Shown: positions 1 through 64,000 of the stretch, one piece after another
How positions within the stretch are numbered: the first letter of the stretch is position 1
Layout: every line of letters begins with the position of its first letter
Assembly: GCA_009773515.1 (NCBI GenBank)
Contig: WSXX01000001.1
Coordinates: 186,001 to 250,000, forward strand
Origin: Bacteroidota bacterium
GTDB lineage: Bacteria; Bacteroidota; Bacteroidia; Bacteroidales; Lentimicrobiaceae
DNA: 64,000 nucleotides
Direction of reading: 5' to 3'
Notes under the pieces: generated by a model
What the model was told of the DNA's origin: nothing
Databases searched by the model: none
The model's input: only the letters and a program-made list of their open reading frames with translations
Program-made: the position numbers and the translations under genes

Positions 1-1
1 A

Positions 2-1351
2 CCCGGGAAATTCTCAGACAGATTCTGGCCGGTTACTGCACCAAACGGCAAATATGTTATTATGACAACCATGGGTATGTCAATAATGTATTCGCCATTT
101 GTGGTGCCAACGCACTATTTCCTCCTTTTCACAGGGAATAAAGCTGAGGGATATTCACTTCCATATACATGGGCATTGATATTAAGTTCGGTTTTTTATA
201 TTCTTATCTCGTTGATCCTTATTCGCAGAATGCTGAAGCCTTTGTACTCTGAGAAAATAATATCTGCCACCTTGCTGATTGTAATTCTTGGAACCAATAT
301 CATTCATTACATAACAAGAGAAGCCGCATTCTCACACGCTTACAGCTTTTTTCTTATCGTCTGGTTAATTTACATTGTTGATAAGTATTATAAAAAGCCA
401 TCAGCCGGGTATGCATTGCTCATCGGATTGATTTCTGGCCTGATTACTCTGGTAAGGCCTACCAATGCAGTTGCACTTATTCTTATTCCGCTTTGGAGTA
501 TCGGTTCACTGAGCGATCTCAGAGAAAGGTTGACGTTGATTTTTAAAAACTGGCATCATTTGTTTTTATTAATATTCACTTTAATCCTGACCTGGGTTCC
601 GCAAATCATTTATTGGAAAATGACTTCCGGACAATACTTCTTCAATGGTTATGGAGATGGAGGCAGATTCTTTTTCGGTAATCCACAGATTATCAACATA
701 CTTTTCAGCTATCGAAAAGGCTGGTTGCTTTACACTCCATCAATGATTCTGGCCATTGCAGGTTTTGTATGGCTTTACAAATCAAACAAGTCCTACTTTT
801 ACCCTATACTGATTTTCTTTGTTATCAACACATGGGTTCTGGCAAGCTGGTGGTTATGGTGGTTCGGCGGAAGTTATGGGAACCGTGCCTTTATTGATAT
901 GTACGGTTTGCTTGCTTTCCCGCTTGCAGCATTTATTCAGAGAATAACTACCCGTGTACATTGGAGTATTAAAAGCCTTGCCTGGGGACTGATGCTAATA
1001 TTAATTATGCATAATTTATTTCAACTTCAGCAATACCATAATGGAGCTATTCACTATGCCTCAATGACCAAGGAAGCTTACTGGGATTCATTCGGGAATC
1101 TTAAGCCCTCACCGGAATTTAACAATCTGTTATCTTTCCCTGATTATGAAGCTGCAAAAAAAGGCATTTATCCAAAACCAGTTATCAAAGTGCCAGAGAA
1201 GGCAGAGAAAACTATTGAGTTTTTTGAAAAACAATTAAGAAGCAATCCGGAAATGGTTAAAATTTTAGAGGAAAAGGCAATTCTTGAGAATATTACACTT
1301 GATAGTATGATTAAACGTGATGCTAACTGGTTGTATGAGAATAACAAATAA
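2..1351 (+). CDS. GT-C-type membrane glycosyltransferase, 5' end outside the window
   Basis: The reading frame is open from base 2, so the gene starts before the window; the first ATG inside (62) is internal. The visible protein is an integral membrane protein with about nine hydrophobic segments. It carries features seen in Bacteroidota glycosyltransferase family 39-like proteins: a PNGKYV/MTTMG stretch near the visible N-terminus, a VRPTNA loop, and a WWFGGSYGNR loop before a late membrane segment. The family moves sugars from lipid-linked donors in the cytoplasmic membrane; the acceptor here is unknown. After the last membrane segment is a soluble tail ending MIKRDANWLYENNK, a helix-rich module that reappears at the end of the AlgX-like protein at 4612-5940. 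Family call is by overall look, not by a defined catalytic motif, because the usual N-terminal catalytic loop is missing. Confidence 0.7.
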   Translation, partial: PGKFSDRFWPVTAPNGKYVIMTTMGMSIMYSPFVVPTHYFLLFTGNKAEGYSLPYTWALILSSVFYILISLILIRRMLKPLYSEKIISATLLIVILGTNIIHYITREAAFSHAYSFFLIVWLIYIVDKYYKKPSAGYALLIGLISGLITLVRPTNAVALILIPLWSIGSLSDLRERLTLIFKNWHHLFLLIFTLILTWVPQIIYWKMTSGQYFFNGYGDGGRFFFGNPQIINILFSYRKGWLLYTPSMILAIAGFVWLYKSNKSYFYPILIFFVINTWVLASWWLWWFGGSYGNRAFIDMYGLLAFPLAAFIQRITTRVHWSIKSLAWGLMLILIMHNLFQLQQYHNGAIHYASMTKEAYWDSFGNLKPSPEFNNLLSFPDYEAAKKGIYPKPVIKVPEKAEKTIEFFEKQLRSNPEMVKILEEKAILENITLDSMIKRDANWLYENNK

Positions 1352-1425
1352 TTCAATGTAGCAGAGTAAATAAATATGTCCAGTTAAATATACTTGCATG
1401 AATGCATCTGCATGAAAAATATTGT

Positions 1426-2139
1426 TCACTGGTTATCAATCTTTATCCCATAATAGTTGTAACTATCTAGAACTCCTACCCTAACATAGACGTAGATACT
1501 GTCATTGGGGAAAAACCTGATATAGTCCGGTGGCCCGGGGCAATCAGTACATTCAAATGTATTGTTCCATTCCTGATATTCAGCCTCAAATGAATATGAT
1601 TCTGATACTCTAATTAACAAGAATCTTTCCTGGACCTTTTCAACTAAAACCTGTTTATTGTCGGCCAAAGTGTCTTTACACCAGTTCATAGTATCACCAC
1701 TTGGACAGAAATATGATCTCGTAACCAGACAATTATAATTGCCTGTAAAACCATCTCTGAAATCAATTATCGTTGAGAAACTCCATACCGGACCTTTGGT
1801 TTCATTTCCATAGCTGTCTTTTGCTACCACCTGCCAGAAATATGTTTTTGACGATTCGAGCCCTGCTATTGAATAGGAAGCAGGTACCAGATTACTTGTA
1901 ACCAATGAATCAGGCGGATTATTGGCCGAAAAGAAAACATTGTAGGTTACCGAATCATTATCAGGGTCAACACACTCCCAAACTAAATTCAGAGAAGTAT
2001 TTACGTTATCATCCGCATTGCTGGGAGCAATAAGGGTTGGCTGTGCAGGTGGGCTATTCTTATCATCGTCGTTTTTTTCCTGACAGGCATAAGCCAAAAA
2101 GCAGATGAGAAAAATAAAAAATCTGGTTGACGATTTCAT
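1426..2139 (-). CDS. Surface lipoprotein with fibronectin type III-like domain (copy 1 of a tandem pair)
   Basis: This 237-residue protein starts with a signal peptide and lipobox ending at Cys19 (LAYAC), followed by QEKNDDDKN, an acidic stretch of the kind that marks lipoproteins for the cell surface in Bacteroidota. Residues about 30-125 form a fibronectin type III-like fold with the motifs LVWECVDPDND and KTYFWQVVAKDSYGN, common in secreted Bacteroidota proteins. Residues 126-237 (from DFRDGF) form a second, unrecognised domain. The gene lies 47 bases downstream of its paralogue at 2187-2918, with which it shares nearly all of the first 130 residues while the C-terminal halves diverge. Function unknown; a binding or adhesion role is inference. 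Confidence 0.75.
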   Translation of the reverse strand: MKSSTRFFIFLICFLAYACQEKNDDDKNSPPAQPTLIAPSNADDNVNTSLNLVWECVDPDNDSVTYNVFFSANNPPDSLVTSNLVPASYSIAGLESSKTYFWQVVAKDSYGNETKGPVWSFSTIIDFRDGFTGNYNCLVTRSYFCPSGDTMNWCKDTLADNKQVLVEKVQERFLLIRVSESYSFEAEYQEWNNTFECTDCPGPPDYIRFFPNDSIYVYVRVGVLDSYNYYGIKIDNQ

Positions 2140-2186
2140 GACGATTTTTTTAGTCTTTGGATTTCTTCAGCCCATAAATCTGATCT

Positions 2187-2918
2187 TTAGCGGCCTGCTA
2201 TTTGGTTAATCTTTTTACCATAATAATGACAATAACGAACCCAGCTAATATCATCGTATCCATGGATACTGTCATTCCCGAAGAATTCTACGTAATCATC
2301 AGGTCCAGAACCATATGGGTCTTCAAAACGAACACTGTTTCCAGAAGGAACAAAAATGAATTCGTAGTTTGGAGGCCATCCTCCCATGTTGGATACTTTT
2401 AATGAGCTATCTGCAATTTTCTCAATTCCGATTATTTTATTATACCCGGTATCAATTACAACTACTACTGAATCTCCAACATAAGCAGTAATGCATTTAT
2501 ACCAGCAATTGTACTCACCAACAAACCCATCCCTGAAATCTATCAGTGTTGAAAATTGCCAGACCGGACCCTGGGTTTCAATTCCATAAGTGTCCTTTGC
2601 AACTACCTGCCAGAAATACGTTTTTGACAATTCGAGACCGGTTATTGAGTAGGCTGCTGTTGCCAGATTGCTTATAACCAATGAATCAGGCGGATTATTT
2701 GCTGAAAAGTAAATACTGTAAGTTAACGCATCATTGTCAGGGTCAATACACTCCCAAACCAAATCAATCGAGGTATTTACATTGACTGATGCTTCAGCAG
2801 GAGCAACCAGTGTTGGAGATGCAGGTGGGCTATTCTTTTCATCATCGTTTTTTTCCTGACAGGCATAAGCCAGTATGCAGATGGAAACCAGATAGAAAAA
2901 TCTCTTTGTAGCTTTCAT
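2187..2918 (-). CDS. Surface lipoprotein with fibronectin type III-like domain (copy 2 of a tandem pair)
   Basis: This 243-residue lipoprotein has the same plan as its downstream neighbour: signal peptide, lipobox ending LAYAC, acidic QEKNDDEKN tail, a fibronectin type III-like domain (LVWECIDPDND ... KTYFWQVVAKDTYGI), then DFRDGF and a divergent C-terminal domain of about 110 residues. The two probably form one transcript from the TACATTTG box at 2974-2981. Their near-identical N-terminal halves and different C-terminal halves suggest duplication followed by relaxed or diversifying change in the exposed part. No enzymatic motif is visible. Confidence 0.75.
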   Translation of the reverse strand: MKATKRFFYLVSICILAYACQEKNDDEKNSPPASPTLVAPAEASVNVNTSIDLVWECIDPDNDALTYSIYFSANNPPDSLVISNLATAAYSITGLELSKTYFWQVVAKDTYGIETQGPVWQFSTLIDFRDGFVGEYNCWYKCITAYVGDSVVVVIDTGYNKIIGIEKIADSSLKVSNMGGWPPNYEFIFVPSGNSVRFEDPYGSGPDDYVEFFGNDSIHGYDDISWVRYCHYYGKKINQIAGR

Positions 2919-2960
2919 AATACATGTTTTTTGAAAAGAATTAACATGTTCTCAATTTAT

Positions 2961-2991
2961 ACTAATTCCATTACAAATGTAATGAATTAGT
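2961..2991 (-). promoter_or_regulatory. Promoter -7 box inside a 13-bp inverted repeat
   Basis: On the minus strand TACATTTG (2974-2981) matches the Bacteroidota -7 consensus TAnnTTTG, 56 bases before the lipoprotein start. The box sits in the centre of an inverted repeat: ACTAATTCCATTAC, AAAT, GTAATGAATTAGT, pairing over 13 positions with one bulged C. A palindrome across a -7 box would suit a repressor operator; a simple hairpin is the alternative. Confidence 0.5.
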
Positions 2992-3147
2992 GAAGGTAAA
3001 TACTATAAATCACAAAATTAATTTCTTTAAATTTGATTGTTTTCACCTTATAGACAATTGATGAAAAGATATTCGCTGCCAAAGTCCGAAACGCATTATC
3101 AATATAAAAAAACAAATAGGGATAGCTTTCTTTTTAAACAAACTCAC

Positions 3148-3155
3148 TACATTTG
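3148..3155 (+). promoter_or_regulatory. Bacteroidota -7 promoter box (TACATTTG)
   Basis: TACATTTG matches TAnnTTTG and lies 37 bases before the ATG at 3192. An upstream TTG at 3153 that is in frame with the acyltransferase falls inside this box, so it cannot be the translation start. No convincing -33 TTTG is seen. Confidence 0.5.
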
Positions 3156-3191
3156 CCATCCATATCTTCAATAATTTCAGCGCAAAATCTT

Positions 3192-4610
3192 ATGGTTTTC
3201 AGCAGCAGCCTTTTTCTCCTGTATTTCCTGCCCGTTTTTTTGTTGTTCTATTATTTTTCTGATGTAAAATACAAGAACTATGTTGCCCTGGCAGGCAGTC
3301 TGTTTTTCTACGCATGGGGAGCGCCGGATTTTATCTTTATAGTAATCGTCTCCATTGTTGCCGACTTTTATGCTGTAAATGTTATGCACAGGTCGAAGGG
3401 GCGTAAAAAACGATTGTGGGTTGCATTTTCAATTTTGCTCAACATTGGCATGTTGCTTTATTTTAAATATGCCAATTTCTTTGTTGAAAACATCAACCTT
3501 ATGGTTGAGGCCATGGGTGGCAAACCAGCTGAATGGGTAAAAATAGCCCTTCCGATTGGAATATCGTTCTTCAGCTTCCAGAAGATGACCTATGCAGTGG
3601 ATGTTTACCGAAAGGTGCATGTTCCGCTTAAACGTGTGAGTGATTTTGCACTTTATATTTTAATGTTTCCTCAGTTGATTGCCGGACCAATCGTACGTTT
3701 CAATGAAGTAGCCGATCAGATTACAGACCGCCGTGCAAATGAAAACGTGGACAACCGCCTGACCGGTTTTTTCAGGTTTGCACTGGGATTGGGCAAAAAA
3801 GTACTGATTGCCAATGTGCTGGGTGAATATGCCGATACTGTTTTTGCCATGAATCCCGCCGACATGAGTACTGCCACCGCCTGGATGGGCGTGTTGGCTT
3901 ATGCTTTTCAGATTTACTACGACTTTGCTGGATACTCCGACATGGCTATAGGACTGGGGCGAATGATCGGTTTTGATTTTCTTGAAAATTTCAACAATCC
4001 CTATATTTCTCAGAACATTTCAGAATTCTGGCGTCGCTGGCACATCTCACTTGGCCGGTGGATGCGCGACTATCTGTATATCCCGCTTGGCGGAAACAAA
4101 GTCTCGATGCGTCGCTTGTACTTTAACCTGTGGCTGGTGTTTCTGATCTCCGGATTCTGGCATGGTGCAGCATGGAATTTTGTTGTATGGGGTGCCTTTC
4201 ATGGCTTTTTCCTCATAGCCGACCGACTGTTCCTACTGAAGATATACGCCGCCATAGGCAAATATCCGGCAATTATCATTACTTTTATAATCACATTGGT
4301 TGGCTGGGTGCTCTTCAGATCTGAAACACTCACCTATGCCCTCGATTTTACGGCACGTATGTTCAGCTTTACCCCGGGTTCAGCCGTTTATATCAGCCAG
4401 AAAGTGTGGATTATACTTATTATCGGTTCTTTCTTCGGATTTTGGGCTGCTTTCGGAAATATCGAAAAATGGCAGATGAAACTGTTTGCCAAAAAGCAGA
4501 AATTTTCAACCATACTGGCAATGACTGCTTCTGCCATTGTGCTCTTTATAATCAGTCTTGCAGCTATCACTTCTTCGGGGTTCAACCCGTTTATTTACTT
4601 CAGGTTCTGA
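3192..4610 (+). CDS. MBOAT-family O-acyltransferase (AlgI-like)
   Basis: This is a polytopic membrane-bound O-acyltransferase of the AlgI/DltB type, which passes acyl groups (usually acetyl) across the membrane for modification of an exopolysaccharide or envelope glycan. Family motifs are clear: FWRRWHISLGRWMRDYLYIPLGG with the conserved His, and SGFWHGAAWNFVVWGAFHG holding the second invariant His. The length of 472 residues is normal for AlgI. The ATG at 3192 was chosen because the N-terminus then begins with the typical hydrophobic stretch MVFSSSLFLLYFLPVF and because the earlier TTG lies in the promoter box. The stop is one base before the start of the AlgX-like gene, so the two are translationally close and should act together. 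Confidence 0.93.
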   Translation: MVFSSSLFLLYFLPVFLLFYYFSDVKYKNYVALAGSLFFYAWGAPDFIFIVIVSIVADFYAVNVMHRSKGRKKRLWVAFSILLNIGMLLYFKYANFFVENINLMVEAMGGKPAEWVKIALPIGISFFSFQKMTYAVDVYRKVHVPLKRVSDFALYILMFPQLIAGPIVRFNEVADQITDRRANENVDNRLTGFFRFALGLGKKVLIANVLGEYADTVFAMNPADMSTATAWMGVLAYAFQIYYDFAGYSDMAIGLGRMIGFDFLENFNNPYISQNISEFWRRWHISLGRWMRDYLYIPLGGNKVSMRRLYFNLWLVFLISGFWHGAAWNFVVWGAFHGFFLIADRLFLLKIYAAIGKYPAIIITFIITLVGWVLFRSETLTYALDFTARMFSFTPGSAVYISQKVWIILIIGSFFGFWAAFGNIEKWQMKLFAKKQKFSTILAMTASAIVLFIISLAAITSSGFNPFIYFRF

Positions 4611-4611
4611 G

Positions 4612-5940
4612 ATGAAATTATTCAAAAATATCCTATTCAGCCTGTTAATGATAATGCTGGGACTGCCGCTTATTCAGCGGACAATTCCGATATTTGATGA
4701 AACACCGCTGAAGGGCGCTTTTTCAATTCCGCAAAAACAAACAAGCACTTATGAAACTGTGCTTGATGGTTCATGGCAGGAAGCTTACAATGATCACTTT
4801 GAACACACCATCGGCTTTCGGCCTTTGCTGGTGAGGATCAACAATCAGATTTCATATTCGGTTTTCGATACGGCTCTGGCAAATGGAGTTATTATCGGCA
4901 AAGAGAACTACCTTTTTGAAATCAATTATATAAAAGCCATCAAAGGATGGGATTTCCTGGGCGAAGAGGCAATAGAAACCCAGGTGCACAAGGCAGCTTT
5001 TGTGCACAAAAAGCTGAAAGAAGCCAATAAATCACTGTTGTTCGTATTTGCTCCGGGCAAGGCATCCTATTTTCCGGAATATATACCGGACAAATATCTG
5101 AACAAGCCATCGGGCGAAAACACCAACTATGCTGAGTTCAGCGAGAAATTTAAAAAGTACGACCTGCCGCTGATCGATTTCAACAGCTGGTTTATGCTGA
5201 TGAAAGACACTGTTTCCTATCCGCTTTATCCCCAGTGCGGCATACACTGGAGTGCATATGGTGTGGCAATGGCTACCGATTCTCTGATCAATTATATTGA
5301 AAAGGACAGAAACATTGATATGGTGGATTTTGGCTGGAACGGATTTGAATTTCCCGACACTTTACGAAGTCCCGATTATGACATAGCTGAAGGAATGAAC
5401 CTGCTTTTCAAAATTCCGCATTACAATATGGCTTACCCTAAAGTCTGGTTCGGAAACAATGAAGGCAAAACCAGACCAAATGCCATTGTTGTTGCCGATA
5501 GTTATTACTGGAACATATTCGGCAAAGGTTATGCAAGCAGTATTTTCAATGACAATAATTTCTGGTATTACAACACCGAAGCCCACAATCCTGCATGGCC
5601 TGCACCACAAAAAACTGCTGATCTGGATATGTTGAGTGAACTGGGAAAAGCCGATGTGATTATCATAATGGCGACTGAGGCCAATCTCTACCGTTTTCCT
5701 TATGGATTTATCGACAGGGCATACGAGGTTCTTAGCAAATCCCAGAATTTACAGATGACCGAAAATCCGGCAATAGACAATACAACAAAAGAATCTGAAA
5801 TCCTCGAAATAATGACAAGTATTGACAATGATCAGGACTATAAGAAATCTGTAATAGAAAAAGCCAATGCCAGAGGAATCAGTTATCAGGAAATGTTGCG
5901 ACTGGATGCTACATGGGTGTGGGAAAATAAAAGGAAATAG
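4612..5940 (+). CDS. AlgX/AlgJ-like (DHHW) SGNH-type acetyltransferase partner
   Basis: A 442-residue exported protein with an N-terminal membrane anchor (residues about 4-24) and an SGNH-hydrolase-like extracytoplasmic domain of the alginate O-acetyltransferase AlgX/AlgJ type. Visible motifs are FVFAPGKASYFPEYIP (about 144-159), CGIHWSAYG (209-217, the HW of the DHHW family) and VVADSYYWN later in the domain. The position that is Asp in classical DTHWS is Gly here, a variant I associate with Bacteroidota members. It follows the MBOAT gene by one base; the pair is a typical O-acylation module in which the MBOAT delivers and this protein transfers the acyl group. The C-terminal about 45 residues, ending MLRLDATWVWENKRK, resemble the tail of the glycosyltransferase at 2-1351. 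The start at 4612 follows directly on the upstream stop. Confidence 0.88.
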   Translation: MKLFKNILFSLLMIMLGLPLIQRTIPIFDETPLKGAFSIPQKQTSTYETVLDGSWQEAYNDHFEHTIGFRPLLVRINNQISYSVFDTALANGVIIGKENYLFEINYIKAIKGWDFLGEEAIETQVHKAAFVHKKLKEANKSLLFVFAPGKASYFPEYIPDKYLNKPSGENTNYAEFSEKFKKYDLPLIDFNSWFMLMKDTVSYPLYPQCGIHWSAYGVAMATDSLINYIEKDRNIDMVDFGWNGFEFPDTLRSPDYDIAEGMNLLFKIPHYNMAYPKVWFGNNEGKTRPNAIVVADSYYWNIFGKGYASSIFNDNNFWYYNTEAHNPAWPAPQKTADLDMLSELGKADVIIIMATEANLYRFPYGFIDRAYEVLSKSQNLQMTENPAIDNTTKESEILEIMTSIDNDQDYKKSVIEKANARGISYQEMLRLDATWVWENKRK

Positions 5941-5991
5941 GAAATAGAAATTGATCCCGACAATTACTGTTGAATATAAAAATACCTGTGC

Positions 5992-6027
5992 AAAAAAGGA
6001 GCGATCAATTATGGCCGCTCCTTTTTT
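5992..6027. terminator. Bidirectional rho-independent terminator
   Basis: AAAAAAGGAGCG and CGCTCCTTTTTT form a perfect 12-base inverted repeat around a 12-base loop, with an A-run on one side and a T-run on the other. It lies between converging genes and can stop transcription from both. Confidence 0.85.
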
Positions 6028-6047
6028 CTTTTTATTGAACTAACTTA

Positions 6048-6626
6048 TTAATACTCAAAAGTAATTTTAAAATCATCAAGGTAAACCACCTTGCCGTTTC
6101 CGCTTGCAAATAATTTTATCTGATGCTCTGGTTTTATAGGTTTGTCAATGGTAAAATAGGCAGTAAACTCGTTCCATTGATTCATCGTTGGGTCAACAGA
6201 AGCGAAGTTGTATGCTTTCCAAATGTAAGAAACATTGTTCTCATTGATATCCATAACCATACCTGCCTTTTCATTTGGTTCGGCAAAATAATACCATCCA
6301 TTTACAACAACTCTTTTGGGAAGTTTTGCGTTGATATTGGAGAATGTCTCCCTAAAAGTAAGTGAATAAAGTTTTTCAGTATCCAATTTAGATGAATGTT
6401 GTCCTGATTTCGCTTGCACTGCTTCCATTTTCACAACTGCTGAATGATTTATCCAATAAGATGGCAGTGATGCCACATTCTCCATATCAGTTTCAATCAC
6501 CATCTGATTCTCATTAATCTGTGAAGTTTCATCGGCAGTATTTCCATCAGCAGCAGGCGATTGCGTTGAATTGGAACAAGCATAAAGCATAATTGCCGGA
6601 GCAATAAAAAAAAGCAGTCTTTTCAT
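6048..6626 (-). CDS. Lipoprotein, possible carbohydrate-binding fold
   Basis: A 192-residue lipoprotein: signal peptide, lipobox ending MLYAC (Cys17), then a low-complexity linker rich in Ser, Asn and acidic residues to about residue 45. The remaining 145 residues look like an all-beta domain: WINHS, GQHSSKLDTEKLYSLTF, VVNGWYYF, QWNEFTAYFTI and a closing VYLDDFKITFEY. That closing LDDF pattern is typical of galactose-binding-like/CBM folds. No enzymatic residues are apparent. It stands alone, with the shared terminator downstream. The binding role is inference from the fold impression only. Confidence 0.7.
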   Translation of the reverse strand: MKRLLFFIAPAIMLYACSNSTQSPAADGNTADETSQINENQMVIETDMENVASLPSYWINHSAVVKMEAVQAKSGQHSSKLDTEKLYSLTFRETFSNINAKLPKRVVVNGWYYFAEPNEKAGMVMDINENNVSYIWKAYNFASVDPTMNQWNEFTAYFTIDKPIKPEHQIKLFASGNGKVVYLDDFKITFEY

Positions 6627-6715
6627 GGGTGTTTTGGTGTTTTTGTTTCAGGTGCAAATCTACAACAAACCGCTTAATAAGTGAAAAATGAAAAGTGAAA
6701 AATGACAACTACCAT

Positions 6716-6723
6716 TATCTTTG
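6716..6723 (+). promoter_or_regulatory. Bacteroidota -7 promoter box (TATCTTTG)
   Basis: Exact match to TAnnTTTG, 42 bases before the ATG at 6765. An upstream in-frame ATG at 6702 precedes the box and is therefore unlikely to be translated from this promoter. Confidence 0.5.
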
Positions 6724-6764
6724 CATTCAAATATGGCAGATCAACCAACAATTCCACACAAAAA

Positions 6765-7841
6765 ATGATCACCCAACCTACCTTGTCAGTCAATGAAACC
6801 ATCTGCAGGAGCAATATCCAAACGATGTGTGAAAAAGCGGCAGCAAATCAACTGATCTTCCGCCCTCACTTTAAAACCCATCAGTCGGTTAAAACGGGGG
6901 AATGGTTTCGCGAAGCAGGAGTTACAGCAATAACCGTTTCATCGGTTAGTATGGCTCAGAAATTTGCTGAAGCAGGATGGAACGAGATTACCATCGCTTT
7001 TCCGCTGAACATCAGAGAAGCAGAAAAAGTGGCGCATTTGGCTGAGCGGGTGAAGCTGAATGTGTTGTTTGATACCCATGAACAAGCCTCTGCGCTGGCT
7101 TCAGTGCTTAAGCAGGAAGCTGGTTACTTTATTAAAATAGACGTTGGTCACCACAGAGCAGGGATTTTGCCTGATGACACAGATTCCATTGATAGAATTA
7201 TCTCTGCAGCTGGCTCAGAATTGTTGAAATTCAGAGGCTTTCTTACCCATGCCGGACAAACGTACAGCGCAAAGAATAAGGATGAAATCTTCAGCATCCA
7301 TCGGAAATCTGCCGAAATTCTTAATGGATTAAAGCAGAAATACAATAATAAATTTCCCGGAATTATCACATCTTCAGGCGATACCCCTTCGTGCAGTCTG
7401 GCCACAGACTTTACTGGCATCGACGAAATACGCCCCGGAAATTTTGTGTATTACGATCTAATGCAGCTTCATTTGGGCAGCTGTAGTTTTGATCAGATTG
7501 CCGCCGCAGTGATTTGTCCGGTGGTGTCGGTTTATCCTAACCGAAACGAAGCCCTGATTTACGGAGGAGCAGTGCATCTCTCAAAAGAATCGCTCAACAG
7601 ACCAGATGGCCGCCGAATTTTTGGACTGGCAGTGCCGTTTAATGAGGGAAACCTGACTGATACAGATGTATGGCAAGTACCTGAAGGAGATGATTTTGTG
7701 GTTTCATTATCTCAGGAGCATGGAATTATCAGCCTTGACAGCCAATGGGCTAAAAACCTGAAACCCGGGAATCTGGTGGCAATAATCCCGGTACATTCCT
7801 GTCTGGCAGCGGATCTGCTTGGGAGTGGATTTTCCCATTAA
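6765..7841 (+). CDS. PLP enzyme of the D-serine dehydratase / D-threonine aldolase family
   Basis: A 358-residue fold type III (alanine racemase-like) PLP enzyme. RPHFKTHQ near the N-terminus gives the Schiff-base Lys37, and the C-terminal D-serine dehydratase-like domain ends in IPVHSCLAADL, where His344 and Cys346 match the His-x-Cys zinc site of eukaryotic-type D-serine dehydratases (D-threonine aldolases have His-x-Asp at this place). SQEHG at about 315 is the other conserved region. It probably acts on D-serine or a D-3-hydroxy amino acid in the cytoplasm. The start at 6765 is chosen because the longer version would span the promoter box at 6716-6723. No neighbouring gene suggests the physiological substrate. 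Confidence 0.85.
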   Translation: MITQPTLSVNETICRSNIQTMCEKAAANQLIFRPHFKTHQSVKTGEWFREAGVTAITVSSVSMAQKFAEAGWNEITIAFPLNIREAEKVAHLAERVKLNVLFDTHEQASALASVLKQEAGYFIKIDVGHHRAGILPDDTDSIDRIISAAGSELLKFRGFLTHAGQTYSAKNKDEIFSIHRKSAEILNGLKQKYNNKFPGIITSSGDTPSCSLATDFTGIDEIRPGNFVYYDLMQLHLGSCSFDQIAAAVICPVVSVYPNRNEALIYGGAVHLSKESLNRPDGRRIFGLAVPFNEGNLTDTDVWQVPEGDDFVVSLSQEHGIISLDSQWAKNLKPGNLVAIIPVHSCLAADLLGSGFSH

Positions 7842-7927
7842 CCCCTGACAGGGTTTTGCCCTCTATCAAGAGGTTAGCGTGTAATTGTCTGGCTGCCATT
7901 CTCAAGTGGAAGTAACCCTGTCAGGGG
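7842..7927. repeat. Long hairpin of paired CCCTGACAGGG units
   Basis: CCCCTGACAGGGTT (7842-7855) and AACCCTGTCAGGGG (7914-7927) are perfect 14-base inverted copies separated by 58 bases. Each arm is itself a near palindrome (CCCTG-A-CAGGG). It lies between converging genes and may terminate both or be a REP-like element. Confidence 0.7.
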
Positions 7928-7943
7928 TCGCCAGCAAATCCGC

Positions 7944-7985
7944 AATCAGAAATCAGAAATTAGAAATTAGAAATTAGAAATTGGA
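7944..7985. repeat. Six 7-bp tandem repeats (AATYAGA)
   Basis: Six consecutive 7-base units, two AATCAGA, three AATTAGA and one AATTGGA, lie directly before the 3' end of purF. This is a variable-number type simple repeat; no function is visible. Confidence 0.75.
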
Positions 7986-7988
7986 AAT

Positions 7989-9890
7989 TTAATAAGCTCT
8001 TTCGTTTCTTCCTTCTATATAATTGATAAATGAACGATTTACCACCTTATTGCCACCCGGTGTTGGATAATTTCCGGTAAAGTACCAGTCGCCTGTATGG
8101 TTTGGAATGGCGTCGTGCAGATCTTCGATGGTTTGGTAAACAACCTGAACCTCGGCTTTGCAATCTACCGGTGTTACCAGCTGAGATATTTTGGCTGAGA
8201 TCTGTTCTGAAGTAAACGGTCGGTAAATGTTCTTCACAAAATTGACAACTTCTTCTTTTGGAAGGTTTTCCTGAGCCTTGCAACTGAGGTAAACTTCATT
8301 GATTACATGTGTCATTTTGTGCTCCTTCAGCAATTCAATGGCGGCGTTAAAAGCCACAAAATCACCAAGTTTGGTCATGTCGATGCCATAACAATCGGGG
8401 TAACGGATCTGAGGTGCCGAAGATGCCACCACTATCTTTTTGGGACCAAGCCTGTCGAGGATACGTATAATGCTCTTTTTGAGTGTTGTACCCCTGACGA
8501 TGGAATCATCCAGCACAACCAGATTATCAACACCCGGATTAACAAGACCATAAGTCACATCATATACGTGAGCGACAAGATCATCGCGTGCGTTGTCCTG
8601 TGTAATAAAAGTGCGAAGTTTTATATCCTTTACCGCTAGTTTTTCAACCCTGGCTTTCAGTTTGAAAATCTCATCCATTCTTGCAGGAGTGAGGTTGGCT
8701 CCTTCCTTAAGGATAAGATCCTTTTTGATTTTATCGCAAAAATCTGCCAGTTCTTCAACCAATCCGTAAAATGCAACTGCAGCTGTATTTGGAATGTATG
8801 AAAACACAGTGTTTTTCAGATCGTGATTTACTGCCTTCAATATGGTTTTTGTGAGAACCTTACCCAGGCGTTTACGTTCCTGGTAAATATCAACATCGGT
8901 ACCACGGCTGAAATAAATACGCTCAAACGAACATGCTGCCTTTTTCCTTGGTTCAAGAATCGGGCTTAAGGTAACGGTTCCGTTGCGCTCGACAATGAGC
9001 GCCTGTCCGGGCATAAGCTCTTTTACCTGTGTGTGATGCACATTCAGGGCTGTTTGAATAACCGGTCTTTCGGAAGCAGCAACCACCACATCTTCATCCT
9101 GATAATAAAATGCTGGCCTGATACCTGATGGATCTCTGAAAACAAACGCATCTCCATGACCAAACATTCCGGCAATGGCATAACCGCCATCCCAATTGTA
9201 AGCCGATTGTTTAAGAATATCAGTTACATTGAGTGCTTCGGCAATTTTTGCGGTAATGTCTTTTTTGCTGTAGCCTTCAGCCTTGAATTTTGCATAAAGC
9301 CGCTCATTTTCCTCATCCAGAAAATGTCCGATTTTTTCGAGAATGGTAATGGTGTCTGATGTTTCAACCGGATATTGCCCGAGTTCGAGCAGGCGGTTGA
9401 AGAGCTCATCCACATTGGTCATGTTAAAGTTGCCGGCAAGTACGAGGTTACGCGTCATCCAGTTGTTTGCCCGGATTACTGGGTGAAGATTCTGAATGTT
9501 GTTTTTGCCAAAAGTTCCGTAACGCAGGTGTCCCATAAAAAGTTCACCAGCAAAACCTGTATTGTATTTCAGCCACTGCACATCCAATCGACGCTCAGCA
9601 TGATCATTTACCGATTGGTTGATTTCGTCGTAAGCCCAGCGAAAAACATCGGCAATCGGGGTATTGGAATTTGATCGGTGACGGTTGATGTATTTGCTTC
9701 CAGGTTTGGGATCAAATTTGATGCAGGCAATACCGGCTCCGTCCTGACCACGGTTGTGCTGTTTCTCCAAAAGCAGATGCAGTTTATTCAGTCCCCAGGT
9801 GGAAGTTCCGTATTTATTCAGGTAGTATTCAAGAGGCTTCAGCAGCCTCACCATAGCAATTCCACATTCGTGTTTGATTTGCTCACTCAT
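7989..9890 (-). CDS. purF: Amidophosphoribosyltransferase
   Basis: First committed step of purine biosynthesis: glutamine plus PRPP to 5-phosphoribosylamine. The N-terminal class II glutamine amidotransferase domain has its nucleophile at Cys9 (KHECGIAMVRL), which implies removal of an eight-residue propeptide as in Bacillus-type enzymes. EKQHNRGQDGAGIA and HLRYGTFG follow. The C-terminal phosphoribosyltransferase domain contains the PRPP loop VVLDDSIVRGTTLKKS. At 633 residues it is longer than the 470-510 of E. coli or Bacillus PurF, a length I recognise as normal for the Bacteroidota form. It is a single-gene unit with a -7 box at 9963-9970. Confidence 0.95.
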   Translation of the reverse strand: MSEQIKHECGIAMVRLLKPLEYYLNKYGTSTWGLNKLHLLLEKQHNRGQDGAGIACIKFDPKPGSKYINRHRSNSNTPIADVFRWAYDEINQSVNDHAERRLDVQWLKYNTGFAGELFMGHLRYGTFGKNNIQNLHPVIRANNWMTRNLVLAGNFNMTNVDELFNRLLELGQYPVETSDTITILEKIGHFLDEENERLYAKFKAEGYSKKDITAKIAEALNVTDILKQSAYNWDGGYAIAGMFGHGDAFVFRDPSGIRPAFYYQDEDVVVAASERPVIQTALNVHHTQVKELMPGQALIVERNGTVTLSPILEPRKKAACSFERIYFSRGTDVDIYQERKRLGKVLTKTILKAVNHDLKNTVFSYIPNTAAVAFYGLVEELADFCDKIKKDLILKEGANLTPARMDEIFKLKARVEKLAVKDIKLRTFITQDNARDDLVAHVYDVTYGLVNPGVDNLVVLDDSIVRGTTLKKSIIRILDRLGPKKIVVASSAPQIRYPDCYGIDMTKLGDFVAFNAAIELLKEHKMTHVINEVYLSCKAQENLPKEEVVNFVKNIYRPFTSEQISAKISQLVTPVDCKAEVQVVYQTIEDLHDAIPNHTGDWYFTGNYPTPGGNKVVNRSFINYIEGRNERAY

Positions 9891-9962
9891 TCAGGCGGGG
9901 GTTTGTGTTTATCTTTTATATTTGCGGATGTAATGGATGTTCCCTTTCCGCGAAAGAAAGTG

Positions 9963-9970
9963 CAAAAATA
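9963..9970 (-). promoter_or_regulatory. Bacteroidota -7 promoter box (TATTTTTG) for purF
   Basis: On the minus strand TATTTTTG matches TAnnTTTG, 72 bases before the purF start. No purine riboswitch core was seen in the leader. Confidence 0.4.
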
Positions 9971-10079
9971 CACAAATAAGCCGCTGCTTTAAATTTAAAA
10001 ACCTTATTCCTGGTTTTTGAACAGCTTTTGCGTATCTTATTAATATTGAATGCAATAACCAAAACAAACCTGTAACCTT

Positions 10080-10547
10080 ATGACAAAATCAATGCCGATC
10101 ACTGTGAGGCCGGCCGAAATTTCTGATGCACCGTTCATTATCGGCAGTCAGATAAAAATGGCCGATGAAACCGAACAATTGCTGCTGCCAAATGATGTTG
10201 TAAGTGCCGGAGTTAAAGCGGTTTTTGCCGATCCGTCAAAGGGATTTTACCTTATAGCTGAAACAAACGGAGCTGCTGTCGGATGCCTGATGATTACCCC
10301 CGAATGGAGCGACTGGCGAAATGCATGGGTATGGTGGATACAATCGGTCTATGTGCATCCGCAATCGCGCAAAGCCGGTGTTTTTGGCACAATGTATGAT
10401 TATGTGAAAAACATGGTGATGCAACGGAACGATGTTTCTGGAATCAGACTTTATGTTGACATCAGCAACCTTGCAGCTCAGGAGGTTTACAAGCGGGCAG
10501 GCATGAATGGCGGGCATTACCAGACCTTTGAATGGATGAAAGGGTAG
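10080..10547 (+). CDS. GNAT-family N-acetyltransferase
   Basis: A 155-residue GCN5-related N-acetyltransferase. ITVRPAEISDAPFI at the N-terminus, the central strand GCLMITPEWSDWRNAWVWWIQSVYVHP, the acetyl-CoA loop QSRKAGVFGTMYDYV and the C-terminal NLAAQEVYKRAGM / YQTFEWMKG together cover motifs C-D-A-B of the family. It acetylates an unknown small molecule or protein amine in the cytoplasm. It is followed 65 bases later by a secreted DUF4476 protein that probably has no functional link. Confidence 0.88.
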   Translation: MTKSMPITVRPAEISDAPFIIGSQIKMADETEQLLLPNDVVSAGVKAVFADPSKGFYLIAETNGAAVGCLMITPEWSDWRNAWVWWIQSVYVHPQSRKAGVFGTMYDYVKNMVMQRNDVSGIRLYVDISNLAAQEVYKRAGMNGGHYQTFEWMKG

Positions 10548-10612
10548 CCGGCTGAAAAACTTTGAACTTTGAAACTTAATACTAAAATAAACACTTTTAA
10601 TCAATCAGGAAT

Positions 10613-11695
10613 ATGAAAGCCAGACTATTTACCCTTCTCCTTTTGTTGCCGGTGTTGTTTGCATCAGGTCAGAGACCACAACGCTGTGATGTACCACTGC
10701 CCGACCATATTTTCAAACAGAAGCAACGCTCTGTTACTTTGCAACCCACCGAAGAACTGAGGCTTCAGGTTGCGATAGCCATTGCTTCCAAAAATTGCCT
10801 TTCGGTGATGCAGGTAAAATCATTGGCCGATCATTTTATTGATGATTACAGTCGCCTGGAATTCGCAAAAGCAGCATGGCACAACACGGTTGATCAGGAA
10901 AATTACTATTTCGTGTACGATGCATTTGCCTATTTTTCAACGGTGTTTATGCTTCATGATTACGTGCAAACCATGGACAGTCGTCCGGTTGACTACCTTC
11001 CACCTTACGAACCACCACTCAGCCTTAATTTTCCGGCACTCGATTATCCTGCCTTTGAGAATTACCGCGGTCCGTCAAACTGCAATTATCCCATTCGCGA
11101 AGATGATTTTATCAGGCTTGCCGGACAGGTTTCAGCGAATCATGCTGAACCAAACCGCCTTGTTCTTCTGACACAAATGGCTCAGAATAACTGTTTAAGC
11201 GTGGCACAGGCTATGAAACTTTCTTCCATGCTTCAATCGGAGCCAAATCGCCTGACATTCTTCCGAACAGCAATTTCAACCATCTACGATCTTGGGAACC
11301 TGCAGTTTGGTGCACAGATGTTTGCACATATCCCAAACAAAGCGGCTTACAACGAAATGATCAGCAGACCAACCCCCGCACCTCAGCCAATAGGTCCGGT
11401 TCAATGTTTTGTTTCGGATGAAGAGTTTTCACAAATCACCAACTCCATTAAAAAAGAGAGCTTCAACAGCACCAAAGTTACCCTTACCAAACAGATTCTC
11501 CGCAGCAAACAATGTTTTACCGTTAATCAGGTCAAAGAAATTACCCGGCTTTTCAGCTTCGACGATTCCCGTCTTGAAATAGCCAAATATGCGTGGGATT
11601 ACACCATCGATCGTGATAACTATTATCAGGTAGCCGATGTATTCTCATTCAGCAGCAGCAAAGAAAATCTGATGAAATTTCTGGAAGGAAAATAA
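10613..11695 (+). CDS. Secreted protein with three DUF4476 repeats
   Basis: A 360-residue exported protein with a signal peptide (residues 1-20, cut near ASGQ). Three related segments of about 90 residues each show the DUF4476 signature CLxVxQVKxL..F..D.SRLExAKxAW..T.D..NYY.V.D.F: residues about 35-120, 160-245 and 262-360. The third is the best match (QCFTVNQVKEITRLFSFDDSRLE). Most DUF4476 proteins I know carry one such domain at the C-terminus, so the triple array is notable. Proline-rich linkers separate the units. Function of DUF4476 is unknown. A strong terminator follows. Confidence 0.82.
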   Translation: MKARLFTLLLLLPVLFASGQRPQRCDVPLPDHIFKQKQRSVTLQPTEELRLQVAIAIASKNCLSVMQVKSLADHFIDDYSRLEFAKAAWHNTVDQENYYFVYDAFAYFSTVFMLHDYVQTMDSRPVDYLPPYEPPLSLNFPALDYPAFENYRGPSNCNYPIREDDFIRLAGQVSANHAEPNRLVLLTQMAQNNCLSVAQAMKLSSMLQSEPNRLTFFRTAISTIYDLGNLQFGAQMFAHIPNKAAYNEMISRPTPAPQPIGPVQCFVSDEEFSQITNSIKKESFNSTKVTLTKQILRSKQCFTVNQVKEITRLFSFDDSRLEIAKYAWDYTIDRDNYYQVADVFSFSSSKENLMKFLEGK

Positions 11696-11726
11696 AAGGA
11701 TTACCAGAATTAAACCCTTTAAAAAC

Positions 11727-11771
11727 CGGGGGAAAGCATTACTGCTTTTCTCCGTTTTTTTTGTTTTCAAT
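11727..11771 (+). terminator. Rho-independent terminator
   Basis: CGGGGGAAAGCA, loop TTAC, TGCTTTTCTCCG, followed by a run of eight T, directly downstream of the DUF4476 gene. Confidence 0.85.
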
Positions 11772-12051
11772 CAATAATTGAAATCCCGATAGCTGTATGA
11801 ATAAAAATAACTTCCTCAATTAATACACATTTTGTTATCCCCCTCTTCTCCCCCTTTCGAAAAAGGGGGACGATTACTTTCGTGTTTTATGACACATCTG
11901 TCTGATAAAAGCACTGTTAGCAAACACGCCCACTATTTAGAATGGGTGCTAAAAGAATGGGGAAGTTTTTTAAAAAGTTTCACTAAATGCTTTTTGGGGA
12001 AATGATAATCTGCTTTTTTCATAAACTTTACCCGAAAAATCAGGCATTGCT
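11772..12051. other. Intergenic stretch with one GC-rich hairpin
   Basis: No gene is seen. It holds a C-run/G-run hairpin at 11850-11869 (CCCCCTTT, CGA, AAAAGGGGG), of the kind that commonly recurs between Bacteroidota genes, and otherwise AT-rich sequence leading to the promoter of the next gene. Confidence 0.5.
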
Positions 12052-12059
12052 TAACTTTG
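12052..12059 (+). promoter_or_regulatory. Bacteroidota -7 promoter box (TAACTTTG)
   Basis: Exact TAnnTTTG match 29 bases before the ATG of the aldehyde:ferredoxin oxidoreductase gene. Confidence 0.5.
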
Positions 12060-12087
12060 GATTTTATTTTTCTTACCATTCCCTCAT

Positions 12088-13956
12088 ATGGACTCAAATC
12101 TTAAAGTACTTTTTGTTAATGCCAGTGACTCGTTTTACAGGACAAAAAAATACAAGGTCGGTGATTTTTTCGGGCCGGTTGATCTCGGTCTTCACCTTTC
12201 GGGAAAATATAAGAGTCTGAACATTGGCACAGGATTGCTGGCGGGATCAATCTTTCCGGGCTCAAACCGTTTGATTTTCACTGGCTTTTCGCCATGTTGG
12301 GGAGGATTTTACGTTTCCTCTATGGGTGGTGCAGGACTTGTTTTCGATGATCTTGGCATCAATATGCTCTCCATTGTTGGAAAAGCACCGGTTCCTTCGG
12401 TACTTTACCTGAACCGTATTCACGGGGAAGAAATTCAGGTAGAAATTGCGCCGGTTGAATTGAAAAACATCTGGGAACAAGGCCGCGGCGGCATCTATTC
12501 GATGATGGATTACGTTTTTTCGAATTACCGTTCGCGTTATGAAAATGATCCCCGTATTCTGGCAACGGGTCCTGCGGCACTATCTACTGACTTCGGCGGT
12601 ATTGCCTCGGTACCGGTAAAGCGCGGTGCTTTATCCTATGTCGATACCTGGGCGGGAAGAGGTGGCTTTGGATCGTCATTGCTTCAGGAACACGGCATTG
12701 CTGCCATTATTTATGGAGGAACCCACATTGATGAAGATTTCCGCGACCGCAAAGTAGCCGATGAGTGGTTCGAAAATAAATATGCCAAAAAACTGGCAGC
12801 CAAAGATCTGGAAATCACTACAAAATACCGTTTCGATCCAAACTTTGATACCGGTGGGACATTTGGTGTAAACTATGCCACTATGGGCAACAAACTCCTT
12901 GCTTTCAATTATAAATCAATGAATTGGAGCAAAGAAGAAAGGCTTAAAGTTCATAAGGAGTTTATTCAGGATCATTATCTGAAACAATTCAACGAAGAAA
13001 CCATCAAAACCAAACAGCAGTTTACCTGCGGCGAACCCTGCTCTGCGGTTTGCAAAAAAATGAACGAAGAATACAAAAAAGACTATGAGCCTTACCAAAC
13101 CATGGGACCACTGAGCGGGATATTTGATCAGCGCGCTGCCGAAAAGCTCAATCACCATGCCGATATGTATGGTTTTGATGCGATTTCAGTGGGTGGAGTT
13201 ATTTCATGGCTGATGGAATGCCTCGACGAAGGGCTGCTTGATCCTGCTGATCTGGGCGTTACCCTGAAACCGGTTTTCAGCCAGAAAGGCTTTGATGTTG
13301 TAAAAGATTCGATGCACAATGCCAAACTGGGTTGCGAAATCCTCGACAGGATTATTCATAAAAAAATTGACCTTAGTGAAGGTGCCCGAAAATATGCCAG
13401 ACGCCTCTCAAGAACCAAAGGAATAAACCTGCTTAACCGTTTTGTATATACCGCTTATGCCCGAAAAGGCTGGATGGTTCCCAATCAATACTGGACACCG
13501 GGTGCACTTTCGCCAATGTCCATCATGGGAAAATATTATATGTATTATGGCGATGAGTTTGTTGCTCCCCGCGAATTAGGTCGTATCAATGCATCACGCA
13601 TGATGGCCGAATTGGTTATTGACAATATGGGAATCTGCCGCTTCCACAGAATGTGGGCCGAAGAAATGGTGCCCGAAATAATAGAATCGCTTTACGGACT
13701 TGGTGAAAAGTACATGGAATCCATTAAATTTACGGCCAGCCGTATCAATGGAAGAAACAGTTCGGTTTTCTGGGAATCAGAGCGAAACTTCAACTTTATC
13801 TTCAGCTTTCTGAAAAGGAAAAAAGAAGAAGGTCTGAACAGTCCGGAGTTTACAAAATGGCTGAATGCTTTCGAAACAAACGAAAAAGAAGCCTCACTTG
13901 ATTTCTGGTACGAAATACATAAAGGCGTGCAGGAATCGCTGAGTGAGTTTAACTGA
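12088..13956 (+). CDS. Aldehyde:ferredoxin oxidoreductase family tungstopterin enzyme
   Basis: A 622-residue member of the AOR family, which oxidises aldehydes (or reduces acids) with ferredoxin in anaerobes using a tungsten-bispterin cofactor and one [4Fe-4S] cluster. The N-terminal AOR domain is visible (YKVGDFFGPVDLG, NIGTGLLAGS, FTGFSPCWGGF, GGAGL). Cluster ligands are CGEPCSAVC (C-x3-C-x3-C) at about 312-320 and the late Cys of NMGICRFH. The spacing differs by one residue from the C-x2-C-x3-C of Pyrococcus AOR. Pterin-contacting regions DTWAGRGGFGS and GFDAISVGGVISW are present. No cofactor synthesis, tungstate transport or ferredoxin gene is in the window, so it is an orphan here. It supports an anaerobic lifestyle. 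Confidence 0.92.
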   Translation: MDSNLKVLFVNASDSFYRTKKYKVGDFFGPVDLGLHLSGKYKSLNIGTGLLAGSIFPGSNRLIFTGFSPCWGGFYVSSMGGAGLVFDDLGINMLSIVGKAPVPSVLYLNRIHGEEIQVEIAPVELKNIWEQGRGGIYSMMDYVFSNYRSRYENDPRILATGPAALSTDFGGIASVPVKRGALSYVDTWAGRGGFGSSLLQEHGIAAIIYGGTHIDEDFRDRKVADEWFENKYAKKLAAKDLEITTKYRFDPNFDTGGTFGVNYATMGNKLLAFNYKSMNWSKEERLKVHKEFIQDHYLKQFNEETIKTKQQFTCGEPCSAVCKKMNEEYKKDYEPYQTMGPLSGIFDQRAAEKLNHHADMYGFDAISVGGVISWLMECLDEGLLDPADLGVTLKPVFSQKGFDVVKDSMHNAKLGCEILDRIIHKKIDLSEGARKYARRLSRTKGINLLNRFVYTAYARKGWMVPNQYWTPGALSPMSIMGKYYMYYGDEFVAPRELGRINASRMMAELVIDNMGICRFHRMWAEEMVPEIIESLYGLGEKYMESIKFTASRINGRNSSVFWESERNFNFIFSFLKRKKEEGLNSPEFTKWLNAFETNEKEASLDFWYEIHKGVQESLSEFN

Positions 13957-13980
13957 AGCTAAACTAAAAATCCGCAGGTA

Positions 13981-14017
13981 AGGGTTTGATTAATTGAGAA
14001 CAAGCAAGTCAAACCCT
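13981..14017. terminator. Hairpin between converging genes
   Basis: AGGGTTTGA and TCAAACCCT form a perfect 9-base inverted repeat between the AOR gene and guaC, which converge. There is no T-run, so it may be a rho-independent terminator only weakly. Confidence 0.5.
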
Positions 14018-14048
14018 GACTTTCAAAAACAGTTGGCCAGATATCTTC

Positions 14049-15089
14049 TTACCCGTTGTAACTCTGATTTTCCTGCTCGGCAACCCTGATAAAAGTGGTT
14101 CGTTTGCTCAGCTCTTTCAATTGCGAAGCCCCCACATAAGTGCAGGTGCTGCGCAAACCGCCAAGAATATCAAGCACAGTATTCTCAACATTTCCGCGGT
14201 AAGGCACTTCCACCGTTTTGCCTTCACTGGCGCGATAATCAGCCACACCTCCATTGTGCTTTTCCATGGCTGTCATTGAACTCATGCCATAAAACAATTT
14301 CAGTTTTTTGCCATCTTTTTCAACAAGTTCACCTCCGCTTTCATCATGGCCGGCCAGCATACCGCCCAGCATCACAAAATCAGCTCCGGCGCCAAATGCT
14401 TTGGCTACATCGCCGGGGGTAACACAGCCGCCATCACTGATGATATGACCACCCAACCCGTGAGCTGCATCGGCACACTCAATAATGGCTGAAAGCTGCG
14501 GGTAACCCACGCCGGTTTTCACCCTTGTGGTGCAAACTGAACCCGGCCCTATTCCAACTTTAATTATATCGGCGCCTGAGAGCAACAATTCTTCAACCAT
14601 TTCTCCCGTAACCACATTGCCGGCTATGATAATCTTGTCATGAAATTTTTTGCGTGCCTGACTGACAAATGCTACAAAATGCTCAGAATAACCATTGGCA
14701 ACGTCAATACAAAGAAACTTAAGTTTAGGATTTGCATTAAAAATGGTGGTCAGCTTTTCCAGATCCTTAGGTCCGGTTCCTGTGCTGATGGCAATGTAAT
14801 TCTCAATTCCATCAGGTGCTTTGCGCAGAAATTGATTCCATTCTTCAGGTGTGTAATGTTTGTGAATGGCAGTAAACATCTTCATTTTAAACAGTGCAAT
14901 TGCCATCTCGAAAGTGCCCACTGTATCCATATTTGCAGCCATAATGGGTATTCCGGTCCATTCTGTTTTGTTATGCAGTAAGCGGAATGTGCGCTCAAGT
15001 TTAACCAGTGATCTGCTTTTTAATGTGGAACGCTTGGGCCTGAACATCACATCTTTAAAGCCCAGTTTAATCTCATATTCTATTCTCAT
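14049..15089 (-). CDS. guaC: GMP reductase
   Basis: Converts GMP to IMP with NADPH, returning guanine nucleotides to the purine pool. The 346-residue IMPDH/GMPR barrel matches E. coli GuaC almost exactly in length. The catalytic loop [19 protein letters not shown] places the nucleophile at Cys186, the same number as in the E. coli enzyme. [16 protein letters not shown] near residue 50, [35 protein letters not shown] and YGMSS are further family motifs. There are no CBS domains, which separates it from IMP dehydrogenase. It is monocistronic. Confidence 0.95.
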
Positions 15090-15197
15090 TTTGTCAGTTT
15101 TTTTTCAAAGTAAAAGTAAGCAAATCGTTTTTAAAATTGCCAGTGGAATTAAAGCAATCATCCCGAATCAAAACTAATTTTCCGCAAATCTGTTAAT

Positions 15198-16376
15198 ATG
15201 ACCCTGAAACAACTAACCCGAATAATGAAATCCTATCAATTCCTCATCTTCTTCAGCATTGTGATGCTGATTTACTCCTCAATCAACTACTACATTTACT
15301 CCAGGGCAATGCAGGCCATACCTGCCGACAGCAGTTTCCGGATATGGTTTAAATGGGGGTTTTTAATATTGGTTGCAGCTTATGTTGCAGGCCGCTTTCT
15401 CGAAAGAGCCTATCTCTCAGTTTTCAGCGATGCATTGAACTGGGTCGGCTCATTCTGGCTGGCAGCAATGTTTTACAGTTTCCTTTTTGTTTTACTTGTA
15501 GATATTATCCGCACAGCCGATCATTTTACCGGCTTTCTGCCACAATTGCTGCACTCCCCGCAGGCAAAACTCAACCTTTTATATTTATGGATGTCGGCGG
15601 TTGCAGTAATTTTGATTGCCGGGCACATCAATGCAATAAATCCCAAAATTAACAGGCTTACCATAGATGTTCCCAAACAAGCCAACGGACTTAAAGAACT
15701 GAATATAGTGATGGCTTCTGATATCCATATGGGCACATTGATCGGGCCAAGACGAACCGGCAAACTGGTAAACACCATCAACAGCCTTAAACCCGATATT
15801 ATACTTTTTGCCGGCGATATTGTTGATGAAGATCTTGCGCCCGTAATCAGGCAAAACCTTGGCAAATCGCTGAAAATGCTTACTGCTCCGCTCGGGGTTT
15901 ATGGCATAACCGGTAACCATGAGTATATTGGCGGCGCTGAGCAGGCCGTCAAATACCTTGAAGCTCATGGAATTACAATGCTTCGCGACAGCGTTGTAAA
16001 GATTGCCGATGCCTTTTATGTTGCCGGTCGCGAAGACCGTGAAAAAAGCCGTTTCAGCGGAAAAAACAGACTGGAAGTGAAAGAACTGCTCCGAAATACC
16101 GACATGAGTTTTCCGGTTATTCTGCTTGATCATCAGCCGTATGAACTAAACAAAGCAACCGAAGCCGGAATTGATCTTCAGCTATCGGGGCACACCCACC
16201 ATGGGCAACTCTGGCCATTGAACTACATAACCAAAGCAATTTACGAAGTTAGTACTGGTTATAAGCAGAAGGGCAATTCACATTTTTATGTATCAACAGG
16301 ATTTGGAGGCTGGGGACCCCCGGTAAGGGTTGGTCATCGTCCCGAAATTGTTAATATCACGCTCCGGTTCAGATAA
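15198..16376 (+). CDS. Membrane-anchored metallophosphoesterase (YkuE/YaeI type)
   Basis: A 392-residue protein with four to five N-terminal membrane segments (to about residue 155) followed by a calcineurin-like phosphoesterase domain. The five metal-site blocks are complete: MASDIHMG, FAGDIVDE, GITGNHEYIGG, LLDHQP and LSGHTHHGQLWP. Family members of this architecture hydrolyse phosphodiesters or lipid-linked phosphates on the outer face of the membrane; the substrate is unknown. A second in-frame ATG at 15225 is a possible start. It stands between guaC (divergent) and the YfcC transporter. Confidence 0.9.
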   Translation: MTLKQLTRIMKSYQFLIFFSIVMLIYSSINYYIYSRAMQAIPADSSFRIWFKWGFLILVAAYVAGRFLERAYLSVFSDALNWVGSFWLAAMFYSFLFVLLVDIIRTADHFTGFLPQLLHSPQAKLNLLYLWMSAVAVILIAGHINAINPKINRLTIDVPKQANGLKELNIVMASDIHMGTLIGPRRTGKLVNTINSLKPDIILFAGDIVDEDLAPVIRQNLGKSLKMLTAPLGVYGITGNHEYIGGAEQAVKYLEAHGITMLRDSVVKIADAFYVAGREDREKSRFSGKNRLEVKELLRNTDMSFPVILLDHQPYELNKATEAGIDLQLSGHTHHGQLWPLNYITKAIYEVSTGYKQKGNSHFYVSTGFGGWGPPVRVGHRPEIVNITLRFR

Positions 16377-16401
16377 TCTGCCGGAAATCTGCAGGAATTT
16401 T

Positions 16402-16409
16402 TATTTTTG
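16402..16409 (+). promoter_or_regulatory. Bacteroidota -7 promoter box (TATTTTTG)
   Basis: Exact TAnnTTTG match 20 bases before the ATG of the YfcC-family gene. Confidence 0.45.
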
Positions 16410-16428
16410 CCTACTAATGTAAAGTTAT

Positions 16429-18030
16429 ATGGCAAAGGCAAGAAAGTTTCCGCACACCTACGTTATCATTTTTTATCTCATTCTTTTTGCGGCAGTGCTC
16501 ACCTGGATAATTCCCGGGGGCCGTTTCGAACGCACAATTGTGGAAGTAGGAGGCACCGAGCGCGAAGTAATTGCCGACGACTCATTCACTTACACCGAAA
16601 GCCAGCCTCAAACCTGGCAGGTATTTTCAGCATTTTTTGATGGATTTGTTGACAAAGCCGACATTATCGTTTTTATTTTGATGATCGGTGGCGCATTCTG
16701 GATTATGAACCACAGCAAAGCCATTGATGTGGGAATTCTCTCATTTCTGGGAAGGGCACGCCGCCTCGAAAATAATCGCACCATCCGTAAACTGGGCGTT
16801 GACAACATTATCATCACACTTATTATATTGCTTTTCAGTGTGTTTGGTGCCACATTTGGTATGAGCGAGGAAACCATAGCTTTCGTTATCATCTTTGTGC
16901 CTTTAGCCATTAGCATGGGATATGATTCCATAACCGGACTTTACGTTTGCTATGTTGCGGCTTCTCTCGGATTTGCCGGAGCCTTGCTTAATCCATTCAC
17001 CATCGGCATCGCACAGGGACTTTCCAATCTGCCGCTTTTCTCGGGAATTGAATACCGCTTTTTCTGCTGGGTGGTCATCAACATTGTGGGAATTGCATAT
17101 ATCCTTAGATACATGCACAAAATAAAGAAAGATCCGACAAAATCACCGGTTTATGAAGATGATGCTTACTGGCGTTCAAGGCAGCAGGATTCCGTTGAAA
17201 AAGTTGAATTCAACACCCCGAAATCGGCATGGTTCAGCTGGATTTTTATATCGGGCGTTTTTACCTATTGTGCTATTGCACTTACCACCACAAAACTTAC
17301 TGTTGGAAATTCATCGGTAATCTGGCCTGTGTTTCCGGTTATTGCCGTTGCATTTGTTATCAGCGGTTATTTTATGCTGCGCAAATCAGTTCACTTTTTT
17401 ATACTTAACCTGCTCACTTTTACCATTTTAATGTTGATTGTTGGAGTAATGGGTTATGGCTGGTATGTGATGGAAATTGCCACTCTTTTCCTCGCGCTGG
17501 GAATATTTTCGGGCATTTCAATGAATTATTCGCCCAATACCATTACAAAACTTTTTCTTGAAGGGGTGAAAGATATTATGGGAGCTGCCCTTGTGGTTGG
17601 CCTTGCGGGAGGTATCATCATCATACTGAACAACGGACAAATCATTGATACACTGCTTCATAACATTTCCGGCGCAATGGCTGATATGGGTAAAATTGCG
17701 ACTGTGGGAACCATGTACCTTATGCAGACGGCCATTAATATATTTATCCCTTCCGGATCGGCCAAAGCAGCACTTACCATGCCCATCATGTCTCAATTTT
17801 CTGATCTTATCGGACTTTCGAGGCAGGCTACCGTTATGGCATTTCAGTTTGGCGATGGTTTTACCAATATGATTACGCCAACTTCAGGTGTGCTGATCGG
17901 AGCATTGGGTGTTGCTAAAATTCCGTTTAATAAATGGGTAAAATGGGTCACTCCGCTGATGATTATTCTGGTAATTCTTGGATTTTTATTGCTGATTCCC
18001 ACAGTAACAATGGAACTTAATGGATTCTGA
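16429..18030 (+). CDS. YfcC/DcuC-family transporter
   Basis: A 533-residue polytopic membrane protein of the YfcC / C4-dicarboxylate carrier family (PF03606), with about 12 membrane segments. Characteristic features are the N-terminal FPHTYVIIFYLILFAAVLTWIIPGG, MIGGAFWIMNHSKAID, GMSEETIAFVIIFVPLAISMGYD and the late IFIPSGSAKAALTMPIMSQFSDL with TPTSGVLIGALG. Related proteins move C4-dicarboxylates, amino acids (arginine/ornithine) or short peptides; the substrate cannot be told from sequence. The 3' end overlaps the next gene (ogt) by 11 bases, so the two are cotranscribed although functionally unrelated. Confidence 0.88.
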   Translation: MAKARKFPHTYVIIFYLILFAAVLTWIIPGGRFERTIVEVGGTEREVIADDSFTYTESQPQTWQVFSAFFDGFVDKADIIVFILMIGGAFWIMNHSKAIDVGILSFLGRARRLENNRTIRKLGVDNIIITLIILLFSVFGATFGMSEETIAFVIIFVPLAISMGYDSITGLYVCYVAASLGFAGALLNPFTIGIAQGLSNLPLFSGIEYRFFCWVVINIVGIAYILRYMHKIKKDPTKSPVYEDDAYWRSRQQDSVEKVEFNTPKSAWFSWIFISGVFTYCAIALTTTKLTVGNSSVIWPVFPVIAVAFVISGYFMLRKSVHFFILNLLTFTILMLIVGVMGYGWYVMEIATLFLALGIFSGISMNYSPNTITKLFLEGVKDIMGAALVVGLAGGIIIILNNGQIIDTLLHNISGAMADMGKIATVGTMYLMQTAINIFIPSGSAKAALTMPIMSQFSDLIGLSRQATVMAFQFGDGFTNMITPTSGVLIGALGVAKIPFNKWVKWVTPLMIILVILGFLLLIPTVTMELNGF

Positions 18031-18508
18031 GGTCACTTCTGAAACCGCTTTCTTCAATTCGCCGGTTGGATGTATTGAATTGACCGGCAAAGGAGGAATA
18101 ATTACCGGCTTGTACTTTCGTGATGTTGAACATGCGGAGAATATCCCCGATTCACTTTCAGAAGCTGCTGCTCAGTTGAAATCATACTTCAAAGGTGAAT
18201 GCCGTGAGTTCAATATTCCTGTAAAACCTGAGGGGACTCCTTTTCAACTGAAAGTCTGGCAAATCCTTTTGGAAATCCCTTACGGGAAAACCATTTCCTA
18301 TGGCGATATTGCAAATAGAATGGGCATTAAGAACGGAGCCAGGGCAGTGGGGCTGGCCAATGGATCAAACCCGGTTTCCGTTATCATACCTTGTCACAGG
18401 GTAATCGGAGCAAACGGCAAACTTGCCGGATATGGCGGAGGACTTTGGCGAAAAGAATGGCTGCTGAAGCTGGAGAAGTCAAATTCCAAGGAAGGCCTTT
18501 TTCAATAA
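18020..18508 (+). CDS. ogt: Methylated-DNA--protein-cysteine methyltransferase
   Basis: Suicide repair protein that removes methyl groups from O6-methylguanine. The 162-residue protein carries the active-site block GLANGSNPVSVIIPCHRVIG with acceptor Cys125, and the helix-turn-helix region PYGKTISYGDIANRMG before it. Length and order match Ogt/MGMT single-domain enzymes. Translation starts inside the 3' end of the transporter gene (11-base overlap), which points to translational coupling. Confidence 0.93.
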   Translation: MDSEVTSETAFFNSPVGCIELTGKGGIITGLYFRDVEHAENIPDSLSEAAAQLKSYFKGECREFNIPVKPEGTPFQLKVWQILLEIPYGKTISYGDIANRMGIKNGARAVGLANGSNPVSVIIPCHRVIGANGKLAGYGGGLWRKEWLLKLEKSNSKEGLFQ

Positions 18509-18551
18509 ACTTTTACTGGTTTCTGATGTTCTGTGTAATCCAGCAATTCTA

Positions 18552-18567
18552 TGTCCGGTTACGAACA
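18552..18567 (+). promoter_or_regulatory. UAS-like palindrome TGTCCG-N4-CGAACA
   Basis: TGTCCGGTTACGAACA is an imperfect palindrome with the same half-sites as TGTCCGCAAGCGAACA at 22012-22027 before the FtsX permease. It lies 75 bases upstream of a sigma-54-like promoter, a normal distance for an enhancer-binding protein. Confidence 0.5.
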
Positions 18568-18573
18568 TTGATG

Positions 18574-18616
18574 ATGCAATTTTGCATACAAATATGTACA
18601 ATTTAACTGTTAAATT
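18574..18616. promoter_or_regulatory. Two further palindromes before the GyrI-like gene
   Basis: ATGCAATTTTGCAT (18574-18587) is a perfect 14-base palindrome, and AATTTAACTGTTAAATT (18600-18616) has perfect 8-base arms around a single base. They may be operators; no factor can be named. Confidence 0.35.
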
Positions 18617-18641
18617 CTGGAATTCAATCAATTAAAAACTC

Positions 18642-18657
18642 TGGCATAAAAATGGAA
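18642..18657 (+). promoter_or_regulatory. Sigma-54-like promoter
   Basis: TGGCATAAAAATGGAA keeps the -24 GG and a G at the -12 position with sigma-54 spacing (TGGCAT-N7-GAA). The same pattern occurs at 22113-22128. It overlaps an in-frame ATG at 18657, which argues for translation from 18705. Confidence 0.4.
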
Positions 18658-18704
18658 TGGAAAAAATACCGTTCCAAAGTGATGTCAATAAAACCACTGA
18701 AAAC

Positions 18705-19259
18705 ATGAAGAAAAAATTCTTTGTTACGCTGATTGTTATCTTTATGGCCATACCATCAATACTTGTACTTGCTCTTGCATGGACAGGATTTTTCAGCAAT
18801 ACTGAACTTGTTGAGAAAAAAATGGGACCTTATTTTATGGTGTATGAAGATCATAAAGGAGCCTATAAAGGCACAGCCGACATCATGGATAACATTTATT
18901 ATCAACTGCTTGAAGAAGATAATATTGAGACATTCAAAGGTTTCGGAATCTATTTCGACAATCCCAAGGAAACGGCAGAGGAAGAGCTCCGCAGCCTGGC
19001 AGGTTGCATAGTGGAGACCGCAGATACAGCAAAAGTAAAAGCACTCGGGAATAAATACAAAATCATGGAAATCCCGGAAAGGCGATATGTTACCGCCGAA
19101 ATCCGTAACCGCGGGCAACTCTCAATTTTTGCCGGAATTGTGAAAGTGTATCCGTCAATAGAAAAGTACATGAAGGAAAAAAACTATCCCGCTGTTCCCG
19201 CGATGGAGATTTATGATCACAACAAGACCATTATCTACCTGTTTGAAATCAAGGAGTAA
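18705..19259 (+). CDS. GyrI-like (SOUL/effector-binding fold) membrane-anchored protein
   Basis: A 184-residue protein with one N-terminal membrane segment (KKKFFVTLIVIFMAIPSILVLALAW) followed by a GyrI-like small-molecule-binding fold. Recognisable strands are ELVEKKMGPYFMVYEDHKGAY, FKGFGIYFDNP, KYKIMEIPERRYVTAEI and the closing AMEIYDHNKTIIYLFEI. Its location is the outer face of the cytoplasmic membrane. The family binds cationic or hydrophobic compounds, or heme in the SOUL branch; the ligand is unknown. I chose the ATG at 18705 because the hydrophobic segment then starts at the N-terminus and because the ATG at 18657 overlaps the proposed promoter. Its UAS resembles that of the FtsX permease, suggesting a shared envelope-stress signal. 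Confidence 0.75.
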   Translation: MKKKFFVTLIVIFMAIPSILVLALAWTGFFSNTELVEKKMGPYFMVYEDHKGAYKGTADIMDNIYYQLLEEDNIETFKGFGIYFDNPKETAEEELRSLAGCIVETADTAKVKALGNKYKIMEIPERRYVTAEIRNRGQLSIFAGIVKVYPSIEKYMKEKNYPAVPAMEIYDHNKTIIYLFEIKE

Positions 19260-19323
19260 GCTTTATCAGTAAAGTTGCTTCTTCAAATAAACAACCCAAC
19301 CTTATCAACTAAAAAGTACTGCC

Positions 19324-19593
19324 ATGAGAGAAGTTGTAATTCTGATTCCCGACACTGAAGCCGAGCAAAATGTTGAAATTGAAGTCCGGATCAACGGACG
19401 CAAAAAAACCTTGCAATACCGTGTTGAACTTGTAAACTGGGAAGGTACCGCTCCCACTGCTGACGAGCGTTTTACAGTTCTCAAACACCGTATTGATGCT
19501 TACGACAAAAACTGGGAGCTCGTTGAAATCGGAGCGCCGGATAAGGAAAATATTCCACTGGTTTTCAGAAAAAAAGGAAGTGTTTTGGAGTGA
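19324..19593 (+). CDS. Conserved hypothetical small protein
   Basis: An 89-residue soluble protein with no signal peptide or membrane segment. It begins with three predicted strands (EVVILIPD, NVEIEVRI, KTLQYRVELVNW), then a helix with DERFTVLKHRIDAYDKNWELVEIG and a last strand IPLVFRKK. I do not recognise a function. It sits 64 bases after the GyrI-like gene in the same orientation and converges with the TPR gene with 13 bases between stops. Confidence 0.65.
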   Translation: MREVVILIPDTEAEQNVEIEVRINGRKKTLQYRVELVNWEGTAPTADERFTVLKHRIDAYDKNWELVEIGAPDKENIPLVFRKKGSVLE

Positions 19594-19606
19594 GTTGTCC
19601 AGTAAG

Positions 19607-21841
19607 TTAACTCCCCTCCCCTGCCCTGAACCGCACATAATCCATCATAAGCGGAAGTTCGCTGGCATCTACGCCATTTGATATCAGATATTTACCATCT
19701 GAAACAAAGCCTTTGAGAAATGAGGTGATATCACCTCCCCTTTGCCGGATACTGTTGATGTAATGCTCTGCGGCAGTTTGTTTTTCACCGAGTGAAAATG
19801 CCAGATGTCCTGCATTCATATAGTCATAAGCATTGGGTTCCATTCCCAGCAATTGATCATAATATGGGGCTGCTTCTTCGGTTCTGCCCAAAATCAGCAA
19901 ACACCAGGCAACCGGCCGCATTGCTCTGGGCGAACCCTGATCGGCAAATTCAATGCGGTAGAAATAATCCAGCGCCTTTTCGGGTTCATTAAGATTAAGA
20001 TAGCATGTTCCGATGGCCGCTGCAGTCTTCAGGTTGTCAGATTCAAAAATATCCTGCTCAAGGTAAGTTTCGAGGGCTGCACGCGTATTATTCAGTTTCA
20101 GATGGCATTGGGCAATTTTTCCAAGCAACCATATGCGGTTGGTATCGAAAAGATCTGCTTTGCGATAACTTGCAATAGCTTCTTCGTATTTTCCTGTTTG
20201 CTGATGACAATACCCTGACTTTTCGTACAATTCAGCATAACTTTCGCCGGATTGTTCAAGGCTTTGGTATATCCGAAGGGCTTCATCATAATGATCATGA
20301 TCAAAATAAAATGAAGCGATGGATTTTAAGCGCTGCTTGTCACGTGCCAATAATCTGAAGATTTCAGTATTGTGAACCTCAAGCGGCAAGGAAAAAATAT
20401 CGCCGATCTCACCTTTGAGTGGATGCAACCTGAAAAACCGGTATAAATCCTGAATGTATTGAATTACAATACGTTTGTTGCGAAGATACGGATCACTTAG
20501 CTCTTCACCGGCAAGTTCTTCAAACTGCTCAGCCTCAGCTCCAAACATCTGACCCATCATGTTTTTCTGCGCTTCGGGCATGTTTGATATATTGAGAATA
20601 AACGAGAATTTGTCAGAATTACACATATAAACTGATTTCTCAATGCCTTCGGAAAGAACTTTGCGAAATTCATCAGACTCATCGCGTAAAGCATTCACTA
20701 CAGCAAAATGTTCTTTATAAAATGGCATAAACCAGTTTGGCAATTCCCTGAAAAAGCTGAACGATTTGAGCATTGAAAATGCGCCGAGAAAAACATCAGC
20801 GCCATCCATCTGCATGTTGGTAAGCTCTTCCAGCTTTCTGACAAGTCCCGGCTGATTGTCGAAATACTTTTCCCAGTCGGGATTTTTATCCTGAAACTCT
20901 TCAGGGGTCATCAGCTTTTCGAGGTTCAGTTTTTCGCTGAGTTCTTCGTTGAACTTTATCACATCCGGAATAATCTCATCGCGAAACTTTCGCGTGATTT
21001 TTTCGGTATCCTTTGCACGGATCAGCTGTATAATAACTGCTTCTGACTCTAAAGAGAACCGCTCATTGTCTTTAAGCACAGATAATCTGTCCATGATTGA
21101 ATTACTCAGCAGAATCCGGTTATCATAGATGCTGAAAGAGATGATCATACCAACAAGTGCGCGTTGAGCAATACGGGGATCATCGGCATTGTAAAGATCG
21201 GCGAGTAAAATTAATTTTCGTGAATCGAAACAGCGTAACATTCCCAGGGTCAGGGCACTGACCATCATTGATTTTTCATACCAGGGAATTGACGGGCTAT
21301 CAAAAATACGGGCAACCTGACTTGCATCGTCCTCCGAAAGTTTATCGGTAAGCCACAGAAGTCCAAAAGCCCTCAGTATGGCTTTGCGATGCTGAATGGC
21401 AGTCTCACTTTCGGTTTCATCATCAAAAAGCACTGTATCGCGCAACATTTCGTCGAGCTCATGATCGAAAGAAAGACCCATCAGGCTTTCAGCCATATCT
21501 TCATTCTCGCGCCGCATGTCGCTTTCGAGATTACGTTTCATAGAAACCAACTGCATTCCGGTTTTCGAGATCAGCTCCATGCGAAGGTTGTCGGCCAGTT
21601 CATAAACCGAAACCAGCAAACGGTTGTAAATTTTATCGCGGCTTGGGTCAGGAACCCCTTTTATGGTATAACTGAGCATATTCGCGTAAGTAAAACGCAA
21701 CTCCTCAATGCGCGGCAAATAACCGGCATTTCCTTTAAGAAAAGGAAGTGAAGCAATTTTATTGAGGGCATCGATGATTCGTTGCTGCTTAATCAAATCG
21801 CCAACTCTTGTGTACCAATCTTCTATTTCACGAAAATTCAT
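19607..21841 (-). CDS. Cytoplasmic TPR-repeat protein
   Basis: A 744-residue soluble protein without a signal peptide. The first about 480 residues are helical and rich in charged residues, of unknown family. Residues about 515-720 contain tetratricopeptide repeats: YDEALRIYQSLEQSGESYAELYEKSGYCHQQTGKYEEAIASYRKA is typical, followed by at least three more units (NNTRAALETYLEQDIF, NEPEKALDYFYRIEF, GRTEEAAPYYDQLL). It likely acts as a scaffold. It is transcribed alone. Homologues of this size are common in Bacteroidota, but I know no assigned role. Confidence 0.8.
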   Translation of the reverse strand: MNFREIEDWYTRVGDLIKQQRIIDALNKIASLPFLKGNAGYLPRIEELRFTYANMLSYTIKGVPDPSRDKIYNRLLVSVYELADNLRMELISKTGMQLVSMKRNLESDMRRENEDMAESLMGLSFDHELDEMLRDTVLFDDETESETAIQHRKAILRAFGLLWLTDKLSEDDASQVARIFDSPSIPWYEKSMMVSALTLGMLRCFDSRKLILLADLYNADDPRIAQRALVGMIISFSIYDNRILLSNSIMDRLSVLKDNERFSLESEAVIIQLIRAKDTEKITRKFRDEIIPDVIKFNEELSEKLNLEKLMTPEEFQDKNPDWEKYFDNQPGLVRKLEELTNMQMDGADVFLGAFSMLKSFSFFRELPNWFMPFYKEHFAVVNALRDESDEFRKVLSEGIEKSVYMCNSDKFSFILNISNMPEAQKNMMGQMFGAEAEQFEELAGEELSDPYLRNKRIVIQYIQDLYRFFRLHPLKGEIGDIFSLPLEVHNTEIFRLLARDKQRLKSIASFYFDHDHYDEALRIYQSLEQSGESYAELYEKSGYCHQQTGKYEEAIASYRKADLFDTNRIWLLGKIAQCHLKLNNTRAALETYLEQDIFESDNLKTAAAIGTCYLNLNEPEKALDYFYRIEFADQGSPRAMRPVAWCLLILGRTEEAAPYYDQLLGMEPNAYDYMNAGHLAFSLGEKQTAAEHYINSIRQRGGDITSFLKGFVSDGKYLISNGVDASELPLMMDYVRFRAGEGS

Positions 21842-22011
21842 AATTTCAGGTAAAAGGTAAAACCAATGGCTTGAAAACTAAAATTACAAAGAATATCTTC
21901 TTTTTTTATAAGAATCCTTTTCAACTTCTCTGAATTGATTTTCAAATCATTAATTTAATGCTTTCAAAAACCGTGCAGTAAGCATAAAACTGACACAATT
22001 GCAGCATTGGA

Positions 22012-22049
22012 TGTCCGCAAGCGAACACAATTGTATTCACAAACGAACA
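22012..22049 (+). promoter_or_regulatory. UAS-like operator pair (TGTCCG-N4-CGAACA)
   Basis: TGTCCGCAAGCGAACA (22012-22027) is an imperfect palindrome; 22 bases on, a second site ends in a perfect CGAACA half-site (to 22049) with a degenerate left half. The spacing is about two helical turns. The pair is 64-100 bases upstream of the sigma-54-like promoter at 22113. Confidence 0.5.
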
Positions 22050-22112
22050 ACTTAAACCGAATAAAGCAAACAGATCGCCATAATTGCCTGGCTGTCTTTA
22101 CTTTATCTTTTG

Positions 22113-22128
22113 TGGCATGATTCATGAA
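22113..22128 (+). promoter_or_regulatory. Sigma-54-like promoter
   Basis: TGGCATGATTCATGAA has the -24 GG and a G at -12 with correct spacing, 30 bases before the ATG. The -12 element lacks the usual C of TTGCA, so the match is imperfect, but the same pattern appears at 18642-18657 behind the same UAS. Confidence 0.4.
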
Positions 22129-22157
22129 TTTAAAGCAATGAATAAATCACTTTAGGT

Positions 22158-24578
22158 ATGCTAATCAACTATTTCAGAAGTGCATTGCGTAATTTCAGCC
22201 GGAACAAAGGCTATGCGCTTATAAATATTCTTGGACTTTCACTGGGAATAACAGCAACCATATTTATATTGCTTTACATCAACGATGAGTTGGGTTATGA
22301 TAAACATTTCCCAAATTACAAAAGAATTTACAGGGCGGAAGGTGATTTTACAATCAACAATAAACACGACCGCTTTGCCATAAATTCAATGGCAATGGGT
22401 CCCGCACTTAAACTCGAAATTCCGGAAGTAGAGATGTATTGCAGGTTCAACCGCAACGACAATCTGATTATCCGCTACGAAGACAAGGAATTTATTGAGA
22501 AGTTGGCGTATTTTGCCGACTCTACTGCCCCGGCAATGTTTTCATTACAATTCATCGAAGGCACTCCCGAAAGATCTCTTGCTGAACCTTTTACACTGAT
22601 TATGAGTGAATCGCAAGCTGTAAAATATTTCGGCAAGGATCAGGCATTTGGCAAAACAGTTATAACAGCCAACGGAAGAAGTTACAAAGTAACCGGCGTT
22701 TTTAAAGACCTTCCGGATAACACCCACATGAAATTTGACTTGTTGATGTCGATGGAAACTCTTGCAACCATTGTCGGCGCAGAAAGATTCAGAAGTCTGG
22801 AGCCCATGGCATTCTGGAATGTCAACAGCTATACATTTATTCTTCTGAACGAAAATGCACAAATAGAACAGGTGATGGATAAGTTTCCGGCCATTTATGA
22901 TAAGTACATGAAGGAAATCGGCGACCAGATCAACGCTTCATTCGATCTGATGACTACCAGAATTGACAAGATACACCTCACCTCTAAACTCTCAGCAGAT
23001 CTGCCGGTGGGCAATATGGCTTACATTTATGTTTTTGGGGTTGTGGCGGTATTTATTTTACTGCTTGCCGCGATAAATTATATGAATCTGGCAACAGCAA
23101 GGGCTGCCGGGCGCGCCCGCGAGGTTGGTTTACGAAAAGTGGTTGGCGCAAACCGTGGACAGCTGGCATGGCAATTTCTCAGCGAAAGCCTTTTACTTTC
23201 AGCAGCTTCATTTATTATTTCACTCGGAATAATGCAACTTATGCTCCCTATGTTTAATGATATATCGGGCAAACAACTGTCGTTCAGCTTTATTGGCAAT
23301 CCTTACATTTTTCTCGGGATTCTTGGCATAGCCTTTCTTACCGGATTATTGTCAGGCGCTTACCCTGCTGCATTTCTCTCCTCGTTTCAGCCGGCGGTTG
23401 TGCTGAAAGGCAAAGTTCAATCGGGGAGCAAAGGATCATGGTTGCGCAAAGGTCTGGTAACATTTCAGCTGCTTATCTCGGTGGTGATGATCACCGGAAC
23501 TCTGGTAATTTTTGATCAGCTCAGCTTTATGCGAAAATCAGATATTGGCTTTAACAAGGAAAACGTTATGGTTCTTGAAATTCAGGACACAGCTTTCCGG
23601 CGAAAAACCGAATCTTTCAGAAATGAATTGCTTCAGAACCCAAACATATTAAAAACCAGTATGTCGTTTGGCATTCCTGGTGGTAATCACGGCATACAGG
23701 TAATGCGTGTGGAAAAGGAAGATAAAATGCAGGAATATGCCATGAACCTCATGCCTTGCGATTATGACTTTATCGATTTACTTGATCTTAAATTGGTAAA
23801 AGGTCGGAATTTTAGCCGTGATATGGGTTCTGACAAACTTGAAGCAGTTATCATCAACGAAACTGCAGCCAAAGCACTCGGCTGGGGCGATGATGCTATT
23901 GGTAAAAAAATTCATCACAACTTTGAACTTGATGGAAGCGGCGGCCGCCTGATGAAAGTGATTGGTGTGGTGAAAGATTTTAACTTCACCTCGCTTCACA
24001 ACAAAATTGAACCCATCGTTCTTTTTATTCCTGAATTCCCGATGAATCTGCTCAGCATCAGGCTGAAACCTGGAGCAGGCGCGCAAACGGTGGAGTTTAT
24101 CAGGGAGAAATGGATTCAACATGGCGCCAACCGTCCGTTTGACTACTATTTTCTTGGTAAAAATTATGAAGAAAAATATGCTGCAGAATCCAACCTTGGT
24201 AAAGTATTTACCATTTTTGCTGCACTCTCTATTTTTATTGCTTTGCTAGGTCTGATCGGGCTTTCATCCTTTACCGCGATGCAAAGAACCAAAGAAATTG
24301 GCATCCGCAAGGTGCTTGGTGCTTCGGTTCAAGCTGTGTTGAGGATGTTTTATAAAGAATCTGTCATCCTGGTTTTGATCGCTTTTGTAATTGCTGTCCC
24401 GCTTTCATGGTATTTTCTGGACAAATGGCTCGAAAATTTCGCCTATCACATTAACCTGGGCTGGACTACATTTGCAGTTGCCGGATTAATAGCCCTGATA
24501 GTTACGATTCTCTCGGTGAGTTTTCATTCTTTAAAAGCAGCAACAGCAAATCCTGTTAATGCCATCAAATATGAATAA
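22158..24578 (+). CDS. FtsX/MacB-like ABC transporter permease (orphan)
   Basis: An 806-residue protein of the large Bacteroidota MacB-type permease family. It has two halves, each an FtsX domain with a MacB periplasmic core. The N-terminus MLINYFRSALRNFSRNKGYALINILGLSLGI is typical. Membrane segments cluster at residues about 20-42, 280-420, 428-450 and 680-800. The motif ARAAGRAREVGLRKVVGA is repeated in the second half as AMQRTKEIGIRKVLGAS. Such permeases move lipoproteins, peptides or transmit envelope signals with an ATPase partner. No ATPase gene is nearby, so the partner must be encoded elsewhere. A small secreted NTF2-like protein follows 48 bases later. The upstream region carries the UAS and sigma-54-like promoter. 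Confidence 0.92.
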   Translation: MLINYFRSALRNFSRNKGYALINILGLSLGITATIFILLYINDELGYDKHFPNYKRIYRAEGDFTINNKHDRFAINSMAMGPALKLEIPEVEMYCRFNRNDNLIIRYEDKEFIEKLAYFADSTAPAMFSLQFIEGTPERSLAEPFTLIMSESQAVKYFGKDQAFGKTVITANGRSYKVTGVFKDLPDNTHMKFDLLMSMETLATIVGAERFRSLEPMAFWNVNSYTFILLNENAQIEQVMDKFPAIYDKYMKEIGDQINASFDLMTTRIDKIHLTSKLSADLPVGNMAYIYVFGVVAVFILLLAAINYMNLATARAAGRAREVGLRKVVGANRGQLAWQFLSESLLLSAASFIISLGIMQLMLPMFNDISGKQLSFSFIGNPYIFLGILGIAFLTGLLSGAYPAAFLSSFQPAVVLKGKVQSGSKGSWLRKGLVTFQLLISVVMITGTLVIFDQLSFMRKSDIGFNKENVMVLEIQDTAFRRKTESFRNELLQNPNILKTSMSFGIPGGNHGIQVMRVEKEDKMQEYAMNLMPCDYDFIDLLDLKLVKGRNFSRDMGSDKLEAVIINETAAKALGWGDDAIGKKIHHNFELDGSGGRLMKVIGVVKDFNFTSLHNKIEPIVLFIPEFPMNLLSIRLKPGAGAQTVEFIREKWIQHGANRPFDYYFLGKNYEEKYAAESNLGKVFTIFAALSIFIALLGLIGLSSFTAMQRTKEIGIRKVLGASVQAVLRMFYKESVILVLIAFVIAVPLSWYFLDKWLENFAYHINLGWTTFAVAGLIALIVTILSVSFHSLKAATANPVNAIKYE

Positions 24579-24595
24579 ACCTGGGTTCGCCAGGT
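24579..24595 (+). other. Intercistronic hairpin
   Basis: ACCTGG, GTTCG, CCAGGT: a small stable hairpin just after the permease stop, without a T-run. It could be an mRNA processing or 3'-stabilising structure between the permease and the next gene. Confidence 0.45.
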
Positions 24596-24626
24596 AAAAA
24601 CACTTTGTAAAACCAAAATAAGTACC

Positions 24627-25073
24627 ATGAAACGAATCATTTTAACATTGGCCTTAGCGATTGGTATTGGGTTGCCAACAATGCTTTCCGCTCAAAACAA
24701 TACCGATGAAGATCAGATTAAATCGGTGATTGACAAAGCTTACATCGAAGGAATTCATAATCTTGGAGACCTTGAGGAAATCAGAAAAGGTTTCCACCCT
24801 GGCTTTGATCTGCTGATTATGCGAAACAACCTTTTGTCGAAACTCCCGATATACACCTGGCTTGAAACCACCGAACGCCGCAAAGCAGAGAATCCAAACG
24901 GCCCTGAACACAAAACAACTGTCAAGTATCTTATGATTGACATTGTTGAGACTGCCGCCATTGCCAAAATTGAGCTTTACCGCGAAGACAAACTGCAATT
25001 TACCGATTATCTGTCGCTTTATAAATTCAATGAAGGATGGAGAATTGTGAGTAAGATTTATCAGCAACATTAG
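24627..25073 (+). CDS. Secreted NTF2-like (putative lumazine-binding family) protein
   Basis: A 148-residue exported protein with a signal peptide ending near MLSAQ (residue 23). The mature part has the NTF2-like alpha+beta fold of the putative lumazine-binding family (PF12893): DQIKSVIDKAYIEGIHNLGDLEEIRKGFHPGFDLLI, PIYTWLETTERRK, TTVKYLMIDIVETAAIAKIELYR and DYLSLYKFNEGWRIVSKIYQ. The catalytic or binding role of this family is not established despite the name. It follows the FtsX permease and is probably on the same transcript. Confidence 0.82.
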   Translation: MKRIILTLALAIGIGLPTMLSAQNNTDEDQIKSVIDKAYIEGIHNLGDLEEIRKGFHPGFDLLIMRNNLLSKLPIYTWLETTERRKAENPNGPEHKTTVKYLMIDIVETAAIAKIELYREDKLQFTDYLSLYKFNEGWRIVSKIYQQH

Positions 25074-25080
25074 AATTTCC

Positions 25081-25113
25081 GGAATACCTGAAAAATACAG
25101 TTCAGGTAATTCC
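25081..25113. terminator. Bidirectional hairpin terminator
   Basis: GGAATACCTGAA and TTCAGGTAATTCC pair over 12 bases with one bulge around an eight-base loop, between converging genes; it overlaps the last codons of the dus gene. Confidence 0.6.
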
Positions 25114-26130
25114 AGTAAATTCATGAGTTACTGTTCTCCGGAAATCTGAAATTGCAGAAATGGCGGTCAGAGCATCATTGGTTTCCATCAAGCGGGCACG
25201 CAATGCAGCTGCACCCTCAAAACCATTGACATAAATCTTGAAGAAACGCTTGAGAATGCTGAAATTTCTGGCACTCCCCCATGTTTCGGCAAAGCGTGTA
25301 ATGTGAAACTCAAGCAGACTCAGTTTTTGCGATATGTCGCGCTCTTTTTCTTCTGAAAAGAAAAACGGATTGGAGAAAATTCCCCTGCCAACCATAGCAC
25401 CATCGGCCTGATGCCGGGCCATAAGGTCAAGTCCGTTTTCATGGCTGTCAACATCACCATTGCCAATAATTTTTATCTGCGGATTAATCTGGTTTCGAAG
25501 TTCAGCTGCAACACCCACCTGATCCCATTCGGCAGGTTTTTCTGACATCATTCGCTGGGTTCTGGCGTGAAGGGTTATGGCTGAAACTCTGCAATTCAAA
25601 AGGTGAGAAATCCAGGAATGGGTATTATGTTCTTTGATTCCTGTGCGGGTCTTTACACTTACCGGCAATCCGGAACCTTCGCGGGTTGCATGAATAATAT
25701 CAGAAACCAGGCTATTTTGCCCGATAAGTGCTGAACAGGAACCCTGCTTTACAATTTTAGCAACCGGACAACCCATGTTGATATCGATGCCATCAAAGCT
25801 GAAATTCTCTGAAATGTAACGTGATGCCTGATAAAATTTCTCAGGGTTGTTTCCCCATATCTGAGCAATCAGTTTCACATTTTTCTGCTTTGCCAGCTGC
25901 CTTTCCGAATCATTCACCTTTAAACGATGAATTACAGCATCACGGCCTTTGGGGTGGCAGAGTCCGTCAACCGAAGTAAATTCGGTGAATAAAACATGCA
26001 GTTTGTCAGGATCGGAAACCGACAAAACCAACTCCCTGAAAACTGTGTCAGTGACATCCTCCATAGGAGCAAGCGCAAAAAAGGGGGTGGGAAGTTCATT
26101 CCAGAAACTGGTCAGATTCACTGAATTCAT
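25102..26130 (-). CDS. tRNA-dihydrouridine synthase
   Basis: A 342-residue FMN enzyme of the Dus family that reduces uridines in tRNA. The N-terminal FFALAPMEDVTDTVFR is the FMN-binding start of the barrel, and GIDINMGCPVAKIVKQGSCSALI contains the catalytic Cys121 in GCP. Later LHARTQR, IIGNGDV and GAMVGRGIFSNPFFF complete the flavin site. It is closest in look to the DusB/DusC group; which uridine it modifies cannot be told. It is monocistronic and convergent with the NTF2-like gene. Confidence 0.92.
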   Translation of the reverse strand: MNSVNLTSFWNELPTPFFALAPMEDVTDTVFRELVLSVSDPDKLHVLFTEFTSVDGLCHPKGRDAVIHRLKVNDSERQLAKQKNVKLIAQIWGNNPEKFYQASRYISENFSFDGIDINMGCPVAKIVKQGSCSALIGQNSLVSDIIHATREGSGLPVSVKTRTGIKEHNTHSWISHLLNCRVSAITLHARTQRMMSEKPAEWDQVGVAAELRNQINPQIKIIGNGDVDSHENGLDLMARHQADGAMVGRGIFSNPFFFSEEKERDISQKLSLLEFHITRFAETWGSARNFSILKRFFKIYVNGFEGAAALRARLMETNDALTAISAISDFRRTVTHEFTGIT

Positions 26131-26195
26131 GAACTGATAACAAAAGAAAAATGCAGAATGTTCATCTTTAAAGTCGCTGAAAAGCTAAGCTGGAA

Positions 26196-26813
26196 CTAAC
26201 ACATTTTATATGATTTGCGAAGCTTTTTGTAATGTTTTAATCCTTCATCATTGGCAATGCCACGAATAAAATTGTCGATCATTACATCATACAAAAGCTT
26301 AAACGAAAACTTTTCGGGGGGGAAGAAAGCAGAGTTGTGCAGATCGATCAGGCGGCTGATATACAGACGTGCAATGAGCTCAACACTAAGGTCTTCGCGA
26401 TAGATACCCTGACGGATTCCTTTTTCGATATTTATTTTCATCTTCATAAAGATGAATTCAACACGCTGATCGACATGATGACGGTAAATATCAGGATAGA
26501 GTGCTTTAAGATCAAAAGTAACAGATGGCGTTAATTCAAAGAACCGGCTACTCATTGTCTGGCTGACAATCATTAATATTTCAATGGCATTGGTATCTTC
26601 AAAATTATTCTCATCAAAAATTGATTTGAAAGAATCCCGCTCATACTCAAGCATTTTTTTAACCAGATCAGCTTCATCGGTAAATATTTCAAGAAGCTCT
26701 TTTTCAGCCATTTCCAAATGGTTGCCCAGATTAACAAGGTTAAGCTTTTTGATGCCTGATTTAAGGACAAATTCCCTGGCGCCGGAAAGGATTTTTCGGA
26801 GTTTATCTTCCAT
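26196..26813 (-). CDS. TetR/AcrR-family transcriptional regulator
   Basis: A 205-residue regulator with an N-terminal DNA-binding three-helix domain (RKILSGAREFVLKSGIKKLNLVNLGNHLEMAEKELLEIF) in which the usual TetR recognition helix is diverged, followed by an all-helical ligand domain. Residues 70-205 show no recognised effector site. It is transcribed alone, with a possible -7 box at 26855-26862. The target is unknown; neighbouring genes are a Dus enzyme and a T9SS-secreted protein. Confidence 0.8.
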   Translation of the reverse strand: MEDKLRKILSGAREFVLKSGIKKLNLVNLGNHLEMAEKELLEIFTDEADLVKKMLEYERDSFKSIFDENNFEDTNAIEILMIVSQTMSSRFFELTPSVTFDLKALYPDIYRHHVDQRVEFIFMKMKINIEKGIRQGIYREDLSVELIARLYISRLIDLHNSAFFPPEKFSFKLLYDVMIDNFIRGIANDEGLKHYKKLRKSYKMC

Positions 26814-26854
26814 CCAAAAGTATTATGTTTTCGATTCTGAATAATTTGTGGGTG

Positions 26855-26862
26855 CGAATTTA
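26855..26862 (-). promoter_or_regulatory. Possible -7 promoter box (TAAATTCG)
   Basis: On the minus strand TAAATTCG differs from TAnnTTTG at one base, a frequent variant, 41 bases before the TetR start. Confidence 0.35.
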
Positions 26863-26915
26863 CGAAAAAATCTCATTTGGATGAGGTGCATTCAAAATGG
26901 CAAATTGAGCATTAA

Positions 26916-28472
26916 TTATGGCGCATAAACCACTTTGTGGAAATACCTGCCCAAAGGTGTAATGAGTTCAAAGTTATAAACTCCTGATGCCAGATTATGC
27001 TTTGCAGGGTCAAGGTGCTCGGTATATCTTCCCGCCGAAAGCAATTGATTATCAATCAAAACCATCACCTTTCGCCCTGTCATATCGTAAAGAGAAAGGC
27101 TCACCCTGACATTATCTCTAATTCTAAAGGAAAAAGAAGTTGTTTGTCTGAAAGGATTCGGCCATGAAGAAACACTTGCAACTGGTGTTGACTCGGGCAA
27201 TTCAGATACTCCAACAGCTTCAATATCAACAATTGCAGTATGAATACTGAGTTTATTATCGTGAAGTCTTGTCCAGATTGGTCTCACAATTTCGTTATGC
27301 GCGGAAATATTGTTGTAATCGCCAAAAAAAATGGTTGGATTAGGGATAAACGGACTCTCACTCACCTTAAAATTGGTGAAAGTCTCGCCTCCGTCTTCCG
27401 ACAATGCCATATATACATCTGTTTGAGTGTCAGTATAATTACGCCTGTCATAAAATACAAACCAAAGTTTACCTGTTACCTGATCAACAGCCATCCAGTT
27501 AAAAAACTGATGTCGTCCGGGTTCATCATCATTTACACGTATACGCTCACTCCAGGTATTTCCTCCATCAGTTGATTTCACCAGCCAAACATCTGTATCA
27601 TTGGTTCCGTTACGCTGATCGGACCAGTTGATATAAATTGTGCCGCGGTTCGGACCGGAACTGAGGTCGCAGACAGTAACCGGAAAACCATTTGATCGTA
27701 AAATTCCGGGAATAGAGATATCCCACCCGCCCGGGAAATCGCTTACGAAAATATCATTGTCAAGCCAGGTTTCACCACCATCAAGCGATCGGTCAAATAC
27801 AATTCCTTCAGGGCCTGCCCATGCAACATAAATCTGACCTTCGGGTCCAACGGCGGGCACAGCGCCTTCAACCGTATTGTCGCTGTCGATACAATCGCCG
27901 GCAACTTTGTTCAGGCGTTTTGGTTCGCTCCAGGTTTCACCCTGATCGGTAGATTTTGAAAACCTGATGATTGAACTATCGTTGGGATTGGAACTCCCAT
28001 ATGTGTCAAATTGAGTCCAGGTGACATAAATATGATTGTTTGCAGGATCAACCACAGCCCATTCCTTGTCCTGAGCTTTGGTTCCGTCCAGTCCTATTCC
28101 GGCTCCATCTGTCCAGGTGACTGTAAAATCATCGGTTCTCTGACAAACAATTCTATCGATCCAAGCGCCTCCAGCAGGATTTGACAAATGAAAAAAGTAA
28201 AAACTCCCGGCAGTATCTACAATAACGCAAGGATCACCCCATACACCAAGTTCGGGAGAAAATAAACGGTTATTCTGCCATGAAAATCCACCATCGGAGG
28301 AATAATAGTAATTGTCGATATTTGCACCTGCCAGCATCTGTTGCGTGTTCCGAGGGTTAATAGTAATTGATGGTTCGTTGGGATTTCGCTGGTTTCCCAC
28401 CAGAATATTCAGGTGCTGTGCTGAAGTTATAAGAGAGCAGGTAATCAGAAAAAAAGCGACTGGTATTTTCAT
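26916..28472 (-). CDS. T9SS-secreted Asp-box (sialidase-fold) protein
   Basis: A 518-residue secreted protein. After the signal peptide (cut after TSAQ, residue 19) comes a beta-propeller with five Asp-box motifs S-x-D-x-G-x-[ST]-[WF]: SSDGGFSW, STDQGETW, SLDGGETW, STDGGNTW and SEDGGETF. This fold is that of sialidases and related BNR proteins. The arginine triad and the Tyr/Glu nucleophile of true sialidases are not evident, so enzymatic activity is uncertain. The last about 85 residues (SSWPNPFRQTTSFSFRI ... GVYNFELIT) form a type A T9SS sorting domain that directs export and surface attachment. The promoter box is TAATTTTG at 28501-28508. Confidence 0.85.
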   Translation of the reverse strand: MKIPVAFFLITCSLITSAQHLNILVGNQRNPNEPSITINPRNTQQMLAGANIDNYYYSSDGGFSWQNNRLFSPELGVWGDPCVIVDTAGSFYFFHLSNPAGGAWIDRIVCQRTDDFTVTWTDGAGIGLDGTKAQDKEWAVVDPANNHIYVTWTQFDTYGSSNPNDSSIIRFSKSTDQGETWSEPKRLNKVAGDCIDSDNTVEGAVPAVGPEGQIYVAWAGPEGIVFDRSLDGGETWLDNDIFVSDFPGGWDISIPGILRSNGFPVTVCDLSSGPNRGTIYINWSDQRNGTNDTDVWLVKSTDGGNTWSERIRVNDDEPGRHQFFNWMAVDQVTGKLWFVFYDRRNYTDTQTDVYMALSEDGGETFTNFKVSESPFIPNPTIFFGDYNNISAHNEIVRPIWTRLHDNKLSIHTAIVDIEAVGVSELPESTPVASVSSWPNPFRQTTSFSFRIRDNVRVSLSLYDMTGRKVMVLIDNQLLSAGRYTEHLDPAKHNLASGVYNFELITPLGRYFHKVVYAP

Positions 28473-28500
28473 CGGAAAAGAATTTGTAATTTGGCTTCAT

Positions 28501-28508
28501 CAAAATTA
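28501..28508 (-). promoter_or_regulatory. Bacteroidota -7 promoter box (TAATTTTG)
   Basis: Exact TAnnTTTG match on the minus strand, 28 bases before the Asp-box protein start. Confidence 0.5.
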
Positions 28509-28591
28509 AGAAAATTAGCATCAGACCGACACCAAACCAGCTGACATGTTTATGTTAGCAAATGAACTAATTCAAATCCATTACTGAAGAC

Positions 28592-29827
28592 ATGTGGAAA
28601 ACATTAAAAAGAATTGATCTGCACTGGCAAATACTTATTGCTCTGATTGCCGGCACCCTGTTTGGCATATATTTTACACCTTACGTTGAGTGGATCAGCT
28701 GGATTGGCGACCTGTTTCTGAAACTTTTGAAAATGGTTATTATACCATTGATAATAAGTTCAATCATTACGGGCATTGCCGGCATTGGAAGTCCTGAAAG
28801 CCTGGGAAGGCTTGGTTTTAAAACAATAGGTTTTTACATGATTACCAGCCTTTTGGCAATATTGCTGGGACTTGCATTGGTCAATATGATCAGTCCCGGA
28901 GTAGGGGCAGATCTTTCATTTGCCGAATCAGTTGAAAATGTGCCTGCTGCAGAACAATCGCTCGGACAACTATTGCTGGGCGCAATTCCTGAAAATGTAT
29001 TCGGATCTATGGCAAAAGGAGATATGCTGCCCATCATATTTTTTACAATAATTTTTGGATTTTTTACAAACCTCACTGCCCCGCAGCATCAAAAGGTAAT
29101 TCATAATTTCTTCGAATCAGTGTTTGATGTGATGATGAAGATAACTATGGCAGTCATCAAATTGACCCCATTGGGTGTTTTTGCAATAATTGCCACAGTA
29201 ATTTCGCGTTATGCGAGCGATACGGCAGCGCTTACTCTGGTTTTTTCGCGCATGGGTTTATATATGCTCACCGTTATATTGGCACTGTTTATTCACAGCC
29301 AGATAACTTTGAGTTTAATTCTGATACTGTTTGCAAAAATAAATCCGATCACGCATCTTAAAAATATGTCAACACCTTTATTGACAGCTTTTTCGACTTC
29401 ATCTTCAAGTGCTACACTTCCATTAACAATGGATGCAATTGAGACAAAAGACGGAGTTTCTGCAAAGATTTCAAGTTTTACTTTACCTCTGGGAGCAACC
29501 ATAAATATGAATGGAACTGCACTTTATGAATGCATAGCTGTTATTTTTATTGCACAAGCATATGGTGTTGACTTAAGCATAGGTCAGCAAATGATCGTTG
29601 TAGTAACTGCATTGCTGGCAGCTGTCGGCTCAGCAGGAATTCCAATGGCCGGGCTGGTAATGATGACGATTGTTTTAAATGCGGTGGGGCTTCCTCTCGA
29701 AGGCATTGGTCTTATACTTGCGGTTGACCGTATTCTGGATATGTTCCGGACAGCAGTAAATGTATATGGAGATACCTGTGCAGCAGTAGTTATAGCCAAA
29801 TCAGAAGGAGAAAAGCTGAATGTCTGA
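28592..29827 (+). CDS. Dicarboxylate/amino acid:cation symporter (DAACS family)
   Basis: A 411-residue sodium- or proton-coupled symporter for glutamate, aspartate or C4-dicarboxylates, of the GltP/GltPh fold. The re-entrant loop HP1 is the serine-rich STSSSSATLPLTMDAIE, transmembrane segment 7 contains GATINMNGTALYE (NMDGT in most glutamate carriers), and HP2/TM8 gives GSAGIPMAGLVMM and VDRILDMFRTAVNVYGDTCAAVVIA. The length is normal. The stop codon is two bases from that of the converging sensor kinase with no terminator between. Confidence 0.93.
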   Translation: MWKTLKRIDLHWQILIALIAGTLFGIYFTPYVEWISWIGDLFLKLLKMVIIPLIISSIITGIAGIGSPESLGRLGFKTIGFYMITSLLAILLGLALVNMISPGVGADLSFAESVENVPAAEQSLGQLLLGAIPENVFGSMAKGDMLPIIFFTIIFGFFTNLTAPQHQKVIHNFFESVFDVMMKITMAVIKLTPLGVFAIIATVISRYASDTAALTLVFSRMGLYMLTVILALFIHSQITLSLILILFAKINPITHLKNMSTPLLTAFSTSSSSATLPLTMDAIETKDGVSAKISSFTLPLGATINMNGTALYECIAVIFIAQAYGVDLSIGQQMIVVVTALLAAVGSAGIPMAGLVMMTIVLNAVGLPLEGIGLILAVDRILDMFRTAVNVYGDTCAAVVIAKSEGEKLNV

Positions 29828-29829
29828 GG

Positions 29830-32796
29830 CTAATTGATGATCGGCAGATTAATAACCACCCTTGTTCCTGCCGGTGTTTTATCATCAGCATACAAATCGG
29901 TAAAAACAACTTTCATGTCGGCGCCATAGAAATTATTGAGTAGTTTCAGTCGTGATTCAACCAAAGAAATACCGAGCGACTTTCTGTCTTTCTCGGTTTC
30001 TGACTTCATTTGTTTTGATTTCTCACGTCCAATGCCATTGTCCTCAATTGTACAGATAAGTTGTCCGGCATCTTTAGTAAAACCAACACTTATGATGCCT
30101 ATGGATTTCAGTCCCATTATACCATGCCAGATTGCATTTTCAATAAAAGGCTGAATAAGAAAGGCCGGAATAAATGAAGTTTCAATATCGACAGATGAAT
30201 CATAATTTATACTGAATTCGAACTTATGATGAAATCTCAGCGACTCAAGTTCCATATATAAATTCAGTGCTGCAATTTCATTGCTCAATGGCACCGCTTG
30301 TTTTTGTGAATTGTTTAGAATCAGTCGCATTAGCTTAGCAAACTTTGAGAGATATTGCGAAGATGCCATTCTGTCATTTTTAATAATGTATGACTGAATG
30401 CTGTTCAAAGTATTAAAAACGAAATGCGGATCCATCTGGCGGGTAAGTGCTTGCTGGCGGTACCAGTTGGTATCGTTTTGCAGTGCATGTTCTTTTCTTA
30501 TCTGACGAAGGCGGCGGGAGTAATAAGCAAAAGAAACTCCAATAATTACCAGTACTGACAATGAGATAAACCACCATGTTTTCCAGAATGGGGATAAAAT
30601 GACAAAGTGTAAATTCGCTGGTATCAGGCTCTCATTTCCATCAGAGTTTATGGCAATAACTTCAAACAGGTAATCTCCTGGAGGAAGGAAAGCATATTCC
30701 ACTTCAAGATTGTTTGTTGTTACCCATTCATCACTCAAACCTCTCAAACGATATTTGTAAAGCAGGTTACCGCCATCACGGAAAGAGATCCCGTAATAAG
30801 AGATTGTAATAAAATTCTGATTGTGCGACAAACGGTAATTATCAGCAACCAGTGTATCTCTTTTCATTATAGAGATTGAATTAATATACACCGGAGGGAT
30901 ATATTGAACAGGTTTGTGTTTTTTCCGGTCAAACACTGTCAAACCGGCGTTGGTTGCTATATAAATGTAGTCTTCATTTCCGGCCAGTTGATTTATCTCA
31001 TTTGAAATAAGTCCATGCTCTTTTCTCAGAACAACAACATTCGGATTTTCATTGCCAATATCCCTGATATCAATCAGATTGAGTCCTCCATTAGTGCCGA
31101 TCCAAAGGTCATTCCCGGTAAGTAATAATGATGTTATTGAATTAGACGACAAACCGTTCAAACGGGAAATCTGTTTAATGGTATCATTCATGCTCACAAC
31201 CAGCCCCGATCCCTTAGTGCCTAGTATATATCTATCCTTTTCGCCAAACCCGACAATGTCAGTAATCCTTTGTTTGAGCAGTGGATTGCCAACACCCAGA
31301 AATTCATATCTGCTTCCTGTATATCTCCACAACCCATTCAAAGAACCCAATAAAAACGAGCTGTCAGTTTCACGTTCAATGGCTTCAATCCTTAATTCGA
31401 CGTTGTCATTATAAAAGGAGTTGTATATTACTTTGCCGTTTTTAAAAATAGATAAACCTCTGGCTTCACCTAAAAGGATTTCATCTGATCCCATAAAATC
31501 AATATCTTTTAAATTGAATACTCTTCTACTGGAAATAGTATTCTTTGTAAGTAATGTATGATTATTAACATAGCGTATAATTTTATTTCCGTTATAACTA
31601 TATAGGTATTCATTTGTTCCGATCCATAAAAGAGTGTCACTCCAGGATTTTAATACATAGGTGACTCCTCCGGATTTTCCGGACATAAGCATAGAAGTAA
31701 TTTTATTCCCATCGAGTACATTTAGATAATCGTCATTTGTTCCTACAAATACCTTCCCTTGAAAAATCTCCAAGCAGTTTATTTTTATATCTGTAAAACC
31801 TTCACTACTACCATATGACGTAAATGCTTCTGACGAAAGATAAAAAATGCCATTCTCAAGGGTAGTAAACCATTTTCCACCTTCATTATCTTCCAGAAAT
31901 GAGGATACAGATAAACCATCAAGATACTGAAGAAATGGTGGATTCGTAATATCCTTCTGACTCATACAATAAACCCCGTTCTTATCGGTTCCGACCCAAA
32001 TATTCCCTTTATGATCACTGCTAATCCATATCAACCGATGAGGAAACAGCTTTTGTTGGAACTTACCATCCGGTGTAATCATAATAAGGTAATCATTCTG
32101 AGCAATATAAATTTCGTTATTTGAACCTTTAAGAGTAATAATGTTTGAAAAAGAAAAATTTGAAGATTTAACCACAGGAAAAATGCGTTTAAAATCATCC
32201 AATTTTAAAACAATATTCACCAGATTATCAATACCTCCTGATTGAGAAGTAAACAGATGATTCTGGTTTTCTATAATTCTAATAGAATTTGTTATTTCAT
32301 TCTTACCAATTAAATCTTTTACAACACCTTTGCTATCAACAGAATATATTTCACCCTTACTCAAAAAACTAAATACCACATTGTTCTCCTTATCTACCTT
32401 GAATGATTTTTTTACCGGCACAGAGCCCTTGCCTGCAATCATACGCAAAACACTGTTGAACTTATACGGAATAATTGAATCGTTACTGAAATATGCCAGT
32501 TGAAAAGGAAACCCAACAAACCACACCCGGCCTGTTTCATCTTCGTAAACTTCAAAAACAGTATTTTCAGGCAGGCCATCCTGTATATCAAAATTCCGGA
32601 ATTCACGCCCGTCAAATCTGCTCACACCCATATTGGTGGCTATCCAGATATAACCTTTTGAATCCTGAATAATATGATAAACCTCTGAGCTTGGCAAGCC
32701 TTCATTTACCGAATAATGCCTGAATACAGGCTTCTGAGCATATAAAGCAATGCTCAGAACGGAAATAATGATTATCAGAAGTGCTCTTTTTATCAT
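29830..32796 (-). CDS. Membrane sensor kinase: propeller, Y_Y_Y domain, LytS-type histidine kinase
   Basis: A 988-residue sensor with a signal peptide, a two-component-regulator propeller (residues about 20-640, with repeated GYIWIATNMGVSRFDG and NDLWIGTNGGLNLID units), a Y_Y_Y domain (about 670-740, LLYKYRLRGLSDEWVTT), one membrane segment (WWFISLSVLVIIGVSFAYY) and a LytS/AgrC-type histidine kinase. QMDPHFVFNTLNSIQS holds the phospho-acceptor His, and the ATPase end has IQPFIENAIWHG and EDNGIGREKS. It lacks the AraC-type DNA-binding domain of classical hybrid two-component systems, so a separate LytTR-type regulator is expected but none is in the window. The start at 32796 is preferred because an in-frame TTG upstream (32847) precedes the promoter box at 32823-32830. 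Confidence 0.9.
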   Translation of the reverse strand: MIKRALLIIIISVLSIALYAQKPVFRHYSVNEGLPSSEVYHIIQDSKGYIWIATNMGVSRFDGREFRNFDIQDGLPENTVFEVYEDETGRVWFVGFPFQLAYFSNDSIIPYKFNSVLRMIAGKGSVPVKKSFKVDKENNVVFSFLSKGEIYSVDSKGVVKDLIGKNEITNSIRIIENQNHLFTSQSGGIDNLVNIVLKLDDFKRIFPVVKSSNFSFSNIITLKGSNNEIYIAQNDYLIMITPDGKFQQKLFPHRLIWISSDHKGNIWVGTDKNGVYCMSQKDITNPPFLQYLDGLSVSSFLEDNEGGKWFTTLENGIFYLSSEAFTSYGSSEGFTDIKINCLEIFQGKVFVGTNDDYLNVLDGNKITSMLMSGKSGGVTYVLKSWSDTLLWIGTNEYLYSYNGNKIIRYVNNHTLLTKNTISSRRVFNLKDIDFMGSDEILLGEARGLSIFKNGKVIYNSFYNDNVELRIEAIERETDSSFLLGSLNGLWRYTGSRYEFLGVGNPLLKQRITDIVGFGEKDRYILGTKGSGLVVSMNDTIKQISRLNGLSSNSITSLLLTGNDLWIGTNGGLNLIDIRDIGNENPNVVVLRKEHGLISNEINQLAGNEDYIYIATNAGLTVFDRKKHKPVQYIPPVYINSISIMKRDTLVADNYRLSHNQNFITISYYGISFRDGGNLLYKYRLRGLSDEWVTTNNLEVEYAFLPPGDYLFEVIAINSDGNESLIPANLHFVILSPFWKTWWFISLSVLVIIGVSFAYYSRRLRQIRKEHALQNDTNWYRQQALTRQMDPHFVFNTLNSIQSYIIKNDRMASSQYLSKFAKLMRLILNNSQKQAVPLSNEIAALNLYMELESLRFHHKFEFSINYDSSVDIETSFIPAFLIQPFIENAIWHGIMGLKSIGIISVGFTKDAGQLICTIEDNGIGREKSKQMKSETEKDRKSLGISLVESRLKLLNNFYGADMKVVFTDLYADDKTPAGTRVVINLPIIN

Positions 32797-32822
32797 TTTA
32801 TCTGACAGGGGTAAACATTGTT

Positions 32823-32830
32823 CAAATTTA
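32823..32830 (-). promoter_or_regulatory. Bacteroidota -7 promoter box (TAAATTTG)
   Basis: Exact TAnnTTTG match on the minus strand, 26 bases before the sensor kinase ATG at 32796. Confidence 0.45.
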
Positions 32831-33006
32831 AAAACAAATAAAGCCAATTTTTATAAGAAATTCAGAAAAATATCTTTTCCCTCTGCTGCAAATATTAAAA
32901 TTATAAAAAAAGGGAATATCATTGCTGATTTTCCCCCTCTCTTTATTTTATAATTTTTAACTTTTAGACTTGCAGACTTTTTATGTTAAATGACATTGCC
33001 GGCAAT

Positions 33007-35493
33007 CTAGAATTCATCCATCTCCATGTCTCCATTTTGGTTGTTGCGGTCACGCTCCTTCTGACGGTTATAATTATTGATTCTGTAAGAAAAGCCCAGA
33101 TATGCTACCCTGGTTTCCATTCTTCGGCTTGATTGTATAGTAAAATCTTCGCCCCAGGTCTTACTGTCAAAGCGCCGGCTATCAAATACATCACTTACTC
33201 TCAGACTGACTGAGGCTTTGTTTTTCCAGAAGTCGTAACGAAATGCTACATCTGCAAAGTAAACTTCCTCCTCACGTTCCTGAGCTTCAATTTCGGGAGA
33301 TCTGTAATTGCCCGCAATCATCAGCGAAGCATTCTTAAAAGGCACAAAGGTGAGGTTGAGTTTGGCTGTCCACATATTCCCTACCGCTTTTTCAAGCCCG
33401 GTTACTTCGCTTCCATCAATGATGCTTCTGTAAATTGAAACATTCGCATTGGTTTTAAACCATTTAGTAAATTCCGTATTGCCAATTAATTCAATGCCAT
33501 ATGCCTTGCTGCTGGTAAGGTTTTCGAAGGTAGTGGCAGTTACTCCATCATCAATCAGAAATACAATGCGGTCAATAACCCCGGTGGTGTAACGATAAAA
33601 TACGCTGGAATTAATAGAATTTTTACCCCAGTAATTCGACCATCCCAATTCAAAGGAGTTGATAAATTCAGGCTGAAGTTTGGGATTGCCATAACGGATA
33701 TTCAACGAATCGGAATAATCAACATATGGATTAAGCTGCCGGTTGTTGGGCCGCCTGATTCTACGGCTATAACTTACCGACATTTGTTGTGTTGTGCTTA
33801 TCTCGTAAACTGTATGTACCGATGGAAATAAACTCAGGTACGACAGGTTAAAATTGTCGCTGGCCTGAATTATATCACTTTCCGAAATAAGTTGCTCGGC
33901 ACGCAATCCAACCTGATATTTGAATTTTTTAAAAGATGAAGAGTATATGCCATACACCGCGTGAAGCTGCTCAAAATAATCAAAGTTATTGACCGCATCT
34001 TCATTAAATATCCAGTCATTTTCACCGTAACTGAAATCTGAAAGGTTATTCCTCATAGTGAGGTTGGTGATGGTACTCTTGAATCCTGTTTCAATGCGTC
34101 CTCCGTTTGCAAATGGCACAGCATAATTGGCCTGAGCCATATACATCCTGTTGGTATTGTTTGAATTAGAGCGCTGCAGTAAAGGAAGATCCGGGTCAAA
34201 ACCAAGGGTAATTTCCGTCTGTTGAATATTCTGTTCACCCGACATGGCATTGTCAGTAATCATAAAATCGGCCGTCAGTTCTTTACCTTTGGTCAGAAAA
34301 CCACGCTTGTAGGAAAGTGTATAATTGTAGGAATTAATATTCCTTTCGCTATCGCTGTATCGGTTGAAATCACGTAGTAGTTCATTATTCTGAGAATAAG
34401 TTTTTGACATGTTATCTCCCTCATTGCCAAAGGACATGCGCCTCATCTGAAAATTGAACGTCAGCGTATTGAAATCGTTTAGCATATAGTCGATGCCTGA
34501 ATTCAGATTGTGCATATTACGCTCGTTCTCCATGGTTTGATTCTGAAGCAATAACATACTTGCTTCATTGTTAAAGGTATTTCTTTCGGTAGTTCCGGTT
34601 GATTTGAATTTTCCCAAACGGTTATCATAACCGGCAAATACATTAAACTTATCTTTTCTGTAATTAAGATTCACCGAAGAGTTATATCTGTCTCCGGTTC
34701 CGGCGGTCACCGATACTAAACCATTCAATCCCTGCAAACTTCTTTTTTTAAGGACTATATTGATAATTCCCGAAGTTCCTTCAGCATCGTATCGTACCGA
34801 AGGATTGGTTACTACCTCAATACTTTCGATGGATGATGCCGGAATCTGCTGTAAAAGATCACCACTGCTTATTTCAGCCAGACCGGTGGGCTTTCCGTCA
34901 ACCAGAATGGTAACATTGCTGCTTCCGCGTAAGCTTATATTGCCTTCAACATCAACCGAAACCGAGGGAATAGTCTGCATAACATCCACTGCAGAACCAC
35001 CTATGGAAGCAATACTTTTATCAACATTGATTATCTTTTTGTCAAGATTACTTACCATCATTTCCCGCTCTGCTGTTACTTCCACCCCAGAAAGACTTGA
35101 TGCTGATGGCTTTAGTTTTATGGCTCCCAGATTGACTTCGGGTTCAGCAGGCTTGAAAGCTACATCCTTAATAATTAAAGTCTCATAACCCATAAACTGT
35201 ACCCTTACATTATATCTTCCAGCCTGAATCTGATCTACTTTAAAATTTCCTTTGGGATCAGTAATTGTACCCCCTGCAACGGCACTATCGCGCATCTTCA
35301 AAAGCGCAATCGTACTGTATTCTATAGGTTGATTGGAAACTGCATCAAGAATCTGTCCTTTTAATATTCCAATAGCCGGACGAACTGCCTCTGAACCACC
35401 GCCCTGTGGCCGGCCCTGTGCGTTGGTTGGTGCAGGAACAAATGCAGTAACTGCTGATAAAGTAAGTACGAGTAAGAGAGAGTTGATCTTCAT
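33007..35493 (-). CDS. TonB-dependent receptor-like outer membrane protein
   Basis: An 828-residue outer membrane protein. After the signal peptide (cut near TNAQ) it has a carboxypeptidase-regulatory-like domain (residues about 43-125, GQILDAVSNQPIEYSTIALLK), a plug domain (about 140-240, with VDVMQTIPSVSVDVEGNISLRGSSNVTILVDGK) and a large beta barrel of the outer-membrane-beta-barrel family 3 type. It ends in a charged, non-barrel tail NGDMEMDEF. No SusD partner is adjacent, so it is not a Sus-type glycan importer; uptake of a metal chelate, peptide or other ligand is possible. The GGG/RPQ-rich segment after the signal peptide is typical of this subfamily. Confidence 0.9.
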   Translation of the reverse strand: MKINSLLLVLTLSAVTAFVPAPTNAQGRPQGGGSEAVRPAIGILKGQILDAVSNQPIEYSTIALLKMRDSAVAGGTITDPKGNFKVDQIQAGRYNVRVQFMGYETLIIKDVAFKPAEPEVNLGAIKLKPSASSLSGVEVTAEREMMVSNLDKKIINVDKSIASIGGSAVDVMQTIPSVSVDVEGNISLRGSSNVTILVDGKPTGLAEISSGDLLQQIPASSIESIEVVTNPSVRYDAEGTSGIINIVLKKRSLQGLNGLVSVTAGTGDRYNSSVNLNYRKDKFNVFAGYDNRLGKFKSTGTTERNTFNNEASMLLLQNQTMENERNMHNLNSGIDYMLNDFNTLTFNFQMRRMSFGNEGDNMSKTYSQNNELLRDFNRYSDSERNINSYNYTLSYKRGFLTKGKELTADFMITDNAMSGEQNIQQTEITLGFDPDLPLLQRSNSNNTNRMYMAQANYAVPFANGGRIETGFKSTITNLTMRNNLSDFSYGENDWIFNEDAVNNFDYFEQLHAVYGIYSSSFKKFKYQVGLRAEQLISESDIIQASDNFNLSYLSLFPSVHTVYEISTTQQMSVSYSRRIRRPNNRQLNPYVDYSDSLNIRYGNPKLQPEFINSFELGWSNYWGKNSINSSVFYRYTTGVIDRIVFLIDDGVTATTFENLTSSKAYGIELIGNTEFTKWFKTNANVSIYRSIIDGSEVTGLEKAVGNMWTAKLNLTFVPFKNASLMIAGNYRSPEIEAQEREEEVYFADVAFRYDFWKNKASVSLRVSDVFDSRRFDSKTWGEDFTIQSSRRMETRVAYLGFSYRINNYNRQKERDRNNQNGDMEMDEF

Positions 35494-35521
35494 TTTAACA
35501 GAATAAGGTTTTTAAGGCGTG

Positions 35522-35529
35522 CAAAAGTA
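35522..35529 (-). promoter_or_regulatory. Bacteroidota -7 promoter box (TACTTTTG)
   Basis: Exact TAnnTTTG match on the minus strand, 28 bases before the TonB receptor start. Confidence 0.5.
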
Positions 35530-35670
35530 AAGGTTTATGATTGTTAAGTAACCAGCAAAAACATGTTTAACAGCATTTTGACACGGGTTCACCGGTAAAC
35601 CTGCATTATTTAACTAAAAATTAACAATAATGCTTTTTTTCGCCGGATTAGTACGCCCCATCAATTTAAC

Positions 35671-35678
35671 TAAATTTG
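35671..35678 (+). promoter_or_regulatory. Bacteroidota -7 promoter box (TAAATTTG)
   Basis: Exact TAnnTTTG match 25 bases before the M14 peptidase ATG. Confidence 0.5.
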
Positions 35679-35703
35679 CAAGCTCACCATAATACAATCA
35701 ATA

Positions 35704-37494
35704 ATGAACAGATTTCTTATCCTTATACTTGTAACCATCTCTTTCAGCCTAAGTGCGCAGGACTGGAGAACCTATTACGAACAATCAGATTTTAAAAAAA
35801 CACCAGGATATGAAGAAACCATAGAATTTTGCAACAGATTAGCCGCTTCTTCGCCAATAGCAAATATGTCAGGCATTGGATCAAGTCCGCAAGGGAGAGC
35901 AATTCCAATGATGATTATTGATCGGGACGGACTTACAACTCCGGAAGCAATCAGAGCAAAAGGACGGGTTATCGTTTTAATTCAGGCTTGTATTCATGCA
36001 GGTGAACCTGACGGCAAAGATGCCATGATGGTTTTGCTTCGCGATATTCTAATTAACAAGAAACACAAAAACCTGCTCGAAAAATCAAGCATAGTTTTTA
36101 TACCGATTTTAAATGTGGATGGACATGAACGTTTTGGCCCCTATAACCGCATCAATCAAAACGGGCCTGATGAAATGGGATGGCGCACCAATGCCAGCAA
36201 TCTTAACCTTAACCGCGATTTTTTGAAAGCCGATGCTTTGGAAATGCAACATTGGCTCAAATTTTACTCCAAATGGTTGCCTGAATTTTTTGTTGACATT
36301 CACACCACCGATGGAGCTGATTTTCAATACGCACTCACCTACGACACAGAAATTTACGGTACCCTTGATTCAGGGATTACCCGATGGTTGAAGAACATTT
36401 ATGAGCCTAGAATTACTTCGAAGATGAAGGAAAGCGGCTTCCCGATATTTCCTTATGTGCAGTTCCGCAATTGGCACGATCCACGCAGCGGACTTCGCAC
36501 CGGCGCTGCGCCTCCAATGATTTCGCAGGGTTATGCTGCATTGCAGAACCGCCCTGCCCTGCTTATTGAAACGCATATGCTTAAAGATTACAAAACCAGG
36601 GTGGATGCGACCATCCAGATGCTGGTTCATACCTTATTTATTGTCAACCATCAGGCCGAATCACTGAAAACCCTGATTGATATGGCCGACAAATCAACCG
36701 CTTCGCCGGCCTTCAGAAAACAGGAATATATCCTTAAATGGGTTACCAGCAAAACCGACAGTACGATGATTGATTTCGAAGGTTTTGATTATAAAAACAT
36801 TAAAAGCGATCTGACGGGTGGCGACTGGTTTATTTATGACAACACCAAACCGCTTACCATGAAGCTGCCTTTCTTCAATAAAACAATTCCTTCATCCAAA
36901 ACGATGCTTCCTGAAGCCTATATAATTCCTGCTGAATGGACAGAGGTAATCAGCAGACTGAAACTTCACGGCATAAAGATGGACTTACTTACACAACCGA
37001 CCGAAGTAAAAGTGAAGTCATATAAGTTCAGGGATTTTGATTTCCGGAAAACGCCCAACGAAGGGCGGCATATGGTTACTACCGAAGTGGATGAAATAGA
37101 GGAAATAAGGGTATTTCCTGCAGGCTCTGCAATTGTCCATACCAATCAGCGAACAGCCAAAGTTATCGCCGGAATTCTTGAACCTTTGGCTCCCGGGTCA
37201 TTTGTGGAATGGGGCTTTTTCAATGCTGTTTTTGAGCAGAAAGAATACAGCGAAACTTATGTTATGGAAACCATGGCCCGCGAAATGCTTGAAAAAGATC
37301 CGGAAGTAAAAAAGGCTTTTGAAGCGTATAAATTAAAGAACCCTGATTCTGTTAAAAGACAGTGGGATATTCTTAACTGGTTTTATAGCCAAACGCCTTA
37401 TTGGGATAAGAATTTCCTGAAATATCCGGTAGGGAAAATCAACGAACCTGCAATTATTAATCAACTAAGGAAGGTTTCAGCACCGAATCTGTAG
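35704..37494 (+). CDS. Secreted M14-family zinc carboxypeptidase
   Basis: A 596-residue exported metallopeptidase with a short signal peptide (cut after LSAQ, residue 19). Zinc ligands are His98 and Glu101 in QACIHAGEPDGKDA and His200 in EFFVDIHTTDGADF; the catalytic Glu is Glu289 in LLIETHMLKDYKTRV. NLNRDFLKADALEMQ is the substrate-binding Asn/Arg block. The M14 domain covers residues about 30-330, and the remaining about 260 residues form an unassigned C-terminal domain seen in Bacteroidota relatives. It removes C-terminal residues from peptides outside the cytoplasm. The stop codon lies at the very start of a hexamer repeat tract. Confidence 0.92.
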   Translation: MNRFLILILVTISFSLSAQDWRTYYEQSDFKKTPGYEETIEFCNRLAASSPIANMSGIGSSPQGRAIPMMIIDRDGLTTPEAIRAKGRVIVLIQACIHAGEPDGKDAMMVLLRDILINKKHKNLLEKSSIVFIPILNVDGHERFGPYNRINQNGPDEMGWRTNASNLNLNRDFLKADALEMQHWLKFYSKWLPEFFVDIHTTDGADFQYALTYDTEIYGTLDSGITRWLKNIYEPRITSKMKESGFPIFPYVQFRNWHDPRSGLRTGAAPPMISQGYAALQNRPALLIETHMLKDYKTRVDATIQMLVHTLFIVNHQAESLKTLIDMADKSTASPAFRKQEYILKWVTSKTDSTMIDFEGFDYKNIKSDLTGGDWFIYDNTKPLTMKLPFFNKTIPSSKTMLPEAYIIPAEWTEVISRLKLHGIKMDLLTQPTEVKVKSYKFRDFDFRKTPNEGRHMVTTEVDEIEEIRVFPAGSAIVHTNQRTAKVIAGILEPLAPGSFVEWGFFNAVFEQKEYSETYVMETMAREMLEKDPEVKKAFEAYKLKNPDSVKRQWDILNWFYSQTPYWDKNFLKYPVGKINEPAIINQLRKVSAPNL

Positions 37495-37654
37495 TAGGTT
37501 GAGGTTAAGGTTAAGGTTGAGGTTAAGGTTGAGGTTAAGGTTAAGTTTAAGGTTAAGGTTAAGGTTAAGGTTGAGGTTGAGGTTGAGGTTAAGGTTGAGG
37601 TTAAGGTTGAGGTTGAGGTTGATGAAAGGTTGAGGTTAAGGTTGAGGTTGAGGG
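37495..37654. repeat. Hexamer tract (RAGGTT)n
   Basis: About 26 units of AAGGTT or GAGGTT run from the base after the peptidase stop, broken once by AAGTTT and once by GATGAA plus a one-base deletion. The two variants are interspersed irregularly. It looks like a telomere-type repeat but is a chromosomal simple-sequence tract; slippage would make its length variable. Confidence 0.9.
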
Positions 37655-37671
37655 AAATGTCTGAATTTTAA

Positions 37672-37881
37672 GCAAAGCGGTCTGACAATGACACATAGTC
37701 AGTTGACAGTAAAGCAAAGCGATCTGACAACGACACAAAGTCAGTTGACAGTCAAGCAAAGCGATCTGACAACGACACAAAGTCAGTTGACAGTGAAGCA
37801 AAGCGGTTTGACAGTGAAGCAAAGCGGTTTGACAGTGAAACATAGCGGTCTGACAGTGAAACATAGCGAACTGAATGGGTA
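37672..37881. repeat. Ten tandem 21-bp repeats
   Basis: Ten consecutive 21-base units of the form AAGCAAAGCGGTYTGACAGTG. The early units alternate with a variant ACACAAAGTCAGTTGACAGTN, giving a 42-base higher-order period; the last four are one type. Because 21 is a multiple of three, the plus strand reads as a heptad peptide (LTVKQSG / LTTTQSQ), open for about 64 codons from ATG 37688, but there is no promoter or normal N-terminus, so I call it a repeat rather than a gene. Confidence 0.88.
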
Positions 37882-37952
37882 ATATTGGCTGTTGATGGTA
37901 TTACAAAACAATATGACTGCAGAACATTTCAGCTTTGTTGAGAGTAGACGTA

Positions 37953-38084
37953 TTACTTTTTTTTATCTAACCCCTGTTCGGCTACAAAGCTGTAGTAATT
38001 GAAACCGGGAGTCTTTGCAGCAATGGTTCCAATCAGGCAAAGCGCTGCCAATGCGGTAAAAACCGCATGTTTAATGTTTCTCAA
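37953..38084 (-). CDS. Small hypothetical exported or membrane peptide (43 residues)
   Basis: Ten bases downstream of the T9SS-tail gene, on the same strand, a 43-codon frame from TTG reads MRNIKHAVFTALAALCLIGT, then IAAKTPGFNYYSFVAEQGLD and KKK. The hydrophobic stretch between basic residues 2-5 and the soluble tail looks like a signal peptide or membrane anchor. There is no ATG, so it may be a decayed remnant. Such short frames are easily missed; confidence is limited. Confidence 0.35.
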   Translation of the reverse strand: MRNIKHAVFTALAALCLIGTIAAKTPGFNYYSFVAEQGLDKKK

Positions 38085-38093
38085 AAAGTAGCT

Positions 38094-39041
38094 TTAGTGT
38101 TTAATAATAAGTTTTACTGAAATGTTGTTTGCGTGTGAATTTATATTCAGGAAATACAAACCTTGATTTAAAGCAGAAACATCAATGGCAAAACTATTGC
38201 CGGCAGATCCAATGTCTTTTTGCATTATAACCATACCCAGCGTATTGTATATAGTCAGCAACTCTGCATGTTTAAAGCCCTCTGGTAGCTGCACTGTAAG
38301 AATATTTGAAACCGGGTTGGGAAAGACTTCTAACTTGATTAACTCAGGATTATCGAGACCCACAGCAAGAAATCCACAATTTTTATTGTAAGGTTCATCT
38401 CCAACCCAAAAGGCATTATTAACTTGTACACAAACTGTGTGTGATTGATGAAATGCATCAAAACCATAATTATCATCTAAGTTTGGAAAAGTGGACCAAA
38501 AGTCTCTTATCCCTTCAATATAATTAAGAGCCATACCACTTTGTGATAGCGAACCAAAAACATAAATCAATCGATATTCATTTAACTCTCCAAGAAATGA
38601 CATGTCAACGGAATCAATTAATTCTAAATAGAACAAAGAGTCATCAAATACGCTAAATTGAAACGCCGGCAAACTGACTGTATCACCCACTGCAACAGAT
38701 AGGTCATAGCCAAGTTTTTCCTGTGTCTCTCCAAGGTAATTCCTTATAAACCAAATTTTCTTTTCTTCTATACTCTGCCGCATAAAACAATGCAGGGTAC
38801 TTATGGTGTCATAAATGGTTGGGTAGTCATCAAGCCTGTATACCACCTTGTAGTTAAGGTTGTTAATTACCGTATCGCCCTCCACGGTGTAGATAACATC
38901 ATTGTATTGCCATGTGTTATAATCAAATTCCAACACGGTCCAATAGGCGTTTTCTTCGGGTAGGGGGTAATAGGTTTGAGCAGTAGCGTTGAATGAAAAT
39001 ACCAGTGCAAATAGCATGGGTAGAAGTAAACATCGTTTCAT
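38094..39041 (-). CDS. Secreted protein with T9SS type A sorting domain
   Basis: A 315-residue secreted protein: signal peptide (cut after ATAQ, residue 22), a central domain of about 205 residues with no recognised family (YWTVLEFDYNTWQYNDVIYTVEGDTVINNLNYKVVY, a pattern common in Bacteroidota secreted proteins of unknown role), and a T9SS sorting domain of about 80 residues (KLEVFPNPVSNILTVQLPEG ... NQGLYFLNI). It is exported across the outer membrane by the type IX system. No neighbour suggests a role. Confidence 0.8.
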   Translation of the reverse strand: MKRCLLLPMLFALVFSFNATAQTYYPLPEENAYWTVLEFDYNTWQYNDVIYTVEGDTVINNLNYKVVYRLDDYPTIYDTISTLHCFMRQSIEEKKIWFIRNYLGETQEKLGYDLSVAVGDTVSLPAFQFSVFDDSLFYLELIDSVDMSFLGELNEYRLIYVFGSLSQSGMALNYIEGIRDFWSTFPNLDDNYGFDAFHQSHTVCVQVNNAFWVGDEPYNKNCGFLAVGLDNPELIKLEVFPNPVSNILTVQLPEGFKHAELLTIYNTLGMVIMQKDIGSAGNSFAIDVSALNQGLYFLNINSHANNISVKLIIKH

Positions 39042-39230
39042 AAAGGATTGGTATTATGGTTAGTTTTTTTTAGTTTTGATTTGATCCTGAATTCTTTGCT
39101 TCTGGGAAAATGTATAGAGTGAAAAACGCGATTATTGAAAGTAAAGCTATTTTAAAGTCTGGTAAAAAAAGAAGGCTTTATTAGATGGAGTAAATTTACT
39201 GCTAAATTTTTACAAAAGTCAAGTGGTGTT
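39042..39230. other. Intergenic stretch, nothing recognised
   Basis: AT-rich sequence upstream of the T9SS-tail gene; no gene, no clear promoter box, no repeat apart from the start of the direct-repeat field at 39231. Confidence 0.4.
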
Positions 39231-39446
39231 TCTACCTCCTTCGGCCATTGCCTGAGTCGCGCATATATATTTTCTGTCACTCAGGCCGTTAGGCCTCGTA
39301 TCTGCACCGCGACTACCTAAAATTTGACCAGAATGTTTTTTTATGTAATTGCTTTTGGGATCTTAACAAGTGGTTTCTGGAAGTCAATTTTAGAAGGTCG
39401 CTCCCGCAGATACTGAAAATCTGAGCTCTTCTTTGCGGATGTTCTG
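39231..39446. repeat. 216-bp direct repeat, copy 1
   Basis: Nearly identical to 39525-39740 (offset 294), from TCTACCTCCT to GATGTTCTG. It contains the small hairpin AGGCC-GTTA-GGCCT. The two copies differ mainly in a segment of about 25 bases near the left end (39252-39275). No protein is encoded. Confidence 0.85.
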
Positions 39447-39524
39447 ACACCAAGCGTTTAGCTTGCGCTTCCGGCGTTTCGCTCTTCTCTTTTTGGTCCC
39501 TGAGCTCTTGTCGAAGGGCACTTT
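39447..39524. other. Spacer between direct repeats
   Basis: Seventy-eight bases containing a GTCCCTGAGCTCTTGTCGAAG segment, related in style to the inverted repeat at 54635-54677 and similar interspersed elements in Bacteroidota. Confidence 0.4.
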
Positions 39525-39740
39525 TCTACCTCCTTCGGCCATTGCTTGAGTAGCTTAATCCCCCTTTTCTGTCACTCAGGCCGTTAGGCCTCGTATCTGC
39601 ACCGCGACTACCTAAAATTTGACCAGAATGTTTTTTATGTAATTTCTTTAGGGATCTTAACAAGTGGTTTCTGGAAGTCAATTTATGAAGGTCGCTCCCG
39701 CGGATACTGAAAATCTGAGCTCTTCTTTGCGGATGTTCTG
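39525..39740. repeat. 216-bp direct repeat, copy 2
   Basis: Second copy of the repeat at 39231-39446. Together with the spacer it makes a 294-base tandem period present almost twice. Confidence 0.85.
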
Positions 39741-39788
39741 CCGCCCGTTTGCGGTTAAGCGTAATTTAGCTTCGCTGAGCTCGTCCGC

Positions 39789-40040
39789 TTAGGCGGCCTC
39801 GGTTGCAATTTCACGTTTAACACCATTGAAATATTTTTTCAGATATTTCGTTCTATTTGTTTTTGTTCTACTTTTGAGTATTGATAGTAGATTGATACAG
39901 GTAGATCCGAAGTAAGCATATTCTTTTTTATCATATGCCCTTTTTATCGCATTACAATTAACATGAGTTTGAAGCCAGGCAGATAGTTTGACAAGTGATT
40001 TAAGGTATAAACGTGAGGCCAATGCTTCAACATCACACAC
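39789..40040 (-). pseudogene. Possible gene remnant (83 codons)
   Basis: A GTG-initiated frame of 83 codons, basic and rich in Lys, Tyr and Leu (KKEYAYFGSTCINLLSILKS, then RTKTNRTKYLKKYF). It has no recognised domain and no ATG. Position between the direct repeats and the cassette island suggests a remnant of a mobile or island gene; it may also be chance. Confidence 0.25.
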
Positions 40041-40114
40041 CCATTTTTTTCACAGGCTTTGCCAACCACAGGATATAGGCGATTTTTAATTATTTACCCT
40101 AAAAATTATCTCTT

Positions 40115-41038
40115 ATGATTAAAAGAATGATTAACAAACAAAGGATGCAAATTGCTGTTATGGATTTTCTAGAGAAAAATGAAACCAAACTATTGTTTGC
40201 TCCCGCCCTTGCAGGTTATGTTGATATACTGCAAGATACACTTGCACACATCAACACCATGCAACAAGCCCAACTTACAAGCAGCGAAGGGCATACCCAA
40301 ACCAAAGATGCATTAAAACAAAAAGTGATTGACGGACTACTCGAAATTGTGAAGCGGGTAAAAGCTTATGCAATTGTTACCGATGACAAAATATTGCAGG
40401 AAGCGGTAAAATACTCCTATACAAATCTTCAGCGCTTGCCACAGACCAGTATTGTAGGCGCAGTAAACCGTGTGCTGGATGCTGCAAGACCTAAACTTGC
40501 CGATATTGCCCCTTATGGCCTCAGCCCGGAGATGGTGGAAAATGTAGAGCAGGATTTACAGGCGTATGTTGCGGCTTTGCCCGGAACCAAACGTGTGATT
40601 GCTTACCGCAAAACAGCTACCGGTGAACTTGACAATCTATTTACCGCGGCTGATTCTTCGCTGAAGAAGATTGACGCCTTGATGGACATTGTGAGCAATG
40701 CCGATCCTCTGTTTTATCAGGAGTACAAAAACCTGCGTATGGTTGATGATCTTAAACGTAAATCTAACGGAAATGGCAGCGGCAAAACCGGCATTTCAGG
40801 CACGGTGGCTAACCTCGAAACCGGACTGAACCAGCCGGGGGTAAGGGTGAGTATTGTAGGCACCAACCAAAGTACCCTTACCGATGCCGAAGGTAATTAC
40901 ACATTGCCCCTTTCTGAGGCCGGCAGTTATTCCATTAAGGCCGAACTGAAAGGTTATGCCGATTACGAGGAGGATGAAATTGAAGTTGAATCCGGCGTAA
41001 TAACGGATGTGGACTTTGATATGGAGCCTCTTTCCTGA
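40115..41038 (+). CDS. Cytoplasmic helical protein with C-terminal carboxypeptidase-regulatory-like domain
   Basis: A 307-residue protein with no signal peptide. Residues 1-220 are helical (MIKRMINKQRMQIAVMDFLEKNE..., YVDILQDTLAHINTMQQAQ, FYQEYKNLRMVDDL), and residues about 225-307 after a Gly/Ser linker form a carboxypeptidase-regulatory-like beta sandwich (TGISGTVANLETGLNQPGVRVSIVGTNQSTLTDAEGNYTLPL). Such a domain is usually extracytoplasmic, so its place on a leaderless protein is odd. I know similar Bacteroidota proteins of unknown function. Its last 12 codons and the sequence behind them recur at 46764-46873, so it is a family tied to the cassette island. Confidence 0.8.
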   Translation: MIKRMINKQRMQIAVMDFLEKNETKLLFAPALAGYVDILQDTLAHINTMQQAQLTSSEGHTQTKDALKQKVIDGLLEIVKRVKAYAIVTDDKILQEAVKYSYTNLQRLPQTSIVGAVNRVLDAARPKLADIAPYGLSPEMVENVEQDLQAYVAALPGTKRVIAYRKTATGELDNLFTAADSSLKKIDALMDIVSNADPLFYQEYKNLRMVDDLKRKSNGNGSGKTGISGTVANLETGLNQPGVRVSIVGTNQSTLTDAEGNYTLPLSEAGSYSIKAELKGYADYEEDEIEVESGVITDVDFDMEPLS

Positions 41039-41110
41039 TTTTTTTGATGTGCCTGTATTCCTGTGGTAAGGTAAGGCTTGGATATTAAAAAAACATTATA
41101 TTTGGGGCGG
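41003..41110 (+). repeat. Duplicated segment, copy 1: gene 3' end plus promoter
   Basis: From ACGGATGTGGACTTTGATAT in the last codons of the upstream gene to just after the TATATTTG box, this 108-base stretch recurs at 46764-46873 with few changes. The coding part differs by V to M and M to I only. Confidence 0.9.
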
Positions 41111-41190
41111 AGAAATGATTTGTATTTCAGCTCAAAATGGGTACATACAAGTCAGATATATACGAAGGGTTGTGTATATCCACTCATTAG
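41097..41190 (+). promoter_or_regulatory. Cassette promoter module A (TATATTTG plus leader hairpin)
   Basis: TATATTTG (41097-41104) is an exact -7 box, followed by a module shared with 44346-44440 and 46860-46952: GTATTT..CTCA, GGATAT-like repeats, a leader hairpin (ATATAC 41158-41163 with GTATAT 41174-41179) and a terminal CCACTCATTAG. The gene starts 30 bases further on. The segment GGTCAGCTATAG just after is the complement of TAGCTGAC in the post-gene modules. Confidence 0.6.
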
Positions 41191-41220
41191 CGGTCAGCTA
41201 TAGAGACAACACAACAAAAT

Positions 41221-42639
41221 ATGAAACCAGAAGAACTTTGGAAATTAAGTGACGAAGAATTTAATAAATGGAGGCGTGAAAACGACTTGAAACGACTATT
41301 TGACTGCTTTCAAAAAACACTTCCACTTTTTGACGAATGGTTGACCACATTTAACTTCTCCATTGACTTTATATTAAACACAGACAAACCCGGCTCATTC
41401 TTCTATTGGGACAAAGAGACTATTTTAATCAAATCAAATGAGAATGGCGTTGACCATTACTTTTTTGTTCCTATTGAGGACAAAGCTCATGACAAGAGAC
41501 TGAAAAACATACCTGAAAAAGAAACAGAAAAAGTTGAGCAGTATAGATTTAAGCCATATTTTGTTTGGGCTAAAGAGAAACTGAAAACAAACAAGATTAT
41601 AAAAACAAAATATAGCGGTGAGCTTGATACATTCAGATATATTGGTGGCACTGCTCCAGATGTTCCTGAAATGTGCAGTGCAACTTTATCTCCTGGTATA
41701 TCAGTTTTAAAACTGGGTGGGACAAAAATTAACGGTTGGGGGCTAACAACATTTCGCAATCTTGATTTTACAAATTTAGATTTCCTTGAAATTGAAGGTA
41801 AACACCATTGGGATAGAGAGCTTAATATTTTCTATTCCAGTTGTAGGCACTTAAAATTCACTAATTCTATAGTCTATTTTACAAAATTCTATGCTTGTTA
41901 CTTTGAAAGCCTAAGAAGTTCTAATTCTCGATTTTACTGGACAGAGTTTTACAACTGTGATTTTTTTGGTGCCGACTTTGAAAATTCATCTTTGATAAAT
42001 TTTATAGTTGAAGACTGCTCGGCAAACAGATTTTCTTTTAATAGGGTTGAGGTTGACAACTTTATTTATTTACCTCCCCAAAAAGAATGGCATACAGGAA
42101 TTGTTGGGACTTATGAAACTGTTGCTGAAAATTATAAAAGGTTTAGAGTTCTATTCCAAAACAATGGACACAGGAAAGAAGCAGGAGAAGCTTACTACAA
42201 AGAAAGATTGTATGAGATGAAATACGCCTTTGGTAGTTTGGATTTTAAAAGAGCATTAAAATTAATTTGGAAACAAGATTTTATCTTTGCAAAACCATTG
42301 CTTAAAGAGAATTTTTCAAAACTGGCTTCTTCAATTTCAGACTTTTTCTCATACTTAATATGGGGTTTCGGTGAACGACCATTACGGACAGTTCTATGTT
42401 CATTGGTAGTTATGACTGTTTACACTGGATTGTATTTCATATCAAGTATAGACACTGTTGGAGGTAACTTGACAAATTCATTCTATCTATCATCGATTAT
42501 ATTTACAACACTGGGATTTGGCGACTTTGTTCCGTTTCAAAATGGTGGCTATAAACTATTACTATCATCTGAGGCATTATTAGGAGCGTTTACATTTGGA
42601 CTATTTATAGCTGGATATGCAAACAAATCAAAATACTGA
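41221..42639 (+). CDS. Pentapeptide-repeat protein fused to a K+ channel pore domain
   Basis: A 472-residue protein. Residues 1-150 are soluble and unrecognised. Residues about 160-270 have a pentapeptide-repeat-like pattern (TTFRNLDFTNLDFLEIEG, NSRFYWTEFYNCDFFGADFE, NSSLINFIVEDCSANRFSF). A helical link (NGHRKEAGEAYYKERLYEMKYAF) leads to two membrane helices (about 388-408 and 446-467) flanking a pore loop IIFTTLGFGDFVPF, where TLGFGDF (430-436) is a potassium-channel selectivity filter. This looks like a two-TM channel gated by an N-terminal domain. It may be a membrane-depolarising effector or an osmotic sensor; both are inference. It is AT-rich compared with genes outside the island and is followed by the attC-like repeat. 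Confidence 0.82.
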   Translation: MKPEELWKLSDEEFNKWRRENDLKRLFDCFQKTLPLFDEWLTTFNFSIDFILNTDKPGSFFYWDKETILIKSNENGVDHYFFVPIEDKAHDKRLKNIPEKETEKVEQYRFKPYFVWAKEKLKTNKIIKTKYSGELDTFRYIGGTAPDVPEMCSATLSPGISVLKLGGTKINGWGLTTFRNLDFTNLDFLEIEGKHHWDRELNIFYSSCRHLKFTNSIVYFTKFYACYFESLRSSNSRFYWTEFYNCDFFGADFENSSLINFIVEDCSANRFSFNRVEVDNFIYLPPQKEWHTGIVGTYETVAENYKRFRVLFQNNGHRKEAGEAYYKERLYEMKYAFGSLDFKRALKLIWKQDFIFAKPLLKENFSKLASSISDFFSYLIWGFGERPLRTVLCSLVVMTVYTGLYFISSIDTVGGNLTNSFYLSSIIFTTLGFGDFVPFQNGGYKLLLSSEALLGAFTFGLFIAGYANKSKY

Positions 42640-42654
42640 CAAGAAAGCACATAC

Positions 42655-42786
42655 CGCTAACAGGCGTTTGGCTCAATGGCGGGTGACGTGGTTAATTGAA
42701 CATTCTTCCTCGCATCAACTTTTGTGGTGTATTGACAGTTTTGTGCTCCGAAATCCGCCACTGCGCCAAGCGCCAAAACGTTGTGC
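42655..42786. repeat. attC-like long inverted repeat between cassette genes
   Basis: GGCGTTTGGCTCAATGGCGG (42663-42682) pairs with CCGCCACTGCGCCAAGCGCC (42755-42774) at 17 of 20 positions around 72 bases. Outside the stem lie CGCTAAC (42655-42661) and GTTGTGC (42780-42786), similar to the RYYYAAC and GTTRRRY core boxes of integron attC sites. The upstream gene ends 15 bases before it and the next gene starts 11 bases after it, the spacing expected of gene cassettes. No integrase is in the window. Confidence 0.6.
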
Positions 42787-42797
42787 ACAACATTAAG

Positions 42798-44195
42798 ATG
42801 ACGAAAAACGTAGTACATATTTTTACACGGGAGATTGATTTCAATCTTGAATTAGACATTCAATTTCTAGGGGTTAGAATGTTGACAGGAACTGCTACTG
42901 AGTTATTAGGCCCTAATAATCAAGCAATAAAAAAGGATTCACCACATTTAGCGATAGTGATTCAAAATCAACTAGAAATGTTCGAATCTGTGACCGATGG
43001 AATGGCATATTCCAGACCAAGACTACTGATCGCCTTTGGTGTCTTATCCTATTTTACTCAACAAATTTTTACTCCTTTTGAAACATTTGCGAGCTCATCT
43101 TTCGTTGGTAAATTTAATAAAAAATGCAAAAATAAATTTGTTTATGAAGAAGTTGACTTGATTGAGGATTATAATCAGTTTAATACAATTATTGAATCCC
43201 ATGACGATAAAGAATTTATTTATTCTCTCATAGATAGATGGAGAAAAGGACTTTATATGGAGTTTGAAAGTGAAGACAATATGTTATATGATGATGAAAC
43301 GTTACTTTCTTACTTTCACATTTTGGAGCTTTTAACAACTAAGTATGAGACTAAGCAGAAATCAGAGTTAAAGAGAAAAATAAGCGACTTCACGAAATCA
43401 ATACTTGAAGAATCATTTTTATTTGATGGGAATCACTTAAAAAGTGAAACCACTGCGAAATCAAAAATTATTGAGGGATTACTATTTCCAGAATTATCAG
43501 TAATTAGTAAGATTTTCTATATGTTTAAGGAACAAGGTATTCTAACATACAGACTAAAAGCCTTCATTGCTAATTTTGTAAAAGATAGGAACGCTGTAGC
43601 ACATGGAAGACAAGTATATCAAGACAGGGTCATTTTTCCAGTGCCACCTTTCTTTCCATTAATTAAGATTCGTGATTATCCTGAAGAATTCTATAGAATA
43701 CTTACAGCAAAAGCAATTGCTAATTACATTGGTATAGGTCTCTACTCTCATCAATGGGATGAAATATCAAAAAGTATCATTCCAACATTTGATGAGTTAA
43801 GACAGTTCCAAAGGGAGAATAAATATATAGGATTAACAAATCAAGATTTTTGTAGTGGCAAGGTAAATGACATAACTCCGTTTGTCATAAGTCATTATTT
43901 GACTTCAAAAAAGCTCAAACACACAGAAGCACTTGAGATTCTAACTTCATTTATTAATAATTACCAAAAAACAGAAGATGAAACAGTTATGTCGATTTGG
44001 GCAGTAATTCTTATTCTAGATATTTTAGAAGAAGGAGAACTGAAAAATAAGTGTATTGAAATAATAAAAGTTGCCGGAGACAATAATTGGCATCCAAGCT
44101 ATTTCAAAATGCGTGATGAGATGTATACTTTGGAGTATTTTGGATTTGAAATTAAAGGACTGAAAGAGTTGATAAGGAAAAAAGAAATAAGATAA
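42798..44195 (+). CDS. Protein with HEPN-type RNxxxH motif
   Basis: A 465-residue soluble protein of unrecognised overall family. In KAFIANFVKDRNAVAHGRQVYQ the sequence R264-N-A-V-A-H269 is the R-N-x3-H motif of HEPN ribonuclease domains (Rx4-6H), placed as usual at a helix start and followed by Gly. HEPN proteins are common toxins or abortive-infection effectors. The rest (N-terminal beta-rich about 1-60, helical centre, C-terminal helical 360-465) is unassigned. The start at ATG 42798 lies 11 bases past the attC-like repeat; longer frames would run through that repeat. No antitoxin-like partner is adjacent, so either the activity is self-controlled or the motif is structural. Confidence 0.7.
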   Translation: MTKNVVHIFTREIDFNLELDIQFLGVRMLTGTATELLGPNNQAIKKDSPHLAIVIQNQLEMFESVTDGMAYSRPRLLIAFGVLSYFTQQIFTPFETFASSSFVGKFNKKCKNKFVYEEVDLIEDYNQFNTIIESHDDKEFIYSLIDRWRKGLYMEFESEDNMLYDDETLLSYFHILELLTTKYETKQKSELKRKISDFTKSILEESFLFDGNHLKSETTAKSKIIEGLLFPELSVISKIFYMFKEQGILTYRLKAFIANFVKDRNAVAHGRQVYQDRVIFPVPPFFPLIKIRDYPEEFYRILTAKAIANYIGIGLYSHQWDEISKSIIPTFDELRQFQRENKYIGLTNQDFCSGKVNDITPFVISHYLTSKKLKHTEALEILTSFINNYQKTEDETVMSIWAVILILDILEEGELKNKCIEIIKVAGDNNWHPSYFKMRDEMYTLEYFGFEIKGLKELIRKKEIR

Positions 44196-44202
44196 ATACT
44201 GT

Positions 44203-44317
44203 GCATAATCGAGTAGCCCGCTCTCCAGTAGTTAGCTGACAGTGTGCGCAGTACAACCATTCCATCCACGCTGAAGTTAGTTGAGCTTTTGGGTAAGATC
44301 GTAAATACAAAGCCCGT
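44203..44317. repeat. Post-gene module (copy C)
   Basis: Begins 8 bases after the HEPN-like gene: ATAATCGAGTAG, TAGTTAGCTGAC, then CCATTCCATCCACG and TTGAGCTTTTGGGTAAGATC. The same order of blocks is found at 47747-47857 and its first part at 46728-46767. ACCATTC (44256-44262) pairs with GAATGGT (44319-44325). Confidence 0.7.
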
Positions 44318-44345
44318 TGAATGGTCTAGATATTTATAATATTAT

Positions 44346-44440
44346 TATATTTGAGGCGAAAACCTGTGCAGTATTTTTTGCTCACAAAGGTTGGATACTA
44401 GTCGGATATACGCGATCTAGGTTATATTAGCTCGTTACCT
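44346..44440 (+). promoter_or_regulatory. Cassette promoter module C (TATATTTG)
   Basis: TATATTTG (44346-44353), then GTATTTTTTGCTCACAAAGG, GGATACTAGTCGGATATAC and AGCTCGTTA, in the same order as modules A and B. It lies 137 bases before the three-gene operon at 44490. Confidence 0.6.
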
Positions 44441-44489
44441 GCAATGCTAAAACAAGACACTGTATCATTAATAATTTAAATAACAAATC

Positions 44490-44900
44490 ATGTTTGACAA
44501 ATTTTTCAAGAAGAAGGGAGAGACAAAAGAAACTCCATTGGCAATAAAAGCTTTAGCCACACTTCAACAAGCTAATTACCCGGAAGCACTAAAATTATTG
44601 AACGAATACATTACACTGATAGAAGGGTTTTCGAAGCCATTAGACTCTGACGATGGAATTATGTATTATAATCGGTCAATTGCGAAAGAAGCATTAAATG
44701 ATAAGATTGGTGCTATTTCTGATTTGAAAAAATCAGTTCAATTATCTGAATTACATCAAGCATATTTTAGACTTGCTGATTTGCAATCTCAAACAGGCGA
44801 ACAACAAGAATCAATAAAAAATCTAGTAAAAGCATATGAACTTGGAAACAGTGATGCCGAAGAAGCTTTGCGTAAATACACAAACTACTTTAACAGATAA
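44490..44900 (+). CDS. Small TPR protein, first gene of an unknown three-gene operon
   Basis: A 136-residue cytoplasmic protein. After a basic start (MFDKFFKKKGETKET) it has tetratricopeptide-like helix pairs: ATLQQANYPEALKLLNEYITL, GIMYYNRSIAKEALNDKIGAISDLKKSVQ and AYFRLADLQSQTGEQQESIKNLVKAYELG. It is probably an adaptor that binds one of the two following gene products. Stop and next start are four bases apart. Low GC and position in the island suggest acquisition as a block. Confidence 0.7.
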   Translation: MFDKFFKKKGETKETPLAIKALATLQQANYPEALKLLNEYITLIEGFSKPLDSDDGIMYYNRSIAKEALNDKIGAISDLKKSVQLSELHQAYFRLADLQSQTGEQQESIKNLVKAYELGNSDAEEALRKYTNYFNR

Positions 44901-44904
44901 AATT

Positions 44905-45516
44905 ATGAGAACAGATTTAAGACATTCACTAAATGAAGGAATGAACAATCTTATGACTTGGAGAAATCGTTATTCTAAAACGGAATACGCTGAAAAAGTT
45001 GTATTGAATATTTTTTACAGAAAATATACAATGGAATTTATGTTCCCCGACATAATTGGTTGTTATGAAATCAATTTGTTAGACAAACCAAAAGTTAAAT
45101 GGAATGACTTTAATGAAGGTTTTCAAATGCTTAAAACTACCTATGGGTCGACAGCAGTATCAAAAACTCAACCTATACTGCTTAAACTTATGACCAATAC
45201 TGAAAGAAATGTAGGGAACACCAACTACGGAATTTTTACACCTCTAATTTCAGAATCAAAAAACGGTAATAAGGCAAAGCTTGAAGAAATAGAATACGCA
45301 TACTTATACTATCTTCTCACTGACGATTGTGTTTTGCTTTGGGGTGCTTTCGGTGGAACAGGGTTATCAAAACTCGATGCAATTGGGAAAATGTCAGGTG
45401 TAATAATTGAAACAGAAGAAATCAAAACCTACGGTCAAATTGAACAAGTGTTGGGACAACTTTGTGCAGCAGCTTATTTAAAAGAAAACTACAAAGCATT
45501 ACCACCAAATGTCTAA
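44905..45516 (+). CDS. Hypothetical protein, second gene of the operon
   Basis: A 203-residue soluble protein, not recognised. It starts MRTDLRHSLNEGMNNLMTWR; the middle has a beta-strand run (MEFMFPDIIGCYEINLLDKPKVKW) and the C-terminus a hydrophobic strand-turn DDCVLLWGAFGGTG and a helix QIEQVLGQLCAAAYLKENY. No catalytic triad or nucleotide-binding loop is evident. The ATG at 44905 was preferred over an upstream ATG inside the TPR gene. Its 3' end overlaps the next gene by 8 bases, so the two are translationally coupled. Confidence 0.7.
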   Translation: MRTDLRHSLNEGMNNLMTWRNRYSKTEYAEKVVLNIFYRKYTMEFMFPDIIGCYEINLLDKPKVKWNDFNEGFQMLKTTYGSTAVSKTQPILLKLMTNTERNVGNTNYGIFTPLISESKNGNKAKLEEIEYAYLYYLLTDDCVLLWGAFGGTGLSKLDAIGKMSGVIIETEEIKTYGQIEQVLGQLCAAAYLKENYKALPPNV

Positions 45517-46711
45517 TGAAGAAAATTTAAGGGCTGCTTTACAACATTTTGTAGGCTTAGAAGAGCATAGTGCTTTTTACAAGAACTATATAGAAAAGCA
45601 AGCGATTAAAACTTCAACTGACCTTGATGAGTTTTTTGGTGCGTTCAAATTACATCTTGACAGTCTTGGAAAATGGAATGATGAACTTGAGCTTACCTTG
45701 AAGATAATTAAAGAGCAAGCAGATATAGTTAAACATCAAAAATCTCAAAGCCCTTTATTTTCTATTAATAATTCGAGAAAATTAAATGACAATTGGTTAA
45801 GTGAATTTCACATAGAATTTAAGGAATGCTTAACTGGTGACCAATTTGTAGAAGAAATCAAACCCAAACGATATAAGACCATTACTGAAAATCTTATACT
45901 TTATGGAGTTGATGGAAGTAAATTGTCGGAAGTGTATTCAAAATATTCAGACTTCAATCATCCCTATGTCAATTATAGTGTAGCAAGTGTTTTATATAAC
46001 GCAAAGAATTATAGTGATGGACTACCAATACTGAAATCGGGCATTAAAAGTATTGCTTCATATCCAAATCATTATTGGAATAACCAATATGGTGTAGAAG
46101 GTGCAACTTGGTTAATAGCTGATTTACTTTATTTATTAGGTAGTTGCTTAGATGAGAACAATCTAAGAAATGAAAAGATAAAGCTACTTAAACTCTTGTT
46201 CCTTTATATGAGCAGATATATTTGTATGACACAATCCAATATAAAATCTATTGACTTCTACTCAAACAGAGCAAGAGTTGTGAAAGGAAATTATATGGAA
46301 TTCATAGAAATATTTGGATTAGGCGTAAATCCTGACATTCAGTATATGTCTGATATGTATTTGGCATATCATGTTTCATCCAAAAATAATTTGACTGCCA
46401 TACCAAGTTTTATGCAATTTATGTGGGACAGTTTGAAAATGTATGAACACGGTTCACATATTCCAAATAGCTCTGGTGGATATAAGGAAATTGAAGACAG
46501 AACTTGGATGGAATTAGTTAGAGATGGGGAAATAAGAAGCCTAATTTTAGGAGACAAATTATTAAAAGAATTTGAAAACTATGAGTTGAATATTTCCAAT
46601 TCAACGATTGAAAACATTTTCGACATTTTGGCTAAATCTAAAAAAGACGAACTTGACAATTATATAAAAAAAAGCGAAAGAAAATTAAAGAATCCGAATG
46701 AAATAGACTGA
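45509..46711 (+). CDS. Hypothetical protein, third gene of the operon
   Basis: A 400-residue soluble, mostly helical protein, not recognised. Early residues contain EEHSAFYKNYIEKQAIKTSTDLDEFF and LELTLKIIKEQADIVKHQ, and the centre has KNYSDGLPILKSGIKSIASYP and WLIADLLYLLGSCLDENN. No signal peptide, membrane segment or clear enzyme motif is visible. Overlap with the preceding gene and the shared cassette promoter make a three-gene unit TPR / 203 / 400. A sample 60-base line in it (46021-46080) is 32% GC by hand count. Confidence 0.7.
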   Translation: MSNEENLRAALQHFVGLEEHSAFYKNYIEKQAIKTSTDLDEFFGAFKLHLDSLGKWNDELELTLKIIKEQADIVKHQKSQSPLFSINNSRKLNDNWLSEFHIEFKECLTGDQFVEEIKPKRYKTITENLILYGVDGSKLSEVYSKYSDFNHPYVNYSVASVLYNAKNYSDGLPILKSGIKSIASYPNHYWNNQYGVEGATWLIADLLYLLGSCLDENNLRNEKIKLLKLLFLYMSRYICMTQSNIKSIDFYSNRARVVKGNYMEFIEIFGLGVNPDIQYMSDMYLAYHVSSKNNLTAIPSFMQFMWDSLKMYEHGSHIPNSSGGYKEIEDRTWMELVRDGEIRSLILGDKLLKEFENYELNISNSTIENIFDILAKSKKDELDNYIKKSERKLKNPNEID

Positions 46712-46727
46712 AAACAGAAACACAACA

Positions 46728-46767
46728 GGTAATCGAGTAGACGGCTCCGTCAGTAGTTAGCTGACGG
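46728..46767. repeat. Post-gene module (copy E, truncated)
   Basis: AATCGAGTAG followed by the perfect hairpin CCGTCAG-TAGTTAG-CTGACGG (46747-46767). The module breaks off here and joins directly to the duplicated gene 3' end. Confidence 0.7.
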
Positions 46768-46873
46768 ATATGGACTTTGATATAGAGCCTCTTTCCTGAT
46801 TTTTTTGATGTGCCTGTATTCCTGTGGTGAGGTAAGGCTTGGATAATTAAAAAAGTTGTTATATTTGGGGTGG
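46764..46873 (+). repeat. Duplicated segment, copy 2: orphan gene 3' end plus promoter
   Basis: Copy of 41003-41110. It holds the last 12 codons (TDMDFDIEPLS and stop) of a relative of the gene at 40115-41038, without the rest of that gene, and continues through the TATATTTG box. Confidence 0.9.
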
Positions 46874-46952
46874 AAATATGAGTTGTATTTTCACTCACAA
46901 TGAGTGGATAGTAAGTGGATATTCCGGTGATATTGCGGATATCCACTCGTTG
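46860..46952 (+). promoter_or_regulatory. Cassette promoter module B (TATATTTG plus leader hairpin)
   Basis: TATATTTG (46860-46867), then TTGTATTTTCACTCACAA and a strong leader hairpin: GTGGATAT (46915-46922) pairs with ATATCCAC (46939-46946); an alternative is GAGTGGATA (46902-46910) with TATCCACTC (46940-46948). The two mutually exclusive pairings could act as a switch. It ends CACTCGTTG before the next gene. Confidence 0.6.
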
Positions 46953-46975
46953 TGGGGCATTTTAAAAAGACAAAT

Positions 46976-47734
46976 ATGAGACTATACAAGTTCATAATAA
47001 ATGGATTATTTGCTTTATCATTGATTTTAATAATCTGGATAAACTTTTTCGAAAATTATTTCATTAAAACGGCTTTACTAATAGATGCAGAAAAGGTTAA
47101 TAGTTTAATAGAAACAATTTCAATTGCATACCTGACTTCCTTTATTTTTTATGTTGTTGTCGTTGTTTTAAAAACTAAACGAGATGAGAAAATTATATTA
47201 CCCTTTATAGCTGATTATACTTTTGTTGCATTAAATAATTGTATGTTTTTCTGCTTCTCGATGAGAAGTGCAGCAGGACTTAAATTTATTAAGACTGAGA
47301 CAAGTATTTACAAAAGAAACCTGAATATCTATCCTAACGAAAATGATTTGAATGAAATTTGCTCGACAATTAATCCTAATAAACCAATTAATAAGGACGT
47401 TGGACTAGAGGGTTTTACATCGATACCTCATTTCTTTGGAGTAATGATTAATTACTCACACCGTATTGATTATTTTTTGAAAATTATTTTAGAGAAATCT
47501 AGGTTTATGGATATTGAATTGTTGCGAATTTTAACAGACATTCAAACACATGGATATCACCAGCACATGATTTCATATGATAAAAGCTTAGTCTTAACCG
47601 CCAAACATAGACATGATGATTTAAAAGTATTTAAAGACTCATTGAAAAGTTACTTTGACTTGTATTTAAAACTTGAGAATTATGCTAATAAAAAATTAAA
47701 AAGATATGTGGAACGAAAATCACTAAAACAATAA
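46976..47734 (+). CDS. Two-TM membrane protein, unknown
   Basis: A 252-residue protein with two N-terminal membrane helices (residues about 7-30 and 48-70) and a cytoplasmic helical domain of about 180 residues (LEGFTSIPHFFGVMINYSHRIDYFLKIILEKS, KVFKDSLKSYFDLYLKLENYANKKLKRYVE). No known family. The ATG at 46976 was chosen over a GTG at 46952 that falls at the end of the promoter module. A two-helix anchor plus helical cytoplasmic part is a layout seen in membrane effectors of defence systems, but that is only an analogy. Post-gene module D follows directly. Confidence 0.65.
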   Translation: MRLYKFIINGLFALSLILIIWINFFENYFIKTALLIDAEKVNSLIETISIAYLTSFIFYVVVVVLKTKRDEKIILPFIADYTFVALNNCMFFCFSMRSAAGLKFIKTETSIYKRNLNIYPNENDLNEICSTINPNKPINKDVGLEGFTSIPHFFGVMINYSHRIDYFLKIILEKSRFMDIELLRILTDIQTHGYHQHMISYDKSLVLTAKHRHDDLKVFKDSLKSYFDLYLKLENYANKKLKRYVERKSLKQ

Positions 47735-47746
47735 AAAATAGTGCCA

Positions 47747-47857
47747 CAGAATAGAGTTGACGGTTCCGCCATTAGTTAGCTACCTGAGCAGCACCCCCTC
47801 AACCAAGCCATACCCACGAAATTCATTGAACTTTTAGGTAAGATCCCGAATACAGCG
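47747..47857. repeat. Post-gene module (copy D), right end of the island
   Basis: ATAGAGTTGACGG, TTAGTTAGCTACC, CCATACCCACG, TTGAACTTTTAGGTAAGATC: same order as copy C with roughly two-thirds identity. It is not followed by a promoter module; the FNR-type regulator begins 30 bases on in the opposite orientation, so this marks the island's edge. Confidence 0.65.
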
Positions 47858-47886
47858 TCAGGAGTTAATCTTCCCGTTTAAAAATT

Positions 47887-48591
47887 CTAACCTTTCTGAC
47901 TAATCTCAAACATTCTGTCGTAATCAAGGATATGCAGATGCTTGCATTCTTCTTCTATCAGTTTTTCCTCTTTGAAACGGGTAAGAATTCTGGCAACGCT
48001 TTCAACCGACATACCGGCAATTTCAGCAAGTTCCTTTCTTGACAATTGGAGTGGAAATTTGTGTTGCTTATAGATTCGGTTGGCCAGACATAGCAATACA
48101 TCGGCAAACCTTCCATAAGTCTGTTTTTGAGTCAGGCAGAAAAAGCGGCCGCTGATAATGGAATTATAATCTGCAAGAAATCCAACTACTTTTATTGCAA
48201 ATTCAGGGTTGGATCTTAATAGTTGCTTAAAGGTATTGGAATCGATCAACTGAATGCGTGTATCAATATATGCCTGAGCAGAAAACTGGTAAACAGAATT
48301 TCCTTCTGAAAGTGTAGAAAGTCCTATAATATTGCTTGGAGGCATTATATGGAGCACCAGATTATCATTGGAGTTACTTTCCATATAAATTTTTACAAGC
48401 CCTTCCTGAACAAGCATAATTTGCCCTGCAGGAGTTCCCTGCTTGCAGATGATTTCACCCTTACGGTAATTTACGACCGCCATTTTTGAGTTTATCAGTT
48501 CAAGCTCCTGCGATGACAAGAGCTCGATGCACGATCCTGTGTTACCACCGATTGCACAACTATGCTGCATACTCATCTGTCCTTCTGTCAT
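47887..48591 (-). CDS. Crp/Fnr-family transcriptional regulator
   Basis: A 234-residue regulator: cyclic-nucleotide-binding-like beta roll (residues about 30-145, with RKGEIICKQGTPAGQIMLVQEGLVKIY) and a C-terminal winged helix (LSRKELAEIAGMSVESVARILTRFKEE). The recognition helix VESVAR resembles the VETISR of FNR, consistent with TTGAT half-sites. Three cysteines near the N-terminus (Cys12, Cys21, Cys49) could ligate an iron-sulfur cluster as in FNR, although their spacing differs from E. coli FNR. It diverges from the cytochrome operon, and a perfect FNR box lies between them. A role in oxygen or redox control of that operon, and of itself, is likely. Confidence 0.88.
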   Translation of the reverse strand: MTEGQMSMQHSCAIGGNTGSCIELLSSQELELINSKMAVVNYRKGEIICKQGTPAGQIMLVQEGLVKIYMESNSNDNLVLHIMPPSNIIGLSTLSEGNSVYQFSAQAYIDTRIQLIDSNTFKQLLRSNPEFAIKVVGFLADYNSIISGRFFCLTQKQTYGRFADVLLCLANRIYKQHKFPLQLSRKELAEIAGMSVESVARILTRFKEEKLIEEECKHLHILDYDRMFEISQKG

Positions 48592-48648
48592 TTAGATATA
48601 ATTAATTAGTTAAATAGCAAGCTTTCCTGCAAAGAAACAAAAATTTCC

Positions 48649-48662
48649 TTGATTTACATCAA
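48649..48662. promoter_or_regulatory. Perfect FNR box (TTGAT-N4-ATCAA)
   Basis: TTGATTTACATCAA is an exact, symmetric FNR consensus site in the 183-base gap between the FNR-like regulator and the cytochrome operon. Its centre is 64 bases before the regulator start and 119 bases before the cytochrome start. Confidence 0.75.
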
Positions 48663-48739
48663 AGATTATTCTGTTGAAGAAAGGAGAAAAGCATGTTCAG
48701 GTTGGTGGCTTAATATTCATTTAACAATAAGCTTACTAC

Positions 48740-48747
48740 TACTTTCG
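48740..48747 (+). promoter_or_regulatory. Possible -7 promoter box (TACTTTCG) of the cytochrome operon
   Basis: One base away from TAnnTTTG, 27 bases before the octaheme cytochrome ATG. Confidence 0.4.
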
Positions 48748-48774
48748 CATTGTTAATTTATTCACAATCGGACC

Positions 48775-50370
48775 ATGAACAATATTCTTCAAAAAATCAC
48801 TTCATTTCTGGTCGTGCTGGTGCTGCCTGCACTGGTGATCTTCGCTACAGTGCACTTCGGAAACAAACGTGGAATTCCTGAGAAATTTGAATATCAGAAC
48901 AGAGCTGATATTGAAAAAAAAGTTGATCACGCCGAATTTGAAATTCTTCAGCAGGAATTCAAAAGACCTCAGGATCTGACCGCAGCTTGCCTTTCTTGTC
49001 ACAACAAAAGAGATGACGAATTGATGGCTTCTGCACACTGGAGATGGGAGCGTGAAACCACACTTCCAAATGGCCGCGGAACCGTTACAATAGGAAAGAA
49101 AAACCTGATCAACAACTTCTGCGCTTCAGCCGAAAGCAATAACGGATCGTGTATGCGCTGCCATATTGGTTACGATTGGAAAGATAAAACATTTGATTTT
49201 GAAGACCCAACCAATCTCGATTGCCTGGTTTGCCACGACAATACTAACACTTACAAAAAACGCAAAGGTGGTGCAGGTATGCCAGCTACTGCCGAAAATG
49301 CAACTGCTGAATTTCCGGTTCCCGACTATAATTACGTTGCGCAGAATGTGGGAAAACCACTCAAAGAAAATTGTGGATTTTGTCATTTTCACGGCGGCGG
49401 GGGTAACAATGTAAAACATGGTGACCTTGAAGAAGCTATGCTCAATTGCTCACGTTATGTTGATGTTCACATGGCAAAAGCCGGTCAGGATATGTCGTGC
49501 AACGATTGCCATCTTACCGAAAGGCACAATATTACCGGCAGAGCCTACAGTGTTTCATCTGAAAACAACAACCGCGCTTACTGTGAGTCCTGCCATACAG
49601 ATACGCCGCATAACGATAAGGTAATCGATATGCATAATCACAAAGTTGCCTGCCAGACCTGTCACATACCTGTTTACGCAAAGGTCAACCCAACGGTAAT
49701 GTATTGGGATTGGTCAGTAGCCGGCCGCACAGATGAGAATGGAAATAAAATTACCGAATACGATGCCAACCACAAATACAGCTACTTATCAATTAAGGGA
49801 AAATTTGTTTGGGATGACAATGTTAAACCTGACTATATGTGGTTCAATGGCACTGCTGACCATTTTCTTTATGGTGATACCATAAGCGAAATACCTGTAA
49901 AAATAAACACGCTTATGGGTAGCTACGAAGATCGGGATTCGAAAATATGGCCGGTAAAAATTCATCGCGGAAAGCAACCCTTTGACGTTGAAACCAAAGA
50001 AATTGTAAACGTAAATGTATTTGCCGAGAAACCCGGACAGGGCGCTTTCTGGGAAGATCTCAGATGGGACACTGCCATTCAGATAGGGATGGAATATGTT
50101 GGCAGATATTACAGCGGACAGCATGACTTTGTTTCCACTGAAATGTTCTGGCCCCTCAACCATCAGGTTTCTCCAAAAGAATACACCCTTCAATGCGCTG
50201 ACTGTCACACTCGAAGTGAAGATGGACGACTTGCTAACCTTGCCGGCTTCTATCTTCCCGGGCGCGATTATGCAAAAGGCGTAGATTATACAGGGTTTGC
50301 AATTATTATAATTTCACTTCTGGGAGTAATTGTTCATTCAATAATGAGGATTGTTGCCCGTAAACACTAA
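48775..50370 (+). CDS. Octaheme c-type cytochrome, tetrathionate reductase (OTR) family
   Basis: A 531-residue periplasmic multiheme cytochrome with an uncleaved or cleaved N-terminal membrane segment (residues 8-28) and a C-terminal anchor (about 506-526). Eight CxxCH heme sites are present: Cys72, 126, 150, 200, 242, 270, 293 and 474. The long gap between the seventh and eighth and the overall length match octaheme tetrathionate reductase of Shewanella, which reduces tetrathionate, nitrite and hydroxylamine in vitro. HWRWERET and HNHKVACQTCHIPVYAKVNPTVMYWDWS are family blocks. It heads a six-gene operon with a cytochrome b that can feed it electrons from quinol. Physiological substrate is inferred to be a sulfur oxyanion from the rhodanese neighbours. 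Confidence 0.92.
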   Translation: MNNILQKITSFLVVLVLPALVIFATVHFGNKRGIPEKFEYQNRADIEKKVDHAEFEILQQEFKRPQDLTAACLSCHNKRDDELMASAHWRWERETTLPNGRGTVTIGKKNLINNFCASAESNNGSCMRCHIGYDWKDKTFDFEDPTNLDCLVCHDNTNTYKKRKGGAGMPATAENATAEFPVPDYNYVAQNVGKPLKENCGFCHFHGGGGNNVKHGDLEEAMLNCSRYVDVHMAKAGQDMSCNDCHLTERHNITGRAYSVSSENNNRAYCESCHTDTPHNDKVIDMHNHKVACQTCHIPVYAKVNPTVMYWDWSVAGRTDENGNKITEYDANHKYSYLSIKGKFVWDDNVKPDYMWFNGTADHFLYGDTISEIPVKINTLMGSYEDRDSKIWPVKIHRGKQPFDVETKEIVNVNVFAEKPGQGAFWEDLRWDTAIQIGMEYVGRYYSGQHDFVSTEMFWPLNHQVSPKEYTLQCADCHTRSEDGRLANLAGFYLPGRDYAKGVDYTGFAIIIISLLGVIVHSIMRIVARKH

Positions 50371-50387
50371 CCGAAAAAACAAAGGAA

Positions 50388-51011
50388 ATGGAAAAAATAA
50401 AAGTCTTCTCCCGATTTGAACGCTTCTGGCACTGGACCCAGATGGCTACGGTTATTCTGCTCACAATTACCGGTTTTGAAATCCATGGGAATTACACACT
50501 ATTTGGCTTTGAAGCATCGGTCAGATTGCACAATGCAGCTGCAATCACATTTATAATTCTCGGAATAATTACAATATTCTGGCTTATTGTCACCGGACAA
50601 TACAAAAATTTTATTCCTACAACTGAGAAGTTCAAAGAACAACTGCAGTATTACACTTCAGGAATTTTCAAAGGTGCAGCACATCCTACCAAGAAATCAT
50701 TTGGCAACAAACTGAATCCACTGCAAAGGGTAATTTATCTGGGTCTGTTGATTTTGATATTCCCGGTTCAAACCATCACAGGACTACTTTATATGTATTA
50801 CCACTATCCTCAGAACCCGATTGATGCCAACGGTTTGTGGTTTGCAGTGATAACACACACATTCGGAGCCTTTCTGATGGTTGCCTTTGTAATAGTTCAC
50901 GTTTACATGACCACAACCGGCCACAGACTCTCCACAAACATCAAAGCCATGATCTCCGGGTATGAGGAAGAGCCTGCAGAAGAACATAAAACCGATAATC
51001 AACCCGCTTAA
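50388..51011 (+). CDS. Membrane cytochrome b (thiosulfate reductase/hydrogenase cyt b type)
   Basis: A 207-residue di-heme cytochrome b561-like protein with four membrane helices. FSRFERFWHWTQMATVILLTITGFEIHG opens with the conserved His of helix I, RLHNAAAITF is the next His region, and FAVITHTFGAFLMVAFVIVHVYMTTTGH supplies the last heme ligands. The length is normal for PhsC/cyt b partners. It begins 17 bases after the octaheme cytochrome gene and should pass electrons between the quinone pool and the octaheme protein. Confidence 0.9.
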   Translation: MEKIKVFSRFERFWHWTQMATVILLTITGFEIHGNYTLFGFEASVRLHNAAAITFIILGIITIFWLIVTGQYKNFIPTTEKFKEQLQYYTSGIFKGAAHPTKKSFGNKLNPLQRVIYLGLLILIFPVQTITGLLYMYYHYPQNPIDANGLWFAVITHTFGAFLMVAFVIVHVYMTTTGHRLSTNIKAMISGYEEEPAEEHKTDNQPA

Positions 51012-51022
51012 AACCAACAAAT

Positions 51023-51535
51023 ATGAAAAAAATAGTTTTTGCCATTGCCATCCTTATTGCATTTGCCGCTTGCAGCAAACAGGAAAAATTTGCTTCGGCT
51101 GACGACATGGTGGATCAGGCACTGAAAGAGATAAAATTGATTACAGCCGAAGAACTTCACGGACTGATGAATGGTGAGGAAATTTACACCCTTGTGGATG
51201 TTCGGCAGCCCGAAGAGCATTATCCCGGTTATATTCCCGGCTCAGTAAACATCCCCCGCGGCAGCCTCGAGTTTAATGTTTCTGATTCCACTTTTTGGGA
51301 AGGTGTCGGACTTTATATGCCACTTCCTGATGAAAAAATAGTAGTCTATGATCAGAAAGGAAAACGCGGAATCCTCGCAGCGCAAACCCTTCAGAAACTT
51401 GGATATACAAATGTATTTGCCCTTAAAGAAGGATGGAAAAAATGGGAACTGACTTACCCTGATATTTTTGAAAAAAGCCTTGAAAAACTTGGCGGAGGCG
51501 GCCATGAAACACCAAAATCCGGAGGTGGTTGCTAA
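51023..51535 (+). CDS. Rhodanese-like lipoprotein lacking the catalytic Cys, with C-terminal GGGC
   Basis: A 170-residue lipoprotein (lipobox FAAC, Cys17). The rhodanese domain spans about residues 38-150 (TLVDVRQPEEHYPGYIPGSVNIPRG; FALKEGWKKWELTYP). At the active-site loop, VVYDQKGKRG has Asp110 where active rhodaneses have the persulfide-forming Cys. Instead the only cysteine besides the lipid-bearing one is the last residue: after a flexible GGGGHETPKS segment the protein ends in GGGC (Cys170). A C-terminal thiol on a glycine arm recalls the swinging-arm sulfur carrier SoxY (GGCGG), so a carrier role is an attractive inference. It lies between cytochrome b (11 bases) and a second rhodanese lipoprotein. 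Confidence 0.85.
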   Translation: MKKIVFAIAILIAFAACSKQEKFASADDMVDQALKEIKLITAEELHGLMNGEEIYTLVDVRQPEEHYPGYIPGSVNIPRGSLEFNVSDSTFWEGVGLYMPLPDEKIVVYDQKGKRGILAAQTLQKLGYTNVFALKEGWKKWELTYPDIFEKSLEKLGGGGHETPKSGGGC

Positions 51536-51589
51536 CCCCCTTCTCTAACTTAAATTCAATAAAAACCCACACCTAAAACAAACAACAAC

Positions 51590-52558
51590 ATGAACAAACT
51601 AATGAGATTTTTCCTGATCCTGGCCATTGTACCGGCGCTTGTACTAACAAGTTGCAAAAAGGACGAAACCTTTAATTCTCAAAATGAATTAATAACCTAT
51701 TTAAAAACACAAAATCTAGATATTAATACTATCATTGGTGGTTTTGTGGTTGGAGCACCACCCGCTGACGAAGTTGCTACATTCATCAGTTCAAAATACA
51801 TTATCGACATCCGAAGTGCAGATGAATTTGCTCAGGGACACATTGAAGGTGCTATCCGGGTTGATCTTAAGAACATCCTTATCGAGGCAGAAAAGGCAAA
51901 TAGTAAACCGATTGTTGTAGTTTGTAAAACAGGTCAGACTGCAACTCACGCGGTAGCTTTACTACGTTTGTCAGGATATACAACCGCCACAGCCCTAAAA
52001 TGGGGAATGAGCAGTTGGAATTCAACACTTGATGTTTGGTCAAATAATATTGACAATATTGCCGAAGGTAGTGCAAACTGGACAACTGATGCAGCACCTG
52101 CAGTAAAAAACTTTGGAAGCCCTGTATTTACTACAACCTCTACACAAGCTGAACTTATTCTAAAAGAGAGGGTAGCCCTTGTACTTGAAGAAGGTTTTAT
52201 GACTGTGCAGCCAAGCGATGTTTTAGCAAATCCTTCAAACTATTTTATCAACAACTATTTTAGCGAAACTGATTATGTTGGCTTTGGTCATGTTAAAGGA
52301 GCATATCGCATTAATCCTCTGCTAGTCGTTGAAGGTCAGGTAAATAATCTTGATCCATCAAGTCAAGTTCTGACATATTGTTATACAGGACAAACTTCAG
52401 CTGCAATTACAGCTTACCTGAGGGTAATAGGTTATAATGCAAAAAGCGTAATGTGGGGCATGAATAAATTTTCCAACGCAAACGCTGCATGGGCTGAATC
52501 CCCTAACAAATGGAAATCAACAATGTCAAAGAACCTTCCTATTGTAACCGGTAACTAA
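51590..52558 (+). CDS. Tandem rhodanese lipoprotein with two active-site cysteines
   Basis: A 322-residue lipoprotein (lipobox VLTSC, Cys22) with two rhodanese domains. Domain 1 (about 55-150) has VVVCKTGQTATHA with Cys112; domain 2 (about 200-310) has LTYCYTGQTSAAI with Cys264. Both loops are near identical, CxTGQT, unlike CRxGxR of typical thiosulfate sulfurtransferases. It should bind and pass sulfane sulfur in the periplasm or on the membrane. It sits in the operon between the GGGC rhodanese and the porin. Confidence 0.87.
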   Translation: MNKLMRFFLILAIVPALVLTSCKKDETFNSQNELITYLKTQNLDINTIIGGFVVGAPPADEVATFISSKYIIDIRSADEFAQGHIEGAIRVDLKNILIEAEKANSKPIVVVCKTGQTATHAVALLRLSGYTTATALKWGMSSWNSTLDVWSNNIDNIAEGSANWTTDAAPAVKNFGSPVFTTTSTQAELILKERVALVLEEGFMTVQPSDVLANPSNYFINNYFSETDYVGFGHVKGAYRINPLLVVEGQVNNLDPSSQVLTYCYTGQTSAAITAYLRVIGYNAKSVMWGMNKFSNANAAWAESPNKWKSTMSKNLPIVTGN

Positions 52559-52565
52559 TTCTACT

Positions 52566-53630
52566 TTGATGAAAAAACTGATTTTTGCAATTTTCGCTAT
52601 AGCAGCTCTCAGCACAACCCGGGTCTCAGCTCAGGGTTGTGGGGGAGCCCCTTCGGAAGAAGGAATAAAAATGTTCGGGTTTCTACAATCGCAGTATAAA
52701 TACTCGCTTACTGAACCAACAACCAACACTTTTAGCTTTGAAAGGGCGCGTATCGGAGCTATGGGCAAAATTCCTTATGATTTTTCTTATTACCTCGTTT
52801 TGGAACTTAGTCCTTTTATGTCAGCAAGACCAGAGGATAATAGTGCATATCTTTTAGATGCGTTTATTACTTATGATCGATTTAAAATGGCAAAACTCTC
52901 AATGGGTTCGTTTAAAACTCCGTTTGGGATGGAAACAAATACACCATGCAACGGGCTAATGACAGTTTACCGTTCAAAAGCAACTCTACAAATGGTATCA
53001 CCTTTCCGGGATCTGGGATTAATGCTGTTGGGGGGTGATGAAAATACTCTTGTCCAGTATCAGCTTGGTTTAATGAATGGATCTGGCTTGCTTATCCCAA
53101 CTGGTAAAATTGATGATAAAAACAGGAAAAAAGATGTAGTGGGACGCTTTGTAGTTCACCCTGTAGATTTCTTGAATGTTGGTGGAAGTTTTCGTTATGG
53201 GTATCCTGGTGATAACAATAATGAAGCAACAAGGCTAAGTCTGGGACTTGAATTAAAGGCTAAGTATTCAGGCTTTACTTTGTTGAGTGAATTTATTTAT
53301 GATGAAGGAGCTCTGAATGATGCTGCTGGCGGATGTAGCGGCACTCCGGTTGATATAGGAAAAGTTCGGAAAGGAGCTTACGTTTCAATGGCTTATATGT
53401 CAAAATGGAATGTAGAACCGGTTTTTATGTATGACTTTTTTCATAGCGGATTCATGAATACTTCTTCTGGTCAAGATATTCCCATTGAAGAAAAATACAA
53501 TACTCTGACTTTTGGTTTGAATTATTTCTTTAATGACTGGACTCGATTACAGGTTAACTACTTGTACAGAGCAGAAACTCTGGAACAAAAAAACGACGAA
53601 ATCGTTGTTCAATTACAGGTTAAATTCTAA
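52566..53630 (+). CDS. Outer membrane porin of the OprP/phosphate-selective type
   Basis: A 354-residue exported beta-barrel protein with signal peptide (cut after RVSAQ, residue 23), a short mature N-terminus with QGCGGAPSEE, and regularly spaced aromatic strands closing with EIVVQLQVKF, whose final Phe is typical of outer membrane proteins. RARIGAMGKIPYDFSYYLVLELSP and MGSFKTPFGMETNTP are phosphate-selective porin O/P-like. In this operon it likely admits small sulfur oxyanions such as thiosulfate or tetrathionate, an inference from context. It begins 7 bases after the previous gene. Confidence 0.85.
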   Translation: MMKKLIFAIFAIAALSTTRVSAQGCGGAPSEEGIKMFGFLQSQYKYSLTEPTTNTFSFERARIGAMGKIPYDFSYYLVLELSPFMSARPEDNSAYLLDAFITYDRFKMAKLSMGSFKTPFGMETNTPCNGLMTVYRSKATLQMVSPFRDLGLMLLGGDENTLVQYQLGLMNGSGLLIPTGKIDDKNRKKDVVGRFVVHPVDFLNVGGSFRYGYPGDNNNEATRLSLGLELKAKYSGFTLLSEFIYDEGALNDAAGGCSGTPVDIGKVRKGAYVSMAYMSKWNVEPVFMYDFFHSGFMNTSSGQDIPIEEKYNTLTFGLNYFFNDWTRLQVNYLYRAETLEQKNDEIVVQLQVKF

Positions 53631-53646
53631 TTAAAAACTAAACGAA

Positions 53647-54498
53647 ATGAAAAAACTTTTTTTAACTGCCATCGCTTTTGTTGCTTTGGGCATAGTTGCT
53701 CAGGCTCAGGATCTCATTACTGTTGCCGAACTGAGCTCAAAAATAAAAGATGCAAATTACGTGGTTGTTTCTGCCGAAGTTGAAACTGAATATGCAAAAG
53801 TTCATATCAACGATGCTGTAAACGTTTCCTATAAAAGCCTGGAAAAAACAGGTGGAGTTGAAGGACTCCTGCAGTCTCCTGCCGAACTCGCAAAAATTTT
53901 TGGCGCAAAGGGACTCAGTGAAAAGAAAACCATTGTAGTTTATGACGAAGGAGCCGGTAAATATGCAAGCAGGCTTTATTGGACACTGAAGTACATGGGA
54001 GCTCCTAATGTAAAAATTCTTGATGGTGGTATGGTTGCATGGAAAGCTGGTCGTAAACCGGTTACCAAAAATCCATCTACCGTAAAACCCGCAACTTTTA
54101 CCCCTGCGCTGAACAAAGCTATTTATGCCGACATGAAAGAGGTACAAGCGGCTGCAGGAAATGCAAAAGTTATACTGGTTGATTTACGTGAAGTAGCTGA
54201 ATTCACAGGAAAAGACCCGAAAAACAACAAAGGTCGTATCCCTGGTTCGGTTAATGTAGATCACACAACTTTAAATGCTGCAAACAGTCTTTATAAATCA
54301 AAGGCTGAGCTTGAAAAACTCTTTACAGCAGCCGGTGCAACCAAAGACAAAACCATTATTCTTGTATGTCCTACAGGTGTAAGAGCAGGCAAAGGATACT
54401 TTGCACTGAAATCCATCCTTGGATATCCGAACGTTAAAGTTTATGAAGGTGGCGTTAATGAATGGGCTGCCACAGCTTCAAACAAATTAGACAAATAA
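53647..54498 (+). CDS. Periplasmic thiosulfate/3-mercaptopyruvate-type sulfurtransferase
   Basis: A 283-residue exported two-domain rhodanese of the SseA/TST type. Signal peptide ends near AQAQ (residue 21). The N-terminal domain has VVYDEGAGKYASRLYW, with the usual non-catalytic Asp; the C-terminal domain has ILVCPTGVRAGKG with catalytic Cys241. Here CPTGVRA differs from CGSGVTA of mercaptopyruvate enzymes and CRxGxR of rhodaneses, so substrate preference is open. It is the last gene of the operon and is followed by a terminator. Confidence 0.9.
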   Translation: MKKLFLTAIAFVALGIVAQAQDLITVAELSSKIKDANYVVVSAEVETEYAKVHINDAVNVSYKSLEKTGGVEGLLQSPAELAKIFGAKGLSEKKTIVVYDEGAGKYASRLYWTLKYMGAPNVKILDGGMVAWKAGRKPVTKNPSTVKPATFTPALNKAIYADMKEVQAAAGNAKVILVDLREVAEFTGKDPKNNKGRIPGSVNVDHTTLNAANSLYKSKAELEKLFTAAGATKDKTIILVCPTGVRAGKGYFALKSILGYPNVKVYEGGVNEWAATASNKLDK

Positions 54499-54516
54499 GT
54501 GTAGTTTGTGTTTTTG

Positions 54517-54555
54517 AAACCGGATACTGCTAAAGCGGTGTCCGGTTTTTTTTTT
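54517..54555 (+). terminator. Rho-independent terminator of the sulfur-redox operon
   Basis: AAACCGGATAC pairs with GTGTCCGGTTT (one mismatch) around about nine bases and runs into a long T-tract. Confidence 0.88.
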
Positions 54556-54634
54556 GCATAAATTTTATAACCCTGATAAAAATGTTATCATTATGTGATT
54601 GTATTATTATGTCGTTTGGTTAATGAATATTGTC

Positions 54635-54677
54635 TTTGACTCCGCTCAGACTGACAGTCATCCTGAACGGAGTCGAA
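54635..54677. repeat. Interspersed inverted repeat (GACTCCGYTCAG)
   Basis: GACTCCGCTCAG (54638-54649) and CTGAACGGAGTC (54663-54674) pair with one mismatch and extend three bases outward. Elements of this type are scattered through many Bacteroidota genomes; likely a REP/MITE-like remnant. Confidence 0.7.
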
Positions 54678-54875
54678 GGATATTTGGTTCACTTATCAGC
54701 AAATTCGAAACATAAAATAAACGATATTGAATTGTATTTCAGAAATATAGGCCCATAAATCAATCAATCTGAGCCGTCATTTAATAAATAAAAAAAAACT
54801 CTTGTTAATTATTATTACTTAATCTAATTTTACAGTTTGCTTAGTGTATCATTTACACAAACAAAACTCCTTTTT

Positions 54876-54894
54876 CCTGCAAATACTTTGCAGG
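54876..54894. promoter_or_regulatory. Palindrome CCTGCAAA-TAC-TTTGCAGG
   Basis: Perfect 8-base arms around three bases, 120 bases before the MFS transporter start. It is the only strong symmetric site ahead of the glycan locus and could be an operator for it; a simple hairpin is the alternative. Confidence 0.4.
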
Positions 54895-55013
54895 CGAATA
54901 AGGCGATCTTCTTTTCAGATTTTTTGATTACTTTTATTGGTTACAAATAAGGATTGAATACTTTTTAACTCAACAATAAAATTTCAAAAACAAATCCACA
55001 AACACACACACAC

Positions 55014-56357
55014 ATGAGTAAACAGGACAACAGCTACAAAGTGGGAATGTCGGTTATTGGCTCTATCTTTTTTATCTTTGGTTTCGCCACAACCTTCATC
55101 ATTACCTTAAGTGCTAAAGTAAAGGACATTTTTGAGCTCAGTGAATTTGAAGCTCAAATGCTGAACTTTGCTTTCTTTATCACTTATGCAATACTATCAA
55201 TTCCTATTGGATTATACATTAAGAAAATAGGATACAAGCGGGCACTGATTATCGGATTACTACTCATGGCTGCCGGAGGTTTACTATTTTATCCTTCGTC
55301 AAGCATTCCTTCGTTTCCTTTGTTTCTTGTTTCCACCTTTATTCTTGCTGCAGGAGTTGTATTCCTGCAAACAGCAGCCAATCCTTATGTTACAGCATTA
55401 GGCCCCGAAGTAACTGCTTCAAGCCGTTTAAACCTGACTCAGGCGTTGAACTCTATAGCTACTATGGTTGCCCCATGGATTATTGCTGTTTTTATCTTTA
55501 CAGGAGCATCAGAAATGCTTGACGCCGCTGGAAAAGCAGAAACAGTGCAGATTCCGTTTGTCATTATGAGTGTGCTTATTGTCATTATTGCACTTCTCAT
55601 TATGACCATCAAACTTCCTGAAATTGCCCAAACCGCAACGATTTCAAAAAAGAGTGTATGGAAATACCCCCATGTACTGCTGGGAGCTGTAGCTATTTTC
55701 TTTTATGTAGGTGCTGAAGTTGGAAACGGAAGTCTTATCATCAGCTATCTGAAAACCACCAACGGCATGGACCCTGAAATGGCCTCGACTTATGCAGCCA
55801 TTTATTGGGGAGGAGCTATGGTTGGCCGATTCTTCGGATCTTTTATGTTTTCAGGCATCAGCATGTCTAAAAAAATAACCTACGCCATTCCTGTTTTGAT
55901 TCTGGCACTGGTCTCAGGGTCATTCGTTACCGGCTGGAACTGGAATATCGGCGGTATCTTTCTGGGAATTTCGGTTATTAACTTCCTGATTATGCAGATC
56001 GGAACCGGCAAAGCTGCACGTACCCTTGCAGTTTTTGCATTGGTAGCGGCATTACTCGATATTATTACCAGCTTTGGCACTGGTCAGGTGGCATTATGGA
56101 CTGTTATTTCAATCGGATTGTTCAATTCGATTATGTTCCCGAATATTTTCACCCTTGCTGTGAAAGACCTTGATTCAGGTGAGTTAAGCACTGCTTCAGG
56201 CATCATAAACACCTTAATTTTTGGTGGAGCGATTATTCCTCCGATTATGGGAAGCGTTGCCGACAATTTCGGTTACACCTGGGCCTTCATCGTACCGGCT
56301 CTTTGTTACTTATACATCTTCTATTACGCGGTTAAAGGCGCTCACATCAGAAGGTAA
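55014..56357 (+). CDS. FucP-like MFS sugar transporter
   Basis: A 447-residue major facilitator with 12 membrane segments, of the FucP/glucose-galactose branch. IGSIFFIFGFATTFIITLSAKVKDIFELSEFEAQ starts the protein, IGLYIKKIGYKRALIIG is the loop 2-3 motif, and VFLQTAANPYVTALGPE with SSRLNLTQALNSIATMVAP is the signature of this subfamily. It imports a sugar or disaccharide across the cytoplasmic membrane by proton symport. The glycoside hydrolase gene follows at 14 bases, so it should take up its products. Confidence 0.9.
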   Translation: MSKQDNSYKVGMSVIGSIFFIFGFATTFIITLSAKVKDIFELSEFEAQMLNFAFFITYAILSIPIGLYIKKIGYKRALIIGLLLMAAGGLLFYPSSSIPSFPLFLVSTFILAAGVVFLQTAANPYVTALGPEVTASSRLNLTQALNSIATMVAPWIIAVFIFTGASEMLDAAGKAETVQIPFVIMSVLIVIIALLIMTIKLPEIAQTATISKKSVWKYPHVLLGAVAIFFYVGAEVGNGSLIISYLKTTNGMDPEMASTYAAIYWGGAMVGRFFGSFMFSGISMSKKITYAIPVLILALVSGSFVTGWNWNIGGIFLGISVINFLIMQIGTGKAARTLAVFALVAALLDIITSFGTGQVALWTVISIGLFNSIMFPNIFTLAVKDLDSGELSTASGIINTLIFGGAIIPPIMGSVADNFGYTWAFIVPALCYLYIFYYAVKGAHIRR

Positions 56358-56371
56358 TCAACAAAAAAACC

Positions 56372-58795
56372 ATGAAACAAAGCCTCAACCGAAAACTGAA
56401 ATTATTCCTCACCCTGATGACTTTCTGGCTTTTTTCCAGCCAGATTGCAGGCCAGACTTATCTTTACTTTCAGGATAGCCCAACCTCTGATCTCTACGAT
56501 TTCAGTTGGATGGAGCTAACCCCTCCAAGTGAGCTGGCTCGTATGGGCAGTGAATTGCGGAAGTTTCCGGTTGAGACTTCGACTCCTGCTGTCCAGGGCA
56601 CAAATAGCCTGAGATTACAATGGAAATCAGTTACAGGTGGCGACTGGGTTGCCATAGCTGCCGGATTAAACTGGACCGAAAAAAACATCAGCAATACCGA
56701 TACGCTTACATTCTGGCTCCGCTCTTTGGAAGGACTGAACAATGCTCTTTTGCCACGGATTTTCATGGAAGATGTTTCAAATACCAAAACTACAAAACAC
56801 ATCTTCTCAACCTGGTGTCCCGAATTGCTTCCCGGAATATGGACAAGGGTTGCCATACCCATGAGCCTTTTTCTTGAGTTCGGCGACCCGGTTGATTTTA
56901 CAAGAATTAAAACCATTGGTTTTGCCCAAAATGAAACTGATGGACTTACACATACTCTTTTGGTTGATGATATGCGGGTTTTTACCGGCGACGGTACTTC
57001 GCCTCCGGCTTCTCAACCAACGGGAGTTGCAGCTTTGGGTTATGACAGTCACGCCGAAGTTACATGGAATAAGAATCCTGAAAATTACATCAACGGATAT
57101 GAAGTTCAACGCTCTGTAAACGGAGGAAATACATGGACAACCGTATATGTAACCGACAAAAACACAACCCGGCATATTGACTGGCTCCGTAGTTTAGGCA
57201 ACAATATTACAGCTTTGTATCGCATCAGCGCTTTGAATTCAGCAAACGAAGCATCTGTGCCCTCAGAAGTGGTTTCGGCCATCACCCGCAATTTTAGTGA
57301 TGAAGAGCTGCTGGAGATGGTTCAGGAATATACATTCAGGTACTTCTACGATTTTGCTCATCCCGCTTCAGGAATGGCCCGTGAACGAAACACTTCAGGC
57401 GATGTGATAACATCCGGCGGTTCCGGATTTGGGATAATGGCTTTGATTACAGGAATTGAACGCGGCTTTATAACCCGGGAAGAAGGCCTGGATCATATGA
57501 TCAAAATTCTGAACTTCCTTGAAACTGCCGACCGTTTTCACGGCGTGTGGCCACACTGGATGAACGGAAATACCGGCGAAGTTGTATCTTTCAGCCAGTA
57601 CGACAACGGAGGTGATCTTGTTGAAACTGCCTTTTTGATTCAGGGTCTTCTCACAGCCCGGCAGTACTTCAATCAGCAGGTTCCTGAAGAGCAGCAGATT
57701 GCATCCCGTATTACTACCTTGTGGGAGGGTGTTGAATGGGACTGGTATTCACGTAATAATTCAGGTGCACTTTACTGGCATTGGTCTCCAAACTATGGCT
57801 GGCAAATGAATATGCAGGTAAGAGGATGGAATGAAGCTTCAATCGTTTACATGCTTGCCATTGCTTCTCCAACTCACCCTGTTCCTGCATCATACTGGAA
57901 CAACGGCTGGGCAGGAATGCCCTATTATACAAACGGAGGTTCATTCTATGGTTTCACACTTGATGTTGGCTGGGACAGAGGTGGGCCGCTCTTTTTTGCG
58001 CATTACTCCTTTCTTGGATTCGATCCAAGGAATATCAAGGATAATTATACCAATTATTTCAATCTCAACCGCAACCACACACTTATCCACAGGGCTTACA
58101 GCATTGATAATCCTCAGAACCACACCGGTTACGGCCCCAATTGCTGGGGGCTGACTGCCAGCGACGATCCCGATGGCTACACGGTGCATGAACCCGGGTC
58201 AGGACGCGACAACGGTACCATTACTCCCACAGCCGCACTTTCATCGATGCCCTACACTCCGCAGGAATCAATTGATGCACTCAAACATTTTTACCGTGAA
58301 CTCGGCAATAAAACCTGGGGATGGATGGGATTTTACGATGCATTCAACCAAAAAAGAAACTGGTGGGCCACTTCTTACCTTGCCATCGATCAGGGCCCGA
58401 TTATAGGTATGATAGAAAACCATCGCTCAGGCCTGCTATGGGAAAATTTTATGGCCAATCCTGAAATTGCACCAATGCTAACATCTATTGGTTTTGTGCC
58501 CGACCCATTTGACCTTGAAGAAATAAGTACCACTCAGCATGGATTTAATATTTTCCCAAACCCCTCGTATAGCGGAACCACGACCCTGGCATTCAATTCT
58601 TTATCAACTGATAACATTAAAATTTCAGTTGCCGATTTAACCGGCAAAACTGTAAAAGAAATTTCGGGGTTATCGGTTAGTGTGCCGGGTGTGATCAGCA
58701 TAAACATCAATACAACTGATCTGCCAAAAGGAATGTATCTGATTACTACTTCAGGCACAAAAAACCATATCACAAAAAAACTTTTCATTCATTAA
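56372..58795 (+). CDS. Secreted glucoamylase-family (GH144-like) glycoside hydrolase with T9SS tail
   Basis: An 807-residue secreted enzyme. Order: signal peptide (cut near AGQ, residue 28); a carbohydrate-binding-like beta domain (about 30-205, closing HTLLVDDMRVFTG); a fibronectin type III domain (about 210-300); the (alpha/alpha)6 glucoamylase-family domain (about 305-715, with YTFRYFYDFAHPASGMARERN, SGGSGFGIMALITGIERGFI, NNGWAGMPYYTNGGSFYG and GYTVHEPGSGRDNGTI); and a T9SS type A domain (about 730-807, NIFPNPSYSGTTTLAF). The catalytic domain resembles GH144 endo-beta-1,2-glucanases and relatives (PF10091). Its locus, MFS plus SusCD, fits degradation of a beta-glucan; beta-1,2-glucan is a reasoned guess. 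Confidence 0.87.
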   Translation: MKQSLNRKLKLFLTLMTFWLFSSQIAGQTYLYFQDSPTSDLYDFSWMELTPPSELARMGSELRKFPVETSTPAVQGTNSLRLQWKSVTGGDWVAIAAGLNWTEKNISNTDTLTFWLRSLEGLNNALLPRIFMEDVSNTKTTKHIFSTWCPELLPGIWTRVAIPMSLFLEFGDPVDFTRIKTIGFAQNETDGLTHTLLVDDMRVFTGDGTSPPASQPTGVAALGYDSHAEVTWNKNPENYINGYEVQRSVNGGNTWTTVYVTDKNTTRHIDWLRSLGNNITALYRISALNSANEASVPSEVVSAITRNFSDEELLEMVQEYTFRYFYDFAHPASGMARERNTSGDVITSGGSGFGIMALITGIERGFITREEGLDHMIKILNFLETADRFHGVWPHWMNGNTGEVVSFSQYDNGGDLVETAFLIQGLLTARQYFNQQVPEEQQIASRITTLWEGVEWDWYSRNNSGALYWHWSPNYGWQMNMQVRGWNEASIVYMLAIASPTHPVPASYWNNGWAGMPYYTNGGSFYGFTLDVGWDRGGPLFFAHYSFLGFDPRNIKDNYTNYFNLNRNHTLIHRAYSIDNPQNHTGYGPNCWGLTASDDPDGYTVHEPGSGRDNGTITPTAALSSMPYTPQESIDALKHFYRELGNKTWGWMGFYDAFNQKRNWWATSYLAIDQGPIIGMIENHRSGLLWENFMANPEIAPMLTSIGFVPDPFDLEEISTTQHGFNIFPNPSYSGTTTLAFNSLSTDNIKISVADLTGKTVKEISGLSVSVPGVISININTTDLPKGMYLITTSGTKNHITKKLFIH

Positions 58796-58929
58796 CCATT
58801 TTTTAATTAATAAAAACCTGAGAAAGGAGGTACCCGCAAAACACAAGTAATTGCAACAGATTCATAAAAGAAAGAAGAATATCGGGTTCAATATTACCAA
58901 ACCTAAACCAACAACCAAAAGACAACCAA

Positions 58930-61900
58930 ATGAAAAAAATAAAACTACTATTCATCCTGATTTTTGCCCTGGCGGTTGTGCCGGTGGCAATGGCTCAACA
59001 GATAAAAATATCGGGGCAGGTAAAGAGTGCCTCTAACGGAGAAACCCTTCCCGGAGTTTCGGTAGTTATTAAAGGAACTACAACCGGAGCTGCCACCGAT
59101 ATTGATGGCAGGTTCTCGCTTGAGGCACCGTCAACAGCCACACTGGTTTTCAGTTTTGTGGGAATGGAAACTCAGGAAATTGAGATTCAGGGCCGAACAA
59201 CTATTAATGTATCACTGGCCTCTTCAGCAAGCATGCTCGAAGAGCTGGTAGTAGTAGGTTATGGCACCAGCAGAGTAAAAGACCTTACCTCTGCCATTAC
59301 CACAATCAAAGCCGATGAAATTATAAAAACTCCTTCTTCTCAGGCAATGCAGGCATTACAGGGAAAGGTTCCGGGTATGCAGATTATTGCCAGTGGAAGC
59401 CCTGGTGATGCTGCTACTGTAAGGATTCGTGGTATCGGTTCTTTCCCCGGAAGAGGAGATGATAGCCCACTCTATGTTGTTGACGGTATATTTTTCGATA
59501 ACATTGACTTTCTCAACAGCTCAGATATTGCCTCAATATCAGTACTTAAAGATGCTTCTGCCTCTGCAATTTATGGGGTGAGGGCTGCCAACGGGGTTAT
59601 TCTGATTGAAACCAAATCGGGCAAATTCAACGAACCTACCCAAATAATCTACAATGGTTATTATGGCTATCAATCAGCCCAAAATGTTGTTAAAATGGCC
59701 AATGCTGAGCAGTTTACTACCATGGCTCTTGAATCAGGTTCTCCTGCAGATGCTTCATTTATTGATAATGCAATGCAACGATACGGCAGAAGCAGGATAA
59801 ATCCCAATATTCCAGATGTTAACACTGACTGGTACGGAGAAATTCTCAGGATAGCTCCCATTCAGAACCACAGCCTTGATTTCACAGGTGGAACTGAAAA
59901 AGTTCGCTATACAGTTGGAACAAACTATTTTATGCAGGAGGGCATTTTAAATATGCAGAATGAGTTTGAAAGATTCAACCTCCGCTCAAACGTTGAAGTA
60001 AAAGCCAACAAATGGCTTTCGGTCGGAAGCAATCTGCTGTTCAGTAATGGCACAAAATACAATGATCAGGAAAGTGCCTGGAATCAGGCATATTTTGCAG
60101 TGCCCATTCTTCCGGTTTTTGATGATCAAAACCCATCTGCCAGTCCTGTAAACTATGCCAATGCTCAGGATATCGGTTACAGAAGTGGCCAGAATCCTTT
60201 CCCAACCATGGATTTTAACATCGACCGGATGAAGATCAGAAAAATGAATGCCGGATTATACTTCGACTTTACCCTGATCCCGCAAATGCTTACTTTTAAA
60301 ACTACCTACAACTTCAGCTATGATGCGCTGGATCAGCGTGTAGTTAACCTTCCTTTTTTCATCGGAAACAGTTTTAAAAATCCGGACGCAACCATTACAC
60401 GCACCTTATCCCTCTACGACAAACAATATTGGGACAATGTGTTGACGTTTAACAAATCTGTTCAGAATCATAACTTTACTGTTATGGCCGGGACTTCATT
60501 CAGAAATGAGGGCTTTCAACTTCTTTCAGCTCAGGGTAAAAACTTTCCAACCGACAAAGAAACTACATGGTATATCAACCAGTCGCTCAATGTTTTGGGG
60601 GAATCTGTATCTGATTTTGGCGGGCGTTTATATGGTATGTCATATTTCAGCAGGTTGGCCTACAATTTTGATGACCGATATTTGCTTTATGCCACTATCA
60701 GAGCCGATGGCGGTAATAGGTATCAGGAAAAGTGGGGATACTTCCCTACTGTCGGCGCTGGATGGGTTATATCTGAAGAACAATTCCTGAAAGGCAACGC
60801 CAATTTCCCATTTCTTAAGTTACGTGCCAGTTGGGGACAACTTGGAAACGACAAAGTTCCGGCAAGTAGTGGTGCTTTTACAACCAGGGTAGTTACAACC
60901 ACAATGAATGGAACTATTTTCTCCGGAACGGTTGTTAGCAGTACATTCTCCTACCTTGAATGGGAATTGGTTGAACAAACCAATATTGGGATAACAGCAA
61001 GACTATTGAATAACAAACTTTCAGCAGATATTGATTATTACAACCGTGACACCAAAAATGCTGCTATTCCGGTTATCGTTCCCGGCACCGGTGAAAGTTT
61101 CCTCAGGTCTGTCGGAATTATCAGAAATTCAGGTTTCGAAATTGCACTCAACTGGTCCAATGAAATCAACAATAAACTTTCCTATTCAATTGGTGGCAAT
61201 CTCTCAACATTGAAAAATGAAACCATGGATCTTTACGGACAGTCATATATTGATGGAGGTTCGGCAGAATTCCGCCAACGCACTTATGTTGGTGAACCTC
61301 TGATGGCTTTTTATGGCCGCGAAGTTGAAGGAGTTTACCAAAACCAGGCCGAAATTGAGGCCGATCCTTTTGCAGTTGCCAACGGATTGGTTCCAGGTGA
61401 CTTTAAATACAAGGATCAGAATAGCGATGGTATTATTGATGACGACGACCGTGTAATCCTTGGCTCATATTTACCTAACCTGATGTACGGAGGAAACATC
61501 AATGTAACCTACATGAACTTTGATTTTTCTGTAAATATTTATGGTCAGGCTGGTAATAAAATTCTTAACCGCAAACGTGGTGAAATAATATGGACAGCAG
61601 ATGGAAATATGGATGCCGACCTTGCTACAAACCGTTGGCACGGAGAGGGCACATCCAATATTTATCCTTCATCATCAGGACTAAGAAGAGGATGGAACCA
61701 AAAAATGAGCGATTATTTTGTTGAGGATGGTTCATTCTTCCGTATTCAAAATATGCAACTTGGCTATACCATACAAAACAGCAAATGGTTAGGTAAACAG
61801 TTCCCTGTTACCAGGATTGCCTTTACTGCCGACCGTCCGCTTTCTGTGTTTAGTTACAATGGGTTTACCCCTGAAATTGCAAACGGGATAGATTCACAAA

Positions 61901-61950
61901 CCTACCCGGTTCCGGCAGTTTACACCGTTAGTCTTAATGTCAGGTTCTAA
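58930..61950 (+). CDS. SusC/RagA-family TonB-linked outer membrane transporter
   Basis: A 1006-residue outer membrane importer that takes oligosaccharides in with its SusD lid. After the signal peptide (cut near AMAQ, residue 22) comes the carboxypeptidase-regulatory-like domain (about 27-100, ETLPGVSVVIKGTTTGAATDIDGRFSL), a TonB-box-like EELVVVGYG at about 110-118, the plug (about 120-230, ALQGKVPGMQI, TVRIRGIGSF, LYVVDG, ISVLKDASASAIYGVRAANGVI) and a 22-strand barrel ending VYTVSLNVRF. Directly followed by SusD (18 bases). Substrate is probably the product of the upstream GH144-like enzyme. Confidence 0.96.
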   Translation: MKKIKLLFILIFALAVVPVAMAQQIKISGQVKSASNGETLPGVSVVIKGTTTGAATDIDGRFSLEAPSTATLVFSFVGMETQEIEIQGRTTINVSLASSASMLEELVVVGYGTSRVKDLTSAITTIKADEIIKTPSSQAMQALQGKVPGMQIIASGSPGDAATVRIRGIGSFPGRGDDSPLYVVDGIFFDNIDFLNSSDIASISVLKDASASAIYGVRAANGVILIETKSGKFNEPTQIIYNGYYGYQSAQNVVKMANAEQFTTMALESGSPADASFIDNAMQRYGRSRINPNIPDVNTDWYGEILRIAPIQNHSLDFTGGTEKVRYTVGTNYFMQEGILNMQNEFERFNLRSNVEVKANKWLSVGSNLLFSNGTKYNDQESAWNQAYFAVPILPVFDDQNPSASPVNYANAQDIGYRSGQNPFPTMDFNIDRMKIRKMNAGLYFDFTLIPQMLTFKTTYNFSYDALDQRVVNLPFFIGNSFKNPDATITRTLSLYDKQYWDNVLTFNKSVQNHNFTVMAGTSFRNEGFQLLSAQGKNFPTDKETTWYINQSLNVLGESVSDFGGRLYGMSYFSRLAYNFDDRYLLYATIRADGGNRYQEKWGYFPTVGAGWVISEEQFLKGNANFPFLKLRASWGQLGNDKVPASSGAFTTRVVTTTMNGTIFSGTVVSSTFSYLEWELVEQTNIGITARLLNNKLSADIDYYNRDTKNAAIPVIVPGTGESFLRSVGIIRNSGFEIALNWSNEINNKLSYSIGGNLSTLKNETMDLYGQSYIDGGSAEFRQRTYVGEPLMAFYGREVEGVYQNQAEIEADPFAVANGLVPGDFKYKDQNSDGIIDDDDRVILGSYLPNLMYGGNINVTYMNFDFSVNIYGQAGNKILNRKRGEIIWTADGNMDADLATNRWHGEGTSNIYPSSSGLRRGWNQKMSDYFVEDGSFFRIQNMQLGYTIQNSKWLGKQFPVTRIAFTADRPLSVFSYNGFTPEIANGIDSQTYPVPAVYTVSLNVRF

Positions 61951-61968
61951 CCTTTAAAACTTCGAAAA

Positions 61969-63498
61969 ATGAAAACAATAAAATTCATACTTATTGTAAC
62001 CCTTGCGGTTGTGGCTACTTCTATCTTCTCCGGTTGTTCAAAATACGTCGATGCTGAACTTGAAGGCGAGGAATTTACTGAAGGAACAGATTATTCCAAG
62101 CACAATAATATGGTCCTACCATTAGTCGGAACATATGCTGAGTTCAACAATACCGAATGGGAAAATTTCCCATTGATCTCGGTACGTGGTGACGACGTTA
62201 ATGCCGGAGGACTTGGCGACCAGCAGGATTACGCTGAAACCGACAGCTACAACTACAACAAGGATTACTGGATGTACAACTCTTTGTTCCAGAATTTCTA
62301 CAAAAAAATGTTCACTGCCCATTCAGCAATGGAACAGGTTGAACTCTATAAATTGAATGGAGCAAATGCTACCCTGGCCGACCAGTATATTGCCGAAGCC
62401 AAAGTTCTTAACGCATGGTGGCTATTTCAATTGAGTCGTACCTGGGGTTCACTGCTTATTCCCACATCTCCCAATCCTTCAGACCTGTTTGTAACTCCTT
62501 TGTCCACAAAAGATGAGGTGATGCAATATATCTCAGACAGGATGGATGAAGCCATTTCAAAACTTCCTGCAGCAAGACCCAATGAACGTGCTGATATACC
62601 TGGTGGTGTAACAAAATACACTGCACTGGCAATGAAAGCTCTGGCCAACCTTGAGCTTAAAAATTATCAGGCTGTAGCTGAAGCTACTGGCGAAATAATC
62701 AACAGCGGAAAGTTTCAACTTGAATCAGATTTCTATGAATTGTTTAAAATTAAAGGAAAACTGAACAATGAGAACATCTGGGAAATGCAGTACTCAGACC
62801 TGGGACAAGGGTCAGGAGATAACTTTGGATATCTTTATGCATTCTTTGGCCCACAGGGTTGGACTCCTGCTGTTACAGGCGCCGCTGACGGATGGGGTTT
62901 TTATGAGCCCAGCCTCAAGTACATAAAATTCATGCTCGACCGTAATGAAACTGTTCGTCTTGAGACTACTGTAATTTTCACCAACCGTGGAATTACCGAA
63001 TTGAAAACCGATCCCGCTTATTCAACCCTGCCATCATGGATCTCGAATACTACCCGCTCAGGAGACGTATTTAACGACTATGCAAGGGCAATGTTTGCCA
63101 GCGGTAAGCACTATCTGCCTTCCAACCAGTTGACTCCGGGTCGCACCGATTATGGCACCAACAAAAATTTCACTGCCATAAGGTATGCCGAAATCCTGCT
63201 TATGTACGCCGAAGCACTTACACAAGGTGCTAATGGCTCTGCCGGTTCGGCTGACAATGCAGTAAATCTGGTTAGGGCACGCGCCGGACTTTCTACACTT
63301 TCGGGAGTAACCAACGACCAGGTAATGGACGAGAAATTTGCTGAACTGGGCATGGAATGGGGAACGCGCTACTTTGACATGGTAAGGCTTGGACGATACA
63401 ACGACCTGAGTTACGCAGGCAGAACATTTTCGGCAGATAAAATATTTCTGCCCTACCCGCAGAATCAGGTTGACCAGTTGCCAAATCTGAAACAGTAA
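61969..63498 (+). CDS. SusD/RagB-family glycan-binding lipoprotein
   Basis: A 509-residue surface lipoprotein (lipobox FSGC, Cys23) that caps the SusC barrel and captures glycans. The N-terminal part has SusD-like helices, AKVLNAWWLFQLSRTWGSLLIPTSP, and the C-terminal RYAEILLMYAEALTQGANG, AVNLVRARAGLSTLSG and EKFAELGMEWGTRYFDMVRLGRYNDL are canonical SusD/RagB blocks (RYADVLLMYAEALN, VRxRAG, ER..EL..EG.R..DL.R). TPR-type helical scaffold expected. It is paired with the SusC gene upstream. Confidence 0.96.
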   Translation: MKTIKFILIVTLAVVATSIFSGCSKYVDAELEGEEFTEGTDYSKHNNMVLPLVGTYAEFNNTEWENFPLISVRGDDVNAGGLGDQQDYAETDSYNYNKDYWMYNSLFQNFYKKMFTAHSAMEQVELYKLNGANATLADQYIAEAKVLNAWWLFQLSRTWGSLLIPTSPNPSDLFVTPLSTKDEVMQYISDRMDEAISKLPAARPNERADIPGGVTKYTALAMKALANLELKNYQAVAEATGEIINSGKFQLESDFYELFKIKGKLNNENIWEMQYSDLGQGSGDNFGYLYAFFGPQGWTPAVTGAADGWGFYEPSLKYIKFMLDRNETVRLETTVIFTNRGITELKTDPAYSTLPSWISNTTRSGDVFNDYARAMFASGKHYLPSNQLTPGRTDYGTNKNFTAIRYAEILLMYAEALTQGANGSAGSADNAVNLVRARAGLSTLSGVTNDQVMDEKFAELGMEWGTRYFDMVRLGRYNDLSYAGRTFSADKIFLPYPQNQVDQLPNLKQ

Positions 63499-63527
63499 GT
63501 ATTAATTAACTTCTAAAAGAAACCAAA

Positions 63528-64000
63528 ATGAAAAACTTCAGATATTTTATCCTGTTTTCACTGATGATGGTTTTTGCCGCTTCATGTGAAAAAGGGCTGG
63601 ACCCGATCAACTCTGTATCGCCCGGGCCTGATACCGAAGCTCCTACGATTGTTTTTAACAACCCGGCCGACGGGGGAATCATTCGCATTGGAGAAGATCA
63701 AACCACTGTAACATTAATTCTCACTGCTGCCGACGACATTGAAATCAGCTCAGTTGTTGTTCAGCTTGATGGTACCCAGATCGCCAGCTATAATTCTTTC
63801 AAGGATTACAGAAGAGCAGTGCTTAAAGTTGCTTACGATAATCTGGCAGACGGTGACCATACCCTTACTGCTACTGTTACAGATAAAGCTGACAAAACTG
63901 TTAGCTCAAGTATTAACTTCAAAAAATATACAGTTACGCCTTATGTGCCTCTTGAAGGCGAAGTTTTGTATATGGGTTTTGAAGGAACCTTTACTGATGC
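63528..64000 (+). CDS. Glycan-locus surface lipoprotein, 3' end outside the window
   Basis: The first 157 codons of a lipoprotein (lipobox FAASC, Cys20) starting 29 bases after SusD. An acidic-linker segment leads to an Ig-like beta domain (TEAPTIVFNNPADGGIIRI ... DGDHTLTATVTDKADKTVSS). The last visible residues, VPLEGEVLYMGFEGTFTD, look like the beginning of a LamG/concanavalin A-like domain, common in lipoproteins that follow SusCD. It is probably an additional surface glycan-binding protein (SusE/SusF-like in role). Cut by the window edge. Confidence 0.75.
   Translation, partial: MKNFRYFILFSLMMVFAASCEKGLDPINSVSPGPDTEAPTIVFNNPADGGIIRIGEDQTTVTLILTAADDIEISSVVVQLDGTQIASYNSFKDYRRAVLKVAYDNLADGDHTLTATVTDKADKTVSSSINFKKYTVTPYVPLEGEVLYMGFEGTFTD

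Follow-up and report, generated by a model that had tools for sequence, protein, structure and literature searches.

On balance, we favour the view that a six-gene operon in the window, a 64,000-nucleotide stretch of a Lentimicrobiaceae (Bacteroidota) genome, encodes a quinol-fed periplasmic sulfur-compound reductase, and that its octaheme cytochrome, of the OTR family, receives its sulfur substrate from a dedicated protein carrier. The genes of the operon proper lie on the same strand between 48775 and 54498, separated by gaps of 17, 11, 54, 10 and 16 bases (Table 1). A sequence-only reading of the same DNA had already recognised an octaheme cytochrome, a cytochrome b, three rhodaneses and a porin, and the eight CxxCH motifs and the profile matches bear this out. 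The short gaps and the single terminator described there also hold; this terminator was judged by its strength and place, because terminator-like sites were no more numerous in the region than in shuffled sequence (3 versus 5.0). Promoter-like sites occurred at the shuffled rate (14 versus 14.1). The operon had been made to start at 47887, a position that belongs to the divergent regulator, and its start is moved here to 48775. The same gene order was seen at other Bacteroidota loci, and the gene set is therefore no chance grouping. No description of this set as a whole was listed by the literature searches made.

Table 1. Coordinates within the window of the operon, its regulator and the associated signals.
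Feature	Position	Strand	Basis
CRP/FNR-family regulator, divergent from the operon	47887..48591	-	PF00027 and PF13545 above cut-off
Predicted FNR/CRP-type operator TTGATTTACATCAA	48649..48662	+	TTGATN4ATCAA, 112 bases upstream of the OTR start
Octaheme c-type cytochrome, OTR family, 531 aa	48775..50370	+	TIGR04315, 564.5 bits (cut-off 375)
Membrane cytochrome b (b561/Ni_hydr_CYTB), predicted quinol dehydrogenase	50388..51011	+	PF01292, 93.5 bits
Rhodanese-fold lipoprotein, proposed swinging-arm sulfur carrier	51023..51535	+	ends SGGGC
Tandem rhodanese lipoprotein	51590..52558	+	two catalytic cysteines (C, C); no GGC tail
Outer-membrane porin, phosphate-selective O/P type, ExtI-like	52569..53630	+	PF07396, 55.5 bits
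Two-domain MST-like rhodanese	53647..54498	+	PF00581, 131.2 bits
Intrinsic terminator	54516..54549	+	15-pair stem, then T run

The octaheme protein has Shewanella oneidensis OTR (1sp3) as its best PDB match (E 1e-121), and its CxxCH motifs start at residues 72, 126, 150, 200, 242, 270, 293 and 474. These motifs are kept over 129 aligned OTR rows (L134 and L135 left out), except that one row lacks the histidine in its first motif. Residues C116 and K214 are conserved in 129/129 rows and align, by hand count on the alignment, with residues 64 and 153 of 1sp3, which we take to be the cysteine neighbouring the active-site heme and the lysine ligand of that heme, respectively. A lysine-ligated active-site heme in Shewanella OTR is described in the available part of PMC12285233. 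Hydrophobic stretches at 8-26 and 510-528 place helices at both ends of the protein. The next gene product is likely the quinol link in the membrane, as the sequence-only reading had also supposed; besides PF01292, its top NCBIfam match is PRK15006, the thiosulfate-reductase cytochrome b (87.9 bits, below the cut-off of 204). In a group of short OTRs (10 rows, 455-472 aa) both cytochrome b and the tailed rhodanese are missing, and Photobacterium and Paracoccus plasmids carry OTR without rhodanese; OTR chemistry in general therefore does not require a carrier. The OTR tree was built without L134, L135, L174, L183 and L207.

We then considered the product of the third gene, which has cysteines at position 17 (lipobox) and at position 170, its last residue, and nowhere else. 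An aspartate occupies the position of the catalytic-loop cysteine, and the protein does not qualify as a catalytic rhodanese. In the predicted structure the core blocks reach pLDDT values of 90-98, and residues 159-170 fall below 50. Rhodanese-superfamily entries rank first in a PDB fold search with this model, and no SoxY is found among the matches listed (50 of 607). Homology to SoxY was considered and rejected, since the model is a rhodanese and lacks the SoxY fold; a PF13501 search of the genome gave no match but, being silent in every control genome too, does not demonstrate absence. A glycine-rich C-terminal arm with cysteine is present in 44 of the 47 single-domain rhodaneses adjoining OTR, an unselected set. 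By analogy, the protein may be a rhodanese-fold sulfur carrier with a SoxY-like arm. The recurrence of this GGC tail downstream of OTR, the key feature, went unnoticed in the sequence-only reading, which did list a GGGC rhodanese.

The tail recurs well beyond the window. Cytochrome b was present in 108 of 131 non-redundant OTR loci sampled, and in 88 of these 108 a rhodanese ending in GGC, or nearly so, lies downstream. The sequence-only reading had staked its case on homologous operons keeping their rhodaneses, and most in this sample do, even though some OTR-cytochrome b operons have none. Among the 20/108 negatives of this strict count, L099 and L216 have a tailed rhodanese past a missed gene, and L061 and L225 have one upstream; in others, some with a PAS-fused cytochrome b, no tailed rhodanese was seen. 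A looser rule (at most 7 genes away) gave 99/126 rows. As background, a GGC-type tail was found in 3 of 1906 non-rhodanese ORFs of at least 100 aa, two of which resemble further carriers. The sample is non-random, the named loci being the best 80 of 579; the gene calls are a simple longest-ORF choice and the domain labels come from profiles built on the operon's own proteins. OTR matches over cut-off were fetched for 54/59 of the phylum sample and 20/20 of the relatives, and the tail count is slightly flattered, since the five unfetched matches all fall in family f60, which showed no rhodanese among its fetched members. TIGR04315 had no match in 14 control genomes. The invariant GGC of alignments A2 (19 carriers) and A3 (34 of 38 fusions) was not used as evidence, because these were drawn from proteins already tailed; the tail counts by locus and by class, and the counts of catalytic residues, concern unselected proteins.

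At most of the other OTR-cytochrome b loci sampled, the tail sits on a rhodanese without catalytic cysteine that is fused to a half YeeE sulfur transporter. Such fusions are tailed in 81/82 cases and have a residue other than cysteine at the catalytic position in 82/82 (A 44, S 23, G 13, D 2). Cultured hosts with an operon of the YeeE type include Mariniphaga anaerophila DSM 26910 and Carboxylicivirga linearis FB218. When non-redundant proteins uncut by contig ends are counted, the tail is present in 73/74 YeeE fusions, 39/41 single-domain rhodaneses and 18/46 two-domain rhodaneses; in porin-type operons such as that of the window, it is confined to the single-domain protein. Single-domain rhodaneses of YeeE-type operons lack the catalytic cysteine and bear the tail in 19/19 cases each. 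In operons without YeeE, 17/25 tailed single-domain rhodaneses retain the catalytic cysteine, so that there the arm is usually not the sole thiol, and seven of the eight that have lost it come from the window's genus. Outside Bacteroidota the sample holds single loci: L173 (Acidobacteriota), L204 (Chthonomonadia), L214 (LCP-89) and the plasmids L257 and L258. The first three have a YeeE-type operon with GGC tails, and mis-binning is possible because all three are MAG records.

Loci without OTR also hold tailed rhodaneses, and in 7 of 9 these are accompanied by YeeE and a PhsA-like/FeS/NrfD set. Of these seven, four (L259, L260, L262 and L271) were taken after their tails had been seen and three (L267, L272 and L276) without such prior knowledge. 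The window's genus accounts for L259, L271 and L276, and L259 is a separate cluster of the window's own genome. For the PhsA-like molybdoenzyme the nearest model is thiosulfate reductase, with a score under that model's cut-off; the Pfam/NCBIfam check of these loci covers L259 alone. We tentatively propose, at somewhat less than even confidence, a widespread and hitherto undescribed class of rhodanese-fold carriers whose working cysteine would stand at the tip of a GGC arm and which would feed interchangeable OTR or PhsA-like reductases. If carriers feed such reductases, the physiological substrate of these OTRs would therefore be protein-bound sulfur and not free tetrathionate. Many members of the class have lost the catalytic-loop cysteine.

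The carrier-fed reduction that we favour for the window can be described in four steps. The tandem-rhodanese lipoprotein, the porin and the MST-like protein would gather sulfane sulfur, for example from polysulfide, thiosulfate or tetrathionate, and relay it inward. The single-domain lipoprotein would take this sulfur on the cysteine that ends its glycine-rich arm; the tail and its conservation are observed, and the flexibility of the arm is predicted. The arm would then enter the OTR active site, by the lysine-ligated heme and the invariant cysteine, both residues being conserved. Finally, quinol electrons would pass through the cytochrome b to OTR and the carried sulfur would be reduced. The arm would act like the swinging arm of SoxY, on an unrelated fold. 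A sulfur relay by the rhodaneses had been suggested from the sequence; it is partly supported, but the three proteins are not equivalent, only the single-domain one being tailed in porin-type operons. The tandem rhodanese carries CKKDETF after its lipobox, and we assume that the acidic pair may signal outer-surface export. The MST-like protein, probably secreted, matches PRK11493 at 122.2 bits (below the cut-off of 250) and has a catalytic cysteine in its second domain and an aspartate in the first. The block formed by the tandem rhodanese, the porin and the MST-like protein is found also without OTR.

The direction of the reaction must be considered with care. Menaquinol is too oxidising for polysulfide or thiosulfate reduction without membrane energy, which counts against the reductive reading, and multiheme enzymes are able to run both ways. 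OTR could then oxidise carrier-bound sulfane sulfur and deliver electrons through the cytochrome b to the quinone pool, as a heme counterpart of SoxCD. The swinging arms of SoxY serve oxidation, and in the sulfur-oxidising symbionts of lucinids an otr gene adjoins divergent soxY and soxZ genes, according to the available text of PMC11237559, an arrangement that also speaks for a carrier-fed OTR in general. We nevertheless regard oxidation as unlikely, since tailed rhodaneses and YeeE also accompany the PhsA-like molybdoenzyme described above. Moreover, the layout of the window occurs in Bacteroidales, Marinilabiliaceae, Carboxylicivirga, Saccharicrinis, Labilibaculum and one Cytophagales, and these taxa are mostly anaerobes. 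The CRP/FNR-type sites before OTR also argue against oxidation. The operator in the window is the sole exact match to its motif there (0.29 expected), and TTGAN6TCAA stands 106-112 bases upstream of OTR in 12 of the 24 distinct intergenic regions examined between OTR and a divergent CRP/FNR-family regulator (0.17 expected), that is in 7/7 from the window's genus and 5/17 from elsewhere; it occurs in 4/178 other divergent regions. The control by FNR claimed from the sequence thus stands as regards CRP/FNR-type sites, but is not established in the iron-sulfur sense of FNR, the N-terminal cysteines of the regulator being variable. As to physiology, Lentimicrobiales isolates are described as fermenters, with no sulfur respiration seen reported, in the accessible portion of PMC11129491; for Lentimicrobium and related isolates, the literature searched, available in part, gave no direct evidence for or against such respiration.

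The tailed rhodaneses might instead deliver sulfane sulfur or thiosulfate for assimilation, with YeeE or other proteins as acceptors and OTR simply co-regulated. Indeed, most tailed rhodaneses are YeeE fusions or YeeE neighbours, at loci without OTR as well, and at other loci the tail may serve YeeE and not the reductase, which counts against a carrier-fed OTR. However, OTR and cytochrome b occur with a tailed rhodanese, and without any YeeE call within the operon, in 13 operons of the porin type and 7 others (in L149 and L163 a YeeE cluster is near, upstream of the operon), and the charge pattern of the YeeE fusions puts their rhodanese domain on the periplasmic side, where OTR is expected. 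Such a pure trafficking role therefore appears improbable to us.

A nitrogen substrate is a much weaker possibility. Octaheme cytochromes reduce nitrite to ammonium in vitro, as cited in the available part of PMC5276818, and work on Shewanella OTR concerns nitrite and hydroxylamine, as known by title; the rhodaneses would then guard OTR or the cell against sulfide. A nitrite-only role is nonetheless less likely because an NrfA-family protein (586.9 bits) is encoded by a separate gene of the genome, and the labelled neighbours kept with OTR and cytochrome b are mostly sulfur genes. The GGC-tailed rhodaneses and the YeeE or PhsA-like clusters beside these loci agree with the sulfur rather than nitrogen setting first suggested from the sequence, and we judge nitrite or hydroxylamine reduction very unlikely.

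Weaker still is a role in selenite or tellurite reduction of the Ext type: the only NCBIfam match of the porin is ExtI, the second-best of the MST-like protein is ExtH, and an extI mutant is lowered in both activities (PMC5877670, available text), but both matches fall under their cut-offs (51.8 bits against 150 and 78.5 against 200) and no extKLMNOPQS-like partner was found among the seven proteins scanned, so that we discard membership in an Ext operon and hold this role to be highly improbable. The porin start was set at TTG 52566 by the ORF tool, ATG 52569 being likelier, and a QGC follows the likely signal peptide in 23/23 distinct labelled porins of the fetched loci (cleavage site by eye).

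Genome surveys have taken OTR genes as a sign of tetrathionate (or nitrite) reduction, in the available parts of PMC9040765, PMC7887784 and PMC8359478. If OTR is carrier-fed, such annotations would need revising for Bacteroidota and the in vivo substrate would become directly testable. The swinging-arm principle of Sox would also gain a second, unrelated scaffold, in a probably reductive pathway.

The carrier-fed operon proposed here shares elements with several known systems. It differs from Shewanella oneidensis OTR by the helices at both ends of the cytochrome, the linked cytochrome b and the rhodanese-fold protein with a terminal cysteine. The Geobacter ext cluster (extHIJKLMNOPQS), as presented in the accessible sections of PMC5877670, likewise brings together a rhodanese (ExtH), a porin (ExtI), and multiheme and b-type cytochromes, but in the window OTR takes the place of ExtKL/M/N/S and there is no Rieske protein among the operon genes. 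Rhodanese-domain sulfurtransferases are combined with a quinone-linked sulfur reductase, Psr/Phs, in Desulfurivibrio dismutans, which also has, in a cluster away from the Psr operon, a porin gene together with YeeE and periplasmic sulfurtransferases; the reductase there is a molybdoenzyme and not an octaheme protein (PMC12142623, available text). No molybdopterin catalytic subunit of the Phs/Psr kind is found in the window's operon. Octaheme genes clustered with rhodanese-domain genes have been reported in Dethiobacter as SirA/Otr-like clusters, for which thiosulfate reduction was proposed; those octahemes are distant homologues, sharing some 20-23% identity with Otr or SirA, and the available part of the source mentions no C-terminal tail (PMC10376724). 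There is also a parallel in design with SoxY and SoxYZ, since in both cases the cysteine proposed to carry sulfur ends a glycine-rich C-terminal arm of an exported protein; here, however, the arm is borne by a rhodanese fold, the partner would be a heme enzyme and the direction is probably reductive.

The window's octaheme cytochrome of the tetrathionate-reductase family (OTR; TIGR04315, 564.5 bits) heads six genes separated by gaps of 17, 11, 54, 10 and 16 bases, whose O/P porin has ExtI as its sole NCBIfam match. A second OTR of the same genome, 51% identical to the first, lies in an operon with a cytochrome b, two halves of the sulfur transporter YeeE and three rhodanese proteins, each ending in GGC: a tandem rhodanese, the rhodanese fused to the second YeeE half, and one more.

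Features of the window and of the compared loci (L-numbers)
Feature	Position	Remark
Window operon	48775-54498 (+)	Order by family scans: OTR, b561-type cytochrome b, single rhodanese, tandem rhodanese, O/P porin, MST-like double rhodanese
CRP/FNR regulator		Divergent from window operon; family scan
Terminator	54516-54549	15-pair stem, end of window operon
MFS transporter	55014-56357	Adjoins next feature
Putative glucoamylase (PF10091)	56372-58795	Por secretion tail
PhsA-like cluster	L259:3253-8856	Own genome, contig C44; PhsA-like molybdoenzyme, 4Fe-4S, NrfD, two YeeE halves, GGCS-tailed rhodanese
Cytochrome b fused to two PAS domains	L190:3038-4372, L219:10480-11805	Pfam, applied to these two loci only
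Long cytochrome b genes	L218, L227, L060	No rhodanese carrier seen
suf-type gene run ending in cysteine desulfurase	L257:412-9527	Paracoccus ferrooxidans plasmid; OTR directly after

OTR genes occurred above cut-off in 15/60 related genomes and 55/395 phylum-sample genomes. Above that cut-off, 20/20 matches from relatives and 54/59 from the phylum sample were fetched, the own genome apart, together with two distant ones; of 579 matches on named genome contigs, the best 80 were used. Genes were labelled with profiles grown from the window operon's own proteins, and removal of near-copies left 131 OTR loci. Two layouts predominate. The window layout (divergent regulator, OTR, cytochrome b, tailed rhodanese, tandem rhodanese, porin and MST) recurs in loci recorded as Marinilabiliaceae, Carboxylicivirga, Saccharicrinis, Labilibaculum and Bacteroidales; the commoner one consists of OTR, cytochrome b, a YeeE half and a YeeE half fused to rhodanese. 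A cytochrome b is present in 108/131 loci, and 88 of these carry a downstream GGC-tailed rhodanese (68 with YeeE, 13 with the porin, 7 with neither); three further loci hold YeeE and a tailed rhodanese, cytochrome b not being called. Among the other 20 cytochrome b loci, six are flagged as contig-end cuts, L099 and L216 have a tailed fusion past a missed gene, and L061 and L225 a tailed tandem rhodanese immediately upstream. Under a looser rule, anything up to 7 genes away, a tailed rhodanese accompanies 99/126 rows. The background in the same stretches is 3 tails on 1906 non-rhodanese ORFs of at least 100 aa, and two of the three (L067, L167) occupy the third carrier's position. The linkage is shown at the level of sequence.

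The terminal cysteine is conserved in these sequences. Counting as a tail a GG followed by C directly or after one residue, with at most two residues beyond the C, 81/82 YeeE fusions are tailed (73/74 non-redundant; the sole exception is L207), and none of the 82 retains the catalytic cysteine of its rhodanese, the position being A in 44, S in 23, G in 13 and D in 2. Single-domain rhodaneses adjoining OTR are tailed in 44/47 cases, the exceptions being L162 (ends EAGC), L156 (cut at a contig end) and L134 (beside a distant cytochrome). In YeeE-containing operons all 19 are tailed and none has the catalytic cysteine; in operons without YeeE, 25/28 are tailed, of which 17 keep this cysteine and 8 have lost it, including the window carrier, which has just two cysteines, C17 (lipobox) and C170. 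A PDB fold search with this carrier ranks rhodanese entries first. In its model, residues 159-170 fall below pLDDT 50 and core blocks reach 90-98, consistent with a predicted flexible arm; the YeeE-fusion model is weaker (mean pLDDT 72.9). Since the alignments behind both models contain only proteins picked for the tail, the invariant GGC in them carries no weight of its own. The fusions have a positively charged loop followed by one more hydrophobic helix, so that by the positive-inside rule the fused rhodanese is predicted to be periplasmic.

In OTR itself, all eight heme motifs together with C116 and K214 are conserved across 129 aligned rows, a single row missing the His of the first motif. 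Counted on the alignment, C116 falls on residue 64 and K214 on residue 153 of the Shewanella oneidensis structure 1sp3, both of them active-site residues. According to PMC12285233, the active-site heme of Shewanella OTR is lysine-ligated although every motif is CXXCH. In a 126-row tree the window OTR belongs to a clade of 21 rows (SH-aLRT 96), for the most part window-layout and minimal operons; the clade beside it has 77 rows (SH-aLRT 95), largely operons of the YeeE type. These labels were assigned by proximity, and a few, including L149 and L163, are blurred by neighbouring clusters. At L149, YeeE halves and a GGCS-tailed rhodanese lie just upstream of the regulator, adjoining a window-type OTR operon, an arrangement that suggests that modules recombine.

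The best evidence here for a reductive sulfur role is that OTR shares its partners with a molybdoenzyme nearest to a thiosulfate reductase. Outside the OTR set, in the own and related genomes, 6/29 rhodaneses are tailed, and all six lie in four loci (L259, L260, L262, L271), clustered with YeeE halves and with genes for a PhsA-like molybdoenzyme, a 4Fe-4S protein and an NrfD protein. The family-library scan, limited to L259, gave PhsA as the best model for the molybdoenzyme (455 bits, under the cut-off of 694) as well as NrfD and sulfur-transport families; the other loci were assigned by BLAST to L259. Nine OTR-less loci have a tailed rhodanese, and the full PhsA-like set is present in seven; the tails of four of these were known before the loci were fetched, and three are from the window's genus. 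Of the other two, L273 has YeeE only, and L261 a window-type module without OTR.

We propose that sulfur would be loaded onto the carrier's terminal cysteine and that the loaded carrier would dock at OTR, which would reduce the carried sulfur with quinol as electron donor; the porin and the other two rhodaneses probably also take part. Several observations speak against this model. Where an operon has no YeeE, its carrier mostly retains the catalytic cysteine, and in other lineages the arm could serve YeeE. A Photobacterium plasmid encodes OTR and cytochrome b and lacks a rhodanese, a Paracoccus plasmid has neither rhodanese nor YeeE labelled beside OTR, and a group of short OTRs (455-472 aa, 10 rows) is without cytochrome b or carrier partners. 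Some Bacteroidales OTR loci have a PAS-fused cytochrome b and no rhodanese seen at the locus, as if the quinol-linked subunit also sensed something. PMC11129491 places Lentimicrobiales isolates among the fermenters.

The block of tandem rhodanese, porin and MST is also found at loci that lack OTR (L263, L264, L266), there preceded by a CRP gene. A QGC follows the likely signal peptide in 23/23 distinct labelled porins (window 52569-53630 and 22 others). Acidic residues after the lipobox cysteine are the surface-export signal of Bacteroidota lipoproteins; a pair of acidic residues between +2 and +6 is found in 20/31 untailed tandem-rhodanese lipoproteins and in 0/25 single-domain carriers. By this signal, the tandem proteins would be exposed at the cell surface and the carrier would remain inside. 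As for regulation, the operator sequence TTGAN6TCAA is present in 12/24 regulator-OTR regions, 106-112 bases upstream of OTR (0.17 expected from shuffles), and in 4/178 other divergent regions; it occurs in 7/7 regions of the window's genus and 5/17 elsewhere. The sequence-only reading had called the operon FNR-controlled; because the regulator's N-terminal cysteines vary, oxygen sensing through an iron-sulfur cluster is not established. A cytochrome of 454-459 aa that carries ten CxxCH motifs adjoins a tandem rhodanese lipoprotein at L269, L270 and L278, with a divergent CRP gene in L269 and L270; this cytochrome may replace OTR in relatives.

In the literature searched, mostly from outside subscription journals, no description of GGC-tailed rhodaneses or of their link to OTR was found. 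Octaheme genes clustered with rhodanese genes have already been reported in Dethiobacter (PMC10376724), so that novelty does not lie in the association itself; it appears to lie in the tail, the loss of the catalytic cysteine and the swap of reductases. SoxY is a swinging-arm sulfur carrier. The published parallel comes from lucinid symbionts, in which an otr gene adjoins a divergent soxY and soxZ (PMC11237559).
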